Made by a program: the position numbers and the translations under genes. Source: an uncultured Clostridia bacterium (GTDB taxonomy: Bacteria; Bacillota; Clostridia; Christensenellales; Borkfalkiaceae). Taken from it: 56,845 nucleotides of DNA. This document shows positions 1-56,845 of this stretch, in pieces (position 1 is the first letter of the stretch; each line of letters starts with the position of its first letter). The notes under the pieces are model-generated. The model saw only the letters and a list, made by a program, of their open reading frames with translations. It had not been told where the DNA came from and made no database searches. The stretch spans positions 1 through 56,845 of the forward strand of contig CANQNO010000007.1 of NCBI GenBank assembly GCA_947625245.1, in the 5' to 3' direction.

Positions 1-77
1 TGCAGAGTGGCCAAATGCATCAGACTGTAAATCTGACGTCTCCGACTTCGGTGGTTCGAATCCACCTCCTCCCACCA
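1..77 (+). tRNA. tRNA-Tyr (GUA), 5' end outside window
   Basis: The anticodon stem-loop CAGA-CTGTAAA-TCTG (about 21-35) gives anticodon GUA. A long variable arm follows, as expected for tyrosine tRNA. The T arm GGTGG-TTCGAAT-CCACC ends at 66, the acceptor 3' strand TCCTCCC is at 67-73, the discriminator is A74 and an encoded CCA is at 75-77. The 5' acceptor strand and the first bases of the D arm lie before the window. Confidence 0.93.
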
Positions 78-254
78 CGAATACGGGCACCCCAAAGGGT
101 GCCCGTATTCGTGGTACGGAGTTCGGAGTTCGAACCACTGTTCGCGCGAGAAGCAAAGCTTCGACGCTTTGCGCCATAGGCGCAAAATCCACCTCTTCAT
201 ATTTATTTTGTCAAGGGCACCCTTTGGGGTGCCCGTATTCGTGGTACGGAGTTC
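58..254. repeat. Imperfect duplication of the tRNA-Tyr 3' flank, with two strong hairpins
   Basis: The tRNA 3' end runs into a perfect 18-bp hairpin with a 4-base loop (arms 75-92 and 97-114). The same block returns downstream. An AATCCACCTC stretch like the tRNA T-arm/acceptor end lies near 187-196, and the hairpin core GGGCACCC/GGGTGCCC is at 215-234. It is followed by a copy of the 28-base segment 97-124 at 227-254. Between the copies is a GC-rich filler with another small hairpin (AGCAAAGCTTCGACGCTTTG). No gene is visible. It could be a duplicated tRNA terminator, a recombination scar or an old attachment site. Confidence 0.6.
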
Positions 255-260
255 ACTAAA

Positions 261-290
261 AAACGGGTTAATTACCCGCTTTTTTATTTT
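261..290 (+). terminator. Rho-independent terminator after the tRNA-Tyr region
   Basis: A short GC stem (CGGGT/ACCCG, 264-278) with an AATT-containing loop is followed by TTTTTTATTTT. It would end transcription from the tRNA side before the promoter at 335. Confidence 0.6.
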
Positions 291-334
291 ATTCGCCAAT
301 TTAACGCATAAATCTAAAAAAATTTTAGCCCCTC

Positions 335-364
335 TTGACAAAACGGCACTTTTTGTGATATAAT
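335..364 (+). promoter_or_regulatory. Sigma-A promoter for the candidate RNA at 371
   Basis: A consensus -35 TTGACA (335-340), an 18-base spacer and a consensus -10 TATAAT (359-364) predict a start near 371. That is the first base of the outer inverted-repeat arm. Confidence 0.75.
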
Positions 365-370
365 TTTAAA

Positions 371-583
371 TGCCAAACAATTCTAAATAACATAAGGAGT
401 ACGATTTTTTTTATTTTTTAAATACGTATAATTTTTTTGCATGTACAAACAATGGATTTAGCAAGACTGCAAATTCCACTTATGTTTGTATATGCGAAAA
501 TCGTACTCTGCATAAGAATTGTTTGGCGACAATCGGGGTTTGCGTTTTGTATGCGTCGGCTTCGGTTGGCGCATTTTTATTTT
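371..583 (+). ncRNA. Candidate structured non-coding RNA (about 213 nt), family not recognised
   Basis: Three nested inverted repeats make one long rod. The outer pair is GCCAAACAATTCT 372-384 with its perfect complement at 515-527. The second is GAGTACGATTTT 397-408 with its perfect complement at 497-508. The inner pair is GCATGTACAAAC 439-450 with 484-495 (11 Watson-Crick pairs plus one G-U). The apical 33 bases can pair further (GGATTTaGC with GCAAAtTCC, about 454-476). A 30-base AT-rich bulge containing ATACGTAT lies on one side only. A consensus promoter ends 7 bases upstream and an intrinsic terminator closes at 551-583, so this reads as an independent transcript rather than a leader. 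No reverse transcriptase or transposase is adjacent. It could instead be a MITE-like DNA element or a leader of the gene at 660. Confidence 0.55.
551..583 (+). terminator. Intrinsic terminator of the candidate RNA
   Basis: Stem ATGCGTCGG (551-559) pairs with TTGGCGCAT (566-574), allowing G-U pairs, around a CTTCGG loop and is followed by TTTTATTTT. Confidence 0.65.
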
Positions 584-659
584 ATATAGATAATTACCAC
601 ATAAAAAACGCCGTTTTACGGCGGTTAAAAATAAAAAACAACGAAAAAGGAGCAAAAAA

Positions 660-1124
660 TTGCAAAAATACGAACTTTTCAAAGGTTTACCGTGCGGCAC
701 AAATTCAAAAAAAATTTACGAAAATTACGCCGAAAAATTTGGTTGGGATAAGTATCAATCAAATCAGTTTGGAAAGGCGGGTACGCCCCTCTTCGCCCGC
801 AAAGCTACGCCCGAGGGCTACAATGTGTGGTGCATAGCATATAGTACCTCAAACAATAAAAAAGGCGGAGATTTTCACAATGAAATTTTACCCGGCGGAG
901 AACAAATAAATGAGTATTGGCAAAAAATCGATAACAAAACCGATTTTTTAGATATGGCACACCGCGTGGTTTTTGCAAAAAGACTAGACGGCTATTACTA
1001 TTTTTTAGGTGTATACGAAGTAAGCGAAAAGCCTGAAATTGCAAAACAAATTTTGTATAAGGGCAAATATGTATGGGTTAGAAGATACAAACGAATTTCA
1101 GAAATATATCCATTTAAAAGATAA
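660..1124 (+). CDS. Unrecognised 154-residue protein, TTG start
   Basis: I do not recognise this protein. The start is TTG at 660, supported by AAGGAG eight bases upstream; no ATG in frame nearby has such a site. The protein is soluble, lysine- and aromatic-rich, with no signal peptide or membrane segment. A segment around residues 97-118 (HRVVFAKRLDGYYYFLGVYE) has the look of a beta-rich PUA/SRA-like or nuclease-accessory fold, but that is only an impression. It lies 77 bases after the terminator of the candidate RNA, with a small GC hairpin (about 611-630) between. No promoter of its own is obvious, so read-through is possible. It is AT-richer than the rest of the window, like the flanking non-coding DNA, which hints at acquired DNA. 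Confidence 0.7.
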   Translation: MQKYELFKGLPCGTNSKKIYENYAEKFGWDKYQSNQFGKAGTPLFARKATPEGYNVWCIAYSTSNNKKGGDFHNEILPGGEQINEYWQKIDNKTDFLDMAHRVVFAKRLDGYYYFLGVYEVSEKPEIAKQILYKGKYVWVRRYKRISEIYPFKR

Positions 1125-1191
1125 TTTAATTTATTAAAGGGGTGCCGTCATTTTTGTCATGCCACATTTTTTTGTTACGTGATCAAAAATA

Positions 1192-1220
1192 TTGAAAAAT
1201 ATCTTTAAAGGCGATATAAT
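1192..1220 (+). promoter_or_regulatory. Sigma-A promoter of the NERD-domain gene
   Basis: -35 TTGAAA (1192-1197), a 17-base spacer and -10 TATAAT (1215-1220), 18 bases before the start codon at 1239. The transcript leader would be only about 12 bases. Confidence 0.65.
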
Positions 1221-1238
1221 TGTCTGTGTAGAGGCATT

Positions 1239-2120
1239 ATGATTTACGCTTTGATTGCCGCGGCTATTATAATACTTATTGTTGTAGCCATAATCGGCAT
1301 TACTTACGCCGCAACACGAAAAAAACCGGAGATAATAACTACTCCGCCGGCGCCTCAAAAAGACGACGGAGAAATCGGCGAGGACATTGTTGCAAGTATT
1401 TTGGGCAATTCGGTTGCGGGAGAAAAATACGTTATAAACGATTTACTATTTAAAACTTCGGAAGGTCACTCCTGCCAAATTGACCATGTAGTAATTAACA
1501 AATACGGCATTTTTGTGATAGAAACAAAAAACTATTCGGGCCACATATACGGTAAGGAAAATGTCCATCAGTGGAAACAGGTTGTAGGGAAAGCAATCAA
1601 CAATTTTTATAATCCCGTAATGCAAAATTCAACGCACATATACCAGCTTTCAAGGCGGTTGGGCATAAAAGGAGTTTATAAAAACATAGTTGTGTTTCTG
1701 CCGAAAGCAGATATATCGTTCGTTAAGTCCGACTGTGTTTTTTATGCGGACGACCTGCCGCGGATACTTGCCCCCTCTTCCCCCGCCGTTCTTTCCGGCA
1801 TGCAGATGGAACGGTGCTATAGAATTCTTGAATATTCCAAAACGCACCCTACGACGGACAAACAGGAGCACATAGAAAACATTAACAAAATGCTTGAATC
1901 CATAGAGCGCGGTTTTTGCCCCAGATGCAACGGCAAACTTGTGCTTAAGATCGACGAAAACGGAGAGTATTACGGCTGTTCAAATTATCCTAAGTGCACT
2001 TTTACAAAAGATAAAGAAAGCGAAGAATTTTCAGACGCTATGACCCGCTATCAATTAAGACGGCTTTTCAAAACACGAAAAAGACGTTCAAAAAAATTAA
2101 AATCCAAAAAATGGAAATAA
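1239..2120 (+). CDS. Membrane-anchored NERD-domain protein with topoisomerase-type zinc finger
   Basis: The 293-residue protein has one N-terminal membrane segment (about 3-23), a NERD domain (about 44-150) and a C-terminal four-cysteine finger (C227, C230, C247, C253) like those at the end of DNA topoisomerase I. In the NERD part, QIDHV (D82) and ETK (E95, K97) match the nuclease-like core of the family, which resembles PD-(D/E)XK enzymes. The tail is very basic (KTRKRRSKKLKSKK), as for nucleic-acid binding. NERD proteins are thought to process DNA, but the substrate is unknown, so the function given here is only at domain level. It is a single-gene unit with its own promoter, ending in a bidirectional terminator. 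Confidence 0.85.
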   Translation: MIYALIAAAIIILIVVAIIGITYAATRKKPEIITTPPAPQKDDGEIGEDIVASILGNSVAGEKYVINDLLFKTSEGHSCQIDHVVINKYGIFVIETKNYSGHIYGKENVHQWKQVVGKAINNFYNPVMQNSTHIYQLSRRLGIKGVYKNIVVFLPKADISFVKSDCVFYADDLPRILAPSSPAVLSGMQMERCYRILEYSKTHPTTDKQEHIENINKMLESIERGFCPRCNGKLVLKIDENGEYYGCSNYPKCTFTKDKESEEFSDAMTRYQLRRLFKTRKRRSKKLKSKKWK

Positions 2121-2166
2121 ACGCAATGCGCGCCGGCTTAAAGCCGGCGCGCATTGCGTTTTATAA
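2119..2166. terminator. Bidirectional terminator between converging genes
   Basis: A perfect 19-bp stem (2119-2137 with 2143-2161, loop TTAAA) flanked by A/T tracts lies between the stop at 2120 (+) and the stop at 2197 (-). Confidence 0.85.
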
Positions 2167-2196
2167 ATTATCTAAAAAGAACTATTCTGCTCTTTG

Positions 2197-3837
2197 TTAC
2201 AAAATATAATATTTTGCGCTTATAAGCCCCGACAGACCCAAATTTGCCGTATCCTTTTCAGGCGAATCGTATTTTTGTGCCTTGTCAAGTTCTGCATTAA
2301 CCGTAAGTTTTAATCTGTTATTCAGCGTGACGTTATTTTCGGTATACTCGCCGGAGGTGGGATTGTATTTGATTTCGGTATCGAGCTCCATAGAATCGAT
2401 TGCGCCGTTTTTTATAACCACGGTCAAAACCGCGTCCTTTACGGTAAAGTCCGCTTCGTTGAAATTATTTTCGACCGTAAGCACGCCGTCCGCGGGATTG
2501 AAATTCAAAATCTTTACTATATCATCGGAAGTCTTTAAAACCGCGCTATTGCTTAAATAAACGGTATATGTAGTAACTCCGTCTTTTACGCTCTTTTTCA
2601 GGCAATCGGTCTCCGCGGCAGTACGTACGAATAGTTTTGTCATAAATTCGAACTGCGTATCCGCCGAAACGTTTTGTATCGGTTTTACTTCGTTACTGCC
2701 CTTGCGGGAAACTATATGCGTTGTGCCGTCGGTAAGATTGCCCACGGTGTATTTATAAGTTTCATTGCCGTCTGTTTCGTGATGGCTGTGATATTCGTAA
2801 GAGTTGTTGAAGTTGGTGAAACCTTCTACGGTATTTTTATAAAGACGGGATTTGTATGTATCTTTTATCGCCTTAACGTTCCAACCGGGGTCCATTTCGT
2901 TTTCGGCTTCAAGGTCGAGAGAATATGAAGTTTGGTTTTTTACTCCATTTAAAGCGGTATTTATGACGTTAAGTTCTGTGGTAATTTCCGGTTTTCCAAT
3001 TTTTAAAATTCCTGTCGGAGGAACCGAAACGTTAGCTGAAGAAGCTTGTTGATTGTAATTCAAATTGAGGTTTAACGTTGCGCTTTTTACGGGAACGGTA
3101 ATTTCAGCGTCAAGCGAATAGTCGCTGATTTTGCCGTCCGTTATTTTAAAATCCAATGTAAGACCGTTAACGGGGTTGGTAAATGAAACGCCTTTAAGGT
3201 TTATGCTCGTATCCATTTTGCCGAGTATTCCGCACAATTTTGAAAGAACGGCATTTCCCGAAGAAAGCTTTAATTTAGCAGTGTAACCGTTCCCTTTCTT
3301 TGTTATATTTTCAACATCCTGCTCTTTGAGGGAAGTTACAAGTTCGGTAAAAGGAAGATTTATGAGTTTAATATCACGGCTGCTCTCCACTTCGACTTTT
3401 TTAACTTCACCTTTATCGTTCATTTTGACGGTCAGAAGGGAATCGCCCGAAGAATATATGTACTCGGTCGAATCATACAAAAGCAAACCGCTTGTAACGC
3501 GCTTGAATTTGAGTTCTTCGGTTTGGGAGTTAAATCTGTATTGGCAATTATACGTAGCGTGCGCGTCGGGCGTGTTTATCGGTCCTACCGCAACGCTGCC
3601 CGAAAGGTCCAAAGTGAAGTTGTAATCCTGCCGTTCGCTTTCGGCATAACTTTTGATTGCCTTGACCACTTCCGCGGAAGTAGGCATGGTATTTTGGGTA
3701 GTTTCTCCGCCGGAGGTTTGTCCGCCGCCCGCTATTTCGTTATTCGGAACATCCCCTTTGTTGCATGCGCAAAACATATTGCCCGAAAGGGTTGAAAACA
3801 GGGCAATTGAAAGTAAAATAGCAAAACTTTTTTTCAT
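2197..3837 (-). CDS. Putative lipoprotein with internal duplication, function unknown
   Basis: The 546-residue protein starts with a lysine-hydrophobic signal (MKKSFAILLSIALFSTL) and a cysteine pair (FCACNKG) fitting a lipobox, so it is probably lipid-anchored outside the membrane. The rest is low-complexity beta-type sequence. Two halves look related: residues around 195-270 (NAVLSKLCGIL, then ITDGKISDYSLDAEI, then NLNLNY) resemble residues around 425-520 (SAVLKTSDDIVKIL, then IKNGAIDSMELDTEI, then RLKLTVNAEL). This suggests a duplicated beta domain. It follows the Xre-type gene by 25 bases with site AGAGGT before ATG, so the two are likely co-transcribed. No enzyme motif is visible. Confidence 0.75.
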   Translation of the reverse strand: MKKSFAILLSIALFSTLSGNMFCACNKGDVPNNEIAGGGQTSGGETTQNTMPTSAEVVKAIKSYAESERQDYNFTLDLSGSVAVGPINTPDAHATYNCQYRFNSQTEELKFKRVTSGLLLYDSTEYIYSSGDSLLTVKMNDKGEVKKVEVESSRDIKLINLPFTELVTSLKEQDVENITKKGNGYTAKLKLSSGNAVLSKLCGILGKMDTSINLKGVSFTNPVNGLTLDFKITDGKISDYSLDAEITVPVKSATLNLNLNYNQQASSANVSVPPTGILKIGKPEITTELNVINTALNGVKNQTSYSLDLEAENEMDPGWNVKAIKDTYKSRLYKNTVEGFTNFNNSYEYHSHHETDGNETYKYTVGNLTDGTTHIVSRKGSNEVKPIQNVSADTQFEFMTKLFVRTAAETDCLKKSVKDGVTTYTVYLSNSAVLKTSDDIVKILNFNPADGVLTVENNFNEADFTVKDAVLTVVIKNGAIDSMELDTEIKYNPTSGEYTENNVTLNNRLKLTVNAELDKAQKYDSPEKDTANLGLSGLISAKYYIL

Positions 3838-3862
3838 GATATACCTCTTGAATTTTTTAATA

Positions 3863-4633
3863 TTAAAGTTCGTCCTTGTTTATGGATATCAACTGAGGAA
3901 TAAAAGTGAAAGGCGAAGCGATAACGGCAAAAAGGACGGCAACCAAAACCAAAAGGAACAGCACAACGATTTTAAGTACAGCGAACAATATTTTCATGGC
4001 AATCAGGAAAATAAAGCCGTCGAGATCAAAGCTGAAAATTATGCCGGGTGTGCCTATGATTTTAAAACCCCATAAAATAATGTCTATAACAACGCCTAAC
4101 CAGAAAAGTTGGGACACGAAGGTAAACGTTAAGAGCGTAAGCACAAAGCACCCTACAAACGCGGGAAGAAACGCCGTGTGATTCATAGAAAATACCACAA
4201 TAAGCGTTATTAAAACGGCAAGCGCCGCCACCCCGCCCACTATCAAGCCGACGTTGCGCCGCATGGGGGCGGATTTTTTAACGGGTTTAAAATTATCTTG
4301 CCGCAAGTTGCCCGTATCGCCTTTGGGTTTAACGGGTTTGTCAGCGGCGGGAACCGACTGTTGCGCGCCCGTATATGTATTTATGTCGGGCGGTTGTACC
4401 GCAGCCGCCGAAGCTACCGCCGCTTCGGGCAAAGCCGCGCCGTCATCCGTAAAATAGGAAAGCGGCACACCGAAATATTTGGCGATTTTGTTCATTGTGG
4501 CAAAATCGGGGTCGGACTCGTCCCTTTCCCATTTTGAAACGGCTTGATAAGTTACGTTGAGGTGCTGCCCGAGCGTCACCTGCGTAATACCTTTTTCACG
4601 TCTTAATTTAGCAATTTTTTCACCGTAAGACAT
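3863..4633 (-). CDS. Xre-type HTH protein fused to a membrane domain
   Basis: Residues 1-65 form a classic Xre/Cro helix-turn-helix (KLRREKGITQVTLGQHLNVT, then QAVSKWERDESDP). A flexible Ala/Pro/Gln linker (about 65-125) follows, then four or so hydrophobic segments from about 128 to 248. The protein therefore probably sits in the membrane with its DNA-binding domain in the cytoplasm, sensing an envelope signal. Its probable partner is the downstream lipoprotein. The start at 4633 has a GGGAGAA site. A consensus promoter (4697-4725) and phased TTGGTTGA repeats (4744-4792) lie upstream, the latter just beyond the -35, so regulation through them, perhaps by this protein itself, is plausible but inferred. 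Confidence 0.8.
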   Translation of the reverse strand: MSYGEKIAKLRREKGITQVTLGQHLNVTYQAVSKWERDESDPDFATMNKIAKYFGVPLSYFTDDGAALPEAAVASAAAVQPPDINTYTGAQQSVPAADKPVKPKGDTGNLRQDNFKPVKKSAPMRRNVGLIVGGVAALAVLITLIVVFSMNHTAFLPAFVGCFVLTLLTFTFVSQLFWLGVVIDIILWGFKIIGTPGIIFSFDLDGFIFLIAMKILFAVLKIVVLFLLVLVAVLFAVIASPFTFIPQLISINKDEL

Positions 4634-4696
4634 TTTTGTTCTCCCACAGGCGCATTTATAATTGGTATACGATGCTCACTGCGCCCGTTCGATTAA

Positions 4697-4725
4697 ATTA
4701 TAAAACAAAATTCGGGCGATTTCAA
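4697..4725 (-). promoter_or_regulatory. Sigma-A promoter of the Xre-membrane/lipoprotein unit
   Basis: Read on the minus strand: -35 TTGAAA (4725-4720), a 17-base spacer, and -10 TATAAT (4702-4697). The leader to the ATG at 4633 is about 57 bases. Confidence 0.7.
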
Positions 4726-4743
4726 TAAAATTAAAATCAACTT

Positions 4744-4792
4744 TTGGTTGAGTTTGGTTGAATTTGGTTGAATATTCTAAACTATCGGTTGA
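4744..4792. repeat. Helically phased direct repeats (GGTTGA-type) upstream of a promoter
   Basis: GGTTGA occurs at 4746, 4756, 4766 and 4787: three copies exactly 10 bp apart and a fourth 21 bp further, so all face the same side of the helix. The extended unit is TTTGGTTGAA. They begin about 20 bp upstream of the -35 box of the minus-strand promoter, a usual place for activator or cooperative regulator binding. Confidence 0.6.
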
Positions 4793-4874
4793 GTGGGCGT
4801 TTTGAGACATTTTTTTGATGAATTTGGATAAAATAAGGGCATTTTGTCTCTATTTTTATATTAAACGGCATAGT

Positions 4875-4905
4875 AAAACAGAGCGTTGGTTAAACGCTCT
4901 GTTTT
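4875..4905 (-). terminator. Terminator after the YjzC-like gene
   Basis: A perfect 13-bp stem (4875-4887 with 4893-4905) with A tracts on one side and T tracts on the other, 16 bases beyond the stop of the small gene at 4921. Confidence 0.7.
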
Positions 4906-4920
4906 AATGGAGTTTTTAAA

Positions 4921-5085
4921 TTATTCGTGGTCCATTACCCAATAGCCACCCTCGTGTTGCAAAGGCGGGAAAGTAGAACCTTCTTCAAGGTAAGTTTTTT
5001 CGTTATCACGACTCTTGCCGTTCTGGTCGTAAGCCTTGTAATAGCAGGACATGGGAACGGTTTCACCGGATCTGAATTTTTCCAT
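4921..5085 (-). CDS. Small YjzC-like protein, 54 residues
   Basis: ATG at 5085 is preceded by a near-perfect GGAGGT site (TGGAGGTAATC). The frame reads MEKFRSGETVP, then an acidic middle, then LEEGSTFPPLQHEGGYWVMDHE and stop. The pattern FxxGExxP near the start, LxEGxxFPP, and GGYW near the end resembles the YjzC family of small uncharacterised Firmicutes proteins. It is followed closely by a terminator. The match is from memory of the family pattern, so the name is tentative, but the ribosome binding site and compact unit make it a convincing gene. Confidence 0.75.
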   Translation of the reverse strand: MEKFRSGETVPMSCYYKAYDQNGKSRDNEKTYLEEGSTFPPLQHEGGYWVMDHE

Positions 5086-5206
5086 TTTTGATTACCTCCA
5101 TACACACAGTTTGCCCCGCTTTTTGAATTTAATACAGCAAAACAAAAAATTTTTTTGACCTGGGTACGGCGGATATATATGGGAGCGAAGCGCTCCCATG
5201 AGGTGT

Positions 5207-5683
5207 TTATTTTTCGTCGTATGTTCTGGCAATTGCGTAAAAAAGCGTGGATAATTTGTTGAGGTATTCAAAGATATATTCGCTTCCGCCGTATTTTTCA
5301 AAGAGCCGCGCATAGGCAAGTTCCGCCCTGCGGGTAATGGTGCGGACGATATGTACACGCGCGCCCATAAGCGTAGTGCCCGGCAAAACGAAGCTTGTGA
5401 AAGGTCCGGCTATCTCCTCGTATTTCTTTATTACTTCGAGAAGTTCTTCGAGGTGCTTTTCGCCGATATGACCGTAGCCCCCCGCTACTTCCGCCATCAT
5501 TGTGGAAAGCAAGGTGACTATTTTTCTGAGCTCCATTTCCATATGGATATCTTCAACGTAATGGGTAAGCTCCATAATATGTGCGGAAAGCTCGTCCACC
5601 GCGCCGAAAAACTCGATACGTTCGTCGGTTTTGGTAGTTTTTCCGCCTACAAGATCGGTTGAAAGAGGATCTTTTTTAAGCAT
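5207..5683 (-). CDS. Corrinoid adenosyltransferase (PduO/CobO2-type)
   Basis: The 158-residue protein fits the PduO-type ATP:cob(I)alamin adenosyltransferase, which attaches the 5'-deoxyadenosyl group to make coenzyme B12. Visible family patterns are RIEFFGAVDELSAHI (about 22-36), FVLPGTTLMGARVHIVRTITRRAE (about 97-120) with the conserved arginines, and EYLNKLSTLFYAIAR near the end. The N-terminal ATP loop (usually TGDxGxT) is degenerate here (STDLVGGKTT). It is the last gene of the methylaspartate operon, nine bases after the hydro-lyase beta gene. That makes sense because glutamate mutase needs adenosylcobalamin. Start at 5683 has a GAGGCGG site. Confidence 0.85.
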   Translation of the reverse strand: MLKKDPLSTDLVGGKTTKTDERIEFFGAVDELSAHIMELTHYVEDIHMEMELRKIVTLLSTMMAEVAGGYGHIGEKHLEELLEVIKKYEEIAGPFTSFVLPGTTLMGARVHIVRTITRRAELAYARLFEKYGGSEYIFEYLNKLSTLFYAIARTYDEK

Positions 5684-5692
5684 AAGCCCGCC

Positions 5693-6241
5693 TCAAATCC
5701 TTTTATATTTTGCAACGCCCTGTTCAAATAGGTCGCCGCCGACGCTGTCGTAAGTGACTATGGCATAAAAATCTTCCACTTCGAGCCTGTGGATAGCTTC
5801 CGCACCCAAATCCTCGTAAGTGACCACTTCGCACTTTTTTACTGTTTCGGAAATGGACGCCGCGGCTCCGCCGATAGCCGAAAGATAGACCGCGCCGTAC
5901 TTTTTGAGAAGCTGTTTGAACTCTTCCCCGCGCGAGCCTTTGCCCACCATGACTTTAAGCCCTTCCTTTAAGAGCGGTTCGGCGTAAGGATCCATACGGT
6001 AGCTCGAAGTGGGTCCGGCCGAGCCTATCGCCCTGCCCGGTTTTGCGGGCGTGGGACCGACGTAATAAATGACGGCGTCTTTGACGTCTATGGGCAAACT
6101 TTCGCCCCTTTTAAGCAGTTCGCAAAGGCGCTTGTGCGCGGCGTCTCTGCCCGTATATATAACGCCCGTAATATGCACGACGTCGCCAGCGCGGAGGGAT
6201 TTTATAAGTTTTTCGTCGACGGGAGTGGTAATTTTAATCAT
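5693..6241 (-). CDS. Class I fumarase-type hydro-lyase, beta subunit (inferred mesaconase small subunit)
   Basis: The 182-residue protein matches the C-terminal (beta) half of iron-sulfur fumarase/L(+)-tartrate dehydratase. The typical opening IKITTPVDEKLIKSLRAGDVVHITGVIYTGRDAAHKRL and the GPTPAKPGRAIGSAGPTSSYRMDPYAE stretch are present. It forms a heterodimer with the alpha subunit encoded 11 bases upstream. Families of this type hydrate fumarate, but some hydrate mesaconate to citramalate. Its place between the citramalate-lyase genes and the adenosyltransferase suggests mesaconase, although fumarase activity cannot be excluded by sequence. Confidence 0.88.
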   Translation of the reverse strand: MIKITTPVDEKLIKSLRAGDVVHITGVIYTGRDAAHKRLCELLKRGESLPIDVKDAVIYYVGPTPAKPGRAIGSAGPTSSYRMDPYAEPLLKEGLKVMVGKGSRGEEFKQLLKKYGAVYLSAIGGAAASISETVKKCEVVTYEDLGAEAIHRLEVEDFYAIVTYDSVGGDLFEQGVAKYKRI

Positions 6242-6252
6242 AATTCATCTCC

Positions 6253-7092
6253 TTAAAGCGTACAGGACTTATGCCTTGCCGCATGGCACTGGATATTGAT
6301 AGCCACAGGGAGGCTTGCTATATGGCAGGGGAATACGTTTACCTTGACCGCAAGGCAGGTCACCGTTCCGCCGAAACCCATAGGTCCCACGCCCAGCTTG
6401 TTTATCTCTTCCAAAAGTTCATCTTCGAGCTTTGCCGCAATAGGGTCGGGCGAGCGGTCGTCGATCTCCCTGAACAGCGCTTCCTTTGCCATAAGAGCGC
6501 ATTTTTCGAAGTTTCCGCCTATGCCGATGCCCACAATTACGGGAGGGCAGGGCTTGCCGCCCGCCTTGAACACCGTGTCGAGGACAAGCTTTTTTATGCC
6601 TTCCACCCCGTCCGCGGGAATAAGCATTTTAACTGTGCTCATATTCTCGCTGCCGCCGCCCTTAGGCGCGACGTCTACTTTAAAAATGTCGCCCGGCACG
6701 ATTTTTACGTGCACGATCGCGGGGGTGTTGTCCTTTGTGTTTACCCTGTCGAGAGGGTGTTTAACCACGGATTTTCTTAAATACCCCTCGGTATAAGCCT
6801 GACGGACGCCCTCGTTTACCGCCTCGTAGATATCGCCTTCGAAAACCACTTCGGAACCGATGGTGAGCATTACGACGGCAACGCCCGTATCCTGACAAAC
6901 GGGAAGCCGCTTGTCCGCGGCGAGCTCGTCGTTTTCGATAATCTTTCCGATCACTTCTTTGCCGAGCGGGGATTGCTCTTCCCTTTCGGCGCGTTTAAGC
7001 CTTTCAAGCACGTTTGCGGGGATATTCTCGCAGGCGTCTATGAACATAGATCTGACTTTTGCCGTAACGTCGGCAAGTTCTATTTTTCGCAT
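6253..7092 (-). CDS. Class I fumarase-type hydro-lyase, alpha subunit (inferred mesaconase large subunit)
   Basis: The 279-residue protein has the three cysteines expected to hold the [4Fe-4S] cluster: C66 in LPVCQDTG, C198 in GGNFEKCALMAKEAL and C269 in QCHAARH. The motif KGGGSENMS (about 144-152) is typical of the family. Together with the beta subunit it should add or remove water across a dicarboxylic acid double bond and be oxygen-sensitive. In this operon the expected substrate is mesaconate made by methylaspartate ammonia-lyase, giving (S)-citramalate. This assignment rests on gene context; the family itself also includes true fumarases, and a malic enzyme gene lies upstream of the operon. 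Confidence 0.88.
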   Translation of the reverse strand: MRKIELADVTAKVRSMFIDACENIPANVLERLKRAEREEQSPLGKEVIGKIIENDELAADKRLPVCQDTGVAVVMLTIGSEVVFEGDIYEAVNEGVRQAYTEGYLRKSVVKHPLDRVNTKDNTPAIVHVKIVPGDIFKVDVAPKGGGSENMSTVKMLIPADGVEGIKKLVLDTVFKAGGKPCPPVIVGIGIGGNFEKCALMAKEALFREIDDRSPDPIAAKLEDELLEEINKLGVGPMGFGGTVTCLAVKVNVFPCHIASLPVAINIQCHAARHKSCTL

Positions 7093-7111
7093 GGGGTCGC
7101 TCCTTAATTTT

Positions 7112-8362
7112 TTAACAGTCTAAATAAATCAACTTACGGAATTTTTTAAGCGTCACCGCCGCGGCGAGCACGTCGGCGCTTCCGCCGATGCTTATGTTGT
7201 TTTTTACGCACTCGCGGGTGAGTTCTGCCGTTCCCTCTTTATCCGTCGGGTCGGCGGAGGAAATTTTTTGTTTGAAATACATATACCTTTCAAACGTGCC
7301 GCTGCGCTTTAAGAGCACTGTGTCGTCCGTTTCTCCGACAATACGGCAAAGCGCGGTTTTAAGGCTTGTTGAGGAAAAGTCCGTAAGCAGTTTTTCGGCA
7401 TTTTTTACGGCGCGGAGCCCGCCCGCAGCCTGCCCCCTTGCGCCCGTTATTTTATATTCGCGGTAGGCGTTTATACCGAAAGTATTTTCCTTGCCCGAAA
7501 ATTCGTCTTCTATCCCGCGGCAAATATTTGCGATGTTTGAAAAAACCGCGTCGCTGCCGCCGCCGTGTGATATTACGAAACCTAAAGAGGCGAGAAACAA
7601 TCCGCCGATAAAGATAAAGCCCTTATAAGCGTTTGTTCCTATTGCCTCATACATTGCCTTTTCGGCGTTTAGACCTATTGGGCGAAGTCTTTTTAAAAGC
7701 CCATCCGTTTTGTCCGCGTCGAAACCCTCCCAAAAAATTTGCACAAGATAGGGAATTACGGCGTTTTGCGCTCTTTGCATTATTCCGTAATCCAGATCGG
7801 TGTGCGAACCTTTGGAAAGGGGCGTAACCAGCCCGAATTTATCTTCGAGGTCAAGCTCCGCCATAAGGCTCTCTTTGACCGTTTTTGATACCTGTATCGA
7901 GAAATACGCGCGGGTTTCGGCTTTCAGCTTTGAAATAAGCTGTTCTGTAGTATGATTTTTTTCGCGCGAACAGACGAACGCCGGCTTGCCGCAGATATAG
8001 CATTTGCGCAGATATCCGCGCGAAAGGCTATGTGGTTGTCCTTTTAAATATACGTCTATATCCGCAAATCTGCCCGCTGAACATGACTGTTCGAGTTCTA
8101 CTGCCGTGCTTTTGAGATTTTCCCCGTCCGCACGGATTATGGCGCAAAACCCGTCGCAACCGTCGTAAAAACTCACATCGCCTTTGAATTTTTCAAGCGC
8201 GAGCGCGGTGAAATGGCGTACGAGCAAAAAACTTTCTTTTATGTGTTTGTCCGCGCCGGGCACATTTGCCTTTATTGTAACCACGTCGCCGTAAAGCGCC
8301 GCTTCGCGTATTATTTTGTTGCGGTTTTCACGGTCGGATAAAATTACTTCGGGGCTATACAT
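7112..8362 (-). CDS. Fused CitX-CitG: lyase acyl-carrier prosthetic group synthesis and transfer
   Basis: The 416-residue protein looks like a fusion. The N-terminal ~170 residues resemble CitX, which transfers the 2'-(5''-triphosphoribosyl)-3'-dephospho-CoA group to the acyl carrier protein CitD. From about residue 180 on it resembles CitG, which makes that group from ATP and dephospho-CoA. Recognisable CitG parts are TPLSKGSHTDLDYGIMQRA, then GTNAYKGFIFIGGLFLASLGF, then the GARGQAAGG loop. CitX-CitG fusions are known in some bacteria. Its start overlaps the citC stop by 8 bases. The presence of this enzyme means the CitDEF lyase here uses the thioester-based prosthetic group. Confidence 0.85.
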   Translation of the reverse strand: MYSPEVILSDRENRNKIIREAALYGDVVTIKANVPGADKHIKESFLLVRHFTALALEKFKGDVSFYDGCDGFCAIIRADGENLKSTAVELEQSCSAGRFADIDVYLKGQPHSLSRGYLRKCYICGKPAFVCSREKNHTTEQLISKLKAETRAYFSIQVSKTVKESLMAELDLEDKFGLVTPLSKGSHTDLDYGIMQRAQNAVIPYLVQIFWEGFDADKTDGLLKRLRPIGLNAEKAMYEAIGTNAYKGFIFIGGLFLASLGFVISHGGGSDAVFSNIANICRGIEDEFSGKENTFGINAYREYKITGARGQAAGGLRAVKNAEKLLTDFSSTSLKTALCRIVGETDDTVLLKRSGTFERYMYFKQKISSADPTDKEGTAELTRECVKNNISIGGSADVLAAAVTLKKFRKLIYLDC

Positions 8363-9356
8363 GTCCTGAATTGATTATGCTTTTGAATACTGCGTAATTG
8401 TTGCGCGGGATATATGTAAGCGCCTCTTCTATCTTGCCCTCTTTAAGCAATCCGCGCACGGTCTTTGCCGAAATCACCTGCCCGTTTTCTTCAAACCGCG
8501 GCAAAATTTCAAGCTTGTCTTTTAAAATATTTTTCAATGCGGAATTGTAAAGCCGCATATAGTCCGACGTCTCTTCGCCCACATAGCGCTTTTTTATGCC
8601 GAGGGCGGGCATAAAGTACTTTTCGAAAACCGTTGCATCGTATTTTGCGTATTCCTCTGTGGTTTCGTCCACGGTCTTTAAAAAATATCCCGGGAAAGTA
8701 GACGAGGAAACTATATATTTGGACGACGGAAGCACGAGTACGCGGGAAAGCGGCTTTAAAGCGAGATAAGCCATGGCGTACCTTTCCTTGAACGTAAAGT
8801 ACGACCCCTCCTCTTCCAAAACAAATACGAGCACGAATTTATGTGCCGAAGCCGCGTGTTCTACGAGAGACAGGTGTCCGTTGGTGAACGGGTCGCCGTT
8901 TAAAACCACGCAACCGGTGTCACATTGTTGCGGAGAGGTTATCCCCAGCCCGTACTTCATTTTGACGAGCATTTCGTTTATGGCGTCGTTTATATTGCCC
9001 TCGCCGCCCTCGAGAGAGACGACTTTATCGTCTTTTGTCAGTTCGGAAAATCCAAAACTCTTGAAAATTTCGGCGTATACGGGCTTTGTAAATACCTGAT
9101 AGTGATAAATGCCGCCCGCATGCAACCGCGTTATCATTTCGCCCACAAGCGTTGCGGCGAGATTTTCGTTGCGGTAAGACGGGTCTACGGCAAGGCATTT
9201 TAAAATATAGTCTTTTACGGAAAGCGTTGCGACGATTTTCCCGTTATCTTCGGTATAAATCGTTTGGTCGGCTTGCTCGTATTTAAGACCGTATTCCGAC
9301 AAAAATGCGGCTATGCGCTGTTTTTCGGCGGGCAATACCGCTTCTTTTATTATCAT
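8355..9356 (-). CDS. citC: Citrate/citramalate lyase ligase (acetyl-activating, CitC)
   Basis: The 333-residue protein has an N-terminal GNAT-like acetyltransferase fold (about 1-125) and a C-terminal nucleotidyltransferase-like domain with GCVVLNGDPFTNGHLSLVEHA (about 147-168), the HIGH-like ATP site. CitC acetylates the thiol of the CitD prosthetic group with acetate and ATP, turning on the lyase. It is placed between citF and citXG with short gaps. Known for citrate lyase; here the lyase partner is probably citramalate-specific, as in glutamate-fermenting clostridia. Confidence 0.9.
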   Translation of the reverse strand: MIIKEAVLPAEKQRIAAFLSEYGLKYEQADQTIYTEDNGKIVATLSVKDYILKCLAVDPSYRNENLAATLVGEMITRLHAGGIYHYQVFTKPVYAEIFKSFGFSELTKDDKVVSLEGGEGNINDAINEMLVKMKYGLGITSPQQCDTGCVVLNGDPFTNGHLSLVEHAASAHKFVLVFVLEEEGSYFTFKERYAMAYLALKPLSRVLVLPSSKYIVSSSTFPGYFLKTVDETTEEYAKYDATVFEKYFMPALGIKKRYVGEETSDYMRLYNSALKNILKDKLEILPRFEENGQVISAKTVRGLLKEGKIEEALTYIPRNNYAVFKSIINSGHV

Positions 9357-9364
9357 CGGCTTTA

Positions 9365-10873
9365 TTACCGTACCTTATAAATCGTATCTATGACAGTGCC
9401 GTCCCTGTAAACGACTACCCCCACGGGTTTATCGGAAAATTCGGGTTTTTCGGGAACGCCCGTGATTTTGTGCGCCGTTTCAAGCAACTGCTCTATGGGA
9501 ACTATGGGAAGTTTGCTGCCTTGCAACTTTTCCAAAAGATCCTTGCGGCGTGGATTTACGGCTATGCCCCTTTCGGTTACGAGAACGTCCACGTCCTCGC
9601 CCGGGGTCGTGATTGTAGTCACCTTTTCCTTGATTATCGGCAGACGGGATTTTACGAGGTTGGTGGTTATAACAGTTATTTTTGCGCCGTGCGCAGTGTC
9701 GCTGTGTCCGCCCGAACCGCCCATAATTGTTCCGTGGGAATCGGTGGTGACGTTGACATTGAAGTCAAGGTCTATTTCCGTTGCGCCCAAAATGACAAAG
9801 TCGAGCTTGTCCACGACATTATCGTCGTAAGGGTTGGCATAGCGCGAACCGCTCATGGCGTGGTGCGCCTTGTTTTTGCCGATGGACTGCACCGCCTTTA
9901 AGTCGAAACACTGTACGTCATAGAGCTCGTCAAACAGCCCTTCTTCGAGCATATCGGTAAAATATCCCGTTATTCCACCCGATGCAAAACTGCCCTTTAT
10001 GCCCTTTTCGAGCATGAACTCGCGCACATAATACGCAACGGCAAGGCTTGTGCCGCCCGCGCCCGTCTGCATGGAAAGCCCGTCTTTTATCATGCCCAGC
10101 TCGTCGAGAAGTTTCGCCGCGTCGCGGGCGATTTTTAAACCGACGGGGTCTTTGGTTATTTTTGTAGTACCCGATACTATGCCCGAAGGGTCGCCTATTG
10201 CGTCTACTTTCAAAACGTAATCGACGTATTTCCCTTCGAGTTGCGGGTTTTCGGCTTTGTCTATTATGGTGTCCGTTACCAGAACGACTTTATCCGCGTA
10301 CTTTAAATCGCTTACGGCATAGCCTAAACTGCCGCAGGCACTGTTGCCTGCCGTTCCCGTGCCGTTCCCCTCTTTGTCTACCGCGGGCACAGCCAGAATT
10401 GCGACGTCGATATGCAAATCGCCCGATTCTATAGCCAGAGGTCTGCCGCCATGGGTGTGCATTACGCACAGCCCTTTAAGTTTGCCCTTTGAAATAGCCT
10501 CCGCAACAGGTCCGTTTGCATAGTCGGTGTATATATCCGTGACGTTGCCGTTTTCGATGAGTTCGACGAGAATTTTATTGTTGGGGAAAATCGAGCTGGG
10601 CGCAAGCTTCATATTTTTCAAGCCGCGGCGTTTTATTTCCTCCGCAACCATATTCAGGACAAAGTCGCCGTTTCTGAGGTGGTGATGGAAAGATAAAGTC
10701 ATGCCGTCTTTTATACCGAGTTTATCGAACATATCCGAAACGCTTTTTAAACTTATAAATCCTTTTCCCGTATGTTTTTCGGCTATCGTCCTGCGTTTGA
10801 AATTTTTATACGCATTGCTACCCGCAAAGGCTTTAAAGCCTTCGGGCACGGTTCTCTGAAGAACGTTTTTCAT
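9365..10873 (-). CDS. citF: Citrate/citramalate lyase alpha subunit (acyl-ACP transferase)
   Basis: The 502-residue protein has the length and sequence of CitF (for example RTIAEKHTGKGFISLKSVSDMFDKLGIKDGMTLSFHHHLRNGD near the N-terminus and SGGHSDTAHGAK further on). CitF swaps the acetyl group on the carrier protein for the substrate acid, forming the acyl-ACP thioester that CitE then cleaves. Ten bases separate it from citE. In the methylaspartate pathway the substrate would be (S)-citramalate. The sequence alone does not separate citrate from citramalate specificity; the context favours citramalate. Confidence 0.92.
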   Translation of the reverse strand: MKNVLQRTVPEGFKAFAGSNAYKNFKRRTIAEKHTGKGFISLKSVSDMFDKLGIKDGMTLSFHHHLRNGDFVLNMVAEEIKRRGLKNMKLAPSSIFPNNKILVELIENGNVTDIYTDYANGPVAEAISKGKLKGLCVMHTHGGRPLAIESGDLHIDVAILAVPAVDKEGNGTGTAGNSACGSLGYAVSDLKYADKVVLVTDTIIDKAENPQLEGKYVDYVLKVDAIGDPSGIVSGTTKITKDPVGLKIARDAAKLLDELGMIKDGLSMQTGAGGTSLAVAYYVREFMLEKGIKGSFASGGITGYFTDMLEEGLFDELYDVQCFDLKAVQSIGKNKAHHAMSGSRYANPYDDNVVDKLDFVILGATEIDLDFNVNVTTDSHGTIMGGSGGHSDTAHGAKITVITTNLVKSRLPIIKEKVTTITTPGEDVDVLVTERGIAVNPRRKDLLEKLQGSKLPIVPIEQLLETAHKITGVPEKPEFSDKPVGVVVYRDGTVIDTIYKVR

Positions 10874-10883
10874 TTTGCGCCCC

Positions 10884-11741
10884 TTAAATAAGATTGTACT
10901 TGCGCGCTTTTTTGATTATGTTCTCAGCGCGCAAAATTACGGGTTTGTCTACCATTTTACCGTCGAGGCTGAATACACCGAGTCCCTTTAAACTTGCCTG
11001 ACGCGCGGCTTCCTGTACGCGCAACGCCCACTCTATGGACTTTTGCGCGGGTACGAATATTGAATTTATGACGGGCACCTGATTGGGGTGTATTGCCGCC
11101 TTTGCGTTGAAGCCGAGGTTGGCGACGAAACGGCAATCCTCTTCAAGCCCCGCACCGTCGTTGACGTCGGTAAAAGGAGTGTCTATCGCGTCTATTTTAT
11201 AAGCCGCGCAGGCATATGCGAGCTTCATACGCGGATACAAAATTTCGTTGCCTTTTTTGGTGCGCATTACTTCTATATCCCCCGAAAGATCCTCGGCGCC
11301 CAAAAGAACGCCGTTTACGCGGGGGCATTTTACTATTTCGTCTATCTGCAGAACAGAGGAAGCGAGTTCGACTATGGGCACGACGTTTATGCGCTTTTTC
11401 AAGCCCTTCTTCTTTTCCTGTTCCGTCAAAAGAAAGTCGAGTTCCGCAAGATATGCGGCGCTTGCTTTGGGAAGCATGACCGAATCGATTTTGTCGCTTA
11501 CGACGGCTTCGAGGTCGGCGGAAAAATATTCCGTGTCAAGCCCGTTTATGCGGACTATTACTTCCATGGGCAATGCGCCCGCACAATTCAAAAAGCCGGA
11601 AACGAGCTCGCGCGCGGCGTCCTTTTCGGTAACGCTCACCGCGTCTTCCAGATCGTAAATCACCGCGTCGCTTTCGAATACGTCGGAATTGCGGAGCATC
11701 GCGGGGTTATTGCCCGGAATAAACAGCAAACTTCTTCTCAT
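10884..11741 (-). CDS. citE: Citrate/citramalate lyase beta subunit (CitE)
   Basis: The 285-residue protein is a HpcH/HpaI-fold aldolase of the CitE type: MRRSLLFIPGNNPAMLRNS at the start, DAVIYDLEDAV (metal/substrate region), VNGVLLGAEDLSGD in the middle, and AIHPNQVPVIN near the end. It cleaves the acyl-ACP, releasing pyruvate (from citramalyl) or oxaloacetate (from citryl) and leaving acetyl-ACP. The start overlaps the citD stop as ATGA, so the two are translationally coupled. The expected products in this pathway are acetate and pyruvate. Confidence 0.92.
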   Translation of the reverse strand: MRRSLLFIPGNNPAMLRNSDVFESDAVIYDLEDAVSVTEKDAARELVSGFLNCAGALPMEVIVRINGLDTEYFSADLEAVVSDKIDSVMLPKASAAYLAELDFLLTEQEKKKGLKKRINVVPIVELASSVLQIDEIVKCPRVNGVLLGAEDLSGDIEVMRTKKGNEILYPRMKLAYACAAYKIDAIDTPFTDVNDGAGLEEDCRFVANLGFNAKAAIHPNQVPVINSIFVPAQKSIEWALRVQEAARQASLKGLGVFSLDGKMVDKPVILRAENIIKKARKYNLI

Positions 11742-11995
11742 TTCGATGCCTCCATTCTCTTCACCGCCGTAATTAAACGTGCCCTTACGGTAAAATCAAG
11801 CGCGCCCTTGTCCTCGCATACGACGGAAATTTTGTCGATACCGAGTTCGGACAGGGTGTCGCGGATGGTTTTTTCAATCTGTTTATGGAAAAAATCGTAC
11901 ACAACGCTTTTTATCGTGATTTCGAGCTTATCGCTCTCTTTTACGGTTATAAGGGCGTCGTTGGATTCCAAAGAACCGGCTATTCCTCTCTTCAT
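11738..11995 (-). CDS. citD: Citrate/citramalate lyase acyl carrier protein (CitD)
   Basis: The 85-residue protein begins MKRGIAGSLESNDALITV, matching the CitD signature AGTLESSD; S11 is the expected attachment serine for the phosphoribosyl-dephospho-CoA arm. I start it at 11995 rather than at the upstream in-frame ATG at 12049, because the latter would add 18 residues overlapping the ammonia-lyase gene and is not part of the family. The ribosome binding site is weak, so coupling to the upstream gene is likely. It carries the acetyl and acyl thioesters between CitF and CitE. Confidence 0.9.
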   Translation of the reverse strand: MKRGIAGSLESNDALITVKESDKLEITIKSVVYDFFHKQIEKTIRDTLSELGIDKISVVCEDKGALDFTVRARLITAVKRMEASK

Positions 11996-12008
11996 ATTTT
12001 TACCGAAC

Positions 12009-13268
12009 TTATTTTTTATTTGCGTAATATCTCTTGTTTGCAGCCGCAACTACGCGGTTGATTTCGTTTTTGACTATCATAAAGCCCTCGTCTACGCCCA
12101 TGCCGGGTTTTGCAAGGCACTGTATGGCGCGGCAGGCGATGCCGATATTGGTAGTGGTTTTGGAAGATACGTCCGTCTCGTTGCAGGTACCGCCGCAATA
12201 GCTGCCCACGCCCTTTTTGTTGCAGTAGATGATGGCTTCCGCCACGTTGTTCACGCCGCCCAGATCGGGGGTTTTAATCTGCAAAACGTGCCCCGCGCGG
12301 TTGTCTGCAAAATATTTGATGTCTTCGAGAGTGTTGCACCATTCGTCGGCAACGATTTCGAGTTTGGAACCAACTTCGTCGAGCTTTGCCGTGAGAATCT
12401 TTTCGTAATTCATGGTGCCTTCCCTGTCGCCCGTGTCTACGGGACCCTCTATGCGGATTCTGAAAGGCGCAGCCTGCTTTTCACACTCGAGCAGGTATTT
12501 GAACATTTTATCCACGTCATATTTGAAAGCAAGACCTATCGTGCCGTAAACGTCGATATGGAATACGGGGTTGTAGTCTTTGCTCGTGCGGTATTTAAGC
12601 ACCCTGTCGCGCAACCAGCCTATGTATTGCAGAAGTATTTCGCCATGTTCGCCGAGTTTGGTACCCACATGGTTTATAAGGGCATGCGGCATTACGTCCG
12701 CGCCCTTTATTATCATCTTGTCCACGTTGGTGTATCTGTCGTCGCCCGACTGCGTGAATACGGGTATGGGCTTATATTCGCCCTTTTCCACGTCGTATTC
12801 TTCACGGATAACTTCCGCCATGGTAATTCTTCTGCTGTTGGCGGTGGCGTTAAGGAGCGCCTGCGTGATTCCGTAACGTATTGCCGTATGAAGCCTTTTG
12901 CCGTTTATAACCATTTTATCATATTTTTCGGCAAGGGGACGAAATACGGACACATCCTCGCCGATGAGTTTGGGAACGATCTCCTTTTCGAGGAAAGGAA
13001 TAAAATCGCTTGCAAGGAAGAGCGGATCCCTGCCGCCCGCGCCGGAATACTGCACCGCCGCGCAGTCGCCGTAGCCTATGGTGCCGTCTTCAAGCACAAG
13101 CTGTATGGAAATTGCTTCGCCGGGCATACGCACGCTCGTAAAGCCCTCGGTAGCGGGTTTGCCGACGTACATAAAGCCGTCGGAGGACGCCCCGGATTTA
13201 ATTGCCTTTTGGTCGTCAAAATAGAATCCCGTATAGGATTTGGTAAGAATAACGTCAACTATCTTCAT
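12009..13268 (-). CDS. Methylaspartate ammonia-lyase
   Basis: The 419-residue protein belongs to the enolase superfamily and removes ammonia from (2S,3S)-3-methylaspartate to give mesaconate. Residues known to matter in the Clostridium tetanomorphum enzyme are all present, shifted by one: H195 (PHALINH), metal ligands D239 (FHIDV), E274 (IEGP) and D308 (VADEW), catalytic K332 (LQIKTPD) and C362 (GGTCNETD). It sits after the glmSLE genes, the same order as in C. tetanomorphum, with a 66-base gap and a good AGAGGA site. Confidence 0.96.
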   Translation of the reverse strand: MKIVDVILTKSYTGFYFDDQKAIKSGASSDGFMYVGKPATEGFTSVRMPGEAISIQLVLEDGTIGYGDCAAVQYSGAGGRDPLFLASDFIPFLEKEIVPKLIGEDVSVFRPLAEKYDKMVINGKRLHTAIRYGITQALLNATANSRRITMAEVIREEYDVEKGEYKPIPVFTQSGDDRYTNVDKMIIKGADVMPHALINHVGTKLGEHGEILLQYIGWLRDRVLKYRTSKDYNPVFHIDVYGTIGLAFKYDVDKMFKYLLECEKQAAPFRIRIEGPVDTGDREGTMNYEKILTAKLDEVGSKLEIVADEWCNTLEDIKYFADNRAGHVLQIKTPDLGGVNNVAEAIIYCNKKGVGSYCGGTCNETDVSSKTTTNIGIACRAIQCLAKPGMGVDEGFMIVKNEINRVVAAANKRYYANKK

Positions 13269-13334
13269 AAATTTATCCTCTTTTATTTTTTTATTTTTAT
13301 AGCTAAACGGGCGGTAATGAATACCGCCGTTTTG

Positions 13335-14798
13335 TCAGTCTTTATATGTGGGATGCCCTACAAGGTGACCCATGCTTACGGCATACACGTCGTCTATCGT
13401 GAATTGGAAGGAAACTTCGCGTCCTTCCTTTGCGGCGCGCTCCGCTATCTTCTTTCTGTGGAAGTCCTTAATCTCCTCGGTAAACGCAAGGTTGCCGAAT
13501 TCGAGAATTCTTATACAGCCGTTATTGTCGCGGGCGGGCAGAATAAGACCTGCGTTGAACTTGCTGGGCGCGAAGGGTACGTCTATCATACCCAACTCGA
13601 ACGCCTTGACGGTGCCCTGGGCGAGGTCGCCGTTGCCCACTCTGAATACCGCGTCCATAAGGCAGTTGACTTCCTTTTCTATTTGCTCCATTTCGGCGTT
13701 TAAAGCGTCACATTCGGGGAACTGCTGGTCGTGCATTATGCGCGCTACGATTTTGGAAGCCTTGATGCCCTGACCGTTGGCTTCCTTTGTGGGAACGCCT
13801 ATCGATTCGTGAGGGGACTTCGTAATCATCTTCGTTGCGCCGGACAGCGCGCCCACGGTGGAGCTCAAAGCAATAAGCCCCATTGCCTCCGCTTCGTCCT
13901 TGGGGAAACCGCCCATCCACTGATGGAATACCGTTGTTACAGTCACGTCGCCGTAACCGGATTTTGCAAGGTATTCTTCCGTCTGCTTCTGCAAAATTCT
14001 TATGGCGGCTATGTCCTGAACGATATTCCCGCCCATGCCGTAACCCACGGTTATGCTCTTTACGCCCTGTTTAGCGGCGAGCAACGCTTCGATTATGGCA
14101 ACGGTGTTGGATATGGCGGGGGGAACGAGCGTACCCGTAAGCGGTCCGAAAGGTTCGCGGTTTATGGTTATGCCGTGCTCCTGGTAATAGCCTACGAGAC
14201 GGTCGCAATACTGCCAATATTTAATGGTGTCCTCTATGGAAATGCTCTTTGCGTAAGGCACGTTATAGGAAATAGCGCCGCCCTCGTTTGAAGTCCAGCC
14301 CGAAGCGTGAATTATTTCAGAAAGAAGTCTTGCGTCGGGAGTGCCGTGACGCGCCTGAAGGGGCACGTTTACCGCGTTGAAAACTTTTTTGCAGCCCGTT
14401 ACGCCGTGGTTTACGGCGGGGAAACCGTTCAAAAACGCCCTGCCCTCTCTCGCGCTCTCCTCTATTCCCCTTTCGGCTTCCGCATAGCGGTTCTGGCGGG
14501 TATAGCTGTCTATCGTTGTGGGCAAAAAGTCCGCGCCGCACTCTTCGAGGTATTGCAAAAGCTCGATATGCTTATGTATCAAAGGTACGCCCGCACGGGG
14601 TTGAACCATTGTACGGAAATTGTTTTCCTTTGCCCATGCAAGTTTTTTTGCAAAGTTTTTGCTGTCGGGCACACTTTTTAAAAACTTTATGGACTCTTTG
14701 AAGTCAAGCTGGGGGTCTTCGCCCGTCTGCCAGCTTGCGAGCACTTCTTTTCTCTCTTCCAAAAATTCTTTTTCGGTCAGTTTTTTGTTACGAACCAT
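13335..14798 (-). CDS. glmE: Glutamate mutase (methylaspartate mutase) catalytic epsilon subunit
   Basis: The 487-residue protein matches GlmE/MutE in length and sequence, for example [43 protein letters not shown] (about 63-106), [34 protein letters not shown] (about 150-184) and [16 protein letters not shown]. With GlmS it carries adenosylcobalamin and performs the radical rearrangement of L-glutamate to 3-methylaspartate, the first step of the pathway. It lies 43 bases after glmL. Confidence 0.96.
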
Positions 14799-14841
14799 TT
14801 GAAGTCACCTTTTTATTTTATATGTTAAGATTTTTGTATAA

Positions 14842-16233
14842 TCAGTTTTCTATGGGAACAATGTGTTTTTTCATTATTTTCAACGCGAGCAGGGGATCGA
14901 TTTCGCTCAAAAGCCCCATTGCGGCAAGGATATAATCTTTGTCGAGCAGATATTGCGGGCGGCGGGGTCTGAGTTCAAGCGGTTTTGAAGGCGTATACTC
15001 CACCTTTTTGAGGATCTCGCGCGGGGTCTTGCTCTTTACAAGCACCCCGCCCGTGCCTATCACGTAGCGTATTTGGCTTAAATCTTTGCCGTATTGGTAA
15101 TATACAAGCCCCATAGGGGTGTACATTTCCTCCATCTTTCCGACATGCCGCTCTATAGACTTGTCTACGCAGATCTGCCCCATTATCCTGTCTATCTTTA
15201 CTTCGTGCTCGTCGGCGGGAACGTTGTCCACATGCTCGTGCCTGTACATAAGTTCGGCTTTGAGGTCTATGTTTTCGTCCTCGTCGTAAGTCCTTATCTC
15301 CTCTTCTGACAGCGCGTCCAGAACGCCGAGCGCCGAATACCTCATGCCGAGGTCGCCCTCTACGGTGCGCTTTGCATACGGCTCTTCAAGACCTTTTAAA
15401 ACGACGTCGCTGCGCTTTGCAGAAGCTGAGCACATGGAGTAGAAGTCAGTGGTAGCGCCGCCTATATCCACGAGGACGATTTCACCCAAACCGCTTTCGC
15501 GCATGTAGCCTTTGGAAAGCAACTCCGCCGCTTTGAGCACGGCTTCGGGCGTGGGTAAAATCACCTTGTCTATTTCCCGTTCGATCTTTTTTATGCCTTT
15601 GGCTTCGATAATGTTTTTTAGGAATATTTCCCTTATTTTATCCCTTGCTTCGTCAACTTTAAGTTCGTTCAGCTTAGGCATTACGTTGCCGCAGACATAC
15701 TCGTCCATGCCGTATTCCCTTGCAACCGCAACGGCTTCGTCCGCGCAATTTTTGTTGCCCGCATAAATTACGGGGATTTTTATCCCGCTTTCTGCAAGCA
15801 TTTTTTGGTTGAAAAGAATACATTCGGAATTTCCGCCGTCCGTTCCGCCGGCAAGCAGGATGATATCTATTTTTTTATCGATTATCTTCCGCACGTCGGC
15901 ATGGGTAAGATGATGGGAAAAAGCCAGCTCCACCTTTGCGCCCGCGCCGAGGCAAACGCGTTTTGCGGCTTCGAGCGTAAGCTCTTCCACAAGCCCTATC
16001 GCCGCCATTTTAAGCCCGCCCGCGGCGGAAGAACAGCCGATTATCTTGTCGAACCCGATCTTCCCGCCCGCTTTTGCGTACAATTCTTCCAGCGCCTTTT
16101 CATATCCCACCGTAATATCGGTGGCAACTGTGGTAAAACTGTTCGCAGTGGCGATTATATCTTCTTTTTCCGTATCGATTGCGGTCAGTTTGGTGAACGT
16201 GGAACCGAAATCGATCATCAGATACCGGCTCAT
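14842..16233 (-). CDS. glmL: GlmL, ASKHA-type reactivating factor of glutamate mutase
   Basis: The 463-residue protein has the actin/Hsp70-like ATPase fold: MIDFGSTFTKLTAID (residues 6-20, phosphate loop 1), LLAGGTDGGNSE (about 125-136) and VLVDIGGATTDFYSM (about 252-266, phosphate loop 2). GlmL/MutL lies between the two mutase subunits in known operons. It is thought to act like diol-dehydratase reactivases, exchanging damaged cobalamin on the mutase. It begins one base after the glmS stop, so the stoichiometry is probably tied to GlmS. Confidence 0.93.
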   Translation of the reverse strand: MSRYLMIDFGSTFTKLTAIDTEKEDIIATANSFTTVATDITVGYEKALEELYAKAGGKIGFDKIIGCSSAAGGLKMAAIGLVEELTLEAAKRVCLGAGAKVELAFSHHLTHADVRKIIDKKIDIILLAGGTDGGNSECILFNQKMLAESGIKIPVIYAGNKNCADEAVAVAREYGMDEYVCGNVMPKLNELKVDEARDKIREIFLKNIIEAKGIKKIEREIDKVILPTPEAVLKAAELLSKGYMRESGLGEIVLVDIGGATTDFYSMCSASAKRSDVVLKGLEEPYAKRTVEGDLGMRYSALGVLDALSEEEIRTYDEDENIDLKAELMYRHEHVDNVPADEHEVKIDRIMGQICVDKSIERHVGKMEEMYTPMGLVYYQYGKDLSQIRYVIGTGGVLVKSKTPREILKKVEYTPSKPLELRPRRPQYLLDKDYILAAMGLLSEIDPLLALKIMKKHIVPIEN

Positions 16234-16234
16234 T

Positions 16235-16639
16235 TTATTCTCCGAGAACTTCTTTTATGTCGGGAAGGGTCTTTTCAAAGGGCGTTCCGGGCGGATATGC
16301 CTTGTTGAAACCCATTTTTATGAAACGGTCCCGCACTTCGTCGAAATCCTGTTTGCCGACGACTATGTTGCCGCCCACAAACATGGGTATGTCGCCTATG
16401 CCGGCTTCGATGCACTTTTCGCGCATGCCGCGGCAATCCATTTCACCGTGACCGTATAAAGAAGAAACGAGTATCATATCGGCGTTGGTCTCTATCGCGG
16501 CGTTGATAAAGTCTTCCTGCGAGGACAAAACTCCGATATTTACCACGTTATAACCCTCTTTTTTAAGGACGTATTCGATAATCTTGTTCCCGACAGCATG
16601 GACGTCGGCGCCGATTACCCCTATAACTATGGTTTTCAT
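16235..16639 (-). CDS. glmS: Glutamate mutase cobalamin-binding sigma subunit
   Basis: The 134-residue protein is the small B12-binding subunit. The base-off/His-on signature DxHxxG is visible as D12-V-H14-A-V-G17; H14 should ligate cobalt. [13 protein letters not shown] (about 60-72) and [10 protein letters not shown] (about 92-101) are further family positions. It is the first gene of the 12-gene operon, with site GGAGAC before ATG and a strong promoter at 16699-16727. It should not be confused with the unrelated glucosamine synthase that shares the symbol. Confidence 0.96.
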
Positions 16640-16661
16640 TATGTCTCCTTAACCTGTTTTA

Positions 16662-16727
16662 AGACGAAAATTCTTTTTAACGAATTTTCGTCTGTTACAT
16701 TATATCTTATCGAAATCAAAATGTAAA
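16662..16727 (-). promoter_or_regulatory. Promoter and leader palindrome of the glutamate-fermentation operon
   Basis: On the minus strand: -35 TTTACA (16727-16722), 17-base spacer, -10 TATAAT (16704-16699). Directly downstream, covering the predicted start, is a perfect 12-bp inverted repeat (AGACGAAAATTC, arms 16662-16673 and 16682-16693, 8-base centre). It is AT-rich and lacks a T tract, so it fits a repressor operator better than an attenuator. No cobalamin riboswitch was recognised in the short leader. Confidence 0.65.
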
Positions 16728-16776
16728 TACATATTCAAAGGAAATATATAAATTTACAAATTAACATTTTTTATAT

Positions 16777-17949
16777 TCAAAGTTTTGCCACTCCCGTCCT
16801 GCGCGCGGCTTCGGCAACCGCCGCAGCTACCTTTTTATGGGCGGATTTGTCGTAAGCGTAAGGAAGTATGTAATCTTCTGAAAGTTCGCTATCCTTTACG
16901 CAGGAAGCAATGCCGTGCGCTGCGGCGATCATCATTTCGGCGTTGACCGTGGTTGCGCGGACGTCGAGCGCGCCCCTGAAAAGCCCGGGAAAAACGAGCA
17001 CGTTGTTTATTTGGTTGGGGTTTTCGGACGAGCCCGTGCCCACTATCCTTGCGCCGGCTTTGAGAGCGGCGTCGCGCTGTATTTCGGGAACGGGATTGGC
17101 GCAGGTAAAAACTATGGCGTCCTTTGCCATCGAGCGCACCATTTCGGGGCTGACGCAGTTTGCCGCGGACACTCCTATAAATACGTCCGCCTCTTTCATT
17201 GCGTCGATAAGTTTTCCGCGCATCAGGCGGCGGTTGGTAATTTTTGCCATCTCTTTTTGAACGGGATTGCACCACTCTTCGCCCTCGCAGATAATTCCGC
17301 CCTTATCGCAGAGCGTGACGTCTTTTGCGCCCATATTAAGCAAAAATTTAGCAATGGAAATTCCCGCCGCGCCCGCGCCGTTTATTACGATCTTGATTTT
17401 TTCAAGCTGTTTTTTTACGATTTTGAGGGAATTTATCAAAGCCGCCGCCATGACGATAGCCGTGCCGTGCTGGTCGTCGTGGAAAACGGGTATGTCGAGC
17501 TCGGCTTTTAAGCGGGTCTCTATTTCGAAACACCTCGGCGCGGAAATGTCCTCGAGGTTTATTCCCCCGAAAGAACCCGCCAAAAGTTTTATTGTCTTTA
17601 TAATCTCTTCGGTGTCTTTGGATCTTATGCACAGCGGAAAGGCGTCCACGTCGCCGAACGCCTTAAATAGGGCGCATTTGCCCTCCATTACGGGCATACC
17701 GGCTTCGGGACCTATATCTCCCAATCCCAAAACTGCCGTTCCGTCGGTTATTACGGGCACGGTGTTCCAGCGGCGGGTGAGTTCGAAAGACTTTTCGATA
17801 TCGTCGCGGATGGCAAGACAGGGCTCGGCAACGCCCGGGGTATAAGCCAAAGACAGCTCCGTGCGCGAAGAGACGGGGACGCGGACTTTGGTTTCTATCT
17901 TGCCTTTCCACTCATAGTGTTTTTTCAGGGATTCCTCTCTGTAATTCAT
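16777..17949 (-). CDS. NAD(P)-dependent malic enzyme
   Basis: The 390-residue protein is a short bacterial malic enzyme, decarboxylating malate to pyruvate and CO2 with NAD or NADP. Visible motifs are SLAYTPGVAEPC (about 29-40), GLGDIGPEAGMPVMEGKCALFKAFG (substrate region with the catalytic lysine), EDISAPRCFEIE (metal ligands), FHDDQHGTAIV, the Rossmann loop NGAGAAGIS (about 190-198), and VGTGSSENPNQINN. It is separated from glmS by 137 bases and has its own promoter, so it is a neighbouring unit rather than part of the operon. GGAG lies ten bases before ATG. Confidence 0.93.
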   Translation of the reverse strand: MNYREESLKKHYEWKGKIETKVRVPVSSRTELSLAYTPGVAEPCLAIRDDIEKSFELTRRWNTVPVITDGTAVLGLGDIGPEAGMPVMEGKCALFKAFGDVDAFPLCIRSKDTEEIIKTIKLLAGSFGGINLEDISAPRCFEIETRLKAELDIPVFHDDQHGTAIVMAAALINSLKIVKKQLEKIKIVINGAGAAGISIAKFLLNMGAKDVTLCDKGGIICEGEEWCNPVQKEMAKITNRRLMRGKLIDAMKEADVFIGVSAANCVSPEMVRSMAKDAIVFTCANPVPEIQRDAALKAGARIVGTGSSENPNQINNVLVFPGLFRGALDVRATTVNAEMMIAAAHGIASCVKDSELSEDYILPYAYDKSAHKKVAAAVAEAARRTGVAKL

Positions 17950-17978
17950 ATAAAGCGCTCCTTTCTGAATATGAACTT

Positions 17979-18007
17979 ATTATAACATAATATAAAAATA
18001 AAGGCAA
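17979..18007 (-). promoter_or_regulatory. Sigma-A promoter of malic enzyme
   Basis: On the minus strand: -35 TTGCCT (18007-18002), 17-base spacer, -10 TATAAT (17984-17979). A small hairpin GGCAAAA/TTTTGCC (about 18001-18023) overlaps the -35 box and may also act as a second terminator for the 6S RNA. Confidence 0.6.
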
Positions 18008-18035
18008 AACTTTTTGCCTTTTTAAATAAAATCGA

Positions 18036-18086
18036 ATATAAAAAGCGGATTTTGATTGCCGTGATTTCAAGGCAATCAAAATCCGC
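18036..18086 (-). terminator. Intrinsic terminator of 6S RNA
   Basis: A perfect 16-bp stem (18071-18086 with 18045-18060, 10-base loop) is followed on the minus strand by TTTTTATATT. Confidence 0.85.
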
Positions 18087-18265
18087 CTGTGCCGTGATAT
18101 GAAAAAGTTTTAACCCGCTTCTCGCAGGTGGGTGCGCCGAAGCCGGATATCGGACTTTCCGAATAAACAGACCTTGCCTATTCCGGCGAACAGCCGCTCC
18201 CTTTTACATATTGTGGATTACGAATTCTCCATACCACGAACACCGCAGACGCAAATTTTGTTTAC
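18087..18265 (-). ncRNA. ssrS: 6S RNA
   Basis: Read on the minus strand, the ends of this transcript pair. GTGTTCGTGGTATG (18243-18230) pairs with CATATCACGGCAC (18101-18089) in 13 base pairs with one bulged U. Just inside the 3' closing stem lies GCGAGAAGCGGGTTAAAACTTT, like the GAGAAGCC-TTAAAACT stretch of enterobacterial 6S RNA. The centre (GCCGGA...TCCGGC arms) gives the rod with an open internal bubble typical of RNA that mimics an open promoter and traps sigma-A polymerase. A promoter (18272-18300) and an intrinsic terminator (18036-18086) bound it. Identification rests on structure and short motifs; exact ends are approximate. Confidence 0.8.
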
Positions 18266-18271
18266 GCTATA

Positions 18272-18300
18272 AGTGTATCACATTTTGCGGGAAATGGCAA
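18272..18300 (-). promoter_or_regulatory. Promoter of 6S RNA
   Basis: On the minus strand: -35 TTGCCA (18300-18295), 17-base spacer, -10 TACACT (18277-18272), placing the start near 18265. Confidence 0.55.
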
Positions 18301-18360
18301 CGGTAAATTAAGGTAAATTGCCGCTCCGCCGAAATTATTTTAACCGCTTGCATATTTTGC

Positions 18361-18389
18361 TTGATTTTTGACCCGTTTTGCCGTAAAAT
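18361..18389 (+). promoter_or_regulatory. Sigma-A promoter of the AspRS gene
   Basis: -35 TTGATT (18361-18366), 17-base spacer, -10 TAAAAT (18384-18389), about 30 bases before the start codon. Confidence 0.55.
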
Positions 18390-18418
18390 TATAAAAAAAC
18401 AGCAGAGGCAAATTATAT

Positions 18419-19750
18419 ATGGAAGAAATTAACGGAATTATTCCCGTCACCTCCACCCCCTATTCCGAATTCGGGAAAAACGTAGGGAACACGGTGACGA
18501 TAAAGGGCGCGATCCATAACATACGGCTTATGACGGGCTTTGCCTTTATTCTCGTAAGAACGGCGAGGGAAGTTATACAGTGCGTTTATTCCCCCGAATT
18601 TTCCGACTATAGGCTCGGCGAAAACGTCGTGGAACAGGCTTCCGCCAAAATTACGGGCAAAGTGGTTAAAAGCGAAACCCGCGACGGCAGCGAAAGATAC
18701 GAATTGCAGATACACAATATAGAAATTCTTTCCGTACCCGCCGAAATACCGCCCGTAGTCATTTCGAAAAAGGAAGTCGTGTGCGACCTGTCTGTAAACC
18801 TCGACAACCGCCCCGTTACCTTGCGCAACCCCAAAGAACGCGCGGTTTTCAAGCTGCAGGAGGGCATACAGCGCGGGTTCAGGGAGTATCTGCAAAGCCA
18901 AGGCTTCACAGAGATCCACACCCCTAAAATCAACTTTGCGGGCGCGGAAGGCGGAACCAACGTATTCAAACTCGACTACTTCGGAAAGACGGTATTTTTG
19001 GCGCAGAGCCCGCAGCTTTACAAACAGGCGCTTGTGCCCGTATACGAGCGGGTTTTCGAAATAGCGCCAGTATTCCGCGCGGAGCACCACGATACGAGCC
19101 GCCATTTGAACGAGTACATTTCAATGGACTTCGAAATGGGCTTTATAGAGAGCTTTACCGATATTATGAATATGGAGACCGGTACACTCAAATATATAAT
19201 GGAACTCCTCAAAAGGGAATATGCGCCCGAAATTGCTTTGCTAAGAGCTGAAATCCCCGAAATAACTTCCATCCCCTGCATCAGATTTAAAGACGCGAAG
19301 GAGCTTTGCGTAAAAAAGCTGAAAAATATTACGGACATGAAAGACTTCGAGCCCGAAGAGGAAATGTTTTTGGGCAAATGGGCAAAACAGCAATTCGGTT
19401 CGGACTTTTTGTTCGTAACCCACTACCTCTCCAAAAAACGTCCTTTCTATACGATGGACGACCCTGACGACCCCGAAGTCACTCTTTCGTTTGACCTGCT
19501 GTTCCGCGGCATAGAGATTACAAGCGGCGGACAGCGTATCCACGATTACAACATGCAGGTTGAGAAAATGAAAAAGCTGGGTATGGATCCCGCACAGTTT
19601 GAAACCTATCTGATGCTGCACAAGTACGGCGCACCTCCCCACGGAGGGTTGGGGCTCGGGCTTGAAAGGCTGACCATGCACCTTTTGGGCTTTAAGAACG
19701 TACGCTATGCGGCAATGTTCCCCAGAGACATAAACAGGGTGACGCCTTAA
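18419..19750 (+). CDS. aspS: Archaeal-type aspartyl-tRNA synthetase (probably Asp-tRNA(Asp/Asn) ligase)
   Basis: The 443-residue class II synthetase is much shorter than the ~590-residue bacterial AspRS and lacks its GAD insertion. It has an OB-fold anticodon domain (about 20-110), motif 2 region VFEIAPVFRAEHHDTSRHLNEY (about 212-233), and motif 3 HGGLGLGLERLTMHLLG (near 415-431). Residues AGAEGGTNVFKLDYFGKTVFLAQSPQLYKQ are typical of the archaeal/eukaryotic AspRS group, here taken from Clostridia-like relatives. Enzymes of this type in bacteria often also charge tRNA-Asn with aspartate, which GatCAB then amidates. No gat or asnS gene is in the window, so this is inference. AGAGG lies before ATG. 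Confidence 0.85.
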   Translation: MEEINGIIPVTSTPYSEFGKNVGNTVTIKGAIHNIRLMTGFAFILVRTAREVIQCVYSPEFSDYRLGENVVEQASAKITGKVVKSETRDGSERYELQIHNIEILSVPAEIPPVVISKKEVVCDLSVNLDNRPVTLRNPKERAVFKLQEGIQRGFREYLQSQGFTEIHTPKINFAGAEGGTNVFKLDYFGKTVFLAQSPQLYKQALVPVYERVFEIAPVFRAEHHDTSRHLNEYISMDFEMGFIESFTDIMNMETGTLKYIMELLKREYAPEIALLRAEIPEITSIPCIRFKDAKELCVKKLKNITDMKDFEPEEEMFLGKWAKQQFGSDFLFVTHYLSKKRPFYTMDDPDDPEVTLSFDLLFRGIEITSGGQRIHDYNMQVEKMKKLGMDPAQFETYLMLHKYGAPPHGGLGLGLERLTMHLLGFKNVRYAAMFPRDINRVTP

Positions 19751-19765
19751 ACGGATCTGCACGGA

Positions 19766-19806
19766 AACGCGCCTGCGCATTTTGCGCAGGCGCGTTGTTT
19801 TTTATT
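19766..19806. terminator. Bidirectional terminator between converging genes
   Basis: A perfect 14-bp GC-rich stem (19766-19779 with 19783-19796) is followed by GTTTTTTATTTTA, serving the synthetase gene on + and probably the glycosyltransferase on -. Confidence 0.85.
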
Positions 19807-19810
19807 TTAA

Positions 19811-20833
19811 TCAGCCCAACTTATACTTTTTGGCTATTTTTTTATAGGCGAACATCATGATTTTAGGGCGCATGAAAGACGGCATATAAATTACGGAAAG
19901 CGGATAACCGCGGAAGCGTATCATGTTGTACAGCTTTTTGTCGAAAGCTTTTATCTCTTTCCACATTTCCCTTGCGGCAAGGCGCCTTTCCTTGCTGTTT
20001 ATGCCCCAGGTGAACATAAGGGTGTTCATCATAACCGCGTGCAGGTCGTGACGCAGATATTTTTGCATGCCCTTAGGCAAAGTCTTTAAAAATTTGTATT
20101 TGTGCGACTTGCACATTATAAGTTCTACCTTTATCTGCTGTTCGTAGCGCTGCATACATGTCTGTATGTTTATCGATTGCCCGTCCCTGCCGATAAAGTA
20201 TTGATAGAGATTTACGTTGAGATAATATGCTTTAAGCATGTACGGCAACGGCGCGTACGCGAAGATATTGTCGACGTAAAAGGTGTGTTCGGGCAAGTCG
20301 GTATAGTGTTCGCGCAGTTTTGCCGTATTGTACACAAGCGAGTGCATCATGAGCGTGTGCGCAAAATGGAAAGTGCCCACTTTGTTCCAATTTACAAACC
20401 CTTCGTTGAGCTGCTTTTTATAATCGCTGACCCATGCCGTATGGTCTTTGTCGTGCACATATACATAGTTGCAAATGTACATATCCGGCAAGTCGTCTGC
20501 GGCGGCATGCTCTTTTATTTTTGAAATAAGGGCTTTAAGCGCGCTTTCGTCCACCCAATCGTCTGAATCAACGACTTTGAAATACAGCCCCGTTGCGTTG
20601 TGGACGCCGTAATTTACCCCCGAACCGTGCCCGCCGTTCTCCTTGTCGACAACCCGCACTATTTCGGGATATTTTTCGGCATAGCCGTGCGCGATTTTGC
20701 TTGTATCGTCCTTAGAGCCGTCGTTGACGATTATTATTTCCACGTCGCCGCCGCCCGTAAGCAAGGTATCTATGCAATGCCGCATATAATCCTGCGAATT
20801 GTAACAGGGCACGGTAAAAGTAATAAGTTTCAT
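19811..20833 (-). CDS. Family 2 glycosyltransferase
   Basis: The 340-residue cytoplasmic protein has a GT-A fold of family GT2. The opening TFTVPCYNSQDYMRHCIDTLL is followed by IIIVNDGSKDDTSKIAHGYAEKYPEIVRVVDKENGGHGSGVNYG and the metal-binding VDSDDWVD (around residues 104-111). No membrane segments are clear, so it probably acts at the inner face on a lipid-linked or protein acceptor, for example in polysaccharide synthesis; the sugar and acceptor are unknown. It follows the zinc-ribbon gene by 31 bases and is the last gene of the long dgt-dnaG-rpoD run. Confidence 0.85.
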   Translation of the reverse strand: MKLITFTVPCYNSQDYMRHCIDTLLTGGGDVEIIIVNDGSKDDTSKIAHGYAEKYPEIVRVVDKENGGHGSGVNYGVHNATGLYFKVVDSDDWVDESALKALISKIKEHAAADDLPDMYICNYVYVHDKDHTAWVSDYKKQLNEGFVNWNKVGTFHFAHTLMMHSLVYNTAKLREHYTDLPEHTFYVDNIFAYAPLPYMLKAYYLNVNLYQYFIGRDGQSINIQTCMQRYEQQIKVELIMCKSHKYKFLKTLPKGMQKYLRHDLHAVMMNTLMFTWGINSKERRLAAREMWKEIKAFDKKLYNMIRFRGYPLSVIYMPSFMRPKIMMFAYKKIAKKYKLG

Positions 20834-20864
20834 TTTTCTCTCTCCGTAAAATCAAAAGACGCGG

Positions 20865-21569
20865 TTATTGTTCTTTATACAGCACACGGTGGCAGTTTTC
20901 ACACTCGACTACCCCGCCCGAACCTATCTTTTCCTTGTCGGCAAGCGACAGCTCGTAACCGCACTTTGAGCACCTGTCGCTCTTTACGGGGCACAATACG
21001 GGGAAAATATGCTCGCTCCTCTTTATCTGGTATCTCTTTAAAATTTCGGGCGGAATTCCCACGGCAAGCTTTTTGAGACCCGAAGCGATTTCTTCGCTCT
21101 CGGTCTTTTTGGCTTCCTTGTATTTTTCATAGGCTTCCTGATATTCCTTGCCCTGCTTTTGCATAGCCCGCCTCTTTTGGTAAAGGGTTTGGAATTCCTC
21201 GTCCGATTCCTTTATGGATTTGCCCAAAGCGGAAATTTCGGCTTTTAAATTTTTCAGCCTTTCGGTTATCTGCAAGATATTCTTTTTGTAAAAAGCAATC
21301 TCCGCGCCGCCCTCGAGCATATCGTCGAGGTTTTCGAATTCCGAAAGCACTTCGGCTGTTTCGGAAAAAGATTTGTTGAGTTCCTCGAGCGCGGAACCGA
21401 GCGCCGCCGCCTTGCCTTCGAGAGCGTCGAGACGTTCGGTCGCCTTTGTGACGAAATTAAACGCCTGCGCAAGATTTTTTCTTTCGGGAGACGACGCTAT
21501 TTCGTGCTCTATTTTTATGAGCTTTTCGTCCTCCGCCTGATACTTCAATATCTTTTCGATGTCGGTCAT
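20865..21569 (-). CDS. Coiled-coil protein with C-terminal zinc ribbon
   Basis: The 234-residue protein (start MTDIEKIL at 21569, with a strong GGAGGAG site) is mostly heptad-rich helix (about 5-175), followed by a zinc ribbon CSKCGYEL...CENC near the C-terminus. This matches a widespread family of zinc-ribbon, coiled-coil proteins often encoded beside nif3-like genes, and the pairing is repeated here (16-base gap). They are thought to bind nucleic acid or act in complexes, but no activity is established. An in-frame upstream ATG at 21638 would add 23 residues overlapping the preceding gene and lacks a binding site. Confidence 0.85.
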   Translation of the reverse strand: MTDIEKILKYQAEDEKLIKIEHEIASSPERKNLAQAFNFVTKATERLDALEGKAAALGSALEELNKSFSETAEVLSEFENLDDMLEGGAEIAFYKKNILQITERLKNLKAEISALGKSIKESDEEFQTLYQKRRAMQKQGKEYQEAYEKYKEAKKTESEEIASGLKKLAVGIPPEILKRYQIKRSEHIFPVLCPVKSDRCSKCGYELSLADKEKIGSGGVVECENCHRVLYKEQ

Positions 21570-21585
21570 ATATACTCCTCCGTGC

Positions 21586-22368
21586 TCACATAAAGTTTTC
21601 GTCGCAAAAATATGCGGCGGGAACGTTGAGCCCTTCAATTATTTTGAGATAGATTTTGCGGAAACCGTAATTTTCGGCAGAATAATGTGTAAGCTGTATT
21701 ACGTTTATGTTGCGGGCGAGAATCGCCGCGAGCATGTGATGCTTGAAATCGGACGAAACGAAAGCGTCCGCTCCCTCCGCAGCGGCAAAATTTATCGCGC
21801 CGTCGTCGCAGCCGGCTCCGCAGAAAGAAGCGACCCTGCGAATTTTTTTATCGTCGCTTCCGTATTTTATCATTTTTTTTGTTCCGAATTCAGCCGCGAC
21901 TTTGCGAGCGTACTCCCCGAAACTTATTTCCTTTACGTCGTAAACCCTGCCGTACGCGCCGCCGTCAAGTTTTATCATGGTTTTTGCGGCGGTTCCGCCG
22001 AGCCCGAGCATAAGATTGTAATCTATGCCCTCCGGAGCGGCGTCGAAATTGAGGTGCATGGAAATGACCGCAATGCCGCGGCGGGCGCAAGCGGAGACAA
22101 GCGACGACGCGGGGTCGGATACGGAAATGTTTTTTATACCTCCGAATATCGCGGGGTGATGGGTAACTATTGCGTTGAAATTGCGCTTTTCGGCTTCTTC
22201 GAGAGCGCCGCGCGACAAATCGAGGGAAAACAGAACGCCCCTTATATCTTCGCCCGTGTCAACCATTATTCCGCTGTTATCGTAAGCTTTGCAGACTTTT
22301 TGAAATTCTTCGGACAGCGCCAAAGGTCCGACGCACTCCAAAAGGCTTAAAAGTTCAATCGCTTTCAC
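21586..22368 (-). CDS. Nif3-like dinuclear metal-centre protein
   Basis: The 260-residue protein has the metal-binding pattern of the Nif3/YqfO family: THHPAIF (about 69-75), MHLNFDAA (about 103-110), and THYSAENYG near the C-terminus. It lacks the middle PII-like insertion of the longer YqfO forms, so it resembles the E. coli YbgI short type. Family members form toroidal hexamers; annotation as GTP cyclohydrolase I type 2 is common but weakly founded. It overlaps trmK by 14 bases, a frequent Firmicutes arrangement. Confidence 0.9.
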   Translation of the reverse strand: MKAIELLSLLECVGPLALSEEFQKVCKAYDNSGIMVDTGEDIRGVLFSLDLSRGALEEAEKRNFNAIVTHHPAIFGGIKNISVSDPASSLVSACARRGIAVISMHLNFDAAPEGIDYNLMLGLGGTAAKTMIKLDGGAYGRVYDVKEISFGEYARKVAAEFGTKKMIKYGSDDKKIRRVASFCGAGCDDGAINFAAAEGADAFVSSDFKHHMLAAILARNINVIQLTHYSAENYGFRKIYLKIIEGLNVPAAYFCDENFM

Positions 22369-23002
22369 CTTTCAACATCTCCCCGATAAGATCTATGTCC
22401 TTTTTTATACGGATTTTGCTATCGCCCGAAGCGCTTGCAAGATAGTCAAGTTTTTTTGAGAGTTCGGCGCGTAAAAATCCGCCGAGGTCTCCCTTTATAT
22501 CGCCTTTGCCGTATTGCAACTGCGCGGGGGTATATGAGCTTTTATTTCCGCCACGCCTGCCGCACAGCACGAAATAGTATTTCCCGCAGCTCAAAAAAAC
22601 TTCGTCGCGTGTGATTTCCGCGCCCTGTTCCAAAAGATATTCCCTGACTTCCCTTACGTTTTTCATGGGTTGCAGTACGAAGTTTTGGGGAATATACGCC
22701 GCCCTGAATATGGAAATTATCTCTTCGCCGCCCATGCCCGCTATAAGGGTGAGCTCTGCCGACGGGTCGATTTTTTCAAGCCCGTAACAGCAGACGGACC
22801 GGCACCTGCCGTCGCGTATGTAGTCTTTCAAAAGCCGCTCGGCTTTAGAAAGGCATTTTTCGCTGACGTCGGAGATAACCGCCTTTTTGCACAGGGAATT
22901 TTCAAGCGCGTACTGCGCGCAATAGCCGTGGTCGCACCCGACGTCGGCAAAAACCGTACATTTAAAAAGATAGGAACAAAGTTTTTTAATTCTGTCCGTC
23001 AA
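22355..23002 (-). CDS. trmK: tRNA (adenine-22-N1)-methyltransferase
   Basis: The 215-residue protein is an S-adenosylmethionine methyltransferase: [17 protein letters not shown] (about 17-33, motif I), [16 protein letters not shown], then [13 protein letters not shown] (about 85-97). [20 protein letters not shown] is typical of TrmK, which methylates A22 of tRNAs. The start overlaps the rpoD stop by four bases (ATGA). Confidence 0.92.
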
Positions 23003-24057
23003 GTGTCGAGAAAGTCCTTTAAATGTTTGGAACGCGAGGGATGGCGGAGTTTTCTCAGCGCCTTAGCCTCGATTTGCCTTATCCTTTCGCGTGTGACGTT
23101 GAATTCCTTTCCCACTTCTTCCAGAGTGCGGGGTCTGCCGTCGTCGACGCCGTATCTGAGCCTTAACACCTTTTCTTCGCGCGGGGTAAGGCTGTTGAGA
23201 ACGCCCAAAAGCGTCTCCTTGAGCATTGTTGTGGAAACGCTGTCCGAAGGGGTTACCGTAGTTTCATCCTCTATGAAATCGCCGAGGTGACTGTCCTCTT
23301 CCTCGCCTATGGGAGTTTCGAGGGAGACGGGGTCCTGCGCTATTTTCTGGATTTCGCGTACGCGCTCCTCGCTTATGCCCATTTCGTGGGCTATTTCCGC
23401 CGCGGTAGGATCCCTGCCGTATTTTTGCAGAAGTATGCGCGATACGCGGGTGAGTTTGTTTATCGTTTCCACCATGTGCACGGGAATACGTATGGTGCGC
23501 GCCTGGTCGGCGATCGCCCTCGTTATTGCCTGCCTTATCCACCAGGTTGCGTACGTGGAAAATTTAAAGCCCTTTTGATAGTCGAACTTTTCAACGGCTT
23601 TCATCAGCCCCAAATTTCCCTCTTGAATAAGATCCAAAAACAGCATGCCGCGCCCGACGTAACGCTTTGCGATAGAGACAACAAGCCTTAAATTTGCTTC
23701 GGACAGCTTCTTTTTGGCTTCTTCGTCGCCCTCCTGCATCCTGCGGGCAAGCTCTATTTCGTCGTCCGCCGAAAGCAACGGCACCCTGCCTATATCTTTT
23801 AAATACATTTTTACGGGGTCATCGAGACCTATGTCGGAAAGAGCCTGTTCGTACAACTCTTTGTCGCGCTCTGCCTCGTCTATTATCTGTATGCCCGCGT
23901 CCGCTATGGATTTGTACACGTAGTCCATTTGGGTAGGCGTGGTTTCGTACTTTTCCATTATGTCGCAAAGGCTGTTTGTGGAAATGGAACCCTTAGAACC
24001 GTAAAAATCTATGATCTGTTTTAAAATTTCGTTGAGTTTCTGGTCGGATAAATTCAT
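22999..24057 (-). CDS. rpoD: Primary sigma factor (sigma-A / RpoD)
   Basis: The 352-residue protein has the standard order of regions 1.2-4.2: [28 protein letters not shown] (1.2), [60 protein letters not shown] (2), and [45 protein letters not shown] (4.2, -35 recognition). The N-terminal region 1.1 is short, as in other Firmicutes. It overlaps dnaG by 4 bases in the classical dnaG-rpoD macro-operon arrangement. It would read the TTGACA/TATAAT promoters noted here and be the target of the 6S RNA. Confidence 0.97.
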
Positions 24058-25847
24058 GGTTTGTCTCCGCTGTTGATTTTCTTTTTGGTAATCAGAAGCC
24101 CCTGTACGGCTTCGGTCAATTTTTTTCGTTTTTCCCCGTCGGGTTCGTTTTCGGCAAGTTTTTTAAGCTTTGCTATCTGCTTGTCCGCCGCTATAAGTTT
24201 TAACTTCTTTACGCAGTCGTTAAAATATTTAGCCGCAGTTCCGCCCTTGAAAATTTCGCCGTCCGAATAGTCCAGTATACTGCAAAGTTCGGCATATTCG
24301 CCGCTTCCCTCTTCGAAAAATTCGAAAAGCTCGGCGGGTCTTACGCGCTCTTCCATCATCTTTTTTGAAATTATGTACTTAGAGATAATGGAGTGCACGT
24401 CGTTTGAAAAAGGTATTTCCTCTATGGGGGTGTCCGCCGCGCAGGCAGCTCCGAAAAGATATGCCGCGATGACGTATCTCGACGCCCGCCCTTCGAGCGA
24501 AACAACTTCTTTTTTCGGCGGCGGTGCGTCGCTTTGGGGCTTTATCTCCGCCGGGGCGTTTGAAAGGTCGCGTTTAAGCGATTCGTATGTTATGCCCGAA
24601 ACGTCTCTCAGGTTTTTAAGCAAATCTTCCTGCTCGGCGGCGCTGTCCGCCGTTTTTATAACCTTTAAAGCTTCTGCTACGTATTTCCGCTTTTCCTCCT
24701 GCTTTGTCAAATCAAACTGCGTACGGAGGTTGTGAAGTTTGAAATCGATAAGGGGCATGGCGTTGTCCAAACATTTACGGTAGCCCTCCGCCCCCGTCTG
24801 TTTTATCACGTCGTCGGGGTCGAGCCCTTCGGGAAGGGGCACGACTTTTACGTTAAGCCCCTCGCCGCGCAAAATTTCAAGCCCGCGCAAATTTGCCTTT
24901 TGCCCCGCGCCGTCGCCGTCGTAACTTATAAGCGCGGTGTCGGCGTATCTCTTTAAAAGTCTTGACTGGTCCTGAGTCAGCGACGTGCCCATGCTCGCCA
25001 CAACGTTTTTAAAACCCGCCTGATAGAGCGAAATGACGTCCATGTAGCCTTCGACCACGATCACTTCTTTTAAATTTTGGGTTTTTTTGAGCTTTTTTAA
25101 AAGATTTATGTTATAAAGCGTTTTGCTCTTTGAAAAGACAACCGTTTCTTTGGTGTTTTTGTACTTGCCAAAGTTCACCTTTTTAAGCGCCCTGCCGCCG
25201 AAAGCTATCACTTCGTTCATGGCGTTTATTATGGGGAATATCAGCCTGCCGCCCTGCGAATCTATGAGCCTGCCGTCGACGGAGTTAATGACGCCGCTGT
25301 CGAGCATGTCCTGCGCCGAATAGCCTTTTTTAATCAAAAAGCGGGGCAAGCCTTCGTAATCGAGCGAAGCGCCCAAACCGAACGCGCGCACTATGTTTGA
25401 GGGTATCTGCCTTTTGAGGATATAGGCGATATGCTCGTCGGCTTTCCCCGAATTGAGGTTGTCGAGGTAGAAATGCGCGCTGTCGTTCATTATTTTTATA
25501 ATTACGTCTCTCTTCCTCTTCTGCTCCACGGTCTTGCGCCCGTCGAAGTCGCTCTGCGGCATGGAGAGTTTTGCGCGGTCGGCAAGCAGTCTTACGGCGT
25601 CCATAAAGTCGATGTTTTCCATCTCCTTTACAAACTTTATGACGTCGCCCGACTCGCCGCAACCGAAGCAATGATAGTATTTATCGGCTTCGTTTACGGC
25701 AAACGACGGAGTTTTTTCATGGTGGAAAGGGCAACAAGCCCAATAATTTCCGCCCCGCCTTTCAAGGTTTACATAACTGCCCACGACGTCGACGATATTG
25801 AGTTTTTCTTTCAATTCGGAAATAAATTCCTGAAATTCTTCTGCCAT
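24054..25847 (-). CDS. dnaG: DNA primase
   Basis: The 597-residue protein has the N-terminal zinc-binding domain with [33 protein letters not shown] (CHC2 type), the RNA-polymerase core with the TOPRIM region [28 protein letters not shown] and [19 protein letters not shown], and a C-terminal helicase-binding helical part. It synthesises the RNA primers for lagging-strand replication. It begins one base after the dgt stop; its stop overlaps the rpoD start. Confidence 0.97.
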
Positions 25848-25848
25848 T

Positions 25849-26871
25849 TCAGTCGCTTTCGTTAAGCGTCCACCCTTTGGGAACGAATATCTTGTTGAAC
25901 ATATAAACGGCGTATCTGTCGGTCATTGACGACAGATAGTCGCATACCACCTGCTCGGTAGTATAATTGTCGAGCAAATTTTTAAAAGATTGAGGCAGCT
26001 TGTCCTTATCGGAAAGGAAATAGCCGTACATAGCCGAAAGCATCCTTTGGGCTTTTTCCTCTTCGCCGCGGGCGGAATCGGAAAAATAAACCCGCTCGAA
26101 CATAAAGGAACGCAGCTTCTCGCAGGCATTTTCCACAGGGCTTTCCATTTCCACGGTGTTTTTGCCGTAACTCGCCTTAAAGACAGAGGTTATGGTTGCG
26201 TTTATCCTTTCGCGCGAGCTGCCGCCCAAAACTTCGCGGATATCCGCGGGCACGTCCTTTTCGGTTAGAATACCCGCGCGGACGGCGTCGTCGAGGTCAT
26301 GGTTTATGTAAGCTATGCGGTCTGCCATCGACACGCATCTCCCCTCCAAAGTGGCGGGATTTCCGCTCTTTTTGTGGTTTAAAATGCCGTTCCGGACCTC
26401 AAAAGTCAAATTTAAGCCCTTGCCGTCCTTTTCGAGCACGTCCACTACCCTGAGCGATTGCACGTTGTGCTCGAAACCGCACGGGGAAAGGCTGGAAAGT
26501 ATTCTTTCGCCGCTGTGACCGAAAGGGGTGTGCCCCAAATCGTGTCCGAGCGCTATTGCCTCTGCCAAATCCTCGTTAAGGGCGAGAGCGCGGGCAATGC
26601 TCCGCGCTATCTGCGCGACGTCGAGCGTGTGCGTAAGCCTCGTTATATAGTGGTCGCCTTCGGGCGAAAAGAAGACCTGAGTTTTATTTTTAAGCCTGCG
26701 GAACGCCTTGCAATATATTATCCTGTCCCTGTCGCGCTGGAATTCCGTGCGCATGCCGCACGGCTCTTCTTCGCGGAGTCTCCCCCGCGTTTGTGCCGAT
26801 TTGCAGGCAAAAGGCGATAAAAACATATCTTCTATGGCGTATGTACGCTCTTTTAAGCACCTGTTTTCCAT
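25849..26871 (-). CDS. dNTP triphosphohydrolase (dGTPase-like HD protein)
   Basis: The 340-residue protein is an HD-domain deoxynucleoside triphosphatase: FRRLKNKTQVF, then TRLTHTLDVAQIARSIARAL (first histidine), then ALGHDLGHTPFGHSGE (HD pair), then NHKKSGNPATLEG, and DRIAYINHDLDDAVRAG. Such proteins hydrolyse dGTP or other dNTPs and keep the pools balanced; its placement directly before dnaG links it to replication, as seen in other clostridia. Substrate preference cannot be told. Confidence 0.9.
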   Translation of the reverse strand: MENRCLKERTYAIEDMFLSPFACKSAQTRGRLREEEPCGMRTEFQRDRDRIIYCKAFRRLKNKTQVFFSPEGDHYITRLTHTLDVAQIARSIARALALNEDLAEAIALGHDLGHTPFGHSGERILSSLSPCGFEHNVQSLRVVDVLEKDGKGLNLTFEVRNGILNHKKSGNPATLEGRCVSMADRIAYINHDLDDAVRAGILTEKDVPADIREVLGGSSRERINATITSVFKASYGKNTVEMESPVENACEKLRSFMFERVYFSDSARGEEEKAQRMLSAMYGYFLSDKDKLPQSFKNLLDNYTTEQVVCDYLSSMTDRYAVYMFNKIFVPKGWTLNESD

Positions 26872-26935
26872 TTTCCTATTAATTTTACGATATTAAGGCG
26901 GAAAATCCTTTTTTTTGATAATTTTCCTTTATTTT

Positions 26936-27658
26936 TTATTTTGCGAACCCGCCGCCCACAGACAGCACTTCGCCCGTCACGTAACCGTTTTGGGCAAGAT
27001 ACAAACAGGCTTTGGCAACCTCTTCGGGCTTGCCCGTTCTGCCGAGCGGTATCTCCCGCACGAGCTCTTCCATTTCCTCAGGTTTGAGGTCGGCGTTCAT
27101 GGCGGTATCTATAACGCCCGGGGAAACGCAGTTGACCCTGACGCGCGACGGCGCAAGCTCCTTTGCAAGCGCTTTTGTGAACGCTATAAGGGCGCCTTTG
27201 GAAGCGGAATACGCGACCTCGCAACTTGCCCCCACTTCACCCCATATAGAAGCTACGTTTATTATACAGCCGTCCTGCCACAGCATTTTGTCTATTGCCG
27301 CCCTGCTGCATAAAAACGCACCCTTTACGTTTACGCCGAACACCCTGTCCCACTCCGGCGCGGAAGTGTTCTGCAATATTTTTTTTAGGGAAACGCCCGC
27401 GTTGTTAACCAAAACGTCGAGCTTTTTATAAGCCGAAAAAAATTCGGCAAACATCGCTGTAACCTGCGCTTCGTCCGAAACGTCGGCGCGCAAAAGAACG
27501 GGGCGAAAGCCCATAGAGCAAAATTCTTTTTGCACGGACAGCGCCGCCCGCTCGTCCTTGTCGTAATTGAGGGCGACTTCATAGCCGTTTTGCAAAAATT
27601 CAAGCGCGACAGCCTTTCCTATTCCCTTTGTGCCGCCCGTTATAAGCGCAGTTTTCAT
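26936..27658 (-). CDS. Short-chain dehydrogenase/reductase (FabG-like)
   Basis: The 240-residue protein is a classical SDR: nucleotide loop TGGTKGIGKAVA (about 7-18), NNAGVS (about 85-90), catalytic serine in NVASIWGE (about 135), and YSASKGAL (YxxxK, about 151-155), ending in GEVLSVGGGF. It resembles 3-oxoacyl-ACP reductase, but the neighbours are shikimate-pathway genes and it overlaps aroK by four bases. Its actual substrate is unclear; it is not an AroE, which the operon already contains. Confidence 0.88.
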   Translation of the reverse strand: MKTALITGGTKGIGKAVALEFLQNGYEVALNYDKDERAALSVQKEFCSMGFRPVLLRADVSDEAQVTAMFAEFFSAYKKLDVLVNNAGVSLKKILQNTSAPEWDRVFGVNVKGAFLCSRAAIDKMLWQDGCIINVASIWGEVGASCEVAYSASKGALIAFTKALAKELAPSRVRVNCVSPGVIDTAMNADLKPEEMEELVREIPLGRTGKPEEVAKACLYLAQNGYVTGEVLSVGGGFAK

Positions 27659-28146
27659 TTAAACATCTCCGTTATTCTGAGGGCGACGACTTCCGCCGTC
27701 AGTTCGTCCGTTTCCACCGTTATGTCCGCGGCGGACGCGTAAAGCGGCGCGCGCGCCGCAAATAGGGAATAAAGCTTATCCATTCCGCCCGACAATAAAG
27801 GTCTGTCTTTGCAACCTTTAAGGCGGTTGAAAAGCGTTTCCGCCTCCGCCTTTAAAAAGACGGTTATGCCAATTTCTTTAAATATTTTGACGTTGCGCGT
27901 GTCGAGAACGCACCCGCCGCCCGTGGAAACAACTGTGTTTTTTATACCGCTGAGAGAGGAAATTATCTCGCTTTCGGTCTTACGGAAGCCCGCTTCGCCG
28001 TATTTTGCGAATATGGCGGAAACGGAACCGTATTTCTTTTCGATCATATCGTCCGTGTCGCAGAAATTCATGCCGAGCCGCGCCGCAAGAACGGGCGCTA
28101 CGGTGGATTTGCCGCTGCCCGGCATACCCGTGAGAATTATATTCAT
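27655..28146 (-). CDS. aroK: Shikimate kinase
   Basis: The 163-residue P-loop kinase has GMPGSGKSTVAPVLA (Walker A, about 7-21), FCDTDDMIEKKYG (shikimate binding, DxD), STGGGCV (about 83-89) and RPLLSGG (lid arginine). It phosphorylates shikimate at the 3-position. It overlaps aroQ and the SDR gene by four bases on each side, so translation is coupled. Confidence 0.95.
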   Translation of the reverse strand: MNIILTGMPGSGKSTVAPVLAARLGMNFCDTDDMIEKKYGSVSAIFAKYGEAGFRKTESEIISSLSGIKNTVVSTGGGCVLDTRNVKIFKEIGITVFLKAEAETLFNRLKGCKDRPLLSGGMDKLYSLFAARAPLYASAADITVETDELTAEVVALRITEMFK

Positions 28147-28553
28147 AATTTAAAACTTTCGCCCGCAAGGATATATCCGTCGGCGCCGAAACCGCAGATC
28201 ACGCCTTTGCAGACTTCGGATAAAACAGACGTGCGGCGGAACTCCTCCCTCGCAAGGATATTGGACATATGCACTTCAACAACCGGTATCTTTATCGCGG
28301 CTATCGCGTCGCGTATTGCATAGCTGTAATGGGAATATGCGCCTGCGTTCAATATTATCCCGTCGCAATCGGCGGAGTGCAGTTTGTTGCAGATCTCCCC
28401 CTCTATGTTGCTTTGGAAAAATTCGCACTCGTCCGTTTTAAAATGTATTGCTATGCGGCTGTTTATCTCGCCGAGCGTCTCCGAACCGTATATATCCCTT
28501 TCGCGGACGCCGTTCATATTGAGGTTTACACCGTTTATAAAGAGAAGTTTCAT
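28143..28553 (-). CDS. aroQ: Type II 3-dehydroquinate dehydratase
   Basis: The 136-residue protein matches type II dehydroquinase: FINGVNLNMNGVRERDIYGSETLGEIN at the N-terminus (with the catalytic Tyr in the lid loop), FFQSNIEGEI, then IILNAGAYSHYSYAIRDAI and PVVEVHMSNILAREEFRRTSV. It makes 3-dehydroshikimate. Unusually, NMNGVRE replaces the more common NLLGxRE, a mild departure. It is translationally coupled to aroE and aroK. Confidence 0.95.
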   Translation of the reverse strand: MKLLFINGVNLNMNGVRERDIYGSETLGEINSRIAIHFKTDECEFFQSNIEGEICNKLHSADCDGIILNAGAYSHYSYAIRDAIAAIKIPVVEVHMSNILAREEFRRTSVLSEVCKGVICGFGADGYILAGESFKL

Positions 28554-29347
28554 TTTACGCTCCGTAAATATTCTTTAAAAAGTGCCGAGGCTTCTTCTTT
28601 GGAGGGATTTCTGCCGCAAAATATGCACTGCGAGAGATATGCCTGAAAAAACAGCATGCCCAAACCGTTTGACGTAATTTTTCCGCAGCCGCGCGCAATT
28701 TGCAAAAATTCGCTTTGCACGGGGAAATATATCAGGTCGGTTGCGGCTGTGCACAGATTTATTATTTCCGCTGATACGGGAGAACAACCCACGGTTGCGC
28801 CCGATCCCGTACCCGTTGCGTTTACTATAAGATAGTACGGCTTGCTTTCCGCACGTTCAAGCGGCGTTACGCCGAAATCTTTTGCCGCCGCAAGGGATTT
28901 TTCGAAATGCCTGTCGTAGACGGAAACTTCCGCACCGTTTCTTGCAAGCGACGCCGCAACGCTTCTGCCCGCGCCGCCCATGCCCAGCACGAGTGCGGTT
29001 TTTCCGCTGGCGCTTATGCCCGCCGCACCGAGCGACATCATAAACCCCGCTCCGTCAGCATTATATCCCGAAAGCTCCGGGCACCGCACGGCGTTTACCG
29101 AACCGAACAGCGCGGCGTCGCCTTTAAGTTCGGAAAGATATGGGATTACGGCAAGTTTATAGGGAACGGTGACGTTGATACCGTCGTATTCCTTTAAAAT
29201 TTTTTTGATTTTGTGCGGAAAATCTTCCTGCGGCAGGGAAATTTTATCGTAAGAAACAGAATTGCCCGTGCGCTCCGCAATAAAACCGTGAATTTGAGGG
29301 CTTAATGAAAACGATACGTCTTTCCCGACGACGGCAAGTTTCAGCAT
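28550..29347 (-). CDS. aroE: Shikimate dehydrogenase
   Basis: The 265-residue protein has SFSLSPQIHGFI (substrate loop), GINVTVPYKLAVIPYL (catalytic lysine), NTDG-equivalent YNADGAGF, and the NADP loop LGMGGAGRSVA. It reduces 3-dehydroshikimate. I place the start at 29347 (MLKLAVVGKDVSFSLSP), with GGGGGAG ahead of it; a longer frame to 29431 would overlap aroB by 90 bases. The chosen start overlaps the aroB stop by 7 bases. Confidence 0.93.
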   Translation of the reverse strand: MLKLAVVGKDVSFSLSPQIHGFIAERTGNSVSYDKISLPQEDFPHKIKKILKEYDGINVTVPYKLAVIPYLSELKGDAALFGSVNAVRCPELSGYNADGAGFMMSLGAAGISASGKTALVLGMGGAGRSVAASLARNGAEVSVYDRHFEKSLAAAKDFGVTPLERAESKPYYLIVNATGTGSGATVGCSPVSAEIINLCTAATDLIYFPVQSEFLQIARGCGKITSNGLGMLFFQAYLSQCIFCGRNPSKEEASALFKEYLRSVK

Positions 29348-30408
29348 GCGCCGTGCTCCCCCTTCAATTCGTCGGAACACTCTTTCAAAAGCCGCGAGTA
29401 AACCTGTAGCGGTATCCTTATTTCCCCGCATTTACCTAATGAAACGGGCGCGATCACGCAAATATTTGCGTCGCGGTTTTTTTTGTCGCTCAGCGCCGCT
29501 TCCGCCGCCTTTTCCACTTCGGGGAAAAAAGGCGCCTTCATAACCCTGAAAATAAGATTTTTTAGCCTTTCAAAATATTCTTCATCGCAAACGCCGAGTT
29601 TAAGCGCGATGTAAGCTTCGTAATACAGACCCGCCAAAACGTACTCGCCGTGCGACTTTTTGCGGTAATATCCCTCGAAAGCATGCGCCGTGGTGTGACC
29701 CGAGTTTAAAACCTTTCTTATGCCTTTTAAATCAAACTCGTCCTGCTGGACAATGCTTGCTTTAAGGCTGAGGCATCTGAAAACCATATCTTCGAAAAAA
29801 TCGAAACCGCTCAAATCTTTGCAGTTTTCCAACACGCCGAAGAGATCTTCGTCAATGGTTGCGCATTTGATTATTTCCCCCAAACCGCACCTTATATCCC
29901 TGTCGGAAAGCGTAGAAAAAAAGCGCGGGTCGGCTATTACCTCCGCGGGCGGGTAAAATGTGCCCACAAGGTTTTTAATTCCCCCGAAATCCACCGCCGT
30001 TTTGCCGCCGATGCAACTGTCTGCCTGCGCGAGCAATGTGGTTGGGATCTGCACAAAGCGCACTCCGCGCATATACAGCGCAGCGGCAAGCCCCGCCATG
30101 TCGCCGACGACCCCGCCGCCGAAAGAGACGACGGTACAATCCCGCCTCATGCCCGCTTTAAGCATTTCGGTAAGAATACATTTTAAATTGGCAAAACTCT
30201 TACCCGTTTCGCCCGACGGCATAATGTATACGGGGAAACCCTCGCCCAACACGTCCCAAAGCAGATAGCGGTAATAGGCGAATACGTCGCGGTCGCTAAT
30301 TACGAAAAACTGCCCCGAAATTATTTGGCTGGCATACTTTGAAAATGTTCCCCCGCCGCAATGCACGGTATACTCCGCCGCCGAAGTTTTTATGACTATT
30401 TCTTTCAT
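29341..30408 (-). CDS. aroB: 3-Dehydroquinate synthase
   Basis: The 355-residue protein shows GGGVVGDMAGLAAALYMRGVRFVQIPTTLLAQADSCIGGKTAVDFGGIKNLVGTFYPP, the hallmark of the NAD- and zinc-dependent AroB, and RKVLNSGHTTAHAFEGYY with metal-binding histidines. It converts DAHP to dehydroquinate, the second step of the chorismate pathway. It overlaps aroC by 4 bases. Confidence 0.96.
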   Translation of the reverse strand: MKEIVIKTSAAEYTVHCGGGTFSKYASQIISGQFFVISDRDVFAYYRYLLWDVLGEGFPVYIMPSGETGKSFANLKCILTEMLKAGMRRDCTVVSFGGGVVGDMAGLAAALYMRGVRFVQIPTTLLAQADSCIGGKTAVDFGGIKNLVGTFYPPAEVIADPRFFSTLSDRDIRCGLGEIIKCATIDEDLFGVLENCKDLSGFDFFEDMVFRCLSLKASIVQQDEFDLKGIRKVLNSGHTTAHAFEGYYRKKSHGEYVLAGLYYEAYIALKLGVCDEEYFERLKNLIFRVMKAPFFPEVEKAAEAALSDKKNRDANICVIAPVSLGKCGEIRIPLQVYSRLLKECSDELKGEHGAC

Positions 30409-31529
30409 TTCAAAGCCTTATACCGCTTTATACATTCACGGAGAGCATCTCCGCCCAAACGTTCGGACACCGCTTCCGCCAGCGTACAGGCAACCGCGCT
30501 TTCGAGCACGATTTCAGCGGCGCACACTGCGGCGACGTCGCTCCTTTCGCTTGCCGCTATTCCGCGGCATCCCGTTGCCAAATCCACGGTATCAAGCCCG
30601 ACCGATAGAGTCGGCAGGGGTTTCATCGCGGAGCGAAGCACTATTTCCTCTCCGTTGGACATACCGCCCTCTATGCCGCCCGCATTGTTCGTTTCGCGGT
30701 AAAATTTCCCGTCGTAACATATTTTGTCATGAAAGGCGCTGCCGCGGCAACTTGCGGCGGAAAAACCCGCACCGACTTCCGCGCCCTTGATCGCCTGTAC
30801 GCCCATCATTGCGCCGCACAGCAAAGCATCGAGTTTTTTGGAGTATTCCATACAGCTTCCGAAGCCGCTTTTAAGCCCGCTTATGCGTATTTCTATTATT
30901 CCGCCCGCAGTATCGCCCTCTTCGGCGAGCTCGTCTAAAAGTTCCATTGCGGCGCGTTGTTTTTGGGCGTCGAGCATAAACAGAGGCTGGGTTTTTGCGC
31001 GGTCGAGGTCGTCAAAGGCATACCTGTTTTCGTCCGTTATGCCGCAAACGCTTTTTACATAGCCCGAAATGCGTATACCGAACGCCTTTAAATATTGCAT
31101 AAAAATGCCGCCTGCGGCAACGCGCGCCGCCGTCTCCCTTGCGCTTGCGCGTTCGGCAATGTTGCGGGCGTCCGAAACCCCGTACTTTAAAGCTCCCGCA
31201 AGGTCGGCATGCCCCGGGCGGACGAGCGTTAAAGCCTTCCCCTTAACGTCGCAGCCCTCTGGGGCGGTAAATTTTTGCCAATTTTCGTAATCCCTGTTTT
31301 TTACGGTAAAAGCAAGCGGACTTCCCGTCGTAACGAGATTGCGTACGCCGCTTAGAATTTCTATTTCATCCTTTTCGATTTTTTGTCTTTCGCTTCTGCC
31401 GTAACCGCTTTGCCTTAAAGCAAGCAGTCTGTTGATTTCGGAAATGTTTATTTTTAAGCCGTAAGGCAATCCCTCTATTATTCCCGTAAGCGCCTTGCCG
31501 TGGGATTCCCCCGCCGTGGTAAGTTTCAT
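30405..31529 (-). CDS. aroC: Chorismate synthase
   Basis: The 374-residue FMN-dependent enzyme begins MKLTTAGESHGKALTGIIEGLPYG and carries RQSGYGRSERQKIEKDEIEILSG, RPGHADLAGALKYG, SARETAARVAAGG and MKPLPTLSVGLDTVD, all family signatures. It makes chorismate from EPSP. It overlaps the upstream metallo-beta-lactamase-fold gene and downstream aroB as ATGA pairs. The EPSP synthase gene aroA is not in this cluster. Confidence 0.96.
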   Translation of the reverse strand: MKLTTAGESHGKALTGIIEGLPYGLKINISEINRLLALRQSGYGRSERQKIEKDEIEILSGVRNLVTTGSPLAFTVKNRDYENWQKFTAPEGCDVKGKALTLVRPGHADLAGALKYGVSDARNIAERASARETAARVAAGGIFMQYLKAFGIRISGYVKSVCGITDENRYAFDDLDRAKTQPLFMLDAQKQRAAMELLDELAEEGDTAGGIIEIRISGLKSGFGSCMEYSKKLDALLCGAMMGVQAIKGAEVGAGFSAASCRGSAFHDKICYDGKFYRETNNAGGIEGGMSNGEEIVLRSAMKPLPTLSVGLDTVDLATGCRGIAASERSDVAAVCAAEIVLESAVACTLAEAVSERLGGDALRECIKRYKALK

Positions 31530-32539
31530 CGGAACTCCTTTTCAACAGTCAAATTGTCAGCCGATAGCGTGAGCGTGACCGATCCGCTCTCGTCCGTGCG
31601 GAAAACTTTGTCGCCCGAATACAGCCTAAGAAGAGCTATATCCTCCGCCGACGGGCATTTGGCGGCGTTTTGCCCCACGGAAATTATCGACGTTTCGGGT
31701 TGAAGCAAATCATATAATTCCGCGACTACGCTGCCTGAGGCGCAATGCGAAGCCGCTTTAACCGCCGCGCAGTTTGAAAAGCCGAACTCCATTCCATCAA
31801 AAAAATACTTCCCGCCTTCAAGCTCCATTAACCCCGCGATTTTTTGCTGGACGGCGGGCGTGGCGTCGCTCAAAAACAAAAGACCGCGCCCGTAACAGCC
31901 GATCCACAGCGCTATCGAAGCGGCGTCGATGTTATCGGCGGTAGGTGAGAAATTCATATCATCGTATTCGGATAATGTTGCGGACGGCGAAAGAAAGAAA
32001 AAATTACAGCCGCAGTCCGGACTGTACACGCCTTTGCCGTACCCAGCGACTTCGGTTTTTACACCGTTTTTGGAAAGACGTTTTATAAACTCCGCATACT
32101 CGTCGGTTATATCGGGATATTTTGCACCCGGAATATACGCTATGCCTATCTCTTTGTACCTGACTATTTCGGCAAGGCTGCCGCAGTGCTCGCTTTTTAC
32201 GGAAGTGCACACAAGATAATCGATTTTATCTATCCCGTCCGAATTAAGGGTTTTAAGGAGCATATGCACGTTTGCATACGTGCCCGTGCCGCCGTCTATA
32301 AGCATTGTCTTGCCGTCGGGAAATTCCACCAAAGAGCAATCGCCGTAGCCCACATTTAGAAAGCGCACACGCATTGTGCCGTCCGCAAGCTTGTCCTTTT
32401 TGAATACAATGTATGCGCCGAGATATTTGAGTGGAATAAAAATATTAACGACCATCAAAATCACGACCAGTGCCGCAATCACAGAAATGCCGATAAAAAG
32501 CTTTAATTTGGATTTGCCGCCCTTCCGCTTGTCTTTCAT
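31526..32539 (-). CDS. Membrane-anchored, degenerate metallo-beta-lactamase-fold protein (ComEC-C-like)
   Basis: The 337-residue protein has one N-terminal membrane segment (about 13-36) and an external domain like the hydrolase part of ComEC: MRVRFLNVGYGDCSLVEFPDGKTMLIDGGTG (about 56-86). The metal motif HxHxDH that should follow is replaced by TSVKSEHCGSL (about 111-122), retaining only the last histidine, so it probably has no normal two-metal site. It heads the shikimate operon, overlapping aroC by 4 bases. The downstream partner genes give no hint about this protein. A strong promoter (32574-32602) precedes it but its binding site is weak. Confidence 0.75.
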   Translation of the reverse strand: MKDKRKGGKSKLKLFIGISVIAALVVILMVVNIFIPLKYLGAYIVFKKDKLADGTMRVRFLNVGYGDCSLVEFPDGKTMLIDGGTGTYANVHMLLKTLNSDGIDKIDYLVCTSVKSEHCGSLAEIVRYKEIGIAYIPGAKYPDITDEYAEFIKRLSKNGVKTEVAGYGKGVYSPDCGCNFFFLSPSATLSEYDDMNFSPTADNIDAASIALWIGCYGRGLLFLSDATPAVQQKIAGLMELEGGKYFFDGMEFGFSNCAAVKAASHCASGSVVAELYDLLQPETSIISVGQNAAKCPSAEDIALLRLYSGDKVFRTDESGSVTLTLSADNLTVEKEFR

Positions 32540-32573
32540 TGGCGCCGCCGAATTTTATAATATAACAAAATAC

Positions 32574-32602
32574 ATTATACAGCGTTTTACGGCAAAAGTA
32601 AA
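32574..32602 (-). promoter_or_regulatory. Sigma-A promoter of the aroC-aroK operon
   Basis: On the minus strand: -35 TTTACT (32602-32597), 17-base spacer, -10 TATAAT (32579-32574), 35 bases before the ATG at 32539. Downstream gaps in the operon are all short, so this may drive genes down to at least the SDR. Confidence 0.65.
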
Positions 32603-32652
32603 CAGAAAAATTTATTTAAGAATAAAAAGTAAGTTTAAAATATTAAAAACGC

Positions 32653-32680
32653 TTGCAAATTCCGCAAATTCTGTTATAAT
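32653..32680 (+). promoter_or_regulatory. Promoter of tRNA-Thr
   Basis: -35 TTGCAA (32653-32658), 16-base spacer, -10 TATAAT (32675-32680), 15 bases before the tRNA. Confidence 0.6.
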
Positions 32681-32695
32681 GGTATAGTCATTTAA

Positions 32696-32771
32696 GCTAC
32701 TGTGGCTCAGCTGGTAGAGCAGCTGATTCGTAATCAGCAGGTCGCCGGTTCGAATCCGGCCAGTAGCTCCA
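32696..32771 (+). tRNA. tRNA-Thr (CGU)
   Basis: A full cloverleaf: acceptor GCTACTG/CAGTAGC, D arm GCTC-AGCTGGTA-GAGC, anticodon arm GCTGA-TTCGTAA-TCAGC with anticodon CGU (reads ACG), T arm GCCGG-TTCGAAT-CCGGC, discriminator U and encoded CCA at 32769-32771. Confidence 0.97.
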
Positions 32772-32803
32772 AAAGCACTGCCTTAACTCGGCAGTGCTTT
32801 TTC
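32772..32803 (+). terminator. Terminator of tRNA-Thr
   Basis: AAAGCACTGCC (32772-32782) pairs with GGCAGTGCTTT (32790-32800), 7-base loop, followed by TTC. Confidence 0.75.
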
Positions 32804-32888
32804 GCTGGCTTTCGCAACTGCGTTGCTCTGCCGTCTCCCAAAGGGAACCCTCGGCAGGGCGTCGCTACGCTCGCGCGACTAATGCTCC
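32804..32888. repeat. GC-rich gene-free filler after tRNA-Thr
   Basis: No gene is visible. The stretch has short palindromic pieces (GCAACTGCGTTGC, TCGCTACGCTCGCGCGA, and CCCAAAGGGA) of the same style as the non-coding filler at 115-210 and 34090-34300, suggesting a dispersed family of intergenic palindromic sequences. Confidence 0.35.
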
Positions 32889-32926
32889 AAAAACAGGCAA
32901 CGCCATTTAATGCGTTGCCTGTTTTT
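32889..32926 (-). terminator. Terminator downstream of the integrase gene
   Basis: A perfect 15-bp stem (32889-32903 with 32912-32926, 8-base loop) with A and T tracts on both sides, so it may work on both strands. Confidence 0.75.
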
Positions 32927-32980
32927 GTTACTTCGACGGTGAGAAACAACCGGAGGAAAGCGGAATTATGATAAAACGTT

Positions 32981-33892
32981 TTAAACGAGAAGGCGGCCTA
33001 CCTTATTCATCATTTCGGTTTTATGTTCTATGAGTGAATGGGCATACCGCCTTAAAGTGACCGACGGATCCTTATGCCCGAGGATTTCGGAAAGCGTTTT
33101 TACATCCATGCCGACTTCGAGCGCCCTGGTGGCAAACGTGTGCCGCAGCGAGTGGAAACCCTTATGGCTTATGTGCAACTTATTTAGCACTATGGAAAAC
33201 GTTCTTTGGTAAGAGCGTATTTCCGCGCCGTATTCGCTCTTCCCCGTAACCACGAAGCGCGCGCCCGTTTGCCTGCGTATGTTTTTAAGATGGGAAATTA
33301 TCTGTTTTGGCAAGGGAATAACTCTTTCGGAACTTTGGGTTTTGGTGGTATCGAACACCTTTACGTATCTGTTTTTTACCCAGCTGTCGTGACAGGATTT
33401 GGTAATCATCATAGTTCCTGTATTGAAATCAATATCTTCCCATGTCAGCGCGAGAAGCTCCCCTATCCGCAAACCCGAATACAGGCAAAGCAATATGCCG
33501 AATAAAAATGGCTTGTTTTTTTCAAGCACGTACCGCTCTATTTTTTTCTGCTCAGCCTTACTGAAACATGTGACCTTGTTCGACCTCACTTTAGGGCGGA
33601 CGATAGCGTCGGCGAACTGTCTGCTCACTATGCCGAGCGCCGCGCCTTTCTTCAGAGAGGACTTTAAAATTGCCACAACAAAATTAACGCTGTTCGGGGA
33701 TAGGGAAAGCTCCGAAAGATTTACCGAAAATTTTTGCAATTCCACAGCCGACAGCGAGTTTACGTCATAATCGCCGAGACGAGGGATAATGTACTTCTCC
33801 GCCTGCTTGCGATACTTTACGTAAGTCCTTTCTTTGGTAGAAATTTTTACGTAAAATTCCAACCAATCGTTCAACCAATCTTTGTACAACAT
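32981..33892 (-). CDS. Tyrosine recombinase/integrase
   Basis: The 303-residue protein has an N-terminal SAM-like core-binding domain (about 1-100) and a catalytic domain with the full set of conserved residues: R142 (SGLRIGE), a lysine near K184, H247-S-L-R250 (HSLRH), H273 (LGHKD) and Y283 (RRYAHS). It should cut and rejoin DNA through a 3'-phosphotyrosine link. It points toward the 3' end of tRNA-Thr 210 bases away, the usual attachment site of such enzymes, but no other mobile-element gene and no clear second copy of the tRNA end were found. It is a single-gene unit with good site ATAAGGAG. XerC/D-like housekeeping function is less likely because of the phage-type core-binding domain. Confidence 0.92.
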   Translation of the reverse strand: MLYKDWLNDWLEFYVKISTKERTYVKYRKQAEKYIIPRLGDYDVNSLSAVELQKFSVNLSELSLSPNSVNFVVAILKSSLKKGAALGIVSRQFADAIVRPKVRSNKVTCFSKAEQKKIERYVLEKNKPFLFGILLCLYSGLRIGELLALTWEDIDFNTGTMMITKSCHDSWVKNRYVKVFDTTKTQSSERVIPLPKQIISHLKNIRRQTGARFVVTGKSEYGAEIRSYQRTFSIVLNKLHISHKGFHSLRHTFATRALEVGMDVKTLSEILGHKDPSVTLRRYAHSLIEHKTEMMNKVGRLLV

Positions 33893-34090
33893 TTTTTTAC
33901 TCCTTATGTGTTTTTTGCGCTTGCGCGCATTGAGTATATGTTAACGCAATACAATTTTCTTTTTTCCTTAATCAAATAAAAATAACCGTACAACTTTTGT
34001 TGAACGGTTATTTCATACAGGCGCTGAACAAAAAATGCAGTATTATTCGGTTGAAATTGTACGAAGAACTGTGTTTCTTCTTCGTAATTG
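33893..34090. other. Upstream of the integrase: hairpin, no gene seen
   Basis: An inverted repeat of 15 bases with one mismatch (33980-33994 with 33999-34013) followed on the minus strand by AT-rich sequence could end transcription coming from the right. I see no gene in this stretch. Confidence 0.4.
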
Positions 34091-34300
34091 CTCTGAGCAG
34101 ACCACGGGGGGACGAGCGCGGACTTTTCAAAACAGCACAGTGCGCTGTTTTGCCGCGCGAGATGAGCGAGCGCATATGCAAGCGCGAGCGGTGACCGAAA
34201 AAGGCGTTGCCCTTACGCCTTTTGAGAAATCTCGCTCGGTCGCGCGCCTTCGGCGCGTCTTCCTTCGACTCGAAATGACATCACTCGTAAGTTTCTTTGT
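34090..34300. repeat. Gene-free, palindrome-rich intergenic sequence
   Basis: Several hairpins follow one another: CAAAACAGCAC with GCGCTGTTTTG (about 34128-34152), AAAAAGGCGT with ACGCCTTTT (about 34199-34225), and GCGCGCC-TTC-GGCGCGT (about 34242-34258). The stretch ends with CTTCGACTCGAAATGACA. The style (blocks of self-complementary GC words) is that of dispersed intergenic repeats in Clostridia genomes. Confidence 0.4.
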
Positions 34301-34313
34301 TATTATTTAGTAA

Positions 34314-34338
34314 GCGCCCGCGCGGAACGCGCGGGCGC
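34314..34338. terminator. GC hairpin, role unclear
   Basis: GCGCCCGCGCG-GAA-CGCGCGGGCGC forms a perfect 11-bp stem. There is no T tract immediately after it, so it is either a weak terminator or part of the neighbouring repeats. Confidence 0.4.
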
Positions 34339-34351
34339 ATTATTGCAATTA

Positions 34352-34485
34352 CGAAGTTAGAAACCGCGGAGAAGCGAGTTATGCAAGGAGTGCGAGGAAT
34401 AACCCGAAGGAGCGTACAAAGAAGTACGTGACTGAGGGTTGCCACAGCACGACACAGCAGAACGACGCTTATCCACGGTTTACGG
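34352..34485. repeat. MITE-like or structured-RNA element, about 130 bp
   Basis: The ends are imperfect inverted repeats: AAACCGCGGAGAAGCG (34361-34376) with CGCTTATCCACGGTTT (34466-34481), 14 of 16 matching. Inside, AACCC (34401-34405) and GTAC (34414-34417) pair with GTAC (34424-34427) and GGGTT (34436-34440), a two-part hairpin around AAAGAA; GTGC and GCAC pieces can add another arm. No coding frame is credible. It may be a non-autonomous element, or a folded RNA. I recall similar intergenic sequences from related genomes but cannot check this here. Confidence 0.5.
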
Positions 34486-34493
34486 TAGCATGA

Positions 34494-34532
34494 AAAGAGC
34501 GCTCTCTCTAAAAAAAAGAGAAAGCGCTCTTT
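34494..34532 (-). terminator. Terminator of the vor operon
   Basis: AAAGAGCGCTCTCTCT-type stem (34494-34509 with about 34517-34532, one mismatch), about 47 bases beyond the stop of the gamma-subunit gene. Confidence 0.65.
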
Positions 34533-34578
34533 ATTATACTGTGGTATTAAAGTTTATAACTCCGCAAAGCGTTACGGG

Positions 34579-35115
34579 TTATTTTACGAGTTTGGTCATA
34601 TACTCGCAACCGGCTTTGAGGCATTCGATATTTGCGGGTATAACTTTGGGTTTGCTTTCGAATACGTGCTCGATTGCCTTTGTAGCCGCTTCAACGGTGA
34701 TATCCTTGAATATGGGCAGTAATGCGCCGAGCATATATACGTTTGCACCCCTCTTATTGATAGCCGATGCAAGCGTGTCAACGGGGATCTCGTAGAATTT
34801 AACGTCCTTGCGGGTCGTTTTGGTATGAACGATATCCGAGTTGATGATGATTACACCGCCGGGAACGACGGAATTTTCAAATTTAGCAAGCGAAGGCTCG
34901 TTGAACGCAATGAGCACGTCGGGCTTATCGATTACGGGCGCCGCGATTTCCTCTGCGGAATAAATTACCGAGCAGTTAGCCGTGCCGCCGCGCATTTCGG
35001 GACCGTAAGAAGGAAGCCAGGAAGTGTTGAGATTTTCTTCGATAGCGGAATAGGAAATGAATTTACCGAGGGACAAAACGCCCTGTCCGCCGAAGCCGCT
35101 TATTATAATTTTCAT
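34579..35115 (-). CDS. 2-oxoacid:ferredoxin oxidoreductase, gamma subunit
   Basis: The 178-residue protein is the gamma-type subunit of four-subunit oxoacid oxidoreductases: IIISGFGGQGVLSLGKFIS at the start, then LPSYGPEMRGGTANCSVIYS. I start it at 35115 (MKIIISGFGGQGV), where the ATG overlaps the stop of the beta-subunit gene as TAATG; the longer frame adds unrelated residues. It completes the VorDBAC-type complex. Confidence 0.92.
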   Translation of the reverse strand: MKIIISGFGGQGVLSLGKFISYSAIEENLNTSWLPSYGPEMRGGTANCSVIYSAEEIAAPVIDKPDVLIAFNEPSLAKFENSVVPGGVIIINSDIVHTKTTRKDVKFYEIPVDTLASAINKRGANVYMLGALLPIFKDITVEAATKAIEHVFESKPKVIPANIECLKAGCEYMTKLVK

Positions 35116-35870
35116 TACTTGTTTTCCTCCGTCGTTATATCTTTGTAAACCCCGAGAGGATAGAATTCGCAACCCTTGGTCTTAACGAAATTCATCGAAT
35201 CGAGCGGGGTCATATGATAGTTCGTGGGGCAGTTTGCGAGCACTTCGATAAACGAAAGCCCTTTCTTTGCCATCTGGATCTGGAACGCCTTTTTAATAGC
35301 CGCCTTTGCCTTGCGTACGTGTGCGACGTCGAAGCATGCAACACGCTCGATATAAGCGGGACCTGTAAGGGTTGCAAGCATTTCGGACATATGTACGGGG
35401 TTGCCGTAAACTTTGGGATCGCGCCCGTAAATGCAGGTGGTAGCCTTTTCGCCGGGCATTGTGGTGGGCGCCATCTGTCCGCCCGTCATGCCGTATATCT
35501 GGTTGTTAATGAAGATAACGGTGATATTTTCGCCTCTCATGCAGGCGTGAACGGTTTCAGCCATACCTATGGAAGCGAGGTCGCCGTCGCCCTGATAGCA
35601 GAAAATGATGTTGTCGGGGTTTACTACCCTTCTTACGCCGCTTGCAACAGAGGGCGCTCTTCCGTGAGCCGCCTGATACATATCGCAGTTGAAATAGTTA
35701 TATCCGAATACCGCGCAACCGACGGGCATAATGCCTATCGCGTTGTCGGTTTTGCCGAGTTCTTCCAAAACTTCGGCTATAAGCCTGTGAACTATGCCGT
35801 GAGTGCAGCCCGGGCAATAGTGCATATGGGCGTCGGTGAGCATTTTGGGCTTTGTAGCTACAATCTTCAT
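35115..35870 (-). CDS. 2-oxoacid:ferredoxin oxidoreductase, thiamine-pyrophosphate (beta) subunit
   Basis: The 251-residue protein has HMHYCPGCTHGIVHRLIAEVLEEL, the glycine-rich thiamine-diphosphate site CYQGDGDLASIGMAETVHA (GDGD), and NQIYGMTGGQMAPTT. It holds the TPP cofactor and, with the ferredoxin-like subunit, passes electrons to ferredoxin. It starts one base after the alpha-subunit stop. Confidence 0.93.
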   Translation of the reverse strand: MKIVATKPKMLTDAHMHYCPGCTHGIVHRLIAEVLEELGKTDNAIGIMPVGCAVFGYNYFNCDMYQAAHGRAPSVASGVRRVVNPDNIIFCYQGDGDLASIGMAETVHACMRGENITVIFINNQIYGMTGGQMAPTTMPGEKATTCIYGRDPKVYGNPVHMSEMLATLTGPAYIERVACFDVAHVRKAKAAIKKAFQIQMAKKGLSFIEVLANCPTNYHMTPLDSMNFVKTKGCEFYPLGVYKDITTEENK

Positions 35871-35871
35871 A

Positions 35872-36927
35872 TTATTTACCCTCCTTTACAAACTTCACAA
35901 GGTCTGCGGGCATCATGACGTTACCGCCGCAACGACCGTAGAACTCTACGGGTTTGAGACCGTTTACGGCAAGGCGGACATCTTCAACCATCTGACCCTT
36001 GCTCATTTCTACGGTGATGAATTTTTTAACGCCGTGCTTTTTAGCCGTGTCGTTTATTACCTTCGAAGGATAAGGATAAAGCGTTATGGGACGGATAAGC
36101 CCAGCTTTAATTCCTTCTTGACGGAGTTCCATAACCGCAGCCTTGCAGATACGGGCAACAGAGCCGTACGCAACGAATACATATTCCGCGTCTTCGTTGT
36201 AGTACTCTTCGTATCTCGTCTCTTTTTCGGCGATCTTTTCGTATTTTTTGAAAAGATAGTCGTTGAAAGCTTCGAGTTCGTCCGCTTCGAAACGTATGGA
36301 GTTGATAAGCCTCTGCTTGCCGTCGGAGTGGCCGCAAGCCGCCCAACTGTCCTTGTTGGGAAGAGTGCTCAGATCTCTCATGGGAGGAATTTCGGCAGAT
36401 TCCATCATCTGGCCGAGCATACCGTCGCCGATAATCATTACGGGATTTTTATATTCGTCCGCAACGTCGAAAGCGCGGTATGTAATGTCGACGAATTCCT
36501 GAACGGTGCTGGGTGCGAAAACTATGCAGTGATAGTCGCCGTGGCCGCCGCCTTTGGTAGCCTGAAAATAGTCGCCCTGAGCGGGTTGGATACCGCCGAG
36601 ACCGGGACCGGAACGCATCATGTTGACGATTACGCAGGGAAGATCGGCGCCCGCGATATAGCTGATGCCTTCCTGCTTCAAGCTGATGCCGGGGCTGGAC
36701 GAGCTGGTCATGGCTCTTGCGCCTGCGCCCGCCGCTCCGTAAACCATATTGATTGCCGAAACTTCGCTTTCAGCCTGTATGAAAGCGCCGCCCACCTCGA
36801 ACAATCTCCAAGACATATATTCGGGTATTTCGTTCTGCGGCGTGATGGGATAGCCGAAGAAATACCTGCATCCTGCGGCAACCGCTGCTTCGGCGATCGC
36901 CTCGTTACCTTTCCAAAGTTTTTTCAT
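35872..36927 (-). CDS. vorB: 2-oxoacid:ferredoxin oxidoreductase, alpha subunit (VorB-like)
   Basis: The 351-residue protein resembles the 3-methyl-2-oxobutanoate (2-oxoisovalerate):ferredoxin oxidoreductase VorB: GNEAIAEAAVAAGCRYFFGYPITPQNEIPEYMSWRL, SAINMVYGAAGAGARAMTSSSSPGISLKQEGISY, and MRSGPGLGGIQPAQGDYFQATKGGGHGDYH. It probably oxidises branched-chain 2-oxoacids from amino-acid breakdown to acyl-CoA, CO2 and reduced ferredoxin; 2-oxoglutarate or other oxoacids cannot be ruled out. A gap of 22 bases separates it from the ferredoxin gene. Confidence 0.9.
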   Translation of the reverse strand: MKKLWKGNEAIAEAAVAAGCRYFFGYPITPQNEIPEYMSWRLFEVGGAFIQAESEVSAINMVYGAAGAGARAMTSSSSPGISLKQEGISYIAGADLPCVIVNMMRSGPGLGGIQPAQGDYFQATKGGGHGDYHCIVFAPSTVQEFVDITYRAFDVADEYKNPVMIIGDGMLGQMMESAEIPPMRDLSTLPNKDSWAACGHSDGKQRLINSIRFEADELEAFNDYLFKKYEKIAEKETRYEEYYNEDAEYVFVAYGSVARICKAAVMELRQEGIKAGLIRPITLYPYPSKVINDTAKKHGVKKFITVEMSKGQMVEDVRLAVNGLKPVEFYGRCGGNVMMPADLVKFVKEGK

Positions 36928-36949
36928 TTTTTTCGATTCCTCCTTTAAA

Positions 36950-37162
36950 TCAGTCGCGATAAACGGTGATAACGCTGTCGGGGCACATAGTGGCGCAACT
37001 TGCGCAACCCGTGCACTCTTCGGGGTTAATACATTCCGCTACTTCGTATCCTTTGGCGTTAGTGCGCTTGGATAACTGCAAAATCTTTTTAGGACAAGCG
37101 TTGACGCATAAACTGCAACCTTTGCAGTAAGCTTCGCGGAATTCAACCTTACCTTTTGCCAT
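36950..37162 (-). CDS. Ferredoxin-type (delta) subunit of the oxoacid oxidoreductase
   Basis: The 70-residue protein has two [4Fe-4S] motifs: CKGCSLCVNACP and CTGCASCATMCP. It is the first gene of the operon, with site CAGGAGGG before ATG and promoter 37237-37265. It carries electrons from the TPP site to free ferredoxin. Confidence 0.95.
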   Translation of the reverse strand: MAKGKVEFREAYCKGCSLCVNACPKKILQLSKRTNAKGYEVAECINPEECTGCASCATMCPDSVITVYRD

Positions 37163-37236
37163 AAAAACAAACCCTCCTGTTTTTTTAAATACGTTTCCGG
37201 GAACGACAAATCCATAGCCGCCGACCCAGCGTTTTT

Positions 37237-37265
37237 ATATTACATTATATAAACCGCAAAGTCAA
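37237..37265 (-). promoter_or_regulatory. Sigma-A promoter of the vor operon
   Basis: On the minus strand: -35 TTGACT (37265-37260), 17-base spacer, -10 TAATAT (37242-37237). The leader before the ATG at 37162 is about 68 bases. No riboswitch is recognised in it. Confidence 0.6.
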
Positions 37266-37329
37266 GCAAATTTCGGATTTTTTCGACCTTGTTATTTTAC
37301 GGAACGTAAAACAACAATTGTATCGCGTT

Positions 37330-37905
37330 TCAGCGCGAAAGCTCAATGCCTCGGCGGATAGCCTTTTTGTTGAGCTCCACAAACTGCGGCTTTACGTTTT
37401 CCGCCAGAATTCCGTCCCAATCGATATGCTCGAGCTTCATGGAGCCTATAATGGTGCCCAAAAGTATCATATTCATGACTTTGGGATTGCCTATTTTTTC
37501 GGCTTCCTTTTCCGCTTCGATAACCGTGGTGTCGGCAACTCTTTTAAGTTCCTCTATTATGCCCGCGGGATATTCGGTCTGACCAGATGTTATGGGCATG
37601 CCGGGAATTTCGAAATCGTTTACGAAGACCTTTCCGCCCTCTTTCAGATAATTGAGATAGCGCAACGCTTCCATCTTTTCGAAAGCGACTATTACATCCG
37701 CACAGCCCGCTTCTATTACGGGGGAATACACTTTTTCCTCCGAATATCTGATATGCGAAGTAACCGAACCGCCGCGCTGGCTCATGCCGTGGATTTCACT
37801 CATTTTAACGTCGTAATCGGCCTTTTGCAAACCGAGAGTCAATATCTTGCTCGCAAGAATTGTTCCCTGTCCGCCGACCCCGACAAGAAGTATGTTTTTC
37901 GTCAT
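37330..37905 (-). CDS. iorB: Indolepyruvate ferredoxin oxidoreductase, beta subunit
   Basis: The 191-residue protein is the IorB-type subunit, containing the gamma-domain pattern ILLVGVGGQGTILASKILTLGLQ and EIHGMSQRGGSVTSHIRYSEE. With IorA it oxidises arylpyruvates from aromatic amino acids, transferring electrons to ferredoxin. Start at 37905 has AAGGAGAAGG just before; a longer frame would overlap iorA. It is separated from iorA by 11 bases. Confidence 0.93.
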   Translation of the reverse strand: MTKNILLVGVGGQGTILASKILTLGLQKADYDVKMSEIHGMSQRGGSVTSHIRYSEEKVYSPVIEAGCADVIVAFEKMEALRYLNYLKEGGKVFVNDFEIPGMPITSGQTEYPAGIIEELKRVADTTVIEAEKEAEKIGNPKVMNMILLGTIIGSMKLEHIDWDGILAENVKPQFVELNKKAIRRGIELSR

Positions 37906-37916
37906 ATTCCTTCTCC

Positions 37917-39710
37917 TTAATTTATAGCCGCTTTGGGGCAGATTTGCTTGCAGACCGTACAGCCCACGCACATGGTTTCGTCGATTACCGCCTTTTTATC
38001 CTTTACGGAAATTGCGGGGCAGCCGCTCTTGAGGCAGGCTTTGCAGCCTATACATTTTGCGGGATCGACTTTGCACTTTGCCTTGTATGCGTCGGGCCAT
38101 TCGTTTTTGTCGTATATGCTCATCTTTTTGAGTACGCAGGGATAGCGGGTTATTATAACGCTGGGTTCTTTCAGCGCAACCGCCCAATCGAAAGTCTCGC
38201 GCACGAGTTTGAGGTCGTTGGGGTCGATGACCCTTATGTGCTTAATGCCTATGGCTTTTACGATGCCTTCGATATCGACTATCTGCGTGGGTTCGCCCTG
38301 CGCCGTAAAGCCTGTGCCGGGGTTCTGCTGGTGACCCGTCATGCCGGTAATGCGGTTGTCGAGTATTACGGTTATGCAGTTGCCCTTGTTGTAGACTATG
38401 TCGAGAAGGGAAGTCATGCCGCTGTGGAAGAAAGTGGAATCGCCCAAAACCCCCACTACGCGCTTTTTGTTGCCCTCGACCATATCCAGAACTTTTTGTA
38501 TGCCGTTTGCGCCGCTTACCGAAGCGCCCATGCAACAGTTGCAGTCCATTGCGTTATAGGGTGCGGCAAAACCGAGGGTGTAACAGCCTATATCGCCCGA
38601 AACTATTATGTCTTTGCGCTTGCCGAGCTCATAGAAGAAACCTCTGTGGGGGCAACCTGCGCAGAGCGCGGGCGGACGCCCCACCACTTTGCTTGCGTCG
38701 TATGAGAGAGTGCGGGGCTCTTTGCCCGTAACGCATTTTCTGACGACGTCGGAAGTGAGTTCGCCGAACGCGGGGAAAAACCTCTTACCGTCGGGCGCGA
38801 ATTTGCCGTAGCAAATATTTTTGTAACCCAGCATCTTGACCGCGTCCTCTATGTACTCGTCGTTTTCCTCGATTACGTAAACTTTGTCCAGCCCCTTTAA
38901 AAATTCGTCCATTAGTTTCATGGGCAGGGGGAACGTAAAGCCCAATTTAAGATAATTTACGTCTTTGCCGAAAACTTCTTTGGCATAGTTTATTGCCATG
39001 CCGCTTGCGATCACGCCCGTCTTTTTGCCGTTGTTTTCTATTTTATTCCACTCGCAGCCGCTTGAATAAATTTTGAGGGCGTCGAGACGCTTTTCCACTT
39101 CCGCGCGGCGCACTCTCGCGTTTGCGGGAACGCAGACATATTTGGAAGCGTTTTTTACATAGGGAACGATAGCCCTCTCCTTTCTTTCCCCGAGTTCAAC
39201 AAGGCTCTTGGAATGGCAAACGCGGGTGGTTACCCTGATGAGCACGGGGGTTTCGTACTTTTCGCTGAGTTCGAATGCGAATTCGGTCATTGCCTTGCAC
39301 TCCGCCGAATCGGACGGTTCCAGCATGGGAACCTTTGCATGACGGGCATAGTTGCGGTTGTCCTGCTCGTTTTGGGAAGAGTGTTGCCCCGGCTCGTCCG
39401 CGGTCACAACCACAAGCCCTGCGTTGCCGCCCGTGTAAGCGATAGTAAAGAACGGATCCGCCGCCACGTTAAGCCCCACGTGCTTCATGCTCGCGAAACT
39501 GCGCGCCCCGCCCAAAGAAGCGCCGTACGCCACTTCGAGCGCAACTTTTTCGTTGGGCGACCATTGCGCGGAAATTTCTTTATACGTGGAAATCGTTTCA
39601 AGAATTTCCGTGCTGGGTGTACCGGGATAAGCAGCCGCAAAGCGTACGCCGGCTTCGTACACGCCGCGCGCTATGGCTTCGTTGCCGGTCATAAGTTGTT
39701 GTTTTGCCAT
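37917..39710 (-). CDS. iorA: Indolepyruvate ferredoxin oxidoreductase, alpha subunit
   Basis: The 597-residue protein shows GNEAIARGVYEAGVRFAAAYPGTPSTEI at the N-terminus, the TPP-binding region (GDIGCYTLGFAAPYNAMDCNCCMGASVSGANG, with GDST-F later on), and a C-terminal two-[4Fe-4S] domain (CIGCKACLKSGCP and CVGCTVCKQICP). It decarboxylates indolepyruvate, phenylpyruvate and related oxoacids to the acyl-CoA and reduces ferredoxin. Its promoter at 39741-39769 is close to consensus. Confidence 0.95.
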   Translation of the reverse strand: MAKQQLMTGNEAIARGVYEAGVRFAAAYPGTPSTEILETISTYKEISAQWSPNEKVALEVAYGASLGGARSFASMKHVGLNVAADPFFTIAYTGGNAGLVVVTADEPGQHSSQNEQDNRNYARHAKVPMLEPSDSAECKAMTEFAFELSEKYETPVLIRVTTRVCHSKSLVELGERKERAIVPYVKNASKYVCVPANARVRRAEVEKRLDALKIYSSGCEWNKIENNGKKTGVIASGMAINYAKEVFGKDVNYLKLGFTFPLPMKLMDEFLKGLDKVYVIEENDEYIEDAVKMLGYKNICYGKFAPDGKRFFPAFGELTSDVVRKCVTGKEPRTLSYDASKVVGRPPALCAGCPHRGFFYELGKRKDIIVSGDIGCYTLGFAAPYNAMDCNCCMGASVSGANGIQKVLDMVEGNKKRVVGVLGDSTFFHSGMTSLLDIVYNKGNCITVILDNRITGMTGHQQNPGTGFTAQGEPTQIVDIEGIVKAIGIKHIRVIDPNDLKLVRETFDWAVALKEPSVIITRYPCVLKKMSIYDKNEWPDAYKAKCKVDPAKCIGCKACLKSGCPAISVKDKKAVIDETMCVGCTVCKQICPKAAIN

Positions 39711-39740
39711 TTAAACCTCCAACGTTTTCTTTATATGTTT

Positions 39741-39769
39741 ATTTTACAGCATAATAAACAGTTTGTCAA
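39741..39769 (-). promoter_or_regulatory. Sigma-A promoter of iorAB
   Basis: On the minus strand: -35 TTGACA (39769-39764), 17-base spacer, -10 TAAAAT (39746-39741), 31 bases before the iorA ATG. Confidence 0.75.
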
Positions 39770-39818
39770 ATTATAATGGATAATTAATAAAAATACGGAA
39801 AAATGTAATTTCAACCAA

Positions 39819-39850
39819 ACGGCGCGGAACGCTTTGGCGTTCCGCGCCGT
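39819..39850 (-). terminator. Terminator of the two-component operon
   Basis: A perfect 14-bp stem (39819-39832 with 39837-39850, loop TTTG) 17 bases beyond the kinase stop. On the minus strand only TTTGG follows, so the T tract is weak. Confidence 0.6.
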
Positions 39851-39866
39851 CGATTTATTTTTTCCG

Positions 39867-41321
39867 TCAGCCGTTTTTGCCCTGCCCCTCTTCCGTTATC
39901 TCCGCGGAAACCGAGGGGAAATCCACCCAGAAAACAGTGCCCGAACCGGGTTCGCTCTCTACGCCGTAATCGAACGAGTGGGCTTCGAGGATAAGTTTTA
40001 CTATGCTTAAACCGAGCCCCGTGCCCGTCACGGGACGGGTATGGCTGTCGCGGGAGCGATAATAACGCTCCCAAATATCGGACAATTCTTCTTTGGGGAT
40101 ACCCTTGCCCGTATCGCGCACGGACAACCGCGCGCGGGTGCCGTCGGTATTGCTTTTGAGCGAGACGTAAACGGTTTTGTCGTCGCCCGTATAGTTTACC
40201 GCGTTGCCCAAAAGGTTGTAAATTACCTGCTCTATCTTTTCACGGTCGGCGCGGGTGTAGAGATTCGGCTCCGCGTCCGCCATAAAAGTATAGCCCTGTT
40301 CGCCGAGGTAGCCGAATTTGTTTAAAATTCCGTAAAGGAATTCGGTCAGATTGAATACCCCGAGATTCAAATCGCCCAAATTTGCGTTGACTTTGGAAAC
40401 GGCGAGGATGTCGTTCACAAGCCCCGTGAGCCTGTCCGATTCATCTATAATCACCTGCAGGTGCTTGTTGCGCTTTTCGGGGTCGTCGCCCGAAATTTCC
40501 TTTACCATTGAGGCGTAAGCCTTGATCATGGTAAGCGGGGTTTTTAGGTCGTGCGTGACGTTTGCGAGTATCTCCATCTGGAAATCACGGCTCTTTTTGA
40601 CCTCATCGCGGACATAATTCAACGTATCGGAAAGCCGCGCGAGCTCGCGGTAATCGGCGTTGGTAAAGCTTACCGAATAATCCCCGTGCGCAAGTTTGAC
40701 CGCTGTGTCCGAGGTAAATTGAAGTCCGCGGGTGAGCTTTTGCGAAAAGCTGTATGAAATTAGAAGCGCCAGCAACAGCGCTATACCGCTTATGAGAAGC
40801 AGATAAAACTGCATTGCCGTAACCGTCTGTCTTACCACCGTAAGCGGGCAGGAGACGAGCAACATACATTTTTCGCCGCAGAGATTTACGCGGGCGGAAA
40901 AACTGACAAAGCCGTAGGAGGAATAGGTGATTTTTCCTCCCTCTTCCACCCCCGCGAGTTTTGCGGAAAGGTCGCCGAACCTCTCATCCGAAAGTTCGGC
41001 GTCCGCGGGCAGAATAACGCTGCCGTCGGGATTGAGGATAAAAACTTCGAGCCCCTCTTCCCTGTAACGGTTTATGCTGCCTTTTAAAATAAACGCCCCC
41101 ATAAACGGATCGTCACCGCCGCAGCTATCTATAGCATTTACCATGTCCTTGCCCGCGGTGAGCACCCGCCTGTGCGCCTGCTCCGACAGGGCGGACGACA
41201 CCACAAGGTAAAACACCACGTCGACGAGCATTATGAGAAGGACGCTAAGCAGGCAGAAATATCCGTACAGCGAGACGTTTACGCTCTTTAATTTTAATTT
41301 CTTTTTGGTTCTATGCTTCAA
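39867..41321 (-). CDS. Membrane sensor histidine kinase
   Basis: The 484-residue kinase has two membrane segments (about 18-42 and 172-192) around an extracellular sensor of about 125 residues, then a HAMP domain (about 195-250), HisKA with H257 in NVTHDLKTPLTMI, and an ATPase domain with NLLGNAVNYT, DTGKGIPKEELSDIWERYYR and GTGLGLSIVKLI. It overlaps the regulator gene by 11 bases; the pair is an EnvZ/OmpR-type system. The signal is unknown. Confidence 0.92.
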   Translation of the reverse strand: MKHRTKKKLKLKSVNVSLYGYFCLLSVLLIMLVDVVFYLVVSSALSEQAHRRVLTAGKDMVNAIDSCGGDDPFMGAFILKGSINRYREEGLEVFILNPDGSVILPADAELSDERFGDLSAKLAGVEEGGKITYSSYGFVSFSARVNLCGEKCMLLVSCPLTVVRQTVTAMQFYLLLISGIALLLALLISYSFSQKLTRGLQFTSDTAVKLAHGDYSVSFTNADYRELARLSDTLNYVRDEVKKSRDFQMEILANVTHDLKTPLTMIKAYASMVKEISGDDPEKRNKHLQVIIDESDRLTGLVNDILAVSKVNANLGDLNLGVFNLTEFLYGILNKFGYLGEQGYTFMADAEPNLYTRADREKIEQVIYNLLGNAVNYTGDDKTVYVSLKSNTDGTRARLSVRDTGKGIPKEELSDIWERYYRSRDSHTRPVTGTGLGLSIVKLILEAHSFDYGVESEPGSGTVFWVDFPSVSAEITEEGQGKNG

Positions 41322-41973
41322 ATTTATAACCGAGACCCCTTAATGTTACTATGAATTTGCGGTATGGACCGAGGTTGGACCGCAACATTTTTATGTGGGT
41401 GTCCACCGTGCGGTCGTCGCCGTAAAAATCGAAGCCCCACACGTCCATAAGAAGTTTTTCGCGCGTGAGGGCTATCCCCTTGTTCTTTATGAAATAGAAC
41501 AGAATTTCGTATTCCTTCGGGGTGAGCTCCACCTTTTCGCCGTCGACGAACACGTTGCGCCCCGCCATGTCCACCGTAAGCCCTTCAAAAGTCATAACAT
41601 CGCCCGCGGGTTCCTCGCGGTAGCGCTTTAAAACGGCGTGTATGCGCGCCATAACCTCTTTGGGCGAAAAAGGTTTTGTAACGTAGTCGTCCGCGCCAAT
41701 TTCGAAGCCGAAGAGCTTGTCGTATTCCTCGCCGCGCGCGGACAGCATTATGACGGGTATGTTTTTGATTTTTTTGATTTCCTTTACGGCGGAAAATCCG
41801 TCGAGACGGGGCATCATGACGTCCATCAAAATTATATCGAAATCCTCTGAACGGCACATCTTTACGGCTTGCATCCCGTCGGCGGCTTCATAAGCCTCGC
41901 CGCCCTCGAATTCGACGTACTCTTTTATTACGTTCCGTATCATCTCTTCGTCGTCGACAATAAGTACTTTCAT
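41311..41973 (-). CDS. OmpR-family response regulator
   Basis: The 220-residue protein begins MKVLIVDDEEMIRN (start at 41973 with GGAGGTAG; the longer frame upstream is not a start). The receiver phosphoacceptor is D51 (ILMDVMMPRLDG), K in YVTKPFSPKEV is the conserved lysine, and the C-terminal winged helix ends RTVDTHIKMLRSNLGPYRKFIVTLRGLGYKFEA. It is the first gene of the operon and shares a divergent intergenic region with the radical-SAM gene. Confidence 0.94.
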   Translation of the reverse strand: MKVLIVDDEEMIRNVIKEYVEFEGGEAYEAADGMQAVKMCRSEDFDIILMDVMMPRLDGFSAVKEIKKIKNIPVIMLSARGEEYDKLFGFEIGADDYVTKPFSPKEVMARIHAVLKRYREEPAGDVMTFEGLTVDMAGRNVFVDGEKVELTPKEYEILFYFIKNKGIALTREKLLMDVWGFDFYGDDRTVDTHIKMLRSNLGPYRKFIVTLRGLGYKFEA

Positions 41974-42074
41974 TTCTACCTCCGCTTTAATTTTAACGCG
42001 CGCATTTGGATATTTGTTCCGCGCAATGTGAAAACCGCGTGAAAATTTTGTCCCGACGCGCACAAACCGTATCA

Positions 42075-42103
42075 AGTTTAACATAAAATAAAAAAATAGT
42101 CAA
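42075..42103 (-). promoter_or_regulatory. Promoter of the two-component system
   Basis: On the minus strand: -35 TTGACT (42103-42098), 17-base spacer, -10 TAAACT (42080-42075). The leader is about 95 bases. Confidence 0.5.
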
Positions 42104-42129
42104 TTTTTTAAAAAAACACAAAAAAACCG

Positions 42130-42158
42130 TTGACAAGCGGAAAAGCGAACGTTATAAT
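42130..42158 (+). promoter_or_regulatory. Sigma-A promoter of the radical-SAM repair pair
   Basis: Perfect consensus boxes: TTGACA (42130-42135), 17-base spacer, TATAAT (42153-42158). The start is predicted near 42165, inside the operator at 42163-42178. Confidence 0.8.
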
Positions 42159-42162
42159 GTAT

Positions 42163-42178
42163 TTAAACAAATGTTTGT
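42163..42178. promoter_or_regulatory. LexA-type operator upstream of the radical-SAM pair
   Basis: TTAAACAAATGTTTGT: a palindrome of the form AAAC-N4-GTTT on the transcription start, next to the -10. It matches 11 of 14 positions of the Gram-positive SOS consensus CGAACRNRYGTTCG and 13 of 16 positions of the operator at 54665-54680 ahead of uvrB. Confidence 0.6.
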
Positions 42179-42300
42179 GTACCGTCCTTTCGGGTTATTA
42201 CGGACGGGAAACGGACAAAATCGGGTATTTTCCGCCGAAAGCGCCTTTCTCCTGCTTTCGGCGGAAATCGCACATACTCCCTTTTGGACGGCGGATAAAT

Positions 42301-43557
42301 ATGATTGACGAAAAAAAACTCGAAATTCTTACCGAAAGCGCCAAATACGACGTGAGCTGTTCCTCTTCGGGCTCTAAAAGGGCGAACACGCCCGGCGGGC
42401 TCGGCAACGCCTCGTTCGGCGGGATCTGCCACTCCTTCACGCCCGACGGAAGGTGCATTTCGCTTTTGAAAATTCTTATGAGCAACGAGTGCATTTACGA
42501 CTGCGAATACTGCCCCAACCGCAGGAGCGCGGACGTGCCGAGGGCGAGGCTTACCCCTGACGAGATATGCGAGCTTACCGTAAATTTTTACAAGCGCAAC
42601 TATATCGAGGGGCTGTTTTTGTCGTCCGCGGTGTTTGATTCGCCCGACAAAACCATGGAACTGCTGTGCGAAACAATTTTAAAACTGAGAAAGCTTTACC
42701 GTTTTAACGGCTATATACACCTGAAAGGAATTCCTCACGCCGACGGCGCGCTGATGATGAAGGCGGCGAGGCTCGCCGACAGGATGAGCTACAACATAGA
42801 ACTGCCGAGCGAAAAGTCCCTTAAACTTCTGGCCCCGCAAAAGAGCCGCCAAAGCCTTATAATGCCCATGATGAGCCTTAAGGAGGCGATGGATTACGAC
42901 CGCGTAAACAAGGTGCGGAAAAACAAAGTTTTGCCCGCGGGGCAGACGACGCAGATGATTATAGGCGCTTCGCCGGAAAGCGACGGGCAGATTTTAAAGT
43001 TAACTGAGGCGCTTTACAGGCGGATGAATTTAAAGAGGGTTTACTACTCCTCTTATATCCCCGTGGTAAAATCGGACAAGCTGCCCGCGGCGGGCGCGGG
43101 ACTTTTGAGGGAACACAGGCTGTACCAGGCGGATTGGCTTATACGCTTTTACGGGTTCGACGTGGACGAGATTTGCGGTGAGGACGAAAACCTTTCGCCC
43201 GATTACGACCCGAAGTGCGCCTGGGCGCTTAAAAACATGCAGCTGTTCCCCGTGGAGATAAATTCCGCGCCGCTCGAAACGCTTTTGAGGGTGCCCGGCA
43301 TAGGCGCGCGCGGCGCGTACAAGATTTGCGAAGCGCGGAAATTTGCGAGCCTCGACTTCGATAATCTCGCAAAAATGCGCATAGTATTAAAGAGGGCAAA
43401 GCACTTTATAACCTGCAAGGGCAAATTTTACGGTTCGGACAGCTTTGCGCAGGTGAAGACCTCCCTTATGCTCGAAGGCACCAACGAACGCGCGGAACAG
43501 CTTTCGATGTTTTCGGAGCGCTCCGTTTCGCTTTCCGCCCTCACCGGGGAACTATGA
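42301..43557 (+). CDS. Radical-SAM putative DNA modification/repair protein with helix-hairpin-helix
   Basis: The 418-residue protein (start MIDEKKLEIL at 42301) has the radical-SAM cluster CIYDCEYC (C64, C68, C71) and a C-terminal helix-hairpin-helix LETLLRVPGIGARGAYKICEARKF (about 322-345) for DNA binding. It belongs to the family often named rSAM-linked-to-UDG, found beside a uracil-DNA-glycosylase-like protein. The chemistry on DNA is not known. The upstream in-frame region from 42130 overlaps the promoter, so I reject that longer start. The GTTT operator and neighbours suggest SOS control. Confidence 0.88.
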   Translation: MIDEKKLEILTESAKYDVSCSSSGSKRANTPGGLGNASFGGICHSFTPDGRCISLLKILMSNECIYDCEYCPNRRSADVPRARLTPDEICELTVNFYKRNYIEGLFLSSAVFDSPDKTMELLCETILKLRKLYRFNGYIHLKGIPHADGALMMKAARLADRMSYNIELPSEKSLKLLAPQKSRQSLIMPMMSLKEAMDYDRVNKVRKNKVLPAGQTTQMIIGASPESDGQILKLTEALYRRMNLKRVYYSSYIPVVKSDKLPAAGAGLLREHRLYQADWLIRFYGFDVDEICGEDENLSPDYDPKCAWALKNMQLFPVEINSAPLETLLRVPGIGARGAYKICEARKFASLDFDNLAKMRIVLKRAKHFITCKGKFYGSDSFAQVKTSLMLEGTNERAEQLSMFSERSVSLSALTGEL

Positions 43558-44288
43558 AGATTTTTATTACCGACGGCAGCTCGGACAGCTTTTTTACGGC
43601 ATTTTTTGACGCTTATTCCGAAAAAGACTGCATAATCACTTCCTGCGAGAACGTACAGCCGCGCTTTGACAGCGTTGTGGTACGCACGGAGAGCGACGGC
43701 GAAAAATGCGAAAGGGTAAAAAGGGGAATTTTGAAATACGACGAAAGGGCGCTGAACGACGTGCTTATGACGTTGAGAAGCTGCGACAGCCTGAAAGAAC
43801 AGGCGGCTTACGACTATTTAAAAAGATTATTCGAGCGGAAAGCCCCCGTAGGCAAGGCGTACAATCTGCCCGAAGTGATTATTTTTAACGAAATAAAGGA
43901 CAAAGTAGGAAAAGAAATCCATAAAATGACGGGGTTTTTAAGGTTTATGGAGAGCAAGAGCGGCGCGTTTTATGCGCCTTACGCGCCCGACAACGACATA
44001 ACCGATTTGCTTATGCCGCACTTTGCCGAAAGGTTTAAAGCCGAAAAGTTTGTGATACACGACACCAAAAGAAAAATTGCGGGGGTTTACGACGGCAGGG
44101 ATTGGATAATGTGCTATGCGGGGGAAGCCGAAATTTATTTATCGGAATACGAAAAGGCGTTTGAAACGCTCTGGAAAAAATATTACCGCGCCGCTAACAT
44201 AAAGAGCCGCCCGCACGAAAAGCAGATGAAGGGCTACATGCCCGTAAGATATTGGAAATTTTTGCCCGAAAAACACGACGGCGGTTGA
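43554..44288 (+). CDS. Radical-SAM-linked DNA repair protein (TIGR03915/DUF4130-like)
   Basis: The 244-residue protein has KIFITDGSSDSFFTAFFDAYSE at the start and MTGFLRFMESKSGAFYAPYAPDNDITDLLMPHFAERF in the middle, fitting the family placed beside the radical-SAM gene in clostridia and related groups, which has a DUF4130 region. It overlaps the radical-SAM stop by 4 bases (ATGA). It is a likely substrate-handling or glycosylase-like partner; the exact role is undetermined. Confidence 0.82.
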   Translation: MKIFITDGSSDSFFTAFFDAYSEKDCIITSCENVQPRFDSVVVRTESDGEKCERVKRGILKYDERALNDVLMTLRSCDSLKEQAAYDYLKRLFERKAPVGKAYNLPEVIIFNEIKDKVGKEIHKMTGFLRFMESKSGAFYAPYAPDNDITDLLMPHFAERFKAEKFVIHDTKRKIAGVYDGRDWIMCYAGEAEIYLSEYEKAFETLWKKYYRAANIKSRPHEKQMKGYMPVRYWKFLPEKHDGG

Positions 44289-44342
44289 TTTAAAATCTTA
44301 TAAAATTTTATAAAAATTCTTAAAACACTATAATAAAAATAA

Positions 44343-44387
44343 TAAAAAACGACGCGCGGGGCTTGCAAAAAGCAAGCCCCGCGCGTC
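44343..44387 (-). terminator. Terminator of RNase P RNA
   Basis: A perfect 16-bp stem (44351-44366 with 44372-44387) followed on the minus strand by GTTTTTTATT. Confidence 0.9.
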
Positions 44388-44388
44388 A

Positions 44389-44740
44389 TCCGAGATTAAT
44401 CTGTAAGCCGAGTTCTGTCGTGTACGGTCATCTATCTACACGCGCAGTCGCCTGCGCGTTCAAGCGATGTTAACGGACAGCGGCGGACGGGCAATCCCTG
44501 CAATAAAGCTGCCGCTGTCCCAATCTTGCATCGGGTGGGGTTTAATTGGCTTGCCCCGTTGCCGGGGCAACGGTGAGCTCTTACCTCGCCATTCCGCCCT
44601 TACCGCGCTTTACGCGCGGCGGTATATTTCTGTTCACTTTCCTTGAAGTCGCCTCCTCCTGCCGTTAGCAGGCACCTTGCCCTGTGATGCTCGGACTTTC
44701 CTCACGCCGCTTTCGCGGCCCGCGACCGTATAATTAACTC
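44389..44740 (-). ncRNA. rnpB: RNase P RNA, class A
   Basis: On the minus strand the 5' region contains GCGGCGTGAGGAAAGTCCGAGC and ACAGGGCAAGGTGCC, and the 3' region has CACGACAGAACTCGGCTTACAG, the conserved elements of bacterial P RNA. The end segments pair as P1 (GAGTTAAT with ATTAATCTC, one bulge). AGGCGACTT, GGCGAGGTAAGAGCTCACC and GCCAATTAAACCCCACCCGATGCAAG add further conserved patches and indicate the ancestral A type, usual in Clostridia. Promoter and terminator flank it. Confidence 0.97.
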
Positions 44741-44750
44741 AGACAACGGA

Positions 44751-44780
44751 ATTTTATCATATTTTTCAGGTTTATTGCAA
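44751..44780 (-). promoter_or_regulatory. Promoter of rnpB
   Basis: On the minus strand: -35 TTGCAA (44780-44775), 18-base spacer, -10 TAAAAT (44756-44751). Confidence 0.55.
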
Positions 44781-44798
44781 CTATTTGCAAGCCTTTAA

Positions 44799-44827
44799 TT
44801 GATTTTCCGCAAATTTTATCTTAAAAT
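44799..44827 (+). promoter_or_regulatory. Promoter of pyruvate kinase
   Basis: -35 TTGATT (44799-44804), 17-base spacer, -10 TAAAAT (44822-44827), leaving a leader of about 24 bases. Confidence 0.55.
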
Positions 44828-44857
44828 GAACGGGTAAACACTTTAAGGACGGCATTT

Positions 44858-46246
44858 ATGAAAAAAACCAAAATCATTGCCACGGTAGGTCCTTCGAGCG
44901 ACAGCGAAAGGATAATTTGGGATATGGCGGACGCAGGCATGGACGCGGTGCGGCTAAACCTTTCCCACGGCACACACGCGGGGCATAGCGAAAAAATCGC
45001 GCTTATAAAAAAAGTGAGGGAAAAGAAAAAAATCCCCCTCCCCATCCTCCTTGACACAAAGGGTCCCGAATTCAGAATCAAAACATTTTCCAACGGCAAA
45101 ATATTCTTGAAAAAAGGCGATATATTTTCCTTTACGTCCGAAAACGTTGAAGGCGATAAAAACCGCGTTTCGGTGACGTTGGATGGCATTTGCCGACTTT
45201 TTGAAGCGGGCGACAAAATTCTTGTAAACAACGGGTTGATGGCGTTCGAGGTCATAAAGACAGCCCCGCCCTGTTTGGTTTGCCGCGCGCTTACGGACGG
45301 GGAACTTTCTAACGGCAAAAGTATGTTTTTCCCCGATAAAAAGCTCCGCCCGCCCCATTACTTGTCCGAACAGGACAAATCCGACATAGAATTTGCGGCA
45401 AAACAGGGCGCGGATTTTATTGCCCTTTCCTTTGTATCGTGCGCACAGGACGTCAACGACGCAAGAAACTTTTTGAAGGAGTGCAAAGCCCCCGACGGCA
45501 TAGAGCTTATAGCCAAAATAGAAAACCGCGAGGGCGTGGAAAACGCGGAGGAAATTGCGGACGCCGCCGACGGGGTTTTGATAGCACGAGGCGACCTCGG
45601 CACGGAAATCCCCTTTGAGCAATTGCCGAAAATACAGAAAATGATAACGGGCATGTGCCTACGCAAGGGAAAAATGTGCGCTGTGGCGACCGAAATGCTT
45701 GAATCTATGATTTCAAGACCCCGCCCCACCCGTGCGGAAATTTCCGACGTGGCAAACGCCGTTTACGACGGGGCGACGGTGCTTACCCTTACGGGCGAAA
45801 CCGCGGAGGGCGCATATCCCGCGGAAGCCGTTGCGGCTATGGCAAAAATCGCGCGGGAAGCCGAATTGAGCGAGGAGTACGCGGCGCATTTTGACCGCTA
45901 TGAAAATAAGACGGCGGATACGCGCGAAGCCCTTGCACGGGCGGCGTGTACGCTCGCGGGAAGCGAGGGGGCAAAAGCCGTTATAATCTTTACCCGGACG
46001 GGCGCGGAGGTTAAAGCGGCGGCGGGCTTCCGCCCCGACGCGGATATAATAGGCGTGACCGGAGATACGGGCGTATACCGGAAGCTTGCTTTGTGCCGCG
46101 GGGTGCTCCCCGTGATTTGCGGGGCGGACGACCGCCTTAAATGCGCAGTCGAAGCCGCAAAAAACGCAAAAATCATACAAAAGGGCGACAAGCTTGTCTT
46201 TACGGACGGCGACACGGATACGCTGAGTGTTTTTACGGCAGAATAA
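44858..46246 (+). CDS. pyk: Pyruvate kinase
   Basis: The 462-residue protein has MKKTKIIATVGPSS, MDAVRLNLSHGTHAGH, ILLDTKGPEFRI, ELIAKIENREGVEN (catalytic K), ARGDLGTEIPFEQ and MLESMISRPRPTRAEISDVANAVYDGATVLTLTGETAEGAYP. It makes ATP and pyruvate from PEP. The length is near the usual minimum and no extra C-terminal PEP-utilising domain is fused, as occurs in some Bacillus and clostridial forms. TLTGETAEG is slightly unusual versus the common MLSGETA. AAGGA lies before ATG. Confidence 0.96.
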   Translation: MKKTKIIATVGPSSDSERIIWDMADAGMDAVRLNLSHGTHAGHSEKIALIKKVREKKKIPLPILLDTKGPEFRIKTFSNGKIFLKKGDIFSFTSENVEGDKNRVSVTLDGICRLFEAGDKILVNNGLMAFEVIKTAPPCLVCRALTDGELSNGKSMFFPDKKLRPPHYLSEQDKSDIEFAAKQGADFIALSFVSCAQDVNDARNFLKECKAPDGIELIAKIENREGVENAEEIADAADGVLIARGDLGTEIPFEQLPKIQKMITGMCLRKGKMCAVATEMLESMISRPRPTRAEISDVANAVYDGATVLTLTGETAEGAYPAEAVAAMAKIAREAELSEEYAAHFDRYENKTADTREALARAACTLAGSEGAKAVIIFTRTGAEVKAAAGFRPDADIIGVTGDTGVYRKLALCRGVLPVICGADDRLKCAVEAAKNAKIIQKGDKLVFTDGDTDTLSVFTAE

Positions 46247-46264
46247 TAAAATACATAAAAATCG

Positions 46265-46292
46265 GGGAACGGCGTCTTACGGCGCCGTTCCC
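46265..46292 (+). terminator. Terminator of pyk
   Basis: GGGAACGGCG (46265-46274) pairs with CGCCGTTCCC (46283-46292); followed by TTT only. Confidence 0.65.
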
Positions 46293-46388
46293 TTTAGAGA
46301 GAATATGAAAAAAAGAATGTTTTTGTTTATCGGTTAGAATTATAGAGGCAAATTGTGTAAATTTTATGAAAATAAAATGAGAATTTTA

Positions 46389-47924
46389 TTATTTTTTGTA
46401 TTTTTCATATAATTTTTCTGCAATTTTTATTCCGTCGGCGGCGGAACTCGTAATGCCGCCCGAATAGCCGCTGCCCTCGCCGCAGGGATAAAGTCCTTTT
46501 AAAGAAATGCTTTCGAAATTTTCGTCACGCTCTATCCTCACGGGCGAAGAAAAGCGCGTTTCCACTCCCGTTAGAACAGCCGACGGGTCGGCAAAGCCTT
46601 TTAAACGCCTGTCCATATCGGGTATAGCCGCTTTTAAAGCTTCGACCGCGACTTGGGGAAGCACTTCGGAAAGGGGCGCAAAAGCAGTGCCCGCCGCATA
46701 AGTAGGCAAGACTTCGCCGAAACGGCAGGAAACCCTGTCGCGGGAAAAATCCCCGAAAAGCTGTACGGGGGCGGCGTATGTGCGTCCGCCCGCCTCAAAA
46801 GCCTTTCGCTCTATCTCGCGCTGGAAATTCATGCCGCCGAAAAGTCCGCCGCCGAAATCGGAAGATTTCATCTGAACCATTAAAGCCGAATTGGAGTTGA
46901 CGCCGTTGCGCGCATACAGGCTCATGCCGTTAACCACCACCCCGCCCTCCTCGCTCGCGGCGGGGATCACCACGCCGCCGGGACACATGCAGAAAGTGAA
47001 AACCGTCCTTTCGTGCGCGCGGCTTACGAGTTTGTAGTCCGCGGCGGGCAAATTTTTATGGTTTTTGCCGTATTGCGCAAAGCCTATGCGCGACGCAAGA
47101 TGCTCTATCCTTACCCCTATGGCAAAATCGCGCGGGGTCATTTCTATTCCGTTTCGGGCAAGCATTTCAAAGGTATCGCGCGCGGAGTGCCCGACGGCGA
47201 GAACGGCGTTTTCGGTTAAAAACTCGCTCTCTTCCCCCGTTAAAGTATTGCGGAAAACAAGCGACGAAATTTCGCCGCCCCTGCGCGTAATCCCCGTTAA
47301 TTTGCTGTTAAAGACATATCTTCCGCCGTTTTGCGTTATGAAACGGCGGATATTTTTAAGCACGGTTTTTAGCACGTCGCTGCCGACATGCGGCTTGTTG
47401 AGGTACAAAATTTCCTCGGGCGCGCCGAATTCGGCAAAATATTCGAGCACGTCGCGGTTGAAGCCGCCGTGCGTCTGGGTGTTCAGCTTCCCGTCCGAAA
47501 AGGCGCCCGCGCCGCCCTCGCCGAACTGTACGTTGCAGTCGGAGTCGAGGATCCGCTCCGAAAAGAATTTTTCCGTTGCCGCAACCCTGACGTCCACATC
47601 GCCGCCGCGCTCGAAAATTACGGGCGCGAAGCCCCTGCCGATAAGCCGCAAAGCGCACATAATCCCCGCAGGGCCGCTACCCACTATCGCTACCTCAGGG
47701 GGATTTTTAAGTTTTTCCAAAGGGGGCTTCTTTTCTTCTTCCACGCCCGAAAAGGCTATGGAATACACCCACACGATATTGCTCTTGTCGCGGGCGTCCA
47801 GCGACTTTTTAAGTATTTTAAAGAATTTTACGGGCTTTTTGAGCTTTTTTTGCGCAATTTTTATAAGATTTTGCTCGCTTTCGCCTATGCCGAGCTTTAT
47901 GTTGTCAAGCCGCTCCATTTTCAA
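46389..47924 (-). CDS. FAD-dependent dehydrogenase-like protein (YtfP/COG2509-like)
   Basis: The 511-residue flavoprotein has an N-terminal helical extension (about 1-75), then the FAD loop VAIVGSGPAGIMCALRL (about 78-94), GFAPVIFERG, DCNVQFGEGGAGAFSDGKLNTQTHGG (about 128-153) and the FAD-binding end GLYPCGEGSGYSGGITSSAADGIK. Members are widespread in Firmicutes with unknown substrate. It overlaps the upstream flavoprotein gene as ATGA, so both are co-translated. An alternative start two codons downstream (MERLDN) is possible. Confidence 0.88.
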   Translation of the reverse strand: MKMERLDNIKLGIGESEQNLIKIAQKKLKKPVKFFKILKKSLDARDKSNIVWVYSIAFSGVEEEKKPPLEKLKNPPEVAIVGSGPAGIMCALRLIGRGFAPVIFERGGDVDVRVAATEKFFSERILDSDCNVQFGEGGAGAFSDGKLNTQTHGGFNRDVLEYFAEFGAPEEILYLNKPHVGSDVLKTVLKNIRRFITQNGGRYVFNSKLTGITRRGGEISSLVFRNTLTGEESEFLTENAVLAVGHSARDTFEMLARNGIEMTPRDFAIGVRIEHLASRIGFAQYGKNHKNLPAADYKLVSRAHERTVFTFCMCPGGVVIPAASEEGGVVVNGMSLYARNGVNSNSALMVQMKSSDFGGGLFGGMNFQREIERKAFEAGGRTYAAPVQLFGDFSRDRVSCRFGEVLPTYAAGTAFAPLSEVLPQVAVEALKAAIPDMDRRLKGFADPSAVLTGVETRFSSPVRIERDENFESISLKGLYPCGEGSGYSGGITSSAADGIKIAEKLYEKYKK

Positions 47925-49108
47925 GCCCCGCTCTTTAATTTTTGGGAAATGCTATCGGCAACGGCAATGCCGCTCGAAAAAGCCCAATTAAGGTTATAGC
48001 CGCCGCAGTCGCCGTCAACGTCGAGAATTTCGCCCGCAAAATACAGGTTTTGTACGAGCTTGCTTTCGAGCTTGTCCGAAATATCCGACATATCCACCCC
48101 GCCCTTAGTGACCTGCGCGTAGTCGAAGCCGAGGGTGCCCGTGACTTCGAGTGAAAAATTCTTTGCTACGTAAATTATTTTATCGATATCTTCCGAACCC
48201 GCGCGCCTGTAAATTGCGCGGGCGATCTGGTTGTGGACTATCCCGAAAAGCAAATCACAGCCGGTAAATCCCTCTTCTTTGCGCTCCGAAAGAGTTCTTT
48301 TTAAAGTTTCGCCCGGAATATCGGGCAAAAAATCTATTTTCAGCGTTCCGCCCGAAGCGCAGAGAATACCAGAAAGATAAAAGACAGCGCTACCCGAAAC
48401 TCCGTAATCGGTAAAAATCACGTCGCCCGTGACGCTTTTTGACCCGCCCGTGACGGGGAAAGCTTCTACGCGGCACTCCGCCCTTATGCCTTTAAGGTTT
48501 TTTATGAACGCCGTTTCGGTTTTAAGCTGTACTATCGACGGGTACAGCGGGGTCAATTTATGCCCGAAAGATTCGGCAAGGGCGTATGCAGAGCCGTCCG
48601 TGCCGAAATTTTTATGGGCTTTCCCGCCCGTCGCCAGCACCAGAAAATCACAATAAAAAGTATTTCCGCCGCATTTTACGCAAAAAACTTCCCCGCTCTT
48701 CGAAACCGATCCGACGGGCGAGGACAACAAAATTTGGGCGTTGCGCGCGGCAAGCCTGTAAAGTAAAATATCCGTCAGCGAAGAAGCCTGCAAGCTCTGC
48801 GGGTACGCCCTGCCGTTTTCGCCGTATTTGTAGAGCATTGCCCCGAAAATCTCGTCGCAAGCCCACGAGGGACTTTTTTCGGGGTGCACGATTTTTTTGA
48901 CAACGGCAAGATTGCCGCTCCTGTAATGGGAAATATCCGTATCGGAGTTGAAAATGTTCCCCTGACCGTTGCCCGTAGCCGAAAGTTTTTTGCCGGCGCG
49001 CCCGCCCGCCTCTATAACGAGGACGGCGGCGTCCGTTTTGGAAAGCTCAGCCGCGCAGGCAAGCCCCGCCGCGCCGCCGCCGACTATTATTACGTCGTAT
49101 TTTTTCAT
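47921..49108 (-). CDS. HI0933-like FAD-dependent flavoprotein (BaiN-type)
   Basis: The 395-residue protein starts MKKYDVIIVGGGAAGLACAAELSK (FAD loop) at 49108; the ORF extends upstream but the added residues (TRRNALKYNFF) are not part of the family. It has KLSATGNGQGNIFNSD, LATGGKAHKNFGTDGSAYALAESFGHKLTPLYPSIVQLKT, TKGGVDMSDI and FAGEILDVDGDCGGYNLNWAFSSGIAVADSI, typical for the HI0933/BaiN group. The actual substrate is unknown; one member, BaiN, acts on bile-acid intermediates, but that role should not be assumed here. Confidence 0.87.
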   Translation of the reverse strand: MKKYDVIIVGGGAAGLACAAELSKTDAAVLVIEAGGRAGKKLSATGNGQGNIFNSDTDISHYRSGNLAVVKKIVHPEKSPSWACDEIFGAMLYKYGENGRAYPQSLQASSLTDILLYRLAARNAQILLSSPVGSVSKSGEVFCVKCGGNTFYCDFLVLATGGKAHKNFGTDGSAYALAESFGHKLTPLYPSIVQLKTETAFIKNLKGIRAECRVEAFPVTGGSKSVTGDVIFTDYGVSGSAVFYLSGILCASGGTLKIDFLPDIPGETLKRTLSERKEEGFTGCDLLFGIVHNQIARAIYRRAGSEDIDKIIYVAKNFSLEVTGTLGFDYAQVTKGGVDMSDISDKLESKLVQNLYFAGEILDVDGDCGGYNLNWAFSSGIAVADSISQKLKSGA

Positions 49109-49140
49109 AAAAAAATTATACTTTAAAGCATTGCGGCGTG

Positions 49141-49656
49141 TCAACCTTTAAATCCGCAATATATGTCTTCAAGCGTTTTAATATGCAGTATCTCGTCTTC
49201 CCTGATCCGTGAAACAATTTCCGCCACCTGACGGTTTTTCAATTTTTTAAGCATGCCGTCGTACCCCGCCACGGCGCTCTTTTCGCCCAGCAGGTCGTCC
49301 TCGAGCATATATTTGAGCGACCGCGAATAGGAGACGTATTTTGCGCTGTAAAAGTCGAACGAGGAATACGGGCACCTGCAATAAACGGGCGGCGCGCCCA
49401 GTGCAAGGATAGTTTCGCCCAACAGATCGAGGTGCAGCATTTCGGCTATCGCAATTGATTTTAAAGTTTTGGCGATCTCCTCATACCCTTTCTTTTTGAA
49501 AAAAAACGAGTGATAAATATATTGCAGTACGGAATTCAATTCGCTTTGGTGGGAAGCATAAGCCGGGGAAATAAGGCTTAACGAATAGGCGTCGCAGCCT
49601 ATGCCGTCGGTGGACGGGAAAGGCTTTGAAAGGGTTAAGGGTTTGGGCATCGGCAC
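49141..49656 (-). CDS. Ferritin-like / manganese-catalase-like protein (CotJC-type)
   Basis: The 171-residue protein has a four-helix pattern with carboxylate and histidine ligands: SELNSVLQYIYHS, KSIAIAEMLHLDLLGETI (ExxH), DDLLGEKSAVAGYDGML, and IREDEILHIKTLEDIY (ExxH). Such proteins bind two metal ions. The family is near CotJC and manganese catalase, so peroxide protection or metal storage is plausible. A GGAG site and promoter 49668-49697 precede it; it is a single-gene unit. Confidence 0.83.
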   Translation of the reverse strand: MPMPKPLTLSKPFPSTDGIGCDAYSLSLISPAYASHQSELNSVLQYIYHSFFFKKKGYEEIAKTLKSIAIAEMLHLDLLGETILALGAPPVYCRCPYSSFDFYSAKYVSYSRSLKYMLEDDLLGEKSAVAGYDGMLKKLKNRQVAEIVSRIREDEILHIKTLEDIYCGFKG

Positions 49657-49667
49657 TCCTTTTTTGT

Positions 49668-49697
49668 ATTATACACATTATGAAAAAAAGCAGTTAA
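49668..49697 (-). promoter_or_regulatory. Promoter of the ferritin-like gene
   Basis: On the minus strand: -35 TTAACT (49697-49692), 18-base spacer, -10 TATAAT (49673-49668). Confidence 0.5.
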
Positions 49698-49804
49698 ATG
49701 TGCCCGTAACTCTATTAAAAAACCGATTTAAAAGCTTATTATGCGTGACATAATACTACGCAAATATGAATTTATAACCGTTAAAAGGGCGTTTTTTAGA
49801 AATT

Positions 49805-52636
49805 TTAAACGTTTTGACGGCTTCCCAATATTTTTTTGAGGAATTGACCCGTATAGCTGTTTTTAACGGCGGCTACCTCTTCGGGCGAACCCGTAGCTAT
49901 TATTTGCCCACCTTTATCGCCGCCTTCGGGTCCCAAATCTATTATCCAATCCGCGCACTTTATGACGTCGAGATTGTGCTCTATTATTAGCACGGTATTG
50001 CCGCCCTCTTTGAGCCTTTGCAATATTTTAATAAGTTTGTCCACGTCGTAGCTATGAAGCCCCGTCGTGGGTTCGTCGAGGATATAAAAGGTTTTGCCCG
50101 TACTCCTCTTTGACAGTTCGGCGGCAAGTTTTACCCTTTGCGCCTCGCCGCCCGACAAAGTTGTGGAGCTTTGCCCAAGCTTGATATAGCCCAACCCAAC
50201 GTCGTTCAAAGCCGATATCTTGTTGTATATGGAAGATATGGGTTTAAAGAATTCACACGCTTCGGCGACGGTCATGTCAAGCACGTCGGAAATGGATTTG
50301 CCCTTGTATTTGACCTCTAATGTTTCACGGTTGTAGCGCTTGCCGCCGCACACTTCGCAGGGGACGAAAATGTCGGGCAGGAAGTGCATTTCTATCTGTA
50401 TTATTCCGTCGCCCTGACAGTGTTCGCACCTGCCTCCCGCGACGTTGAAAGAAAACCTGCCGCTCTTGTACCCCCTCTCCTTTGCGTCGGGAGTTGCCGC
50501 GAACAATTCGCGGATTGGCGAAAATACGCCCGTATAAGTTGCGGGGTTGCTCCTCGGCGTTCTGCCTATAGGCTGCTGGTCGATGGCTATTACTTTATCG
50601 AAATTTTCCAGCCCTTCGAATTTATCGGCATTGCCCGGCTGGCGGCGCGCGGAGTTGAGGTTGTTGGCGAGATAGGGATAAATTATCTCGTTCACAAGGC
50701 TGCTTTTGCCGCTGCCCGAAACGCCCGTTACGGCAGTTATTAAACCCGCCGGAACACTGACGTCGATATTTTTAAGGTTGTTCTGCCTGCATCCGTACAC
50801 TTTAAGCCATTTGTCCGACGGCTTTGAACGCACGGCGGGCACCTCAATCTTTCTGCGCCCCGCAAGGAAGTCGCCCGTTATCGAGCGAGGCTCGTTCATT
50901 ATGTCGTCCTGCGTACCGCATGCGACGATCTCGCCGCCGTGGACGCCCGCCATTGGACCGATGTCTACGATGTAGTCGGCGGCGCGTATTGTGTCCTCGT
51001 CGTGTTCTACGACTATAAGCGTGTTGCCGATATCGCGCAAGCCCTTTAAAGAGTTTAAAAGCTTTTCGTTATCGCGCTGGTGAAGCCCTATGCTTGGCTC
51101 GTCGAGTATATACAAAACGCCCGTGAGAGCGCTTCCTATCTGCGTGGCGAGGCGTATGCGCTGGCTTTCGCCGCCCGAAAGAGTAGCCGCAGAACGCGAC
51201 AAGGTCAGATAGCCCAATCCCACGTTCTGCAAAAAGCTTATTCTGCTGTCTATCTCCTTTATTATGCTGTCGGCAATCATGTGCTCTGTTTTATTGAAGA
51301 AAGAAAAATCGGCAAAAGCTTTGAGGTCGTCCACCGACATATCGCAGACTTCGGCTATGTTTTTGCCGCCTACTGTTACCGCAAGCGCCTCTTTTTTAAG
51401 CCTTTTACCGTGGCAGACGGGGCAATCGGAGGTGCGCATGTAGCGCTCTATATCCCACTTTACGCTGTCGGACGAGGTTTGGTTGTAACGGCGTTGCAAA
51501 TTAGTGACAAAGCCTTCCCACGCCGTGCGGTAACTGCCGCTGAAACGGTATGCGTTGTACGACAGGTCGATCTGTTCGCCGCCGTTGCCGTACATAAGCA
51601 TTTCGTAGACGCCCGCGGGCAGGTCTTTTACGGGCACATCGAGCGAAAAGCCGTAAACTTTGGAAAGCGAGGAAAGATACATTTGGGTCATAGCCGAACT
51701 GTCCAGATTCCAGCCGCTTATCTTTATCGCGCCCTCTCGCAGGGTTTTGGTCTTGTCGGGGCAGATGAGGTCGGGGTCGACGGTCTGCCTGAAGCCGAGA
51801 CCCGAACATTCGGGGCATGCCCCCCAGGGTGTGTTGAACGAAAAAAGGCGAGGTTCGATTTCCTCTATCGAAATACCGCAGTCGGGGCAGGCGTACCTTG
51901 AGGAATACAGCTCCTCTTTCCCGTCGCTGTCGATTATGACAAGCCCGTTTGCAAGGTTCAACGCGCTTTCGAGCCCTTCGGTTAGACGTTTTAAAACCCC
52001 GTCCTTTATTACAAGGCGGTCTATAACCACCGAAACGTTGTGGCGGATATTCTTTTCAAGCCTTATTTCTTCCTGCAAATCATAGATTATGCCGTCTATT
52101 TTTACCCTGCCGTATCCGCTCTTCTTCCAGCTTGCAAGCTCCTTTGAAAATTCGCCCTTTTTGCCGCGGACGACGGGCGCCTCTATTATCACTTTACTGC
52201 CGGCGGGCAACAGCATTACGCGGTCGGCGATTTCGTCCACCGACTGCCGCCTTATCTCCCTGCCGCATTCGGGGCAATGGGGAATCCCGACGCGCGCGAA
52301 GAGCAGCCTGAAATAGTCGTAAATTTCCGTTACGGTGCCTACGGTGGAACGTGGATTGTGCGAAGTGGTCTTCTGGTCTATGGAAATCGCGGGGGAAAGC
52401 CCCTCTATCAGCTCAACGTCCGGCTTTTCCATCTGTCCGAGGAACTGGCGGGCGTACGAAGAAAGGCTTTCTATATACCTGCGCTGGCCTTCGGCGAAAA
52501 TAGTGTCGAAAGCGAGCGTGGATTTTCCGCTGCCCGAAAGCCCCGTGAACACCGTAAGGGAATTGCGGGGAATATGCACGTCTATGTTTTTAAGGTTGTT
52601 CTCTTTTGCCCCTTTTACGTAAATTTCTTCTTTCAT
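49805..52636 (-). CDS. uvrA: Excinuclease ABC subunit A
   Basis: The 943-residue protein has two ATPase halves: Walker [17 protein letters not shown] and [13 protein letters not shown], signature [11 protein letters not shown] and [11 protein letters not shown], and zinc-finger cysteine pairs (CPECGREI region, CPDCG...CPECSG, and CEHCQGDG...CEVCGG). It finds damaged DNA and loads UvrB. Its start overlaps the uvrB stop by 4 bases, so they form a uvrBA operon, driven by the promoter and operator at 54665-54708. Confidence 0.98.
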
Positions 52637-54600
52637 TGATTTTTGCTCTTCAACATTTTTTTCTTCAACTGCGCTATGGTATCGCGGATCTCGATGGCTT
52701 TTTCGAAGTCGAGCTGCGCCGAAGCGACTTTCATGAGCGCCTTCAGCTTTTCTATCTCCTGCGGGATGTCGGCAAGCTTTATGTCGCCGCTGATTTCCTT
52801 TTTGCCCGTGATGCCTATCGTGTTTTTGACTTCTTTTATTATCGTTTTGGGCACAATGCCGTGCGCCTTGTTGTATTCGTCCTGAATTTTGCGGCGGCGT
52901 TCGGTCTCGTCAATGGCGCGGCGCATACTGCCCGTTATGACGTCGGCGTACATTATCACTTTACCCTCGGCGTTGCGCGCCGCCCTGCCTATCGTTTGGA
53001 CGAGAGAAGTTTCGCTCCTCAAAAAGCCCTCTTTGTCGGCGTCGAGAATTGCAACGAGCTTTACTTCGGGCAAATCCAGCCCCTCGCGCAAAAGATTTAT
53101 GCCGCACAAGACGTCAAATTCCCCGCTCCTCAGCCCGTTGATTATGTCTATGCGCTCCAAAGCGTCGATATCGCTGTGCATATACCGCACTTTTAATCCG
53201 TGCTCTTTGAGATAGTCGGTAAGGCTTTCAGCCATTTTTTTTGTCATGGTTGTGACGAGAATTCTGCCGTTTTCGGATATAACCCGCTTGATTTCGCCCA
53301 AAAGGTCGTCTATTTGCGTCTTTGTGGGGCGGACTTCGACGACGGGATCCAAAAGCCCAGTGGGGCGTATCAATTGTTCAACTATGTTGCCCGCCTGTCC
53401 GAGCTCGTATTCCGCGGGAGTAGCCGAAACGCAGATAAGTTGAGGTACGCGGGCGTCGAATTCCTCGAAAGTCAACGGGCGGTTGTCGTACGCCGATTTT
53501 AGGCGGAAACCGTAATTTACGAGGTTCTCCTTGCGGGAACGGTCGCCGTGGTACATTGCGCCTATCTGCGGAATAGTCATATGGCTTTCGTCTATAAACA
53601 CAAGGAATTTACCCGCGGGGAAATAGTCCAAAAGGGTGAAAGACGGTTCGCCGGGCATTCTCCCGTCGAAATAGCGGCTGTAATTTTCCACGCCGCTGCA
53701 ATAGCCTATCTCCCGCATCATCTCCAAATCGTACGTGGTGCGCTGTTCGAGGCGCTGGGCTTCGAGCAGTTTCCCCTCGTCGCGGAACGCCTTCACCTCG
53801 TCGTGCATGTCCCGCTCTATCATGGAAAGGGCGTTTTGCATTTTGTCGGAACCCACGGCGTACTGCGAAGCGGGGAATATGAGAACGTGCTTGAGTTCGG
53901 AAATTATGTTGCCCGAAACGGCTTCCTCTTCGCATATCCTGTCTATTTCGTCGCCGAAAAATTCCACGCGCACGGCAATTTCGGAGTTGGACGCGGGGAA
54001 AATTTCCACGGCGTCGCCGCGTACGCGGAAAGAAGAACGCTGGAAATCGATATCCCGCCTTGCGTACTGAATTTCCACAAGCTTTCGCAAAAGCTCGTCC
54101 CGCTCCATTTCCATGCCGGGTCGAAGGGATATTGCAAGCCTGAAATACTCCTCGGGCGCGCCCAAACCGTAAATACAGCTAACAGACGCAACGACAATCA
54201 CGTCCTCGCGTTCACCCAAAGAACTCGTGGCGGAGTTGCGGAGTTTGTCTATCTCGTCGTTAAGGCTCATATCTTTTTCGATATAAGTGTCCGTTGAGGG
54301 TATGTAGCTTTCGGGTTGATAATAGTCGTAATAGGAAACGAAATACTCCACGCGGTTATTTGGGAAAAATTCTTTGAATTCGTTACAGAGCTGCGCCGCA
54401 AGAGTTTTGTTGTGCGCTATCACGAGCGTGGGGCGGTTGACGTTTTTTATGACGTTTGCCATAGTAAAGGTCTTGCCGCTGCCCGTAACGCCCAAAAGCA
54501 CCTGTGTGCGGATGCCGTCAAGCACCCCCTCGGTAAGGCTTTGTATAGCCTGCGGCTGGTCGCCCGTAGGTTGGAATTTGGAGTGTAATTCAAACTTCAT
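52633..54600 (-). CDS. uvrB: Excinuclease ABC subunit B
   Basis: The 655-residue helicase-like protein shows [18 protein letters not shown] (Walker A), [23 protein letters not shown] (beta-hairpin), [13 protein letters not shown] (Walker B), and motif [11 protein letters not shown], with a C-terminal UVR motif ([35 protein letters not shown]) that binds UvrC. It verifies lesions. It is the first gene of the operon. Confidence 0.98.
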
Positions 54601-54664
54601 TTCGGTTTTAAATTATAACCCTTTTTTTTGCGGTTTACAACAATTTGCCCCGCCTTTACGGGCT

Positions 54665-54680
54665 ATAAACTTATGTTTAA
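54665..54680. promoter_or_regulatory. LexA-type operator of uvrBA
   Basis: Plus strand ATAAACTTATGTTTAA holds the perfect palindrome TAAAC-ttat-GTTTA (54666-54679), adjoining the -10 box. Together with 42163-42178 the shared form is TTAAACAWAWGTTTRT when read in gene direction. Confidence 0.65.
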
Positions 54681-54708
54681 TTGTAACACTGCAGGAAAAA
54701 TTTGTCAA
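54680..54708 (-). promoter_or_regulatory. Sigma-A promoter of uvrBA
   Basis: On the minus strand: consensus -35 TTGACA (54708-54703), 17-base spacer, -10 TACAAT (54685-54680). Confidence 0.75.
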
Positions 54709-54732
54709 CAGCGGCAAAATACGGAAATTTTA

Positions 54733-54767
54733 AAATCGGCGGGCGCGAATTTAGCGCCCGCCGATTT
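54733..54767 (-). terminator. Terminator of the Xre repressor gene
   Basis: A perfect 14-bp stem (54733-54746 with 54754-54767), 14 bases beyond the stop at 54781; minus-strand tail TTAAAATTT is only partly T-rich. Confidence 0.6.
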
Positions 54768-54780
54768 ATTTTACATTGTG

Positions 54781-55005
54781 CTATTTGAAAATTTCGTCAT
54801 AGCCGACGTTGAGAATTTTTTTTATTAGAATTATCTCGTCCGCGTAAAGGTGACGCTGCCCCACCTCTATCTTTGCAACCGCGCTGCGGGTCACGTCGCA
54901 ACCGCTGATCTGAAGCTTTGTAGCAAGATATTCCTGCGTAAAACCCGCACGTTCGCGCAGTTTTTTAATGTTATTGCCAATGCGTTTTTCGATTTCCGTA
55001 TTCAT
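54781..55005 (-). CDS. Xre-family repressor, 74 residues
   Basis: The protein begins MNTEIEKRIGNNIKKLRERAGFTQEYLATKLQISGCDVTRSAVAKIEVGQRHLYADE at 55005; it is nearly all a Cro/Xre helix-turn-helix with an extra short turn (GCDVTRS) in the recognition area. A longer frame to 55059 would add residues from the promoter region. The divergent operators at 55016-55037 and 55071-55096 are probably its targets. The -10 TATAAT for this gene is at 55054-55049 on the minus strand, between the two operators. Confidence 0.82.
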   Translation of the reverse strand: MNTEIEKRIGNNIKKLRERAGFTQEYLATKLQISGCDVTRSAVAKIEVGQRHLYADEIILIKKILNVGYDEIFK

Positions 55006-55015
55006 TGCCTGACAA

Positions 55016-55037
55016 TTTGCTCCTATATAAGCGCAAA
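55016..55037. promoter_or_regulatory. Operator 2 (imperfect palindrome) in the Xre/lipoprotein divergent region
   Basis: A 22-base near-copy of the core of the palindrome at 55071-55096: outer TTTGC/GCAAA arms and central CTATATA are kept, with 3 changes. It lies between the xre -10 and its start codon, where binding would block xre transcription (autorepression). Confidence 0.65.
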
Positions 55038-55040
55038 CAC

Positions 55041-55069
55041 TTGACTTAATTATAGCCAAATGATATTAT
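55041..55069 (+). promoter_or_regulatory. Promoter of the leucine-rich-repeat lipoprotein
   Basis: -35 TTGACT (55041-55046), 17-base spacer, -10 TATTAT (55064-55069). The palindromic operator 55071-55096 begins directly after the -10 and covers the expected start. Confidence 0.6.
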
Positions 55070-55070
55070 T

Positions 55071-55096
55071 GTTTTGCACCTATATAGGTGCAAAAC
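55071..55096. promoter_or_regulatory. Operator 1 (perfect 26-bp palindrome) for the lipoprotein promoter
   Basis: Arms GTTTTGCACCTAT and ATAGGTGCAAAAC are a perfect inverted repeat with no spacer. Centre-to-centre distance to operator 2 is 57 bp, between five and six helical turns, with both divergent promoters between or over them. Confidence 0.75.
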
Positions 55097-55122
55097 TTTT
55101 TAAGCAAGGAGAAACCGAAAAA

Positions 55123-56829
55123 ATGAAAAAGAGAAGCTTTATAACACTGTTGGCAGTTATTTTTTGCGTGACGCTCGCCGCGGGAATAGCGGCATGCCGC
55201 TCCGGCGGTTCGGGCGGTTCGGGCAACACACATATCCACAGTTATTTGGATAAATGGTCTTGCGACGCCGAATACCATTGGCACGACCCCGTCTGTTACC
55301 ATTCCGCGGACGAGGAAGTTCCCGTGGCGGATAAGGCGCCGCACGAATACGAGGACGGCGTATGCAAAGTCTGCAAATACATAGACGATTTACTCATCGT
55401 TCCGCAAAGCCGCAAACTCATAGAGGATAAAATAGCCCCCGTGCTGTTTGCAGACAGGGACGAAAAGACTATTCTTTCGCAGAATTGGCAGTTGATTACC
55501 GACAATAAAAACGAATATCTTACGGGATTAGCCGCCACATACATTTACGCCACAGAAGAACACACCCATGTTGTGAACATTGACACAATTTCGTTCACAA
55601 AATTTTCGCTCGAAAATCTTGTAGGCGCAAAGTTCACGGAATTCGACAAGGATTCCATTAAAACCGAAAACAAGAAATCGCTCACTGCAAGCCTTATAAA
55701 GACATGGGAAGTAAATGCGGACGAACAGCGCAAGGCGGAAGCGTTAAAAAACCTTTCGGTTGCCGACGGATACGAAAATACCGTACGCACACTGTTTGCG
55801 GACGCCGACGGGAAGAATTTCCTGCTTGAGTGCAACGCCGGCACGACAAGAATAAACAGCTCTGCCTACGCCGACACAAAAATCGAGGGCAGGCAGGTAA
55901 CGGAGCTTGAATACACCGTAAGAGAGCACAAATATACCACCGACAACCTCTGCGCGGCGGCGGATTGCGGTTACGACGGGCTTGAATACGAAGAAATAGA
56001 GGGCGGATACGCCATAACGGGTACGGGCGAGCTGGATAAATCCAAATTGAAAATATTGAACCTCTCCCCCACCCACAAAGACAGAACGGTAAAGAAAATA
56101 GGCAACGACGCCTTTTCGGGGTGCACAAACCTGGAAACGGTGAGAATTATAGGCAACAACAATGCTTATATCGAAGAAATAGGTTCCCGCGCCTTTGAGG
56201 GATGCAAAAGGCTTTACGACTTTGCCTGGCAGAAATCGTTGACGAGCATAGGCGAGTATGCGTTTCAAGGCTGCGTTTCGCTTTACAGGGTTCAACTTGA
56301 AGGCACACCGCAAATAGGTAGCGGCGCCTTTTCGGGATGCCGAAAAATAATAGAAGTTTACTGCATGTATAACGACTTAACAGAGGGTTCGTCAAGTTAC
56401 GGCGGGATAGCAATCAACGCCAAACACGTTTACGGACCGAATATCGAAGGACATGAAAGCGACCCTTCGCGGGTTTGGAAATCGGTAAACGGGGATTCGG
56501 AGCCTTTCGCGGGCGCGACCTTTATATTTTATAACGACACAAAAGAGAAAAAAGACTATCTTATAGGGCTGGACGGCGGTTCGTTCAACTTTACGACCAC
56601 CGATAAACTGATACTGCCCAAAAAGCTTGCGTACCTCGGTTATTCCACCGAAAAATATGAAGTTTACGACTATGCGTTTGCGCATTTCGACGAAATAAAA
56701 TCGGTTGAAATACCCGAAAGCGTTACTTCTATCGGCTGGGGTGCGTTCAATGGTTGCACAAGTCTTAAAAGCGTAAAACTGAAAAATGGACAGTCACCAA
56801 AAACGGCAGCCGAAATCAATGTAAACTAA
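55123..56829 (+). CDS. Lipoprotein with BspA-type leucine-rich repeats
   Basis: The 568-residue protein starts at 55123 (MKKRSFITLLAVIFCVTLAAGIAACR), with a good AAGGAG site and lipobox IAAC (C25), so it is probably a surface lipoprotein. An N-terminal cysteine/histidine segment (HSYLDKWSCDAEYHWHDPVC, then EDGVCKVCKY, about 37-83) resembles small Cys-rich modules of clostridial surface proteins. The C-terminal part has BspA-type repeats (KIGNDAFSGCTNLETVRI, EEIGSRAFEGCKRL, SIGEYAFQGCVSLYRV, QIGSGAFSGC, SIGWGAFNGCTSLKSVKL). Between them lies a unit of unknown type. It is predicted to be repressed by the Xre protein encoded divergently. Confidence 0.85.
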   Translation: MKKRSFITLLAVIFCVTLAAGIAACRSGGSGGSGNTHIHSYLDKWSCDAEYHWHDPVCYHSADEEVPVADKAPHEYEDGVCKVCKYIDDLLIVPQSRKLIEDKIAPVLFADRDEKTILSQNWQLITDNKNEYLTGLAATYIYATEEHTHVVNIDTISFTKFSLENLVGAKFTEFDKDSIKTENKKSLTASLIKTWEVNADEQRKAEALKNLSVADGYENTVRTLFADADGKNFLLECNAGTTRINSSAYADTKIEGRQVTELEYTVREHKYTTDNLCAAADCGYDGLEYEEIEGGYAITGTGELDKSKLKILNLSPTHKDRTVKKIGNDAFSGCTNLETVRIIGNNNAYIEEIGSRAFEGCKRLYDFAWQKSLTSIGEYAFQGCVSLYRVQLEGTPQIGSGAFSGCRKIIEVYCMYNDLTEGSSSYGGIAINAKHVYGPNIEGHESDPSRVWKSVNGDSEPFAGATFIFYNDTKEKKDYLIGLDGGSFNFTTTDKLILPKKLAYLGYSTEKYEVYDYAFAHFDEIKSVEIPESVTSIGWGAFNGCTSLKSVKLKNGQSPKTAAEINVN

Positions 56830-56845
56830 AAGAGTTAAACCGAAA

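Follow-up and report, generated by a model that had tools for sequence, protein, structure and literature searches.

A riboswitch-like RNA family of Clostridia that probably forms transcription-attenuating leaders

6S RNA is a long rod with internal loops. The transcriptional preQ1 riboswitch of Bacillus subtilis belongs to class I. Formation of a pseudoknot in this riboswitch frees an intrinsic terminator, and an antiterminator is formed without the pseudoknot (PMC11625349). The locus described here occupies positions 335-583 of a 56,845-nt stretch of DNA from an uncultured Clostridia bacterium; this stretch, the window, is the whole of contig 7 in an assembly of 1.42 Mb. The locus probably supplies the gene at 660-1124 with its promoter and leader and would belong to a riboswitch-like family of transcription-attenuating RNAs in Clostridia. 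Judging from the sequences compared, its outer stem P1 holds together a rod in which an apical strand and the 3' tail can form a helix of about 15 bp, and this tail can pair instead with the terminator. The long rod with internal loops recalls 6S RNA. A relationship was rejected, since the only 6S match of the window lies at 18076-18254 on the minus strand (55.4 bits).

Promoter, rod and 3' end of the window copy

The original prediction placed a consensus promoter, a nested rod and a terminator within 335-583, and all three were recovered. The promoter at 335-364, on the plus strand like all features below, consists of a -35 box TTGACA (335-340) and a -10 box TATAAT (359-364) separated by an 18-nt spacer; all 12 of 12 letters agree with the consensus, and a TG ahead of the -10 box makes it an extended one. 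This geometry predicts a transcription start near 371. The 5' arm of P1 at 372-384 pairs with 515-527 (13 nt, 100% in the repeat search), the 3' arm being supported by covariation as well. P2 joins 397-408 to 497-508 (12 nt, 100% in the repeat search) and is also present in the folds. P3 pairs 439-451 with 483-495 in the lowest-energy fold; this is the folded helix of a third ungapped repeat pair, 434-451/483-500 (18 nt, 89%). A U-rich side segment at 409-433 was delimited from folds of the window copy and from comparison with long-form relatives, many of which have a small hairpin followed by U's in this place; the arrangement is degenerate in the window copy. At the tip of the rod, 453-463 forms a local apical hairpin with 468-478 in the window fold, with moderate support from the family; in the family-wide test the best partner in the window copy falls elsewhere than 468-478. 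Folding of the RNA 371-583 yielded -73.3 kcal/mol compared with -40.6 +/- 3.8 kcal/mol for shuffled sequences (z -8.6), and none of 200 shuffles reached that value.

Two features of the 3' half had escaped the original prediction, namely the pairing of the apical segment with the tail and an antiterminator as the lowest-energy 3' fold. The pseudoknot joins 461-477 (461-467 and 469-477, base 468 bulged) to 536-550 with 16 bp and -20.1 kcal/mol, a value equalled by 2 of 2000 shuffled tails. Its 3' strand overlaps the antiterminator 5' strand at 530-545 and stops where the terminator starts. The antiterminator, supported by fold energy and covariation, pairs 530-540 with 558-568 and 542-545 with 553-556; its 3' strand at 553-568 consists of the 5' arm, the loop and the first 3' bases of the terminator. 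The intrinsic terminator hairpin, supported by covariation, spans 551-574 with a UUCG loop at 561-564, and the U-rich run at 574-583 was read from the sequence. The antiterminator, rather than the terminator, occupied the 3' end in the lowest-energy fold (-17.4 vs -13.7 kcal/mol). Taken singly, the antiterminator duplex of the window is unremarkable, 90 of 2000 shuffled tails being equally strong. Upstream of the locus, positions 84-124 and 215-254 hold copies of a repeat some 40 nt long, in which the hairpin GGGCACCC is followed by GTATTCGTGGTACGGAGTTC; they come after a tRNA truncated by the contig start (1-74).

Distribution and conserved helices of the family

A DNA similarity search gave matches in 15 of the 61 genomes of a sample of relatives, the window's own included and a few of them weak; three weak matches (L015, L016 and L017) bore no likeness to family members on inspection. 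With a 23-base pattern derived from the common 3' tail of the matches, at least 120 stretches of genome contigs were collected. Among 80 pattern matches listed with titles, 78 came from Clostridia or groups within them and two were assigned to Bacillota only. Pattern matches, DNA-similarity loci and three viral contigs together provided 130 distinct elements, one of them of viral origin, and a recognisable 5' arm was located 131-174 nt ahead of the tail in 119 of these. The addition of 114 covariance-model matches raised the collection to 233 distinct elements, two of which are identical over the last 70 nt; 226 were kept as having a tail of 15-30 nt and at least 50 nt of downstream sequence, 225 of them with the anchor. 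A short form of 101-141 nt, without the junction and side hairpin of the long form, makes up 38 of the 226 usable elements.

The covariance model matched 15 of the 61 relatives, 35 of 196 genomes of the class and, in a sample of the phylum, one of 299 genomes, the window's own; absences in the class and phylum samples are soft because filters were stricter and few candidates were scored per genome. Fourteen genomes picked for holding a pattern locus had 1-9 model matches each, some weak and one on the opposite strand. Opposite-strand matches, ascribed to the near-palindromic rod, were left out. The window's genome holds three copies, the two further ones lying at G000:C10:28768-28943 and G000:C25:4930-5100. 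Tandem RNA copies with no gene in between occur at L158:199-355 and 470-597 (G048:C37), and a Gut-1 RNA (Rfam RF01706) lies near a short-form copy (L287:654-724).

The family had not been recognised in the original prediction, and Rfam 15 likewise held no gathering-score match on the element in 24 sources (the window, 10 loci, 12 mostly short-form loci and L171). Weak cmscan matches on the window were treated as chance. For L171, the sole Rfam match up to E 1 was the L20 ribosomal leader (RF00558), which was rejected as being at chance level (19.1 bits vs a gathering score of 58.7, E 0.19). The preQ1 covariance model of Rfam gave no match on the element in the window and the loci scanned, and membership is not claimed. 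In the literature searched, a scope outside which supplementary lists and most subscription journals lie, the family was not found; none of the candidate RNAs in the accessible parts of a human-microbiome (gut metagenome) survey and a 50-genome survey (PMC8040213, PMC11109978) has the same anatomy, and overlap is possible via their supplementary models. The family is a real structured RNA, large and absent from Rfam 15. A mainly phage- or plasmid-borne element was rejected, the exact pattern occurring in none (narrow version) or three (wide version) stretches among 2.9 million viral contigs; the three (L144-L146) have one common sequence over the end of the element. With one long-form query only, 1 of 50,697 phage records and 0 of 72,556 plasmid records were matched. 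The phage record, MT835503.1 of human faecal origin, matched only part of the query, 67% of it at 74% identity. Together with L144-L146 it suggests that the family is occasionally carried by phages.

Three alignments underlie the comparison of helices. A1 contains 56 of 93 dereplicated elements drawn from the 119; A4 was built from 81 chosen loci with diverged ones enriched (87 rows, 85 distinct, at least three doubtful and low-scoring), its pseudoknot columns being gapped in about a third of the rows; A5 contains 57 of 106 dereplicated tails, the short form being left out. The shuffle statistics given below ignore kinship, which the within-genome contrasts answer in part.

The predicted start at the first arm base is borne out across the family: in 91 of 117 elements a promoter with at least 9 of 12 letters precedes the outer stem by a fixed distance, compared with 40 of 2380 random positions. 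P1 was paired in 99.4% of the cells of A4, and 10 of 11 counted pairs had changed on both sides. The check for compensated pairing, set beforehand as the refutation test of the rod, thus found the changes in the outer stem compensated; this count covers P1, and P2 and P3 pair in single folds. Covariation counts cover P1, pseudoknot, antiterminator and terminator, and the support for P2 and P3 comes from folds (repeat search, single folds). A conserved TG before CCAAAC was rejected as a start codon and, by inspection, read as an extension of P1.

In many long forms the apical motif reads UAAAAAUGCAAAUUCC and can form about 15 bp with the tail GGAGUUUGCGUUUU; because the tail lies outside P1, the resulting helix is a pseudoknot. 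A loose motif test detected the apical motif in 222 of 226 elements. In 225 elements the pseudoknot averaged 15.5 bp and -18.4 kcal/mol; letter-shuffled tails averaged -9.7 kcal/mol, and 103 of 11300 reached the native value. As partner of the tail, the strongest duplex with any part of the interior was used, and in L229 and L257 this falls outside the apical motif. On A4, P1 and the pseudoknot together were paired in 97.6% of cells with 18 of 24 pairs changed on both sides, none of 500 shuffles being equal by any measure, whereas slid-partner controls reached at most 48.3%. The pseudoknot helix singly was paired in 95.3% of cells, with 8 of 13 pairs changed on both sides. Pairing is kept with changed letters in L166 (GUAUCUC/GAGAUAC), L234 (GUUGACUCC/GGAGUUGAC) and L228 (CGCUC/GAGCG and UGCA/UGCA); in L166 the strands of hairpin, pseudoknot, antiterminator and terminator all depart from the usual letters yet fit one another. 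When tails were swapped, the native combination was stronger in 131 of 188 long forms (-16.5 vs -15.4 kcal/mol) and 29 of 38 short forms (-13.7 vs -12.0 kcal/mol), a gain that is modest because the letters are conserved. The suggestion that the apical segment is a functional part is supported.

The local apical hairpin, which would be a competitor of the pseudoknot, is moderately supported across the family: it averaged -7.0 kcal/mol compared with -3.9 in shuffled and -5.6 in swapped sequences, and 856 of 6780 shuffles were equally strong. The rod has about 41 enclosing pairs in the long form and about 30 in the short form, and the linker from P1 to the pseudoknot strand measures about 8 nt, so that the pseudoknot needs a sharp bend. 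The junction and a conserved AAUA after the P1 5' arm may serve as hinges.

The 5' arm and loop of the terminator offer the tail a second pairing partner. Base -4 of the tail (four before GGAG) and its counterpart in the terminator are complementary in 142 of 154 cases, compared with a shuffle mean of 72.0 and none of 5000 shuffles as high. The same holds for 12 of 13 elements in the five genomes that have different letters at this base among their examined copies. On A5, the antiterminator was paired in 92.7% of cells compared with 11.1-53.8% for slid partners, and the terminator in 97.0%. Of the five measures for the antiterminator, the pair-type count did not stand out from shuffles, 307 of 500 of which reached the native count. 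In the swap test for this helix, the native tail paired more strongly than the median of the swapped ones in 161 of 188 long forms (-12.1 vs -9.4 kcal/mol) and 28 of 38 short forms; a control with reversed tails against the terminator also favoured the native tail, in 114 of 188 long and 25 of 38 short forms, with a smaller energy gap (-8.5 vs -7.8). Family-wide, 558 of 11300 shuffled tails matched the antiterminator in strength. A terminator hairpin with T run was present in 225 of 226 elements, and the lowest-energy fold of tail plus terminator was antiterminator-like in 178 of 226 and terminator-like in 48. In these alignments compensatory changes occur in all of P1, pseudoknot, antiterminator and terminator, and the conserved letters lie mainly within these four helices. 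Antiterminator and terminator, which exclude each other, are both kept in this manner, as in a transcription-attenuating leader RNA.

Genes behind the RNA

A self-contained small RNA, as originally predicted, is at variance with the surroundings of most copies. Downstream frames were scored for 227 elements (six more had too little DNA), and 186 of these have a co-directional frame with a ribosome-binding site within 150 nt, encoding varied products. The frames start at a median of 21 nt behind the U-tract, 124 of them within 30 nt, which would leave little room for another promoter. A second count, over a distance of 300 nt, took same-strand frames that have a ribosome-binding site and either encode at least 60 aa or run off the end of the DNA. 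Such a frame was found at 108 of 121 loci, compared with 18 of 117 in a divergent control; at 78 of the 108 it is no more than 60 nt away. The RNA thus has the setting of a leader, with its own promoter at a fixed distance and a co-directional gene close behind the terminator.

Domains encoded in 99 scanned genes included 15 BspA-type leucine-rich repeats, four dockerin, four SHOCT, four zinc ribbon and three AbrB/MazE-like domains. By a simple and crude hydropathy rule, an N-terminal signal or membrane segment was called in 90 of the 186 frames compared with 75 of 524 control frames in pattern loci, and 49 of 186 were lipoprotein-like compared with 29 of 524. The covariance-model-only sample repeated the excess (45 of 89 signal or membrane, 23 lipoprotein-like). 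In three copies (L057, L062 and L139) the terminator is followed after 9-10 nt by the start of an AbrB/MazE-like protein of 77-78 aa that has a CxxC motif; this protein is possibly a regulator of its own leader.

In the window, a ribosome-binding site AGGAG at 648-652, read from the sequence, precedes the gene 660-1124, which starts with TTG and encodes 154 aa. The protein has a likeness to the SRA domain (28.3 bits, below the cut-off of 30.2) and a weak match to a methyl-directed restriction enzyme; no convincing solved relative and no NCBIfam match were obtained. It is present in 3 of the 61 relatives and 2 of the 196 class genomes, the window's included in each. In one relative (G013) the RNA is 89% identical and the protein is encoded about 1.7 kb downstream. 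Among the 130 pattern elements, four (the window, L071, L091 and L112) have a homologue of the protein encoded by one of the first three genes; in L091 and L112 the gene ahead of it belongs to a single BLAST cluster, and the product of that gene in L112 starts MGRHWM and weakly resembles the SLATT domain. The SRA-like protein is a recurring, otherwise rare cargo of the RNA. The next gene of the window, 1239-2120, encodes a NERD nuclease-related domain and a topoisomerase-type zinc ribbon.

Proposed switch and known systems

Positions 536-545 can serve either the pseudoknot or the antiterminator, and 553-568 either the antiterminator or the terminator; pseudoknot and terminator are compatible, abutting at 550/551. 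Pseudoknot formation during emergence of the tail would let the terminator fold, transcription would stop near 583 and the gene would be off. With the apical strand taken up by an effector or in the local apical hairpin, the antiterminator would fold and the gene would be on. The antiterminator should thus win when the pseudoknot is absent, and the terminator should be left free when it is present; we infer that the terminator represents the off state and is triggered by the pseudoknot. Through the several copies in a genome, different and often exported proteins would come under a single signal.

The signal might be a small molecule, a metabolite or ion that binds the rod or junction and shifts the balance of pseudoknot and antiterminator. 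Such a riboswitch, to which we assign somewhat less than an even chance, fits the expression platform, and 1-9 matches per genome in the 14 genomes picked as holders, with unrelated genes behind them, fit a general signal. However, the most strongly conserved letters are accounted for by the mutually exclusive helices, and the junction and side hairpin of the long form are missing in the short form, so that no shared compact aptamer is seen. A protein or RNA that holds the apical hairpin or strand and thereby favours the antiterminator is an alternative refinement of similar, below-even probability. It is consistent with the conserved apical strand at the tip of the rod and with the small AbrB-like gene directly behind three copies (model match shown for one), although the moderate support for the local hairpin speaks against it. 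More speculatively still, one RNA device without a classical aptamer might run a regulon of exported and accessory proteins in many families of one clostridial class. This tentative scheme would be a five-strand relay (apical hairpin, pseudoknot, antiterminator, terminator), its conserved letters almost all complementarity, set by whether the rod tip bends to the base; instead of a metabolite, it would sense an RNA acting in trans, a protein or some physical variable.

That the RNA is instead free-standing, its terminated product of about 213 nt acting in trans beside incidental neighbours, appears unlikely. Most elements have their own promoter, 225 of 226 a terminator and 41 of 227 no frame within 150 nt; the tandem copies in G048:C37 lack a gene between them. 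In the window's genome, the C10 copy is followed by the next same-strand ATG-started frame (70 aa) at about 370 nt, and the C25 copy has no clear start with a ribosome-binding site in the 110 nt after its tail. A small RNA would not, however, need an antiterminator kept by compensatory change, nor does it account for co-directional frames at a median distance of 21 nt. The terminated product may have a stand-alone role alongside that as a leader. The RNA/protein pair suggested in the original prediction is not supported, and an RNA antitoxin paired with 660-1124 as toxin (type III or abiF-like) is very improbable and largely refuted. The RNA does lie directly upstream of the gene, and relatives of the protein occur near 4 of 130 pattern elements, window included. 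Against this, the RNA is found in 15 of 61 relatives and the protein in 3 (the window's genome in both), most copies precede other genes with no constant partner protein, and the sources tested gave no Rfam match.

One odd rod has thereby led to 233 distinct elements, most of them from metagenome-assembled Clostridia, and to a proposed mechanism that strand swaps can test. If the logic is right, a single signal would control many lipoproteins, proteins with BspA-type leucine-rich repeats and further accessory genes in bacteria that have been little studied, and identification of that signal would open up the regulation of these exported and accessory genes. With nearly all of its conserved letters explained by alternative helices, the switch would also offer a clean model for co-transcriptional strand exchange.

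The choice between terminator and antiterminator in a leader is common to this family and to leader-peptide attenuators. A leader peptide itself was rejected, as a frame of at least six codons preceded by a Shine-Dalgarno sequence (SD) is closed inside the element in only 11 of 226 cases. With the preQ1 riboswitch (PMC11625349) the family would have the same logic in common, a pseudoknot leading to the terminator and its absence to the antiterminator. It differs in that a compact aptamer is replaced by a long-range pairing of about 15 bp from the tip of a 30-41-pair rod to the tail, and in the variety of the genes that follow.
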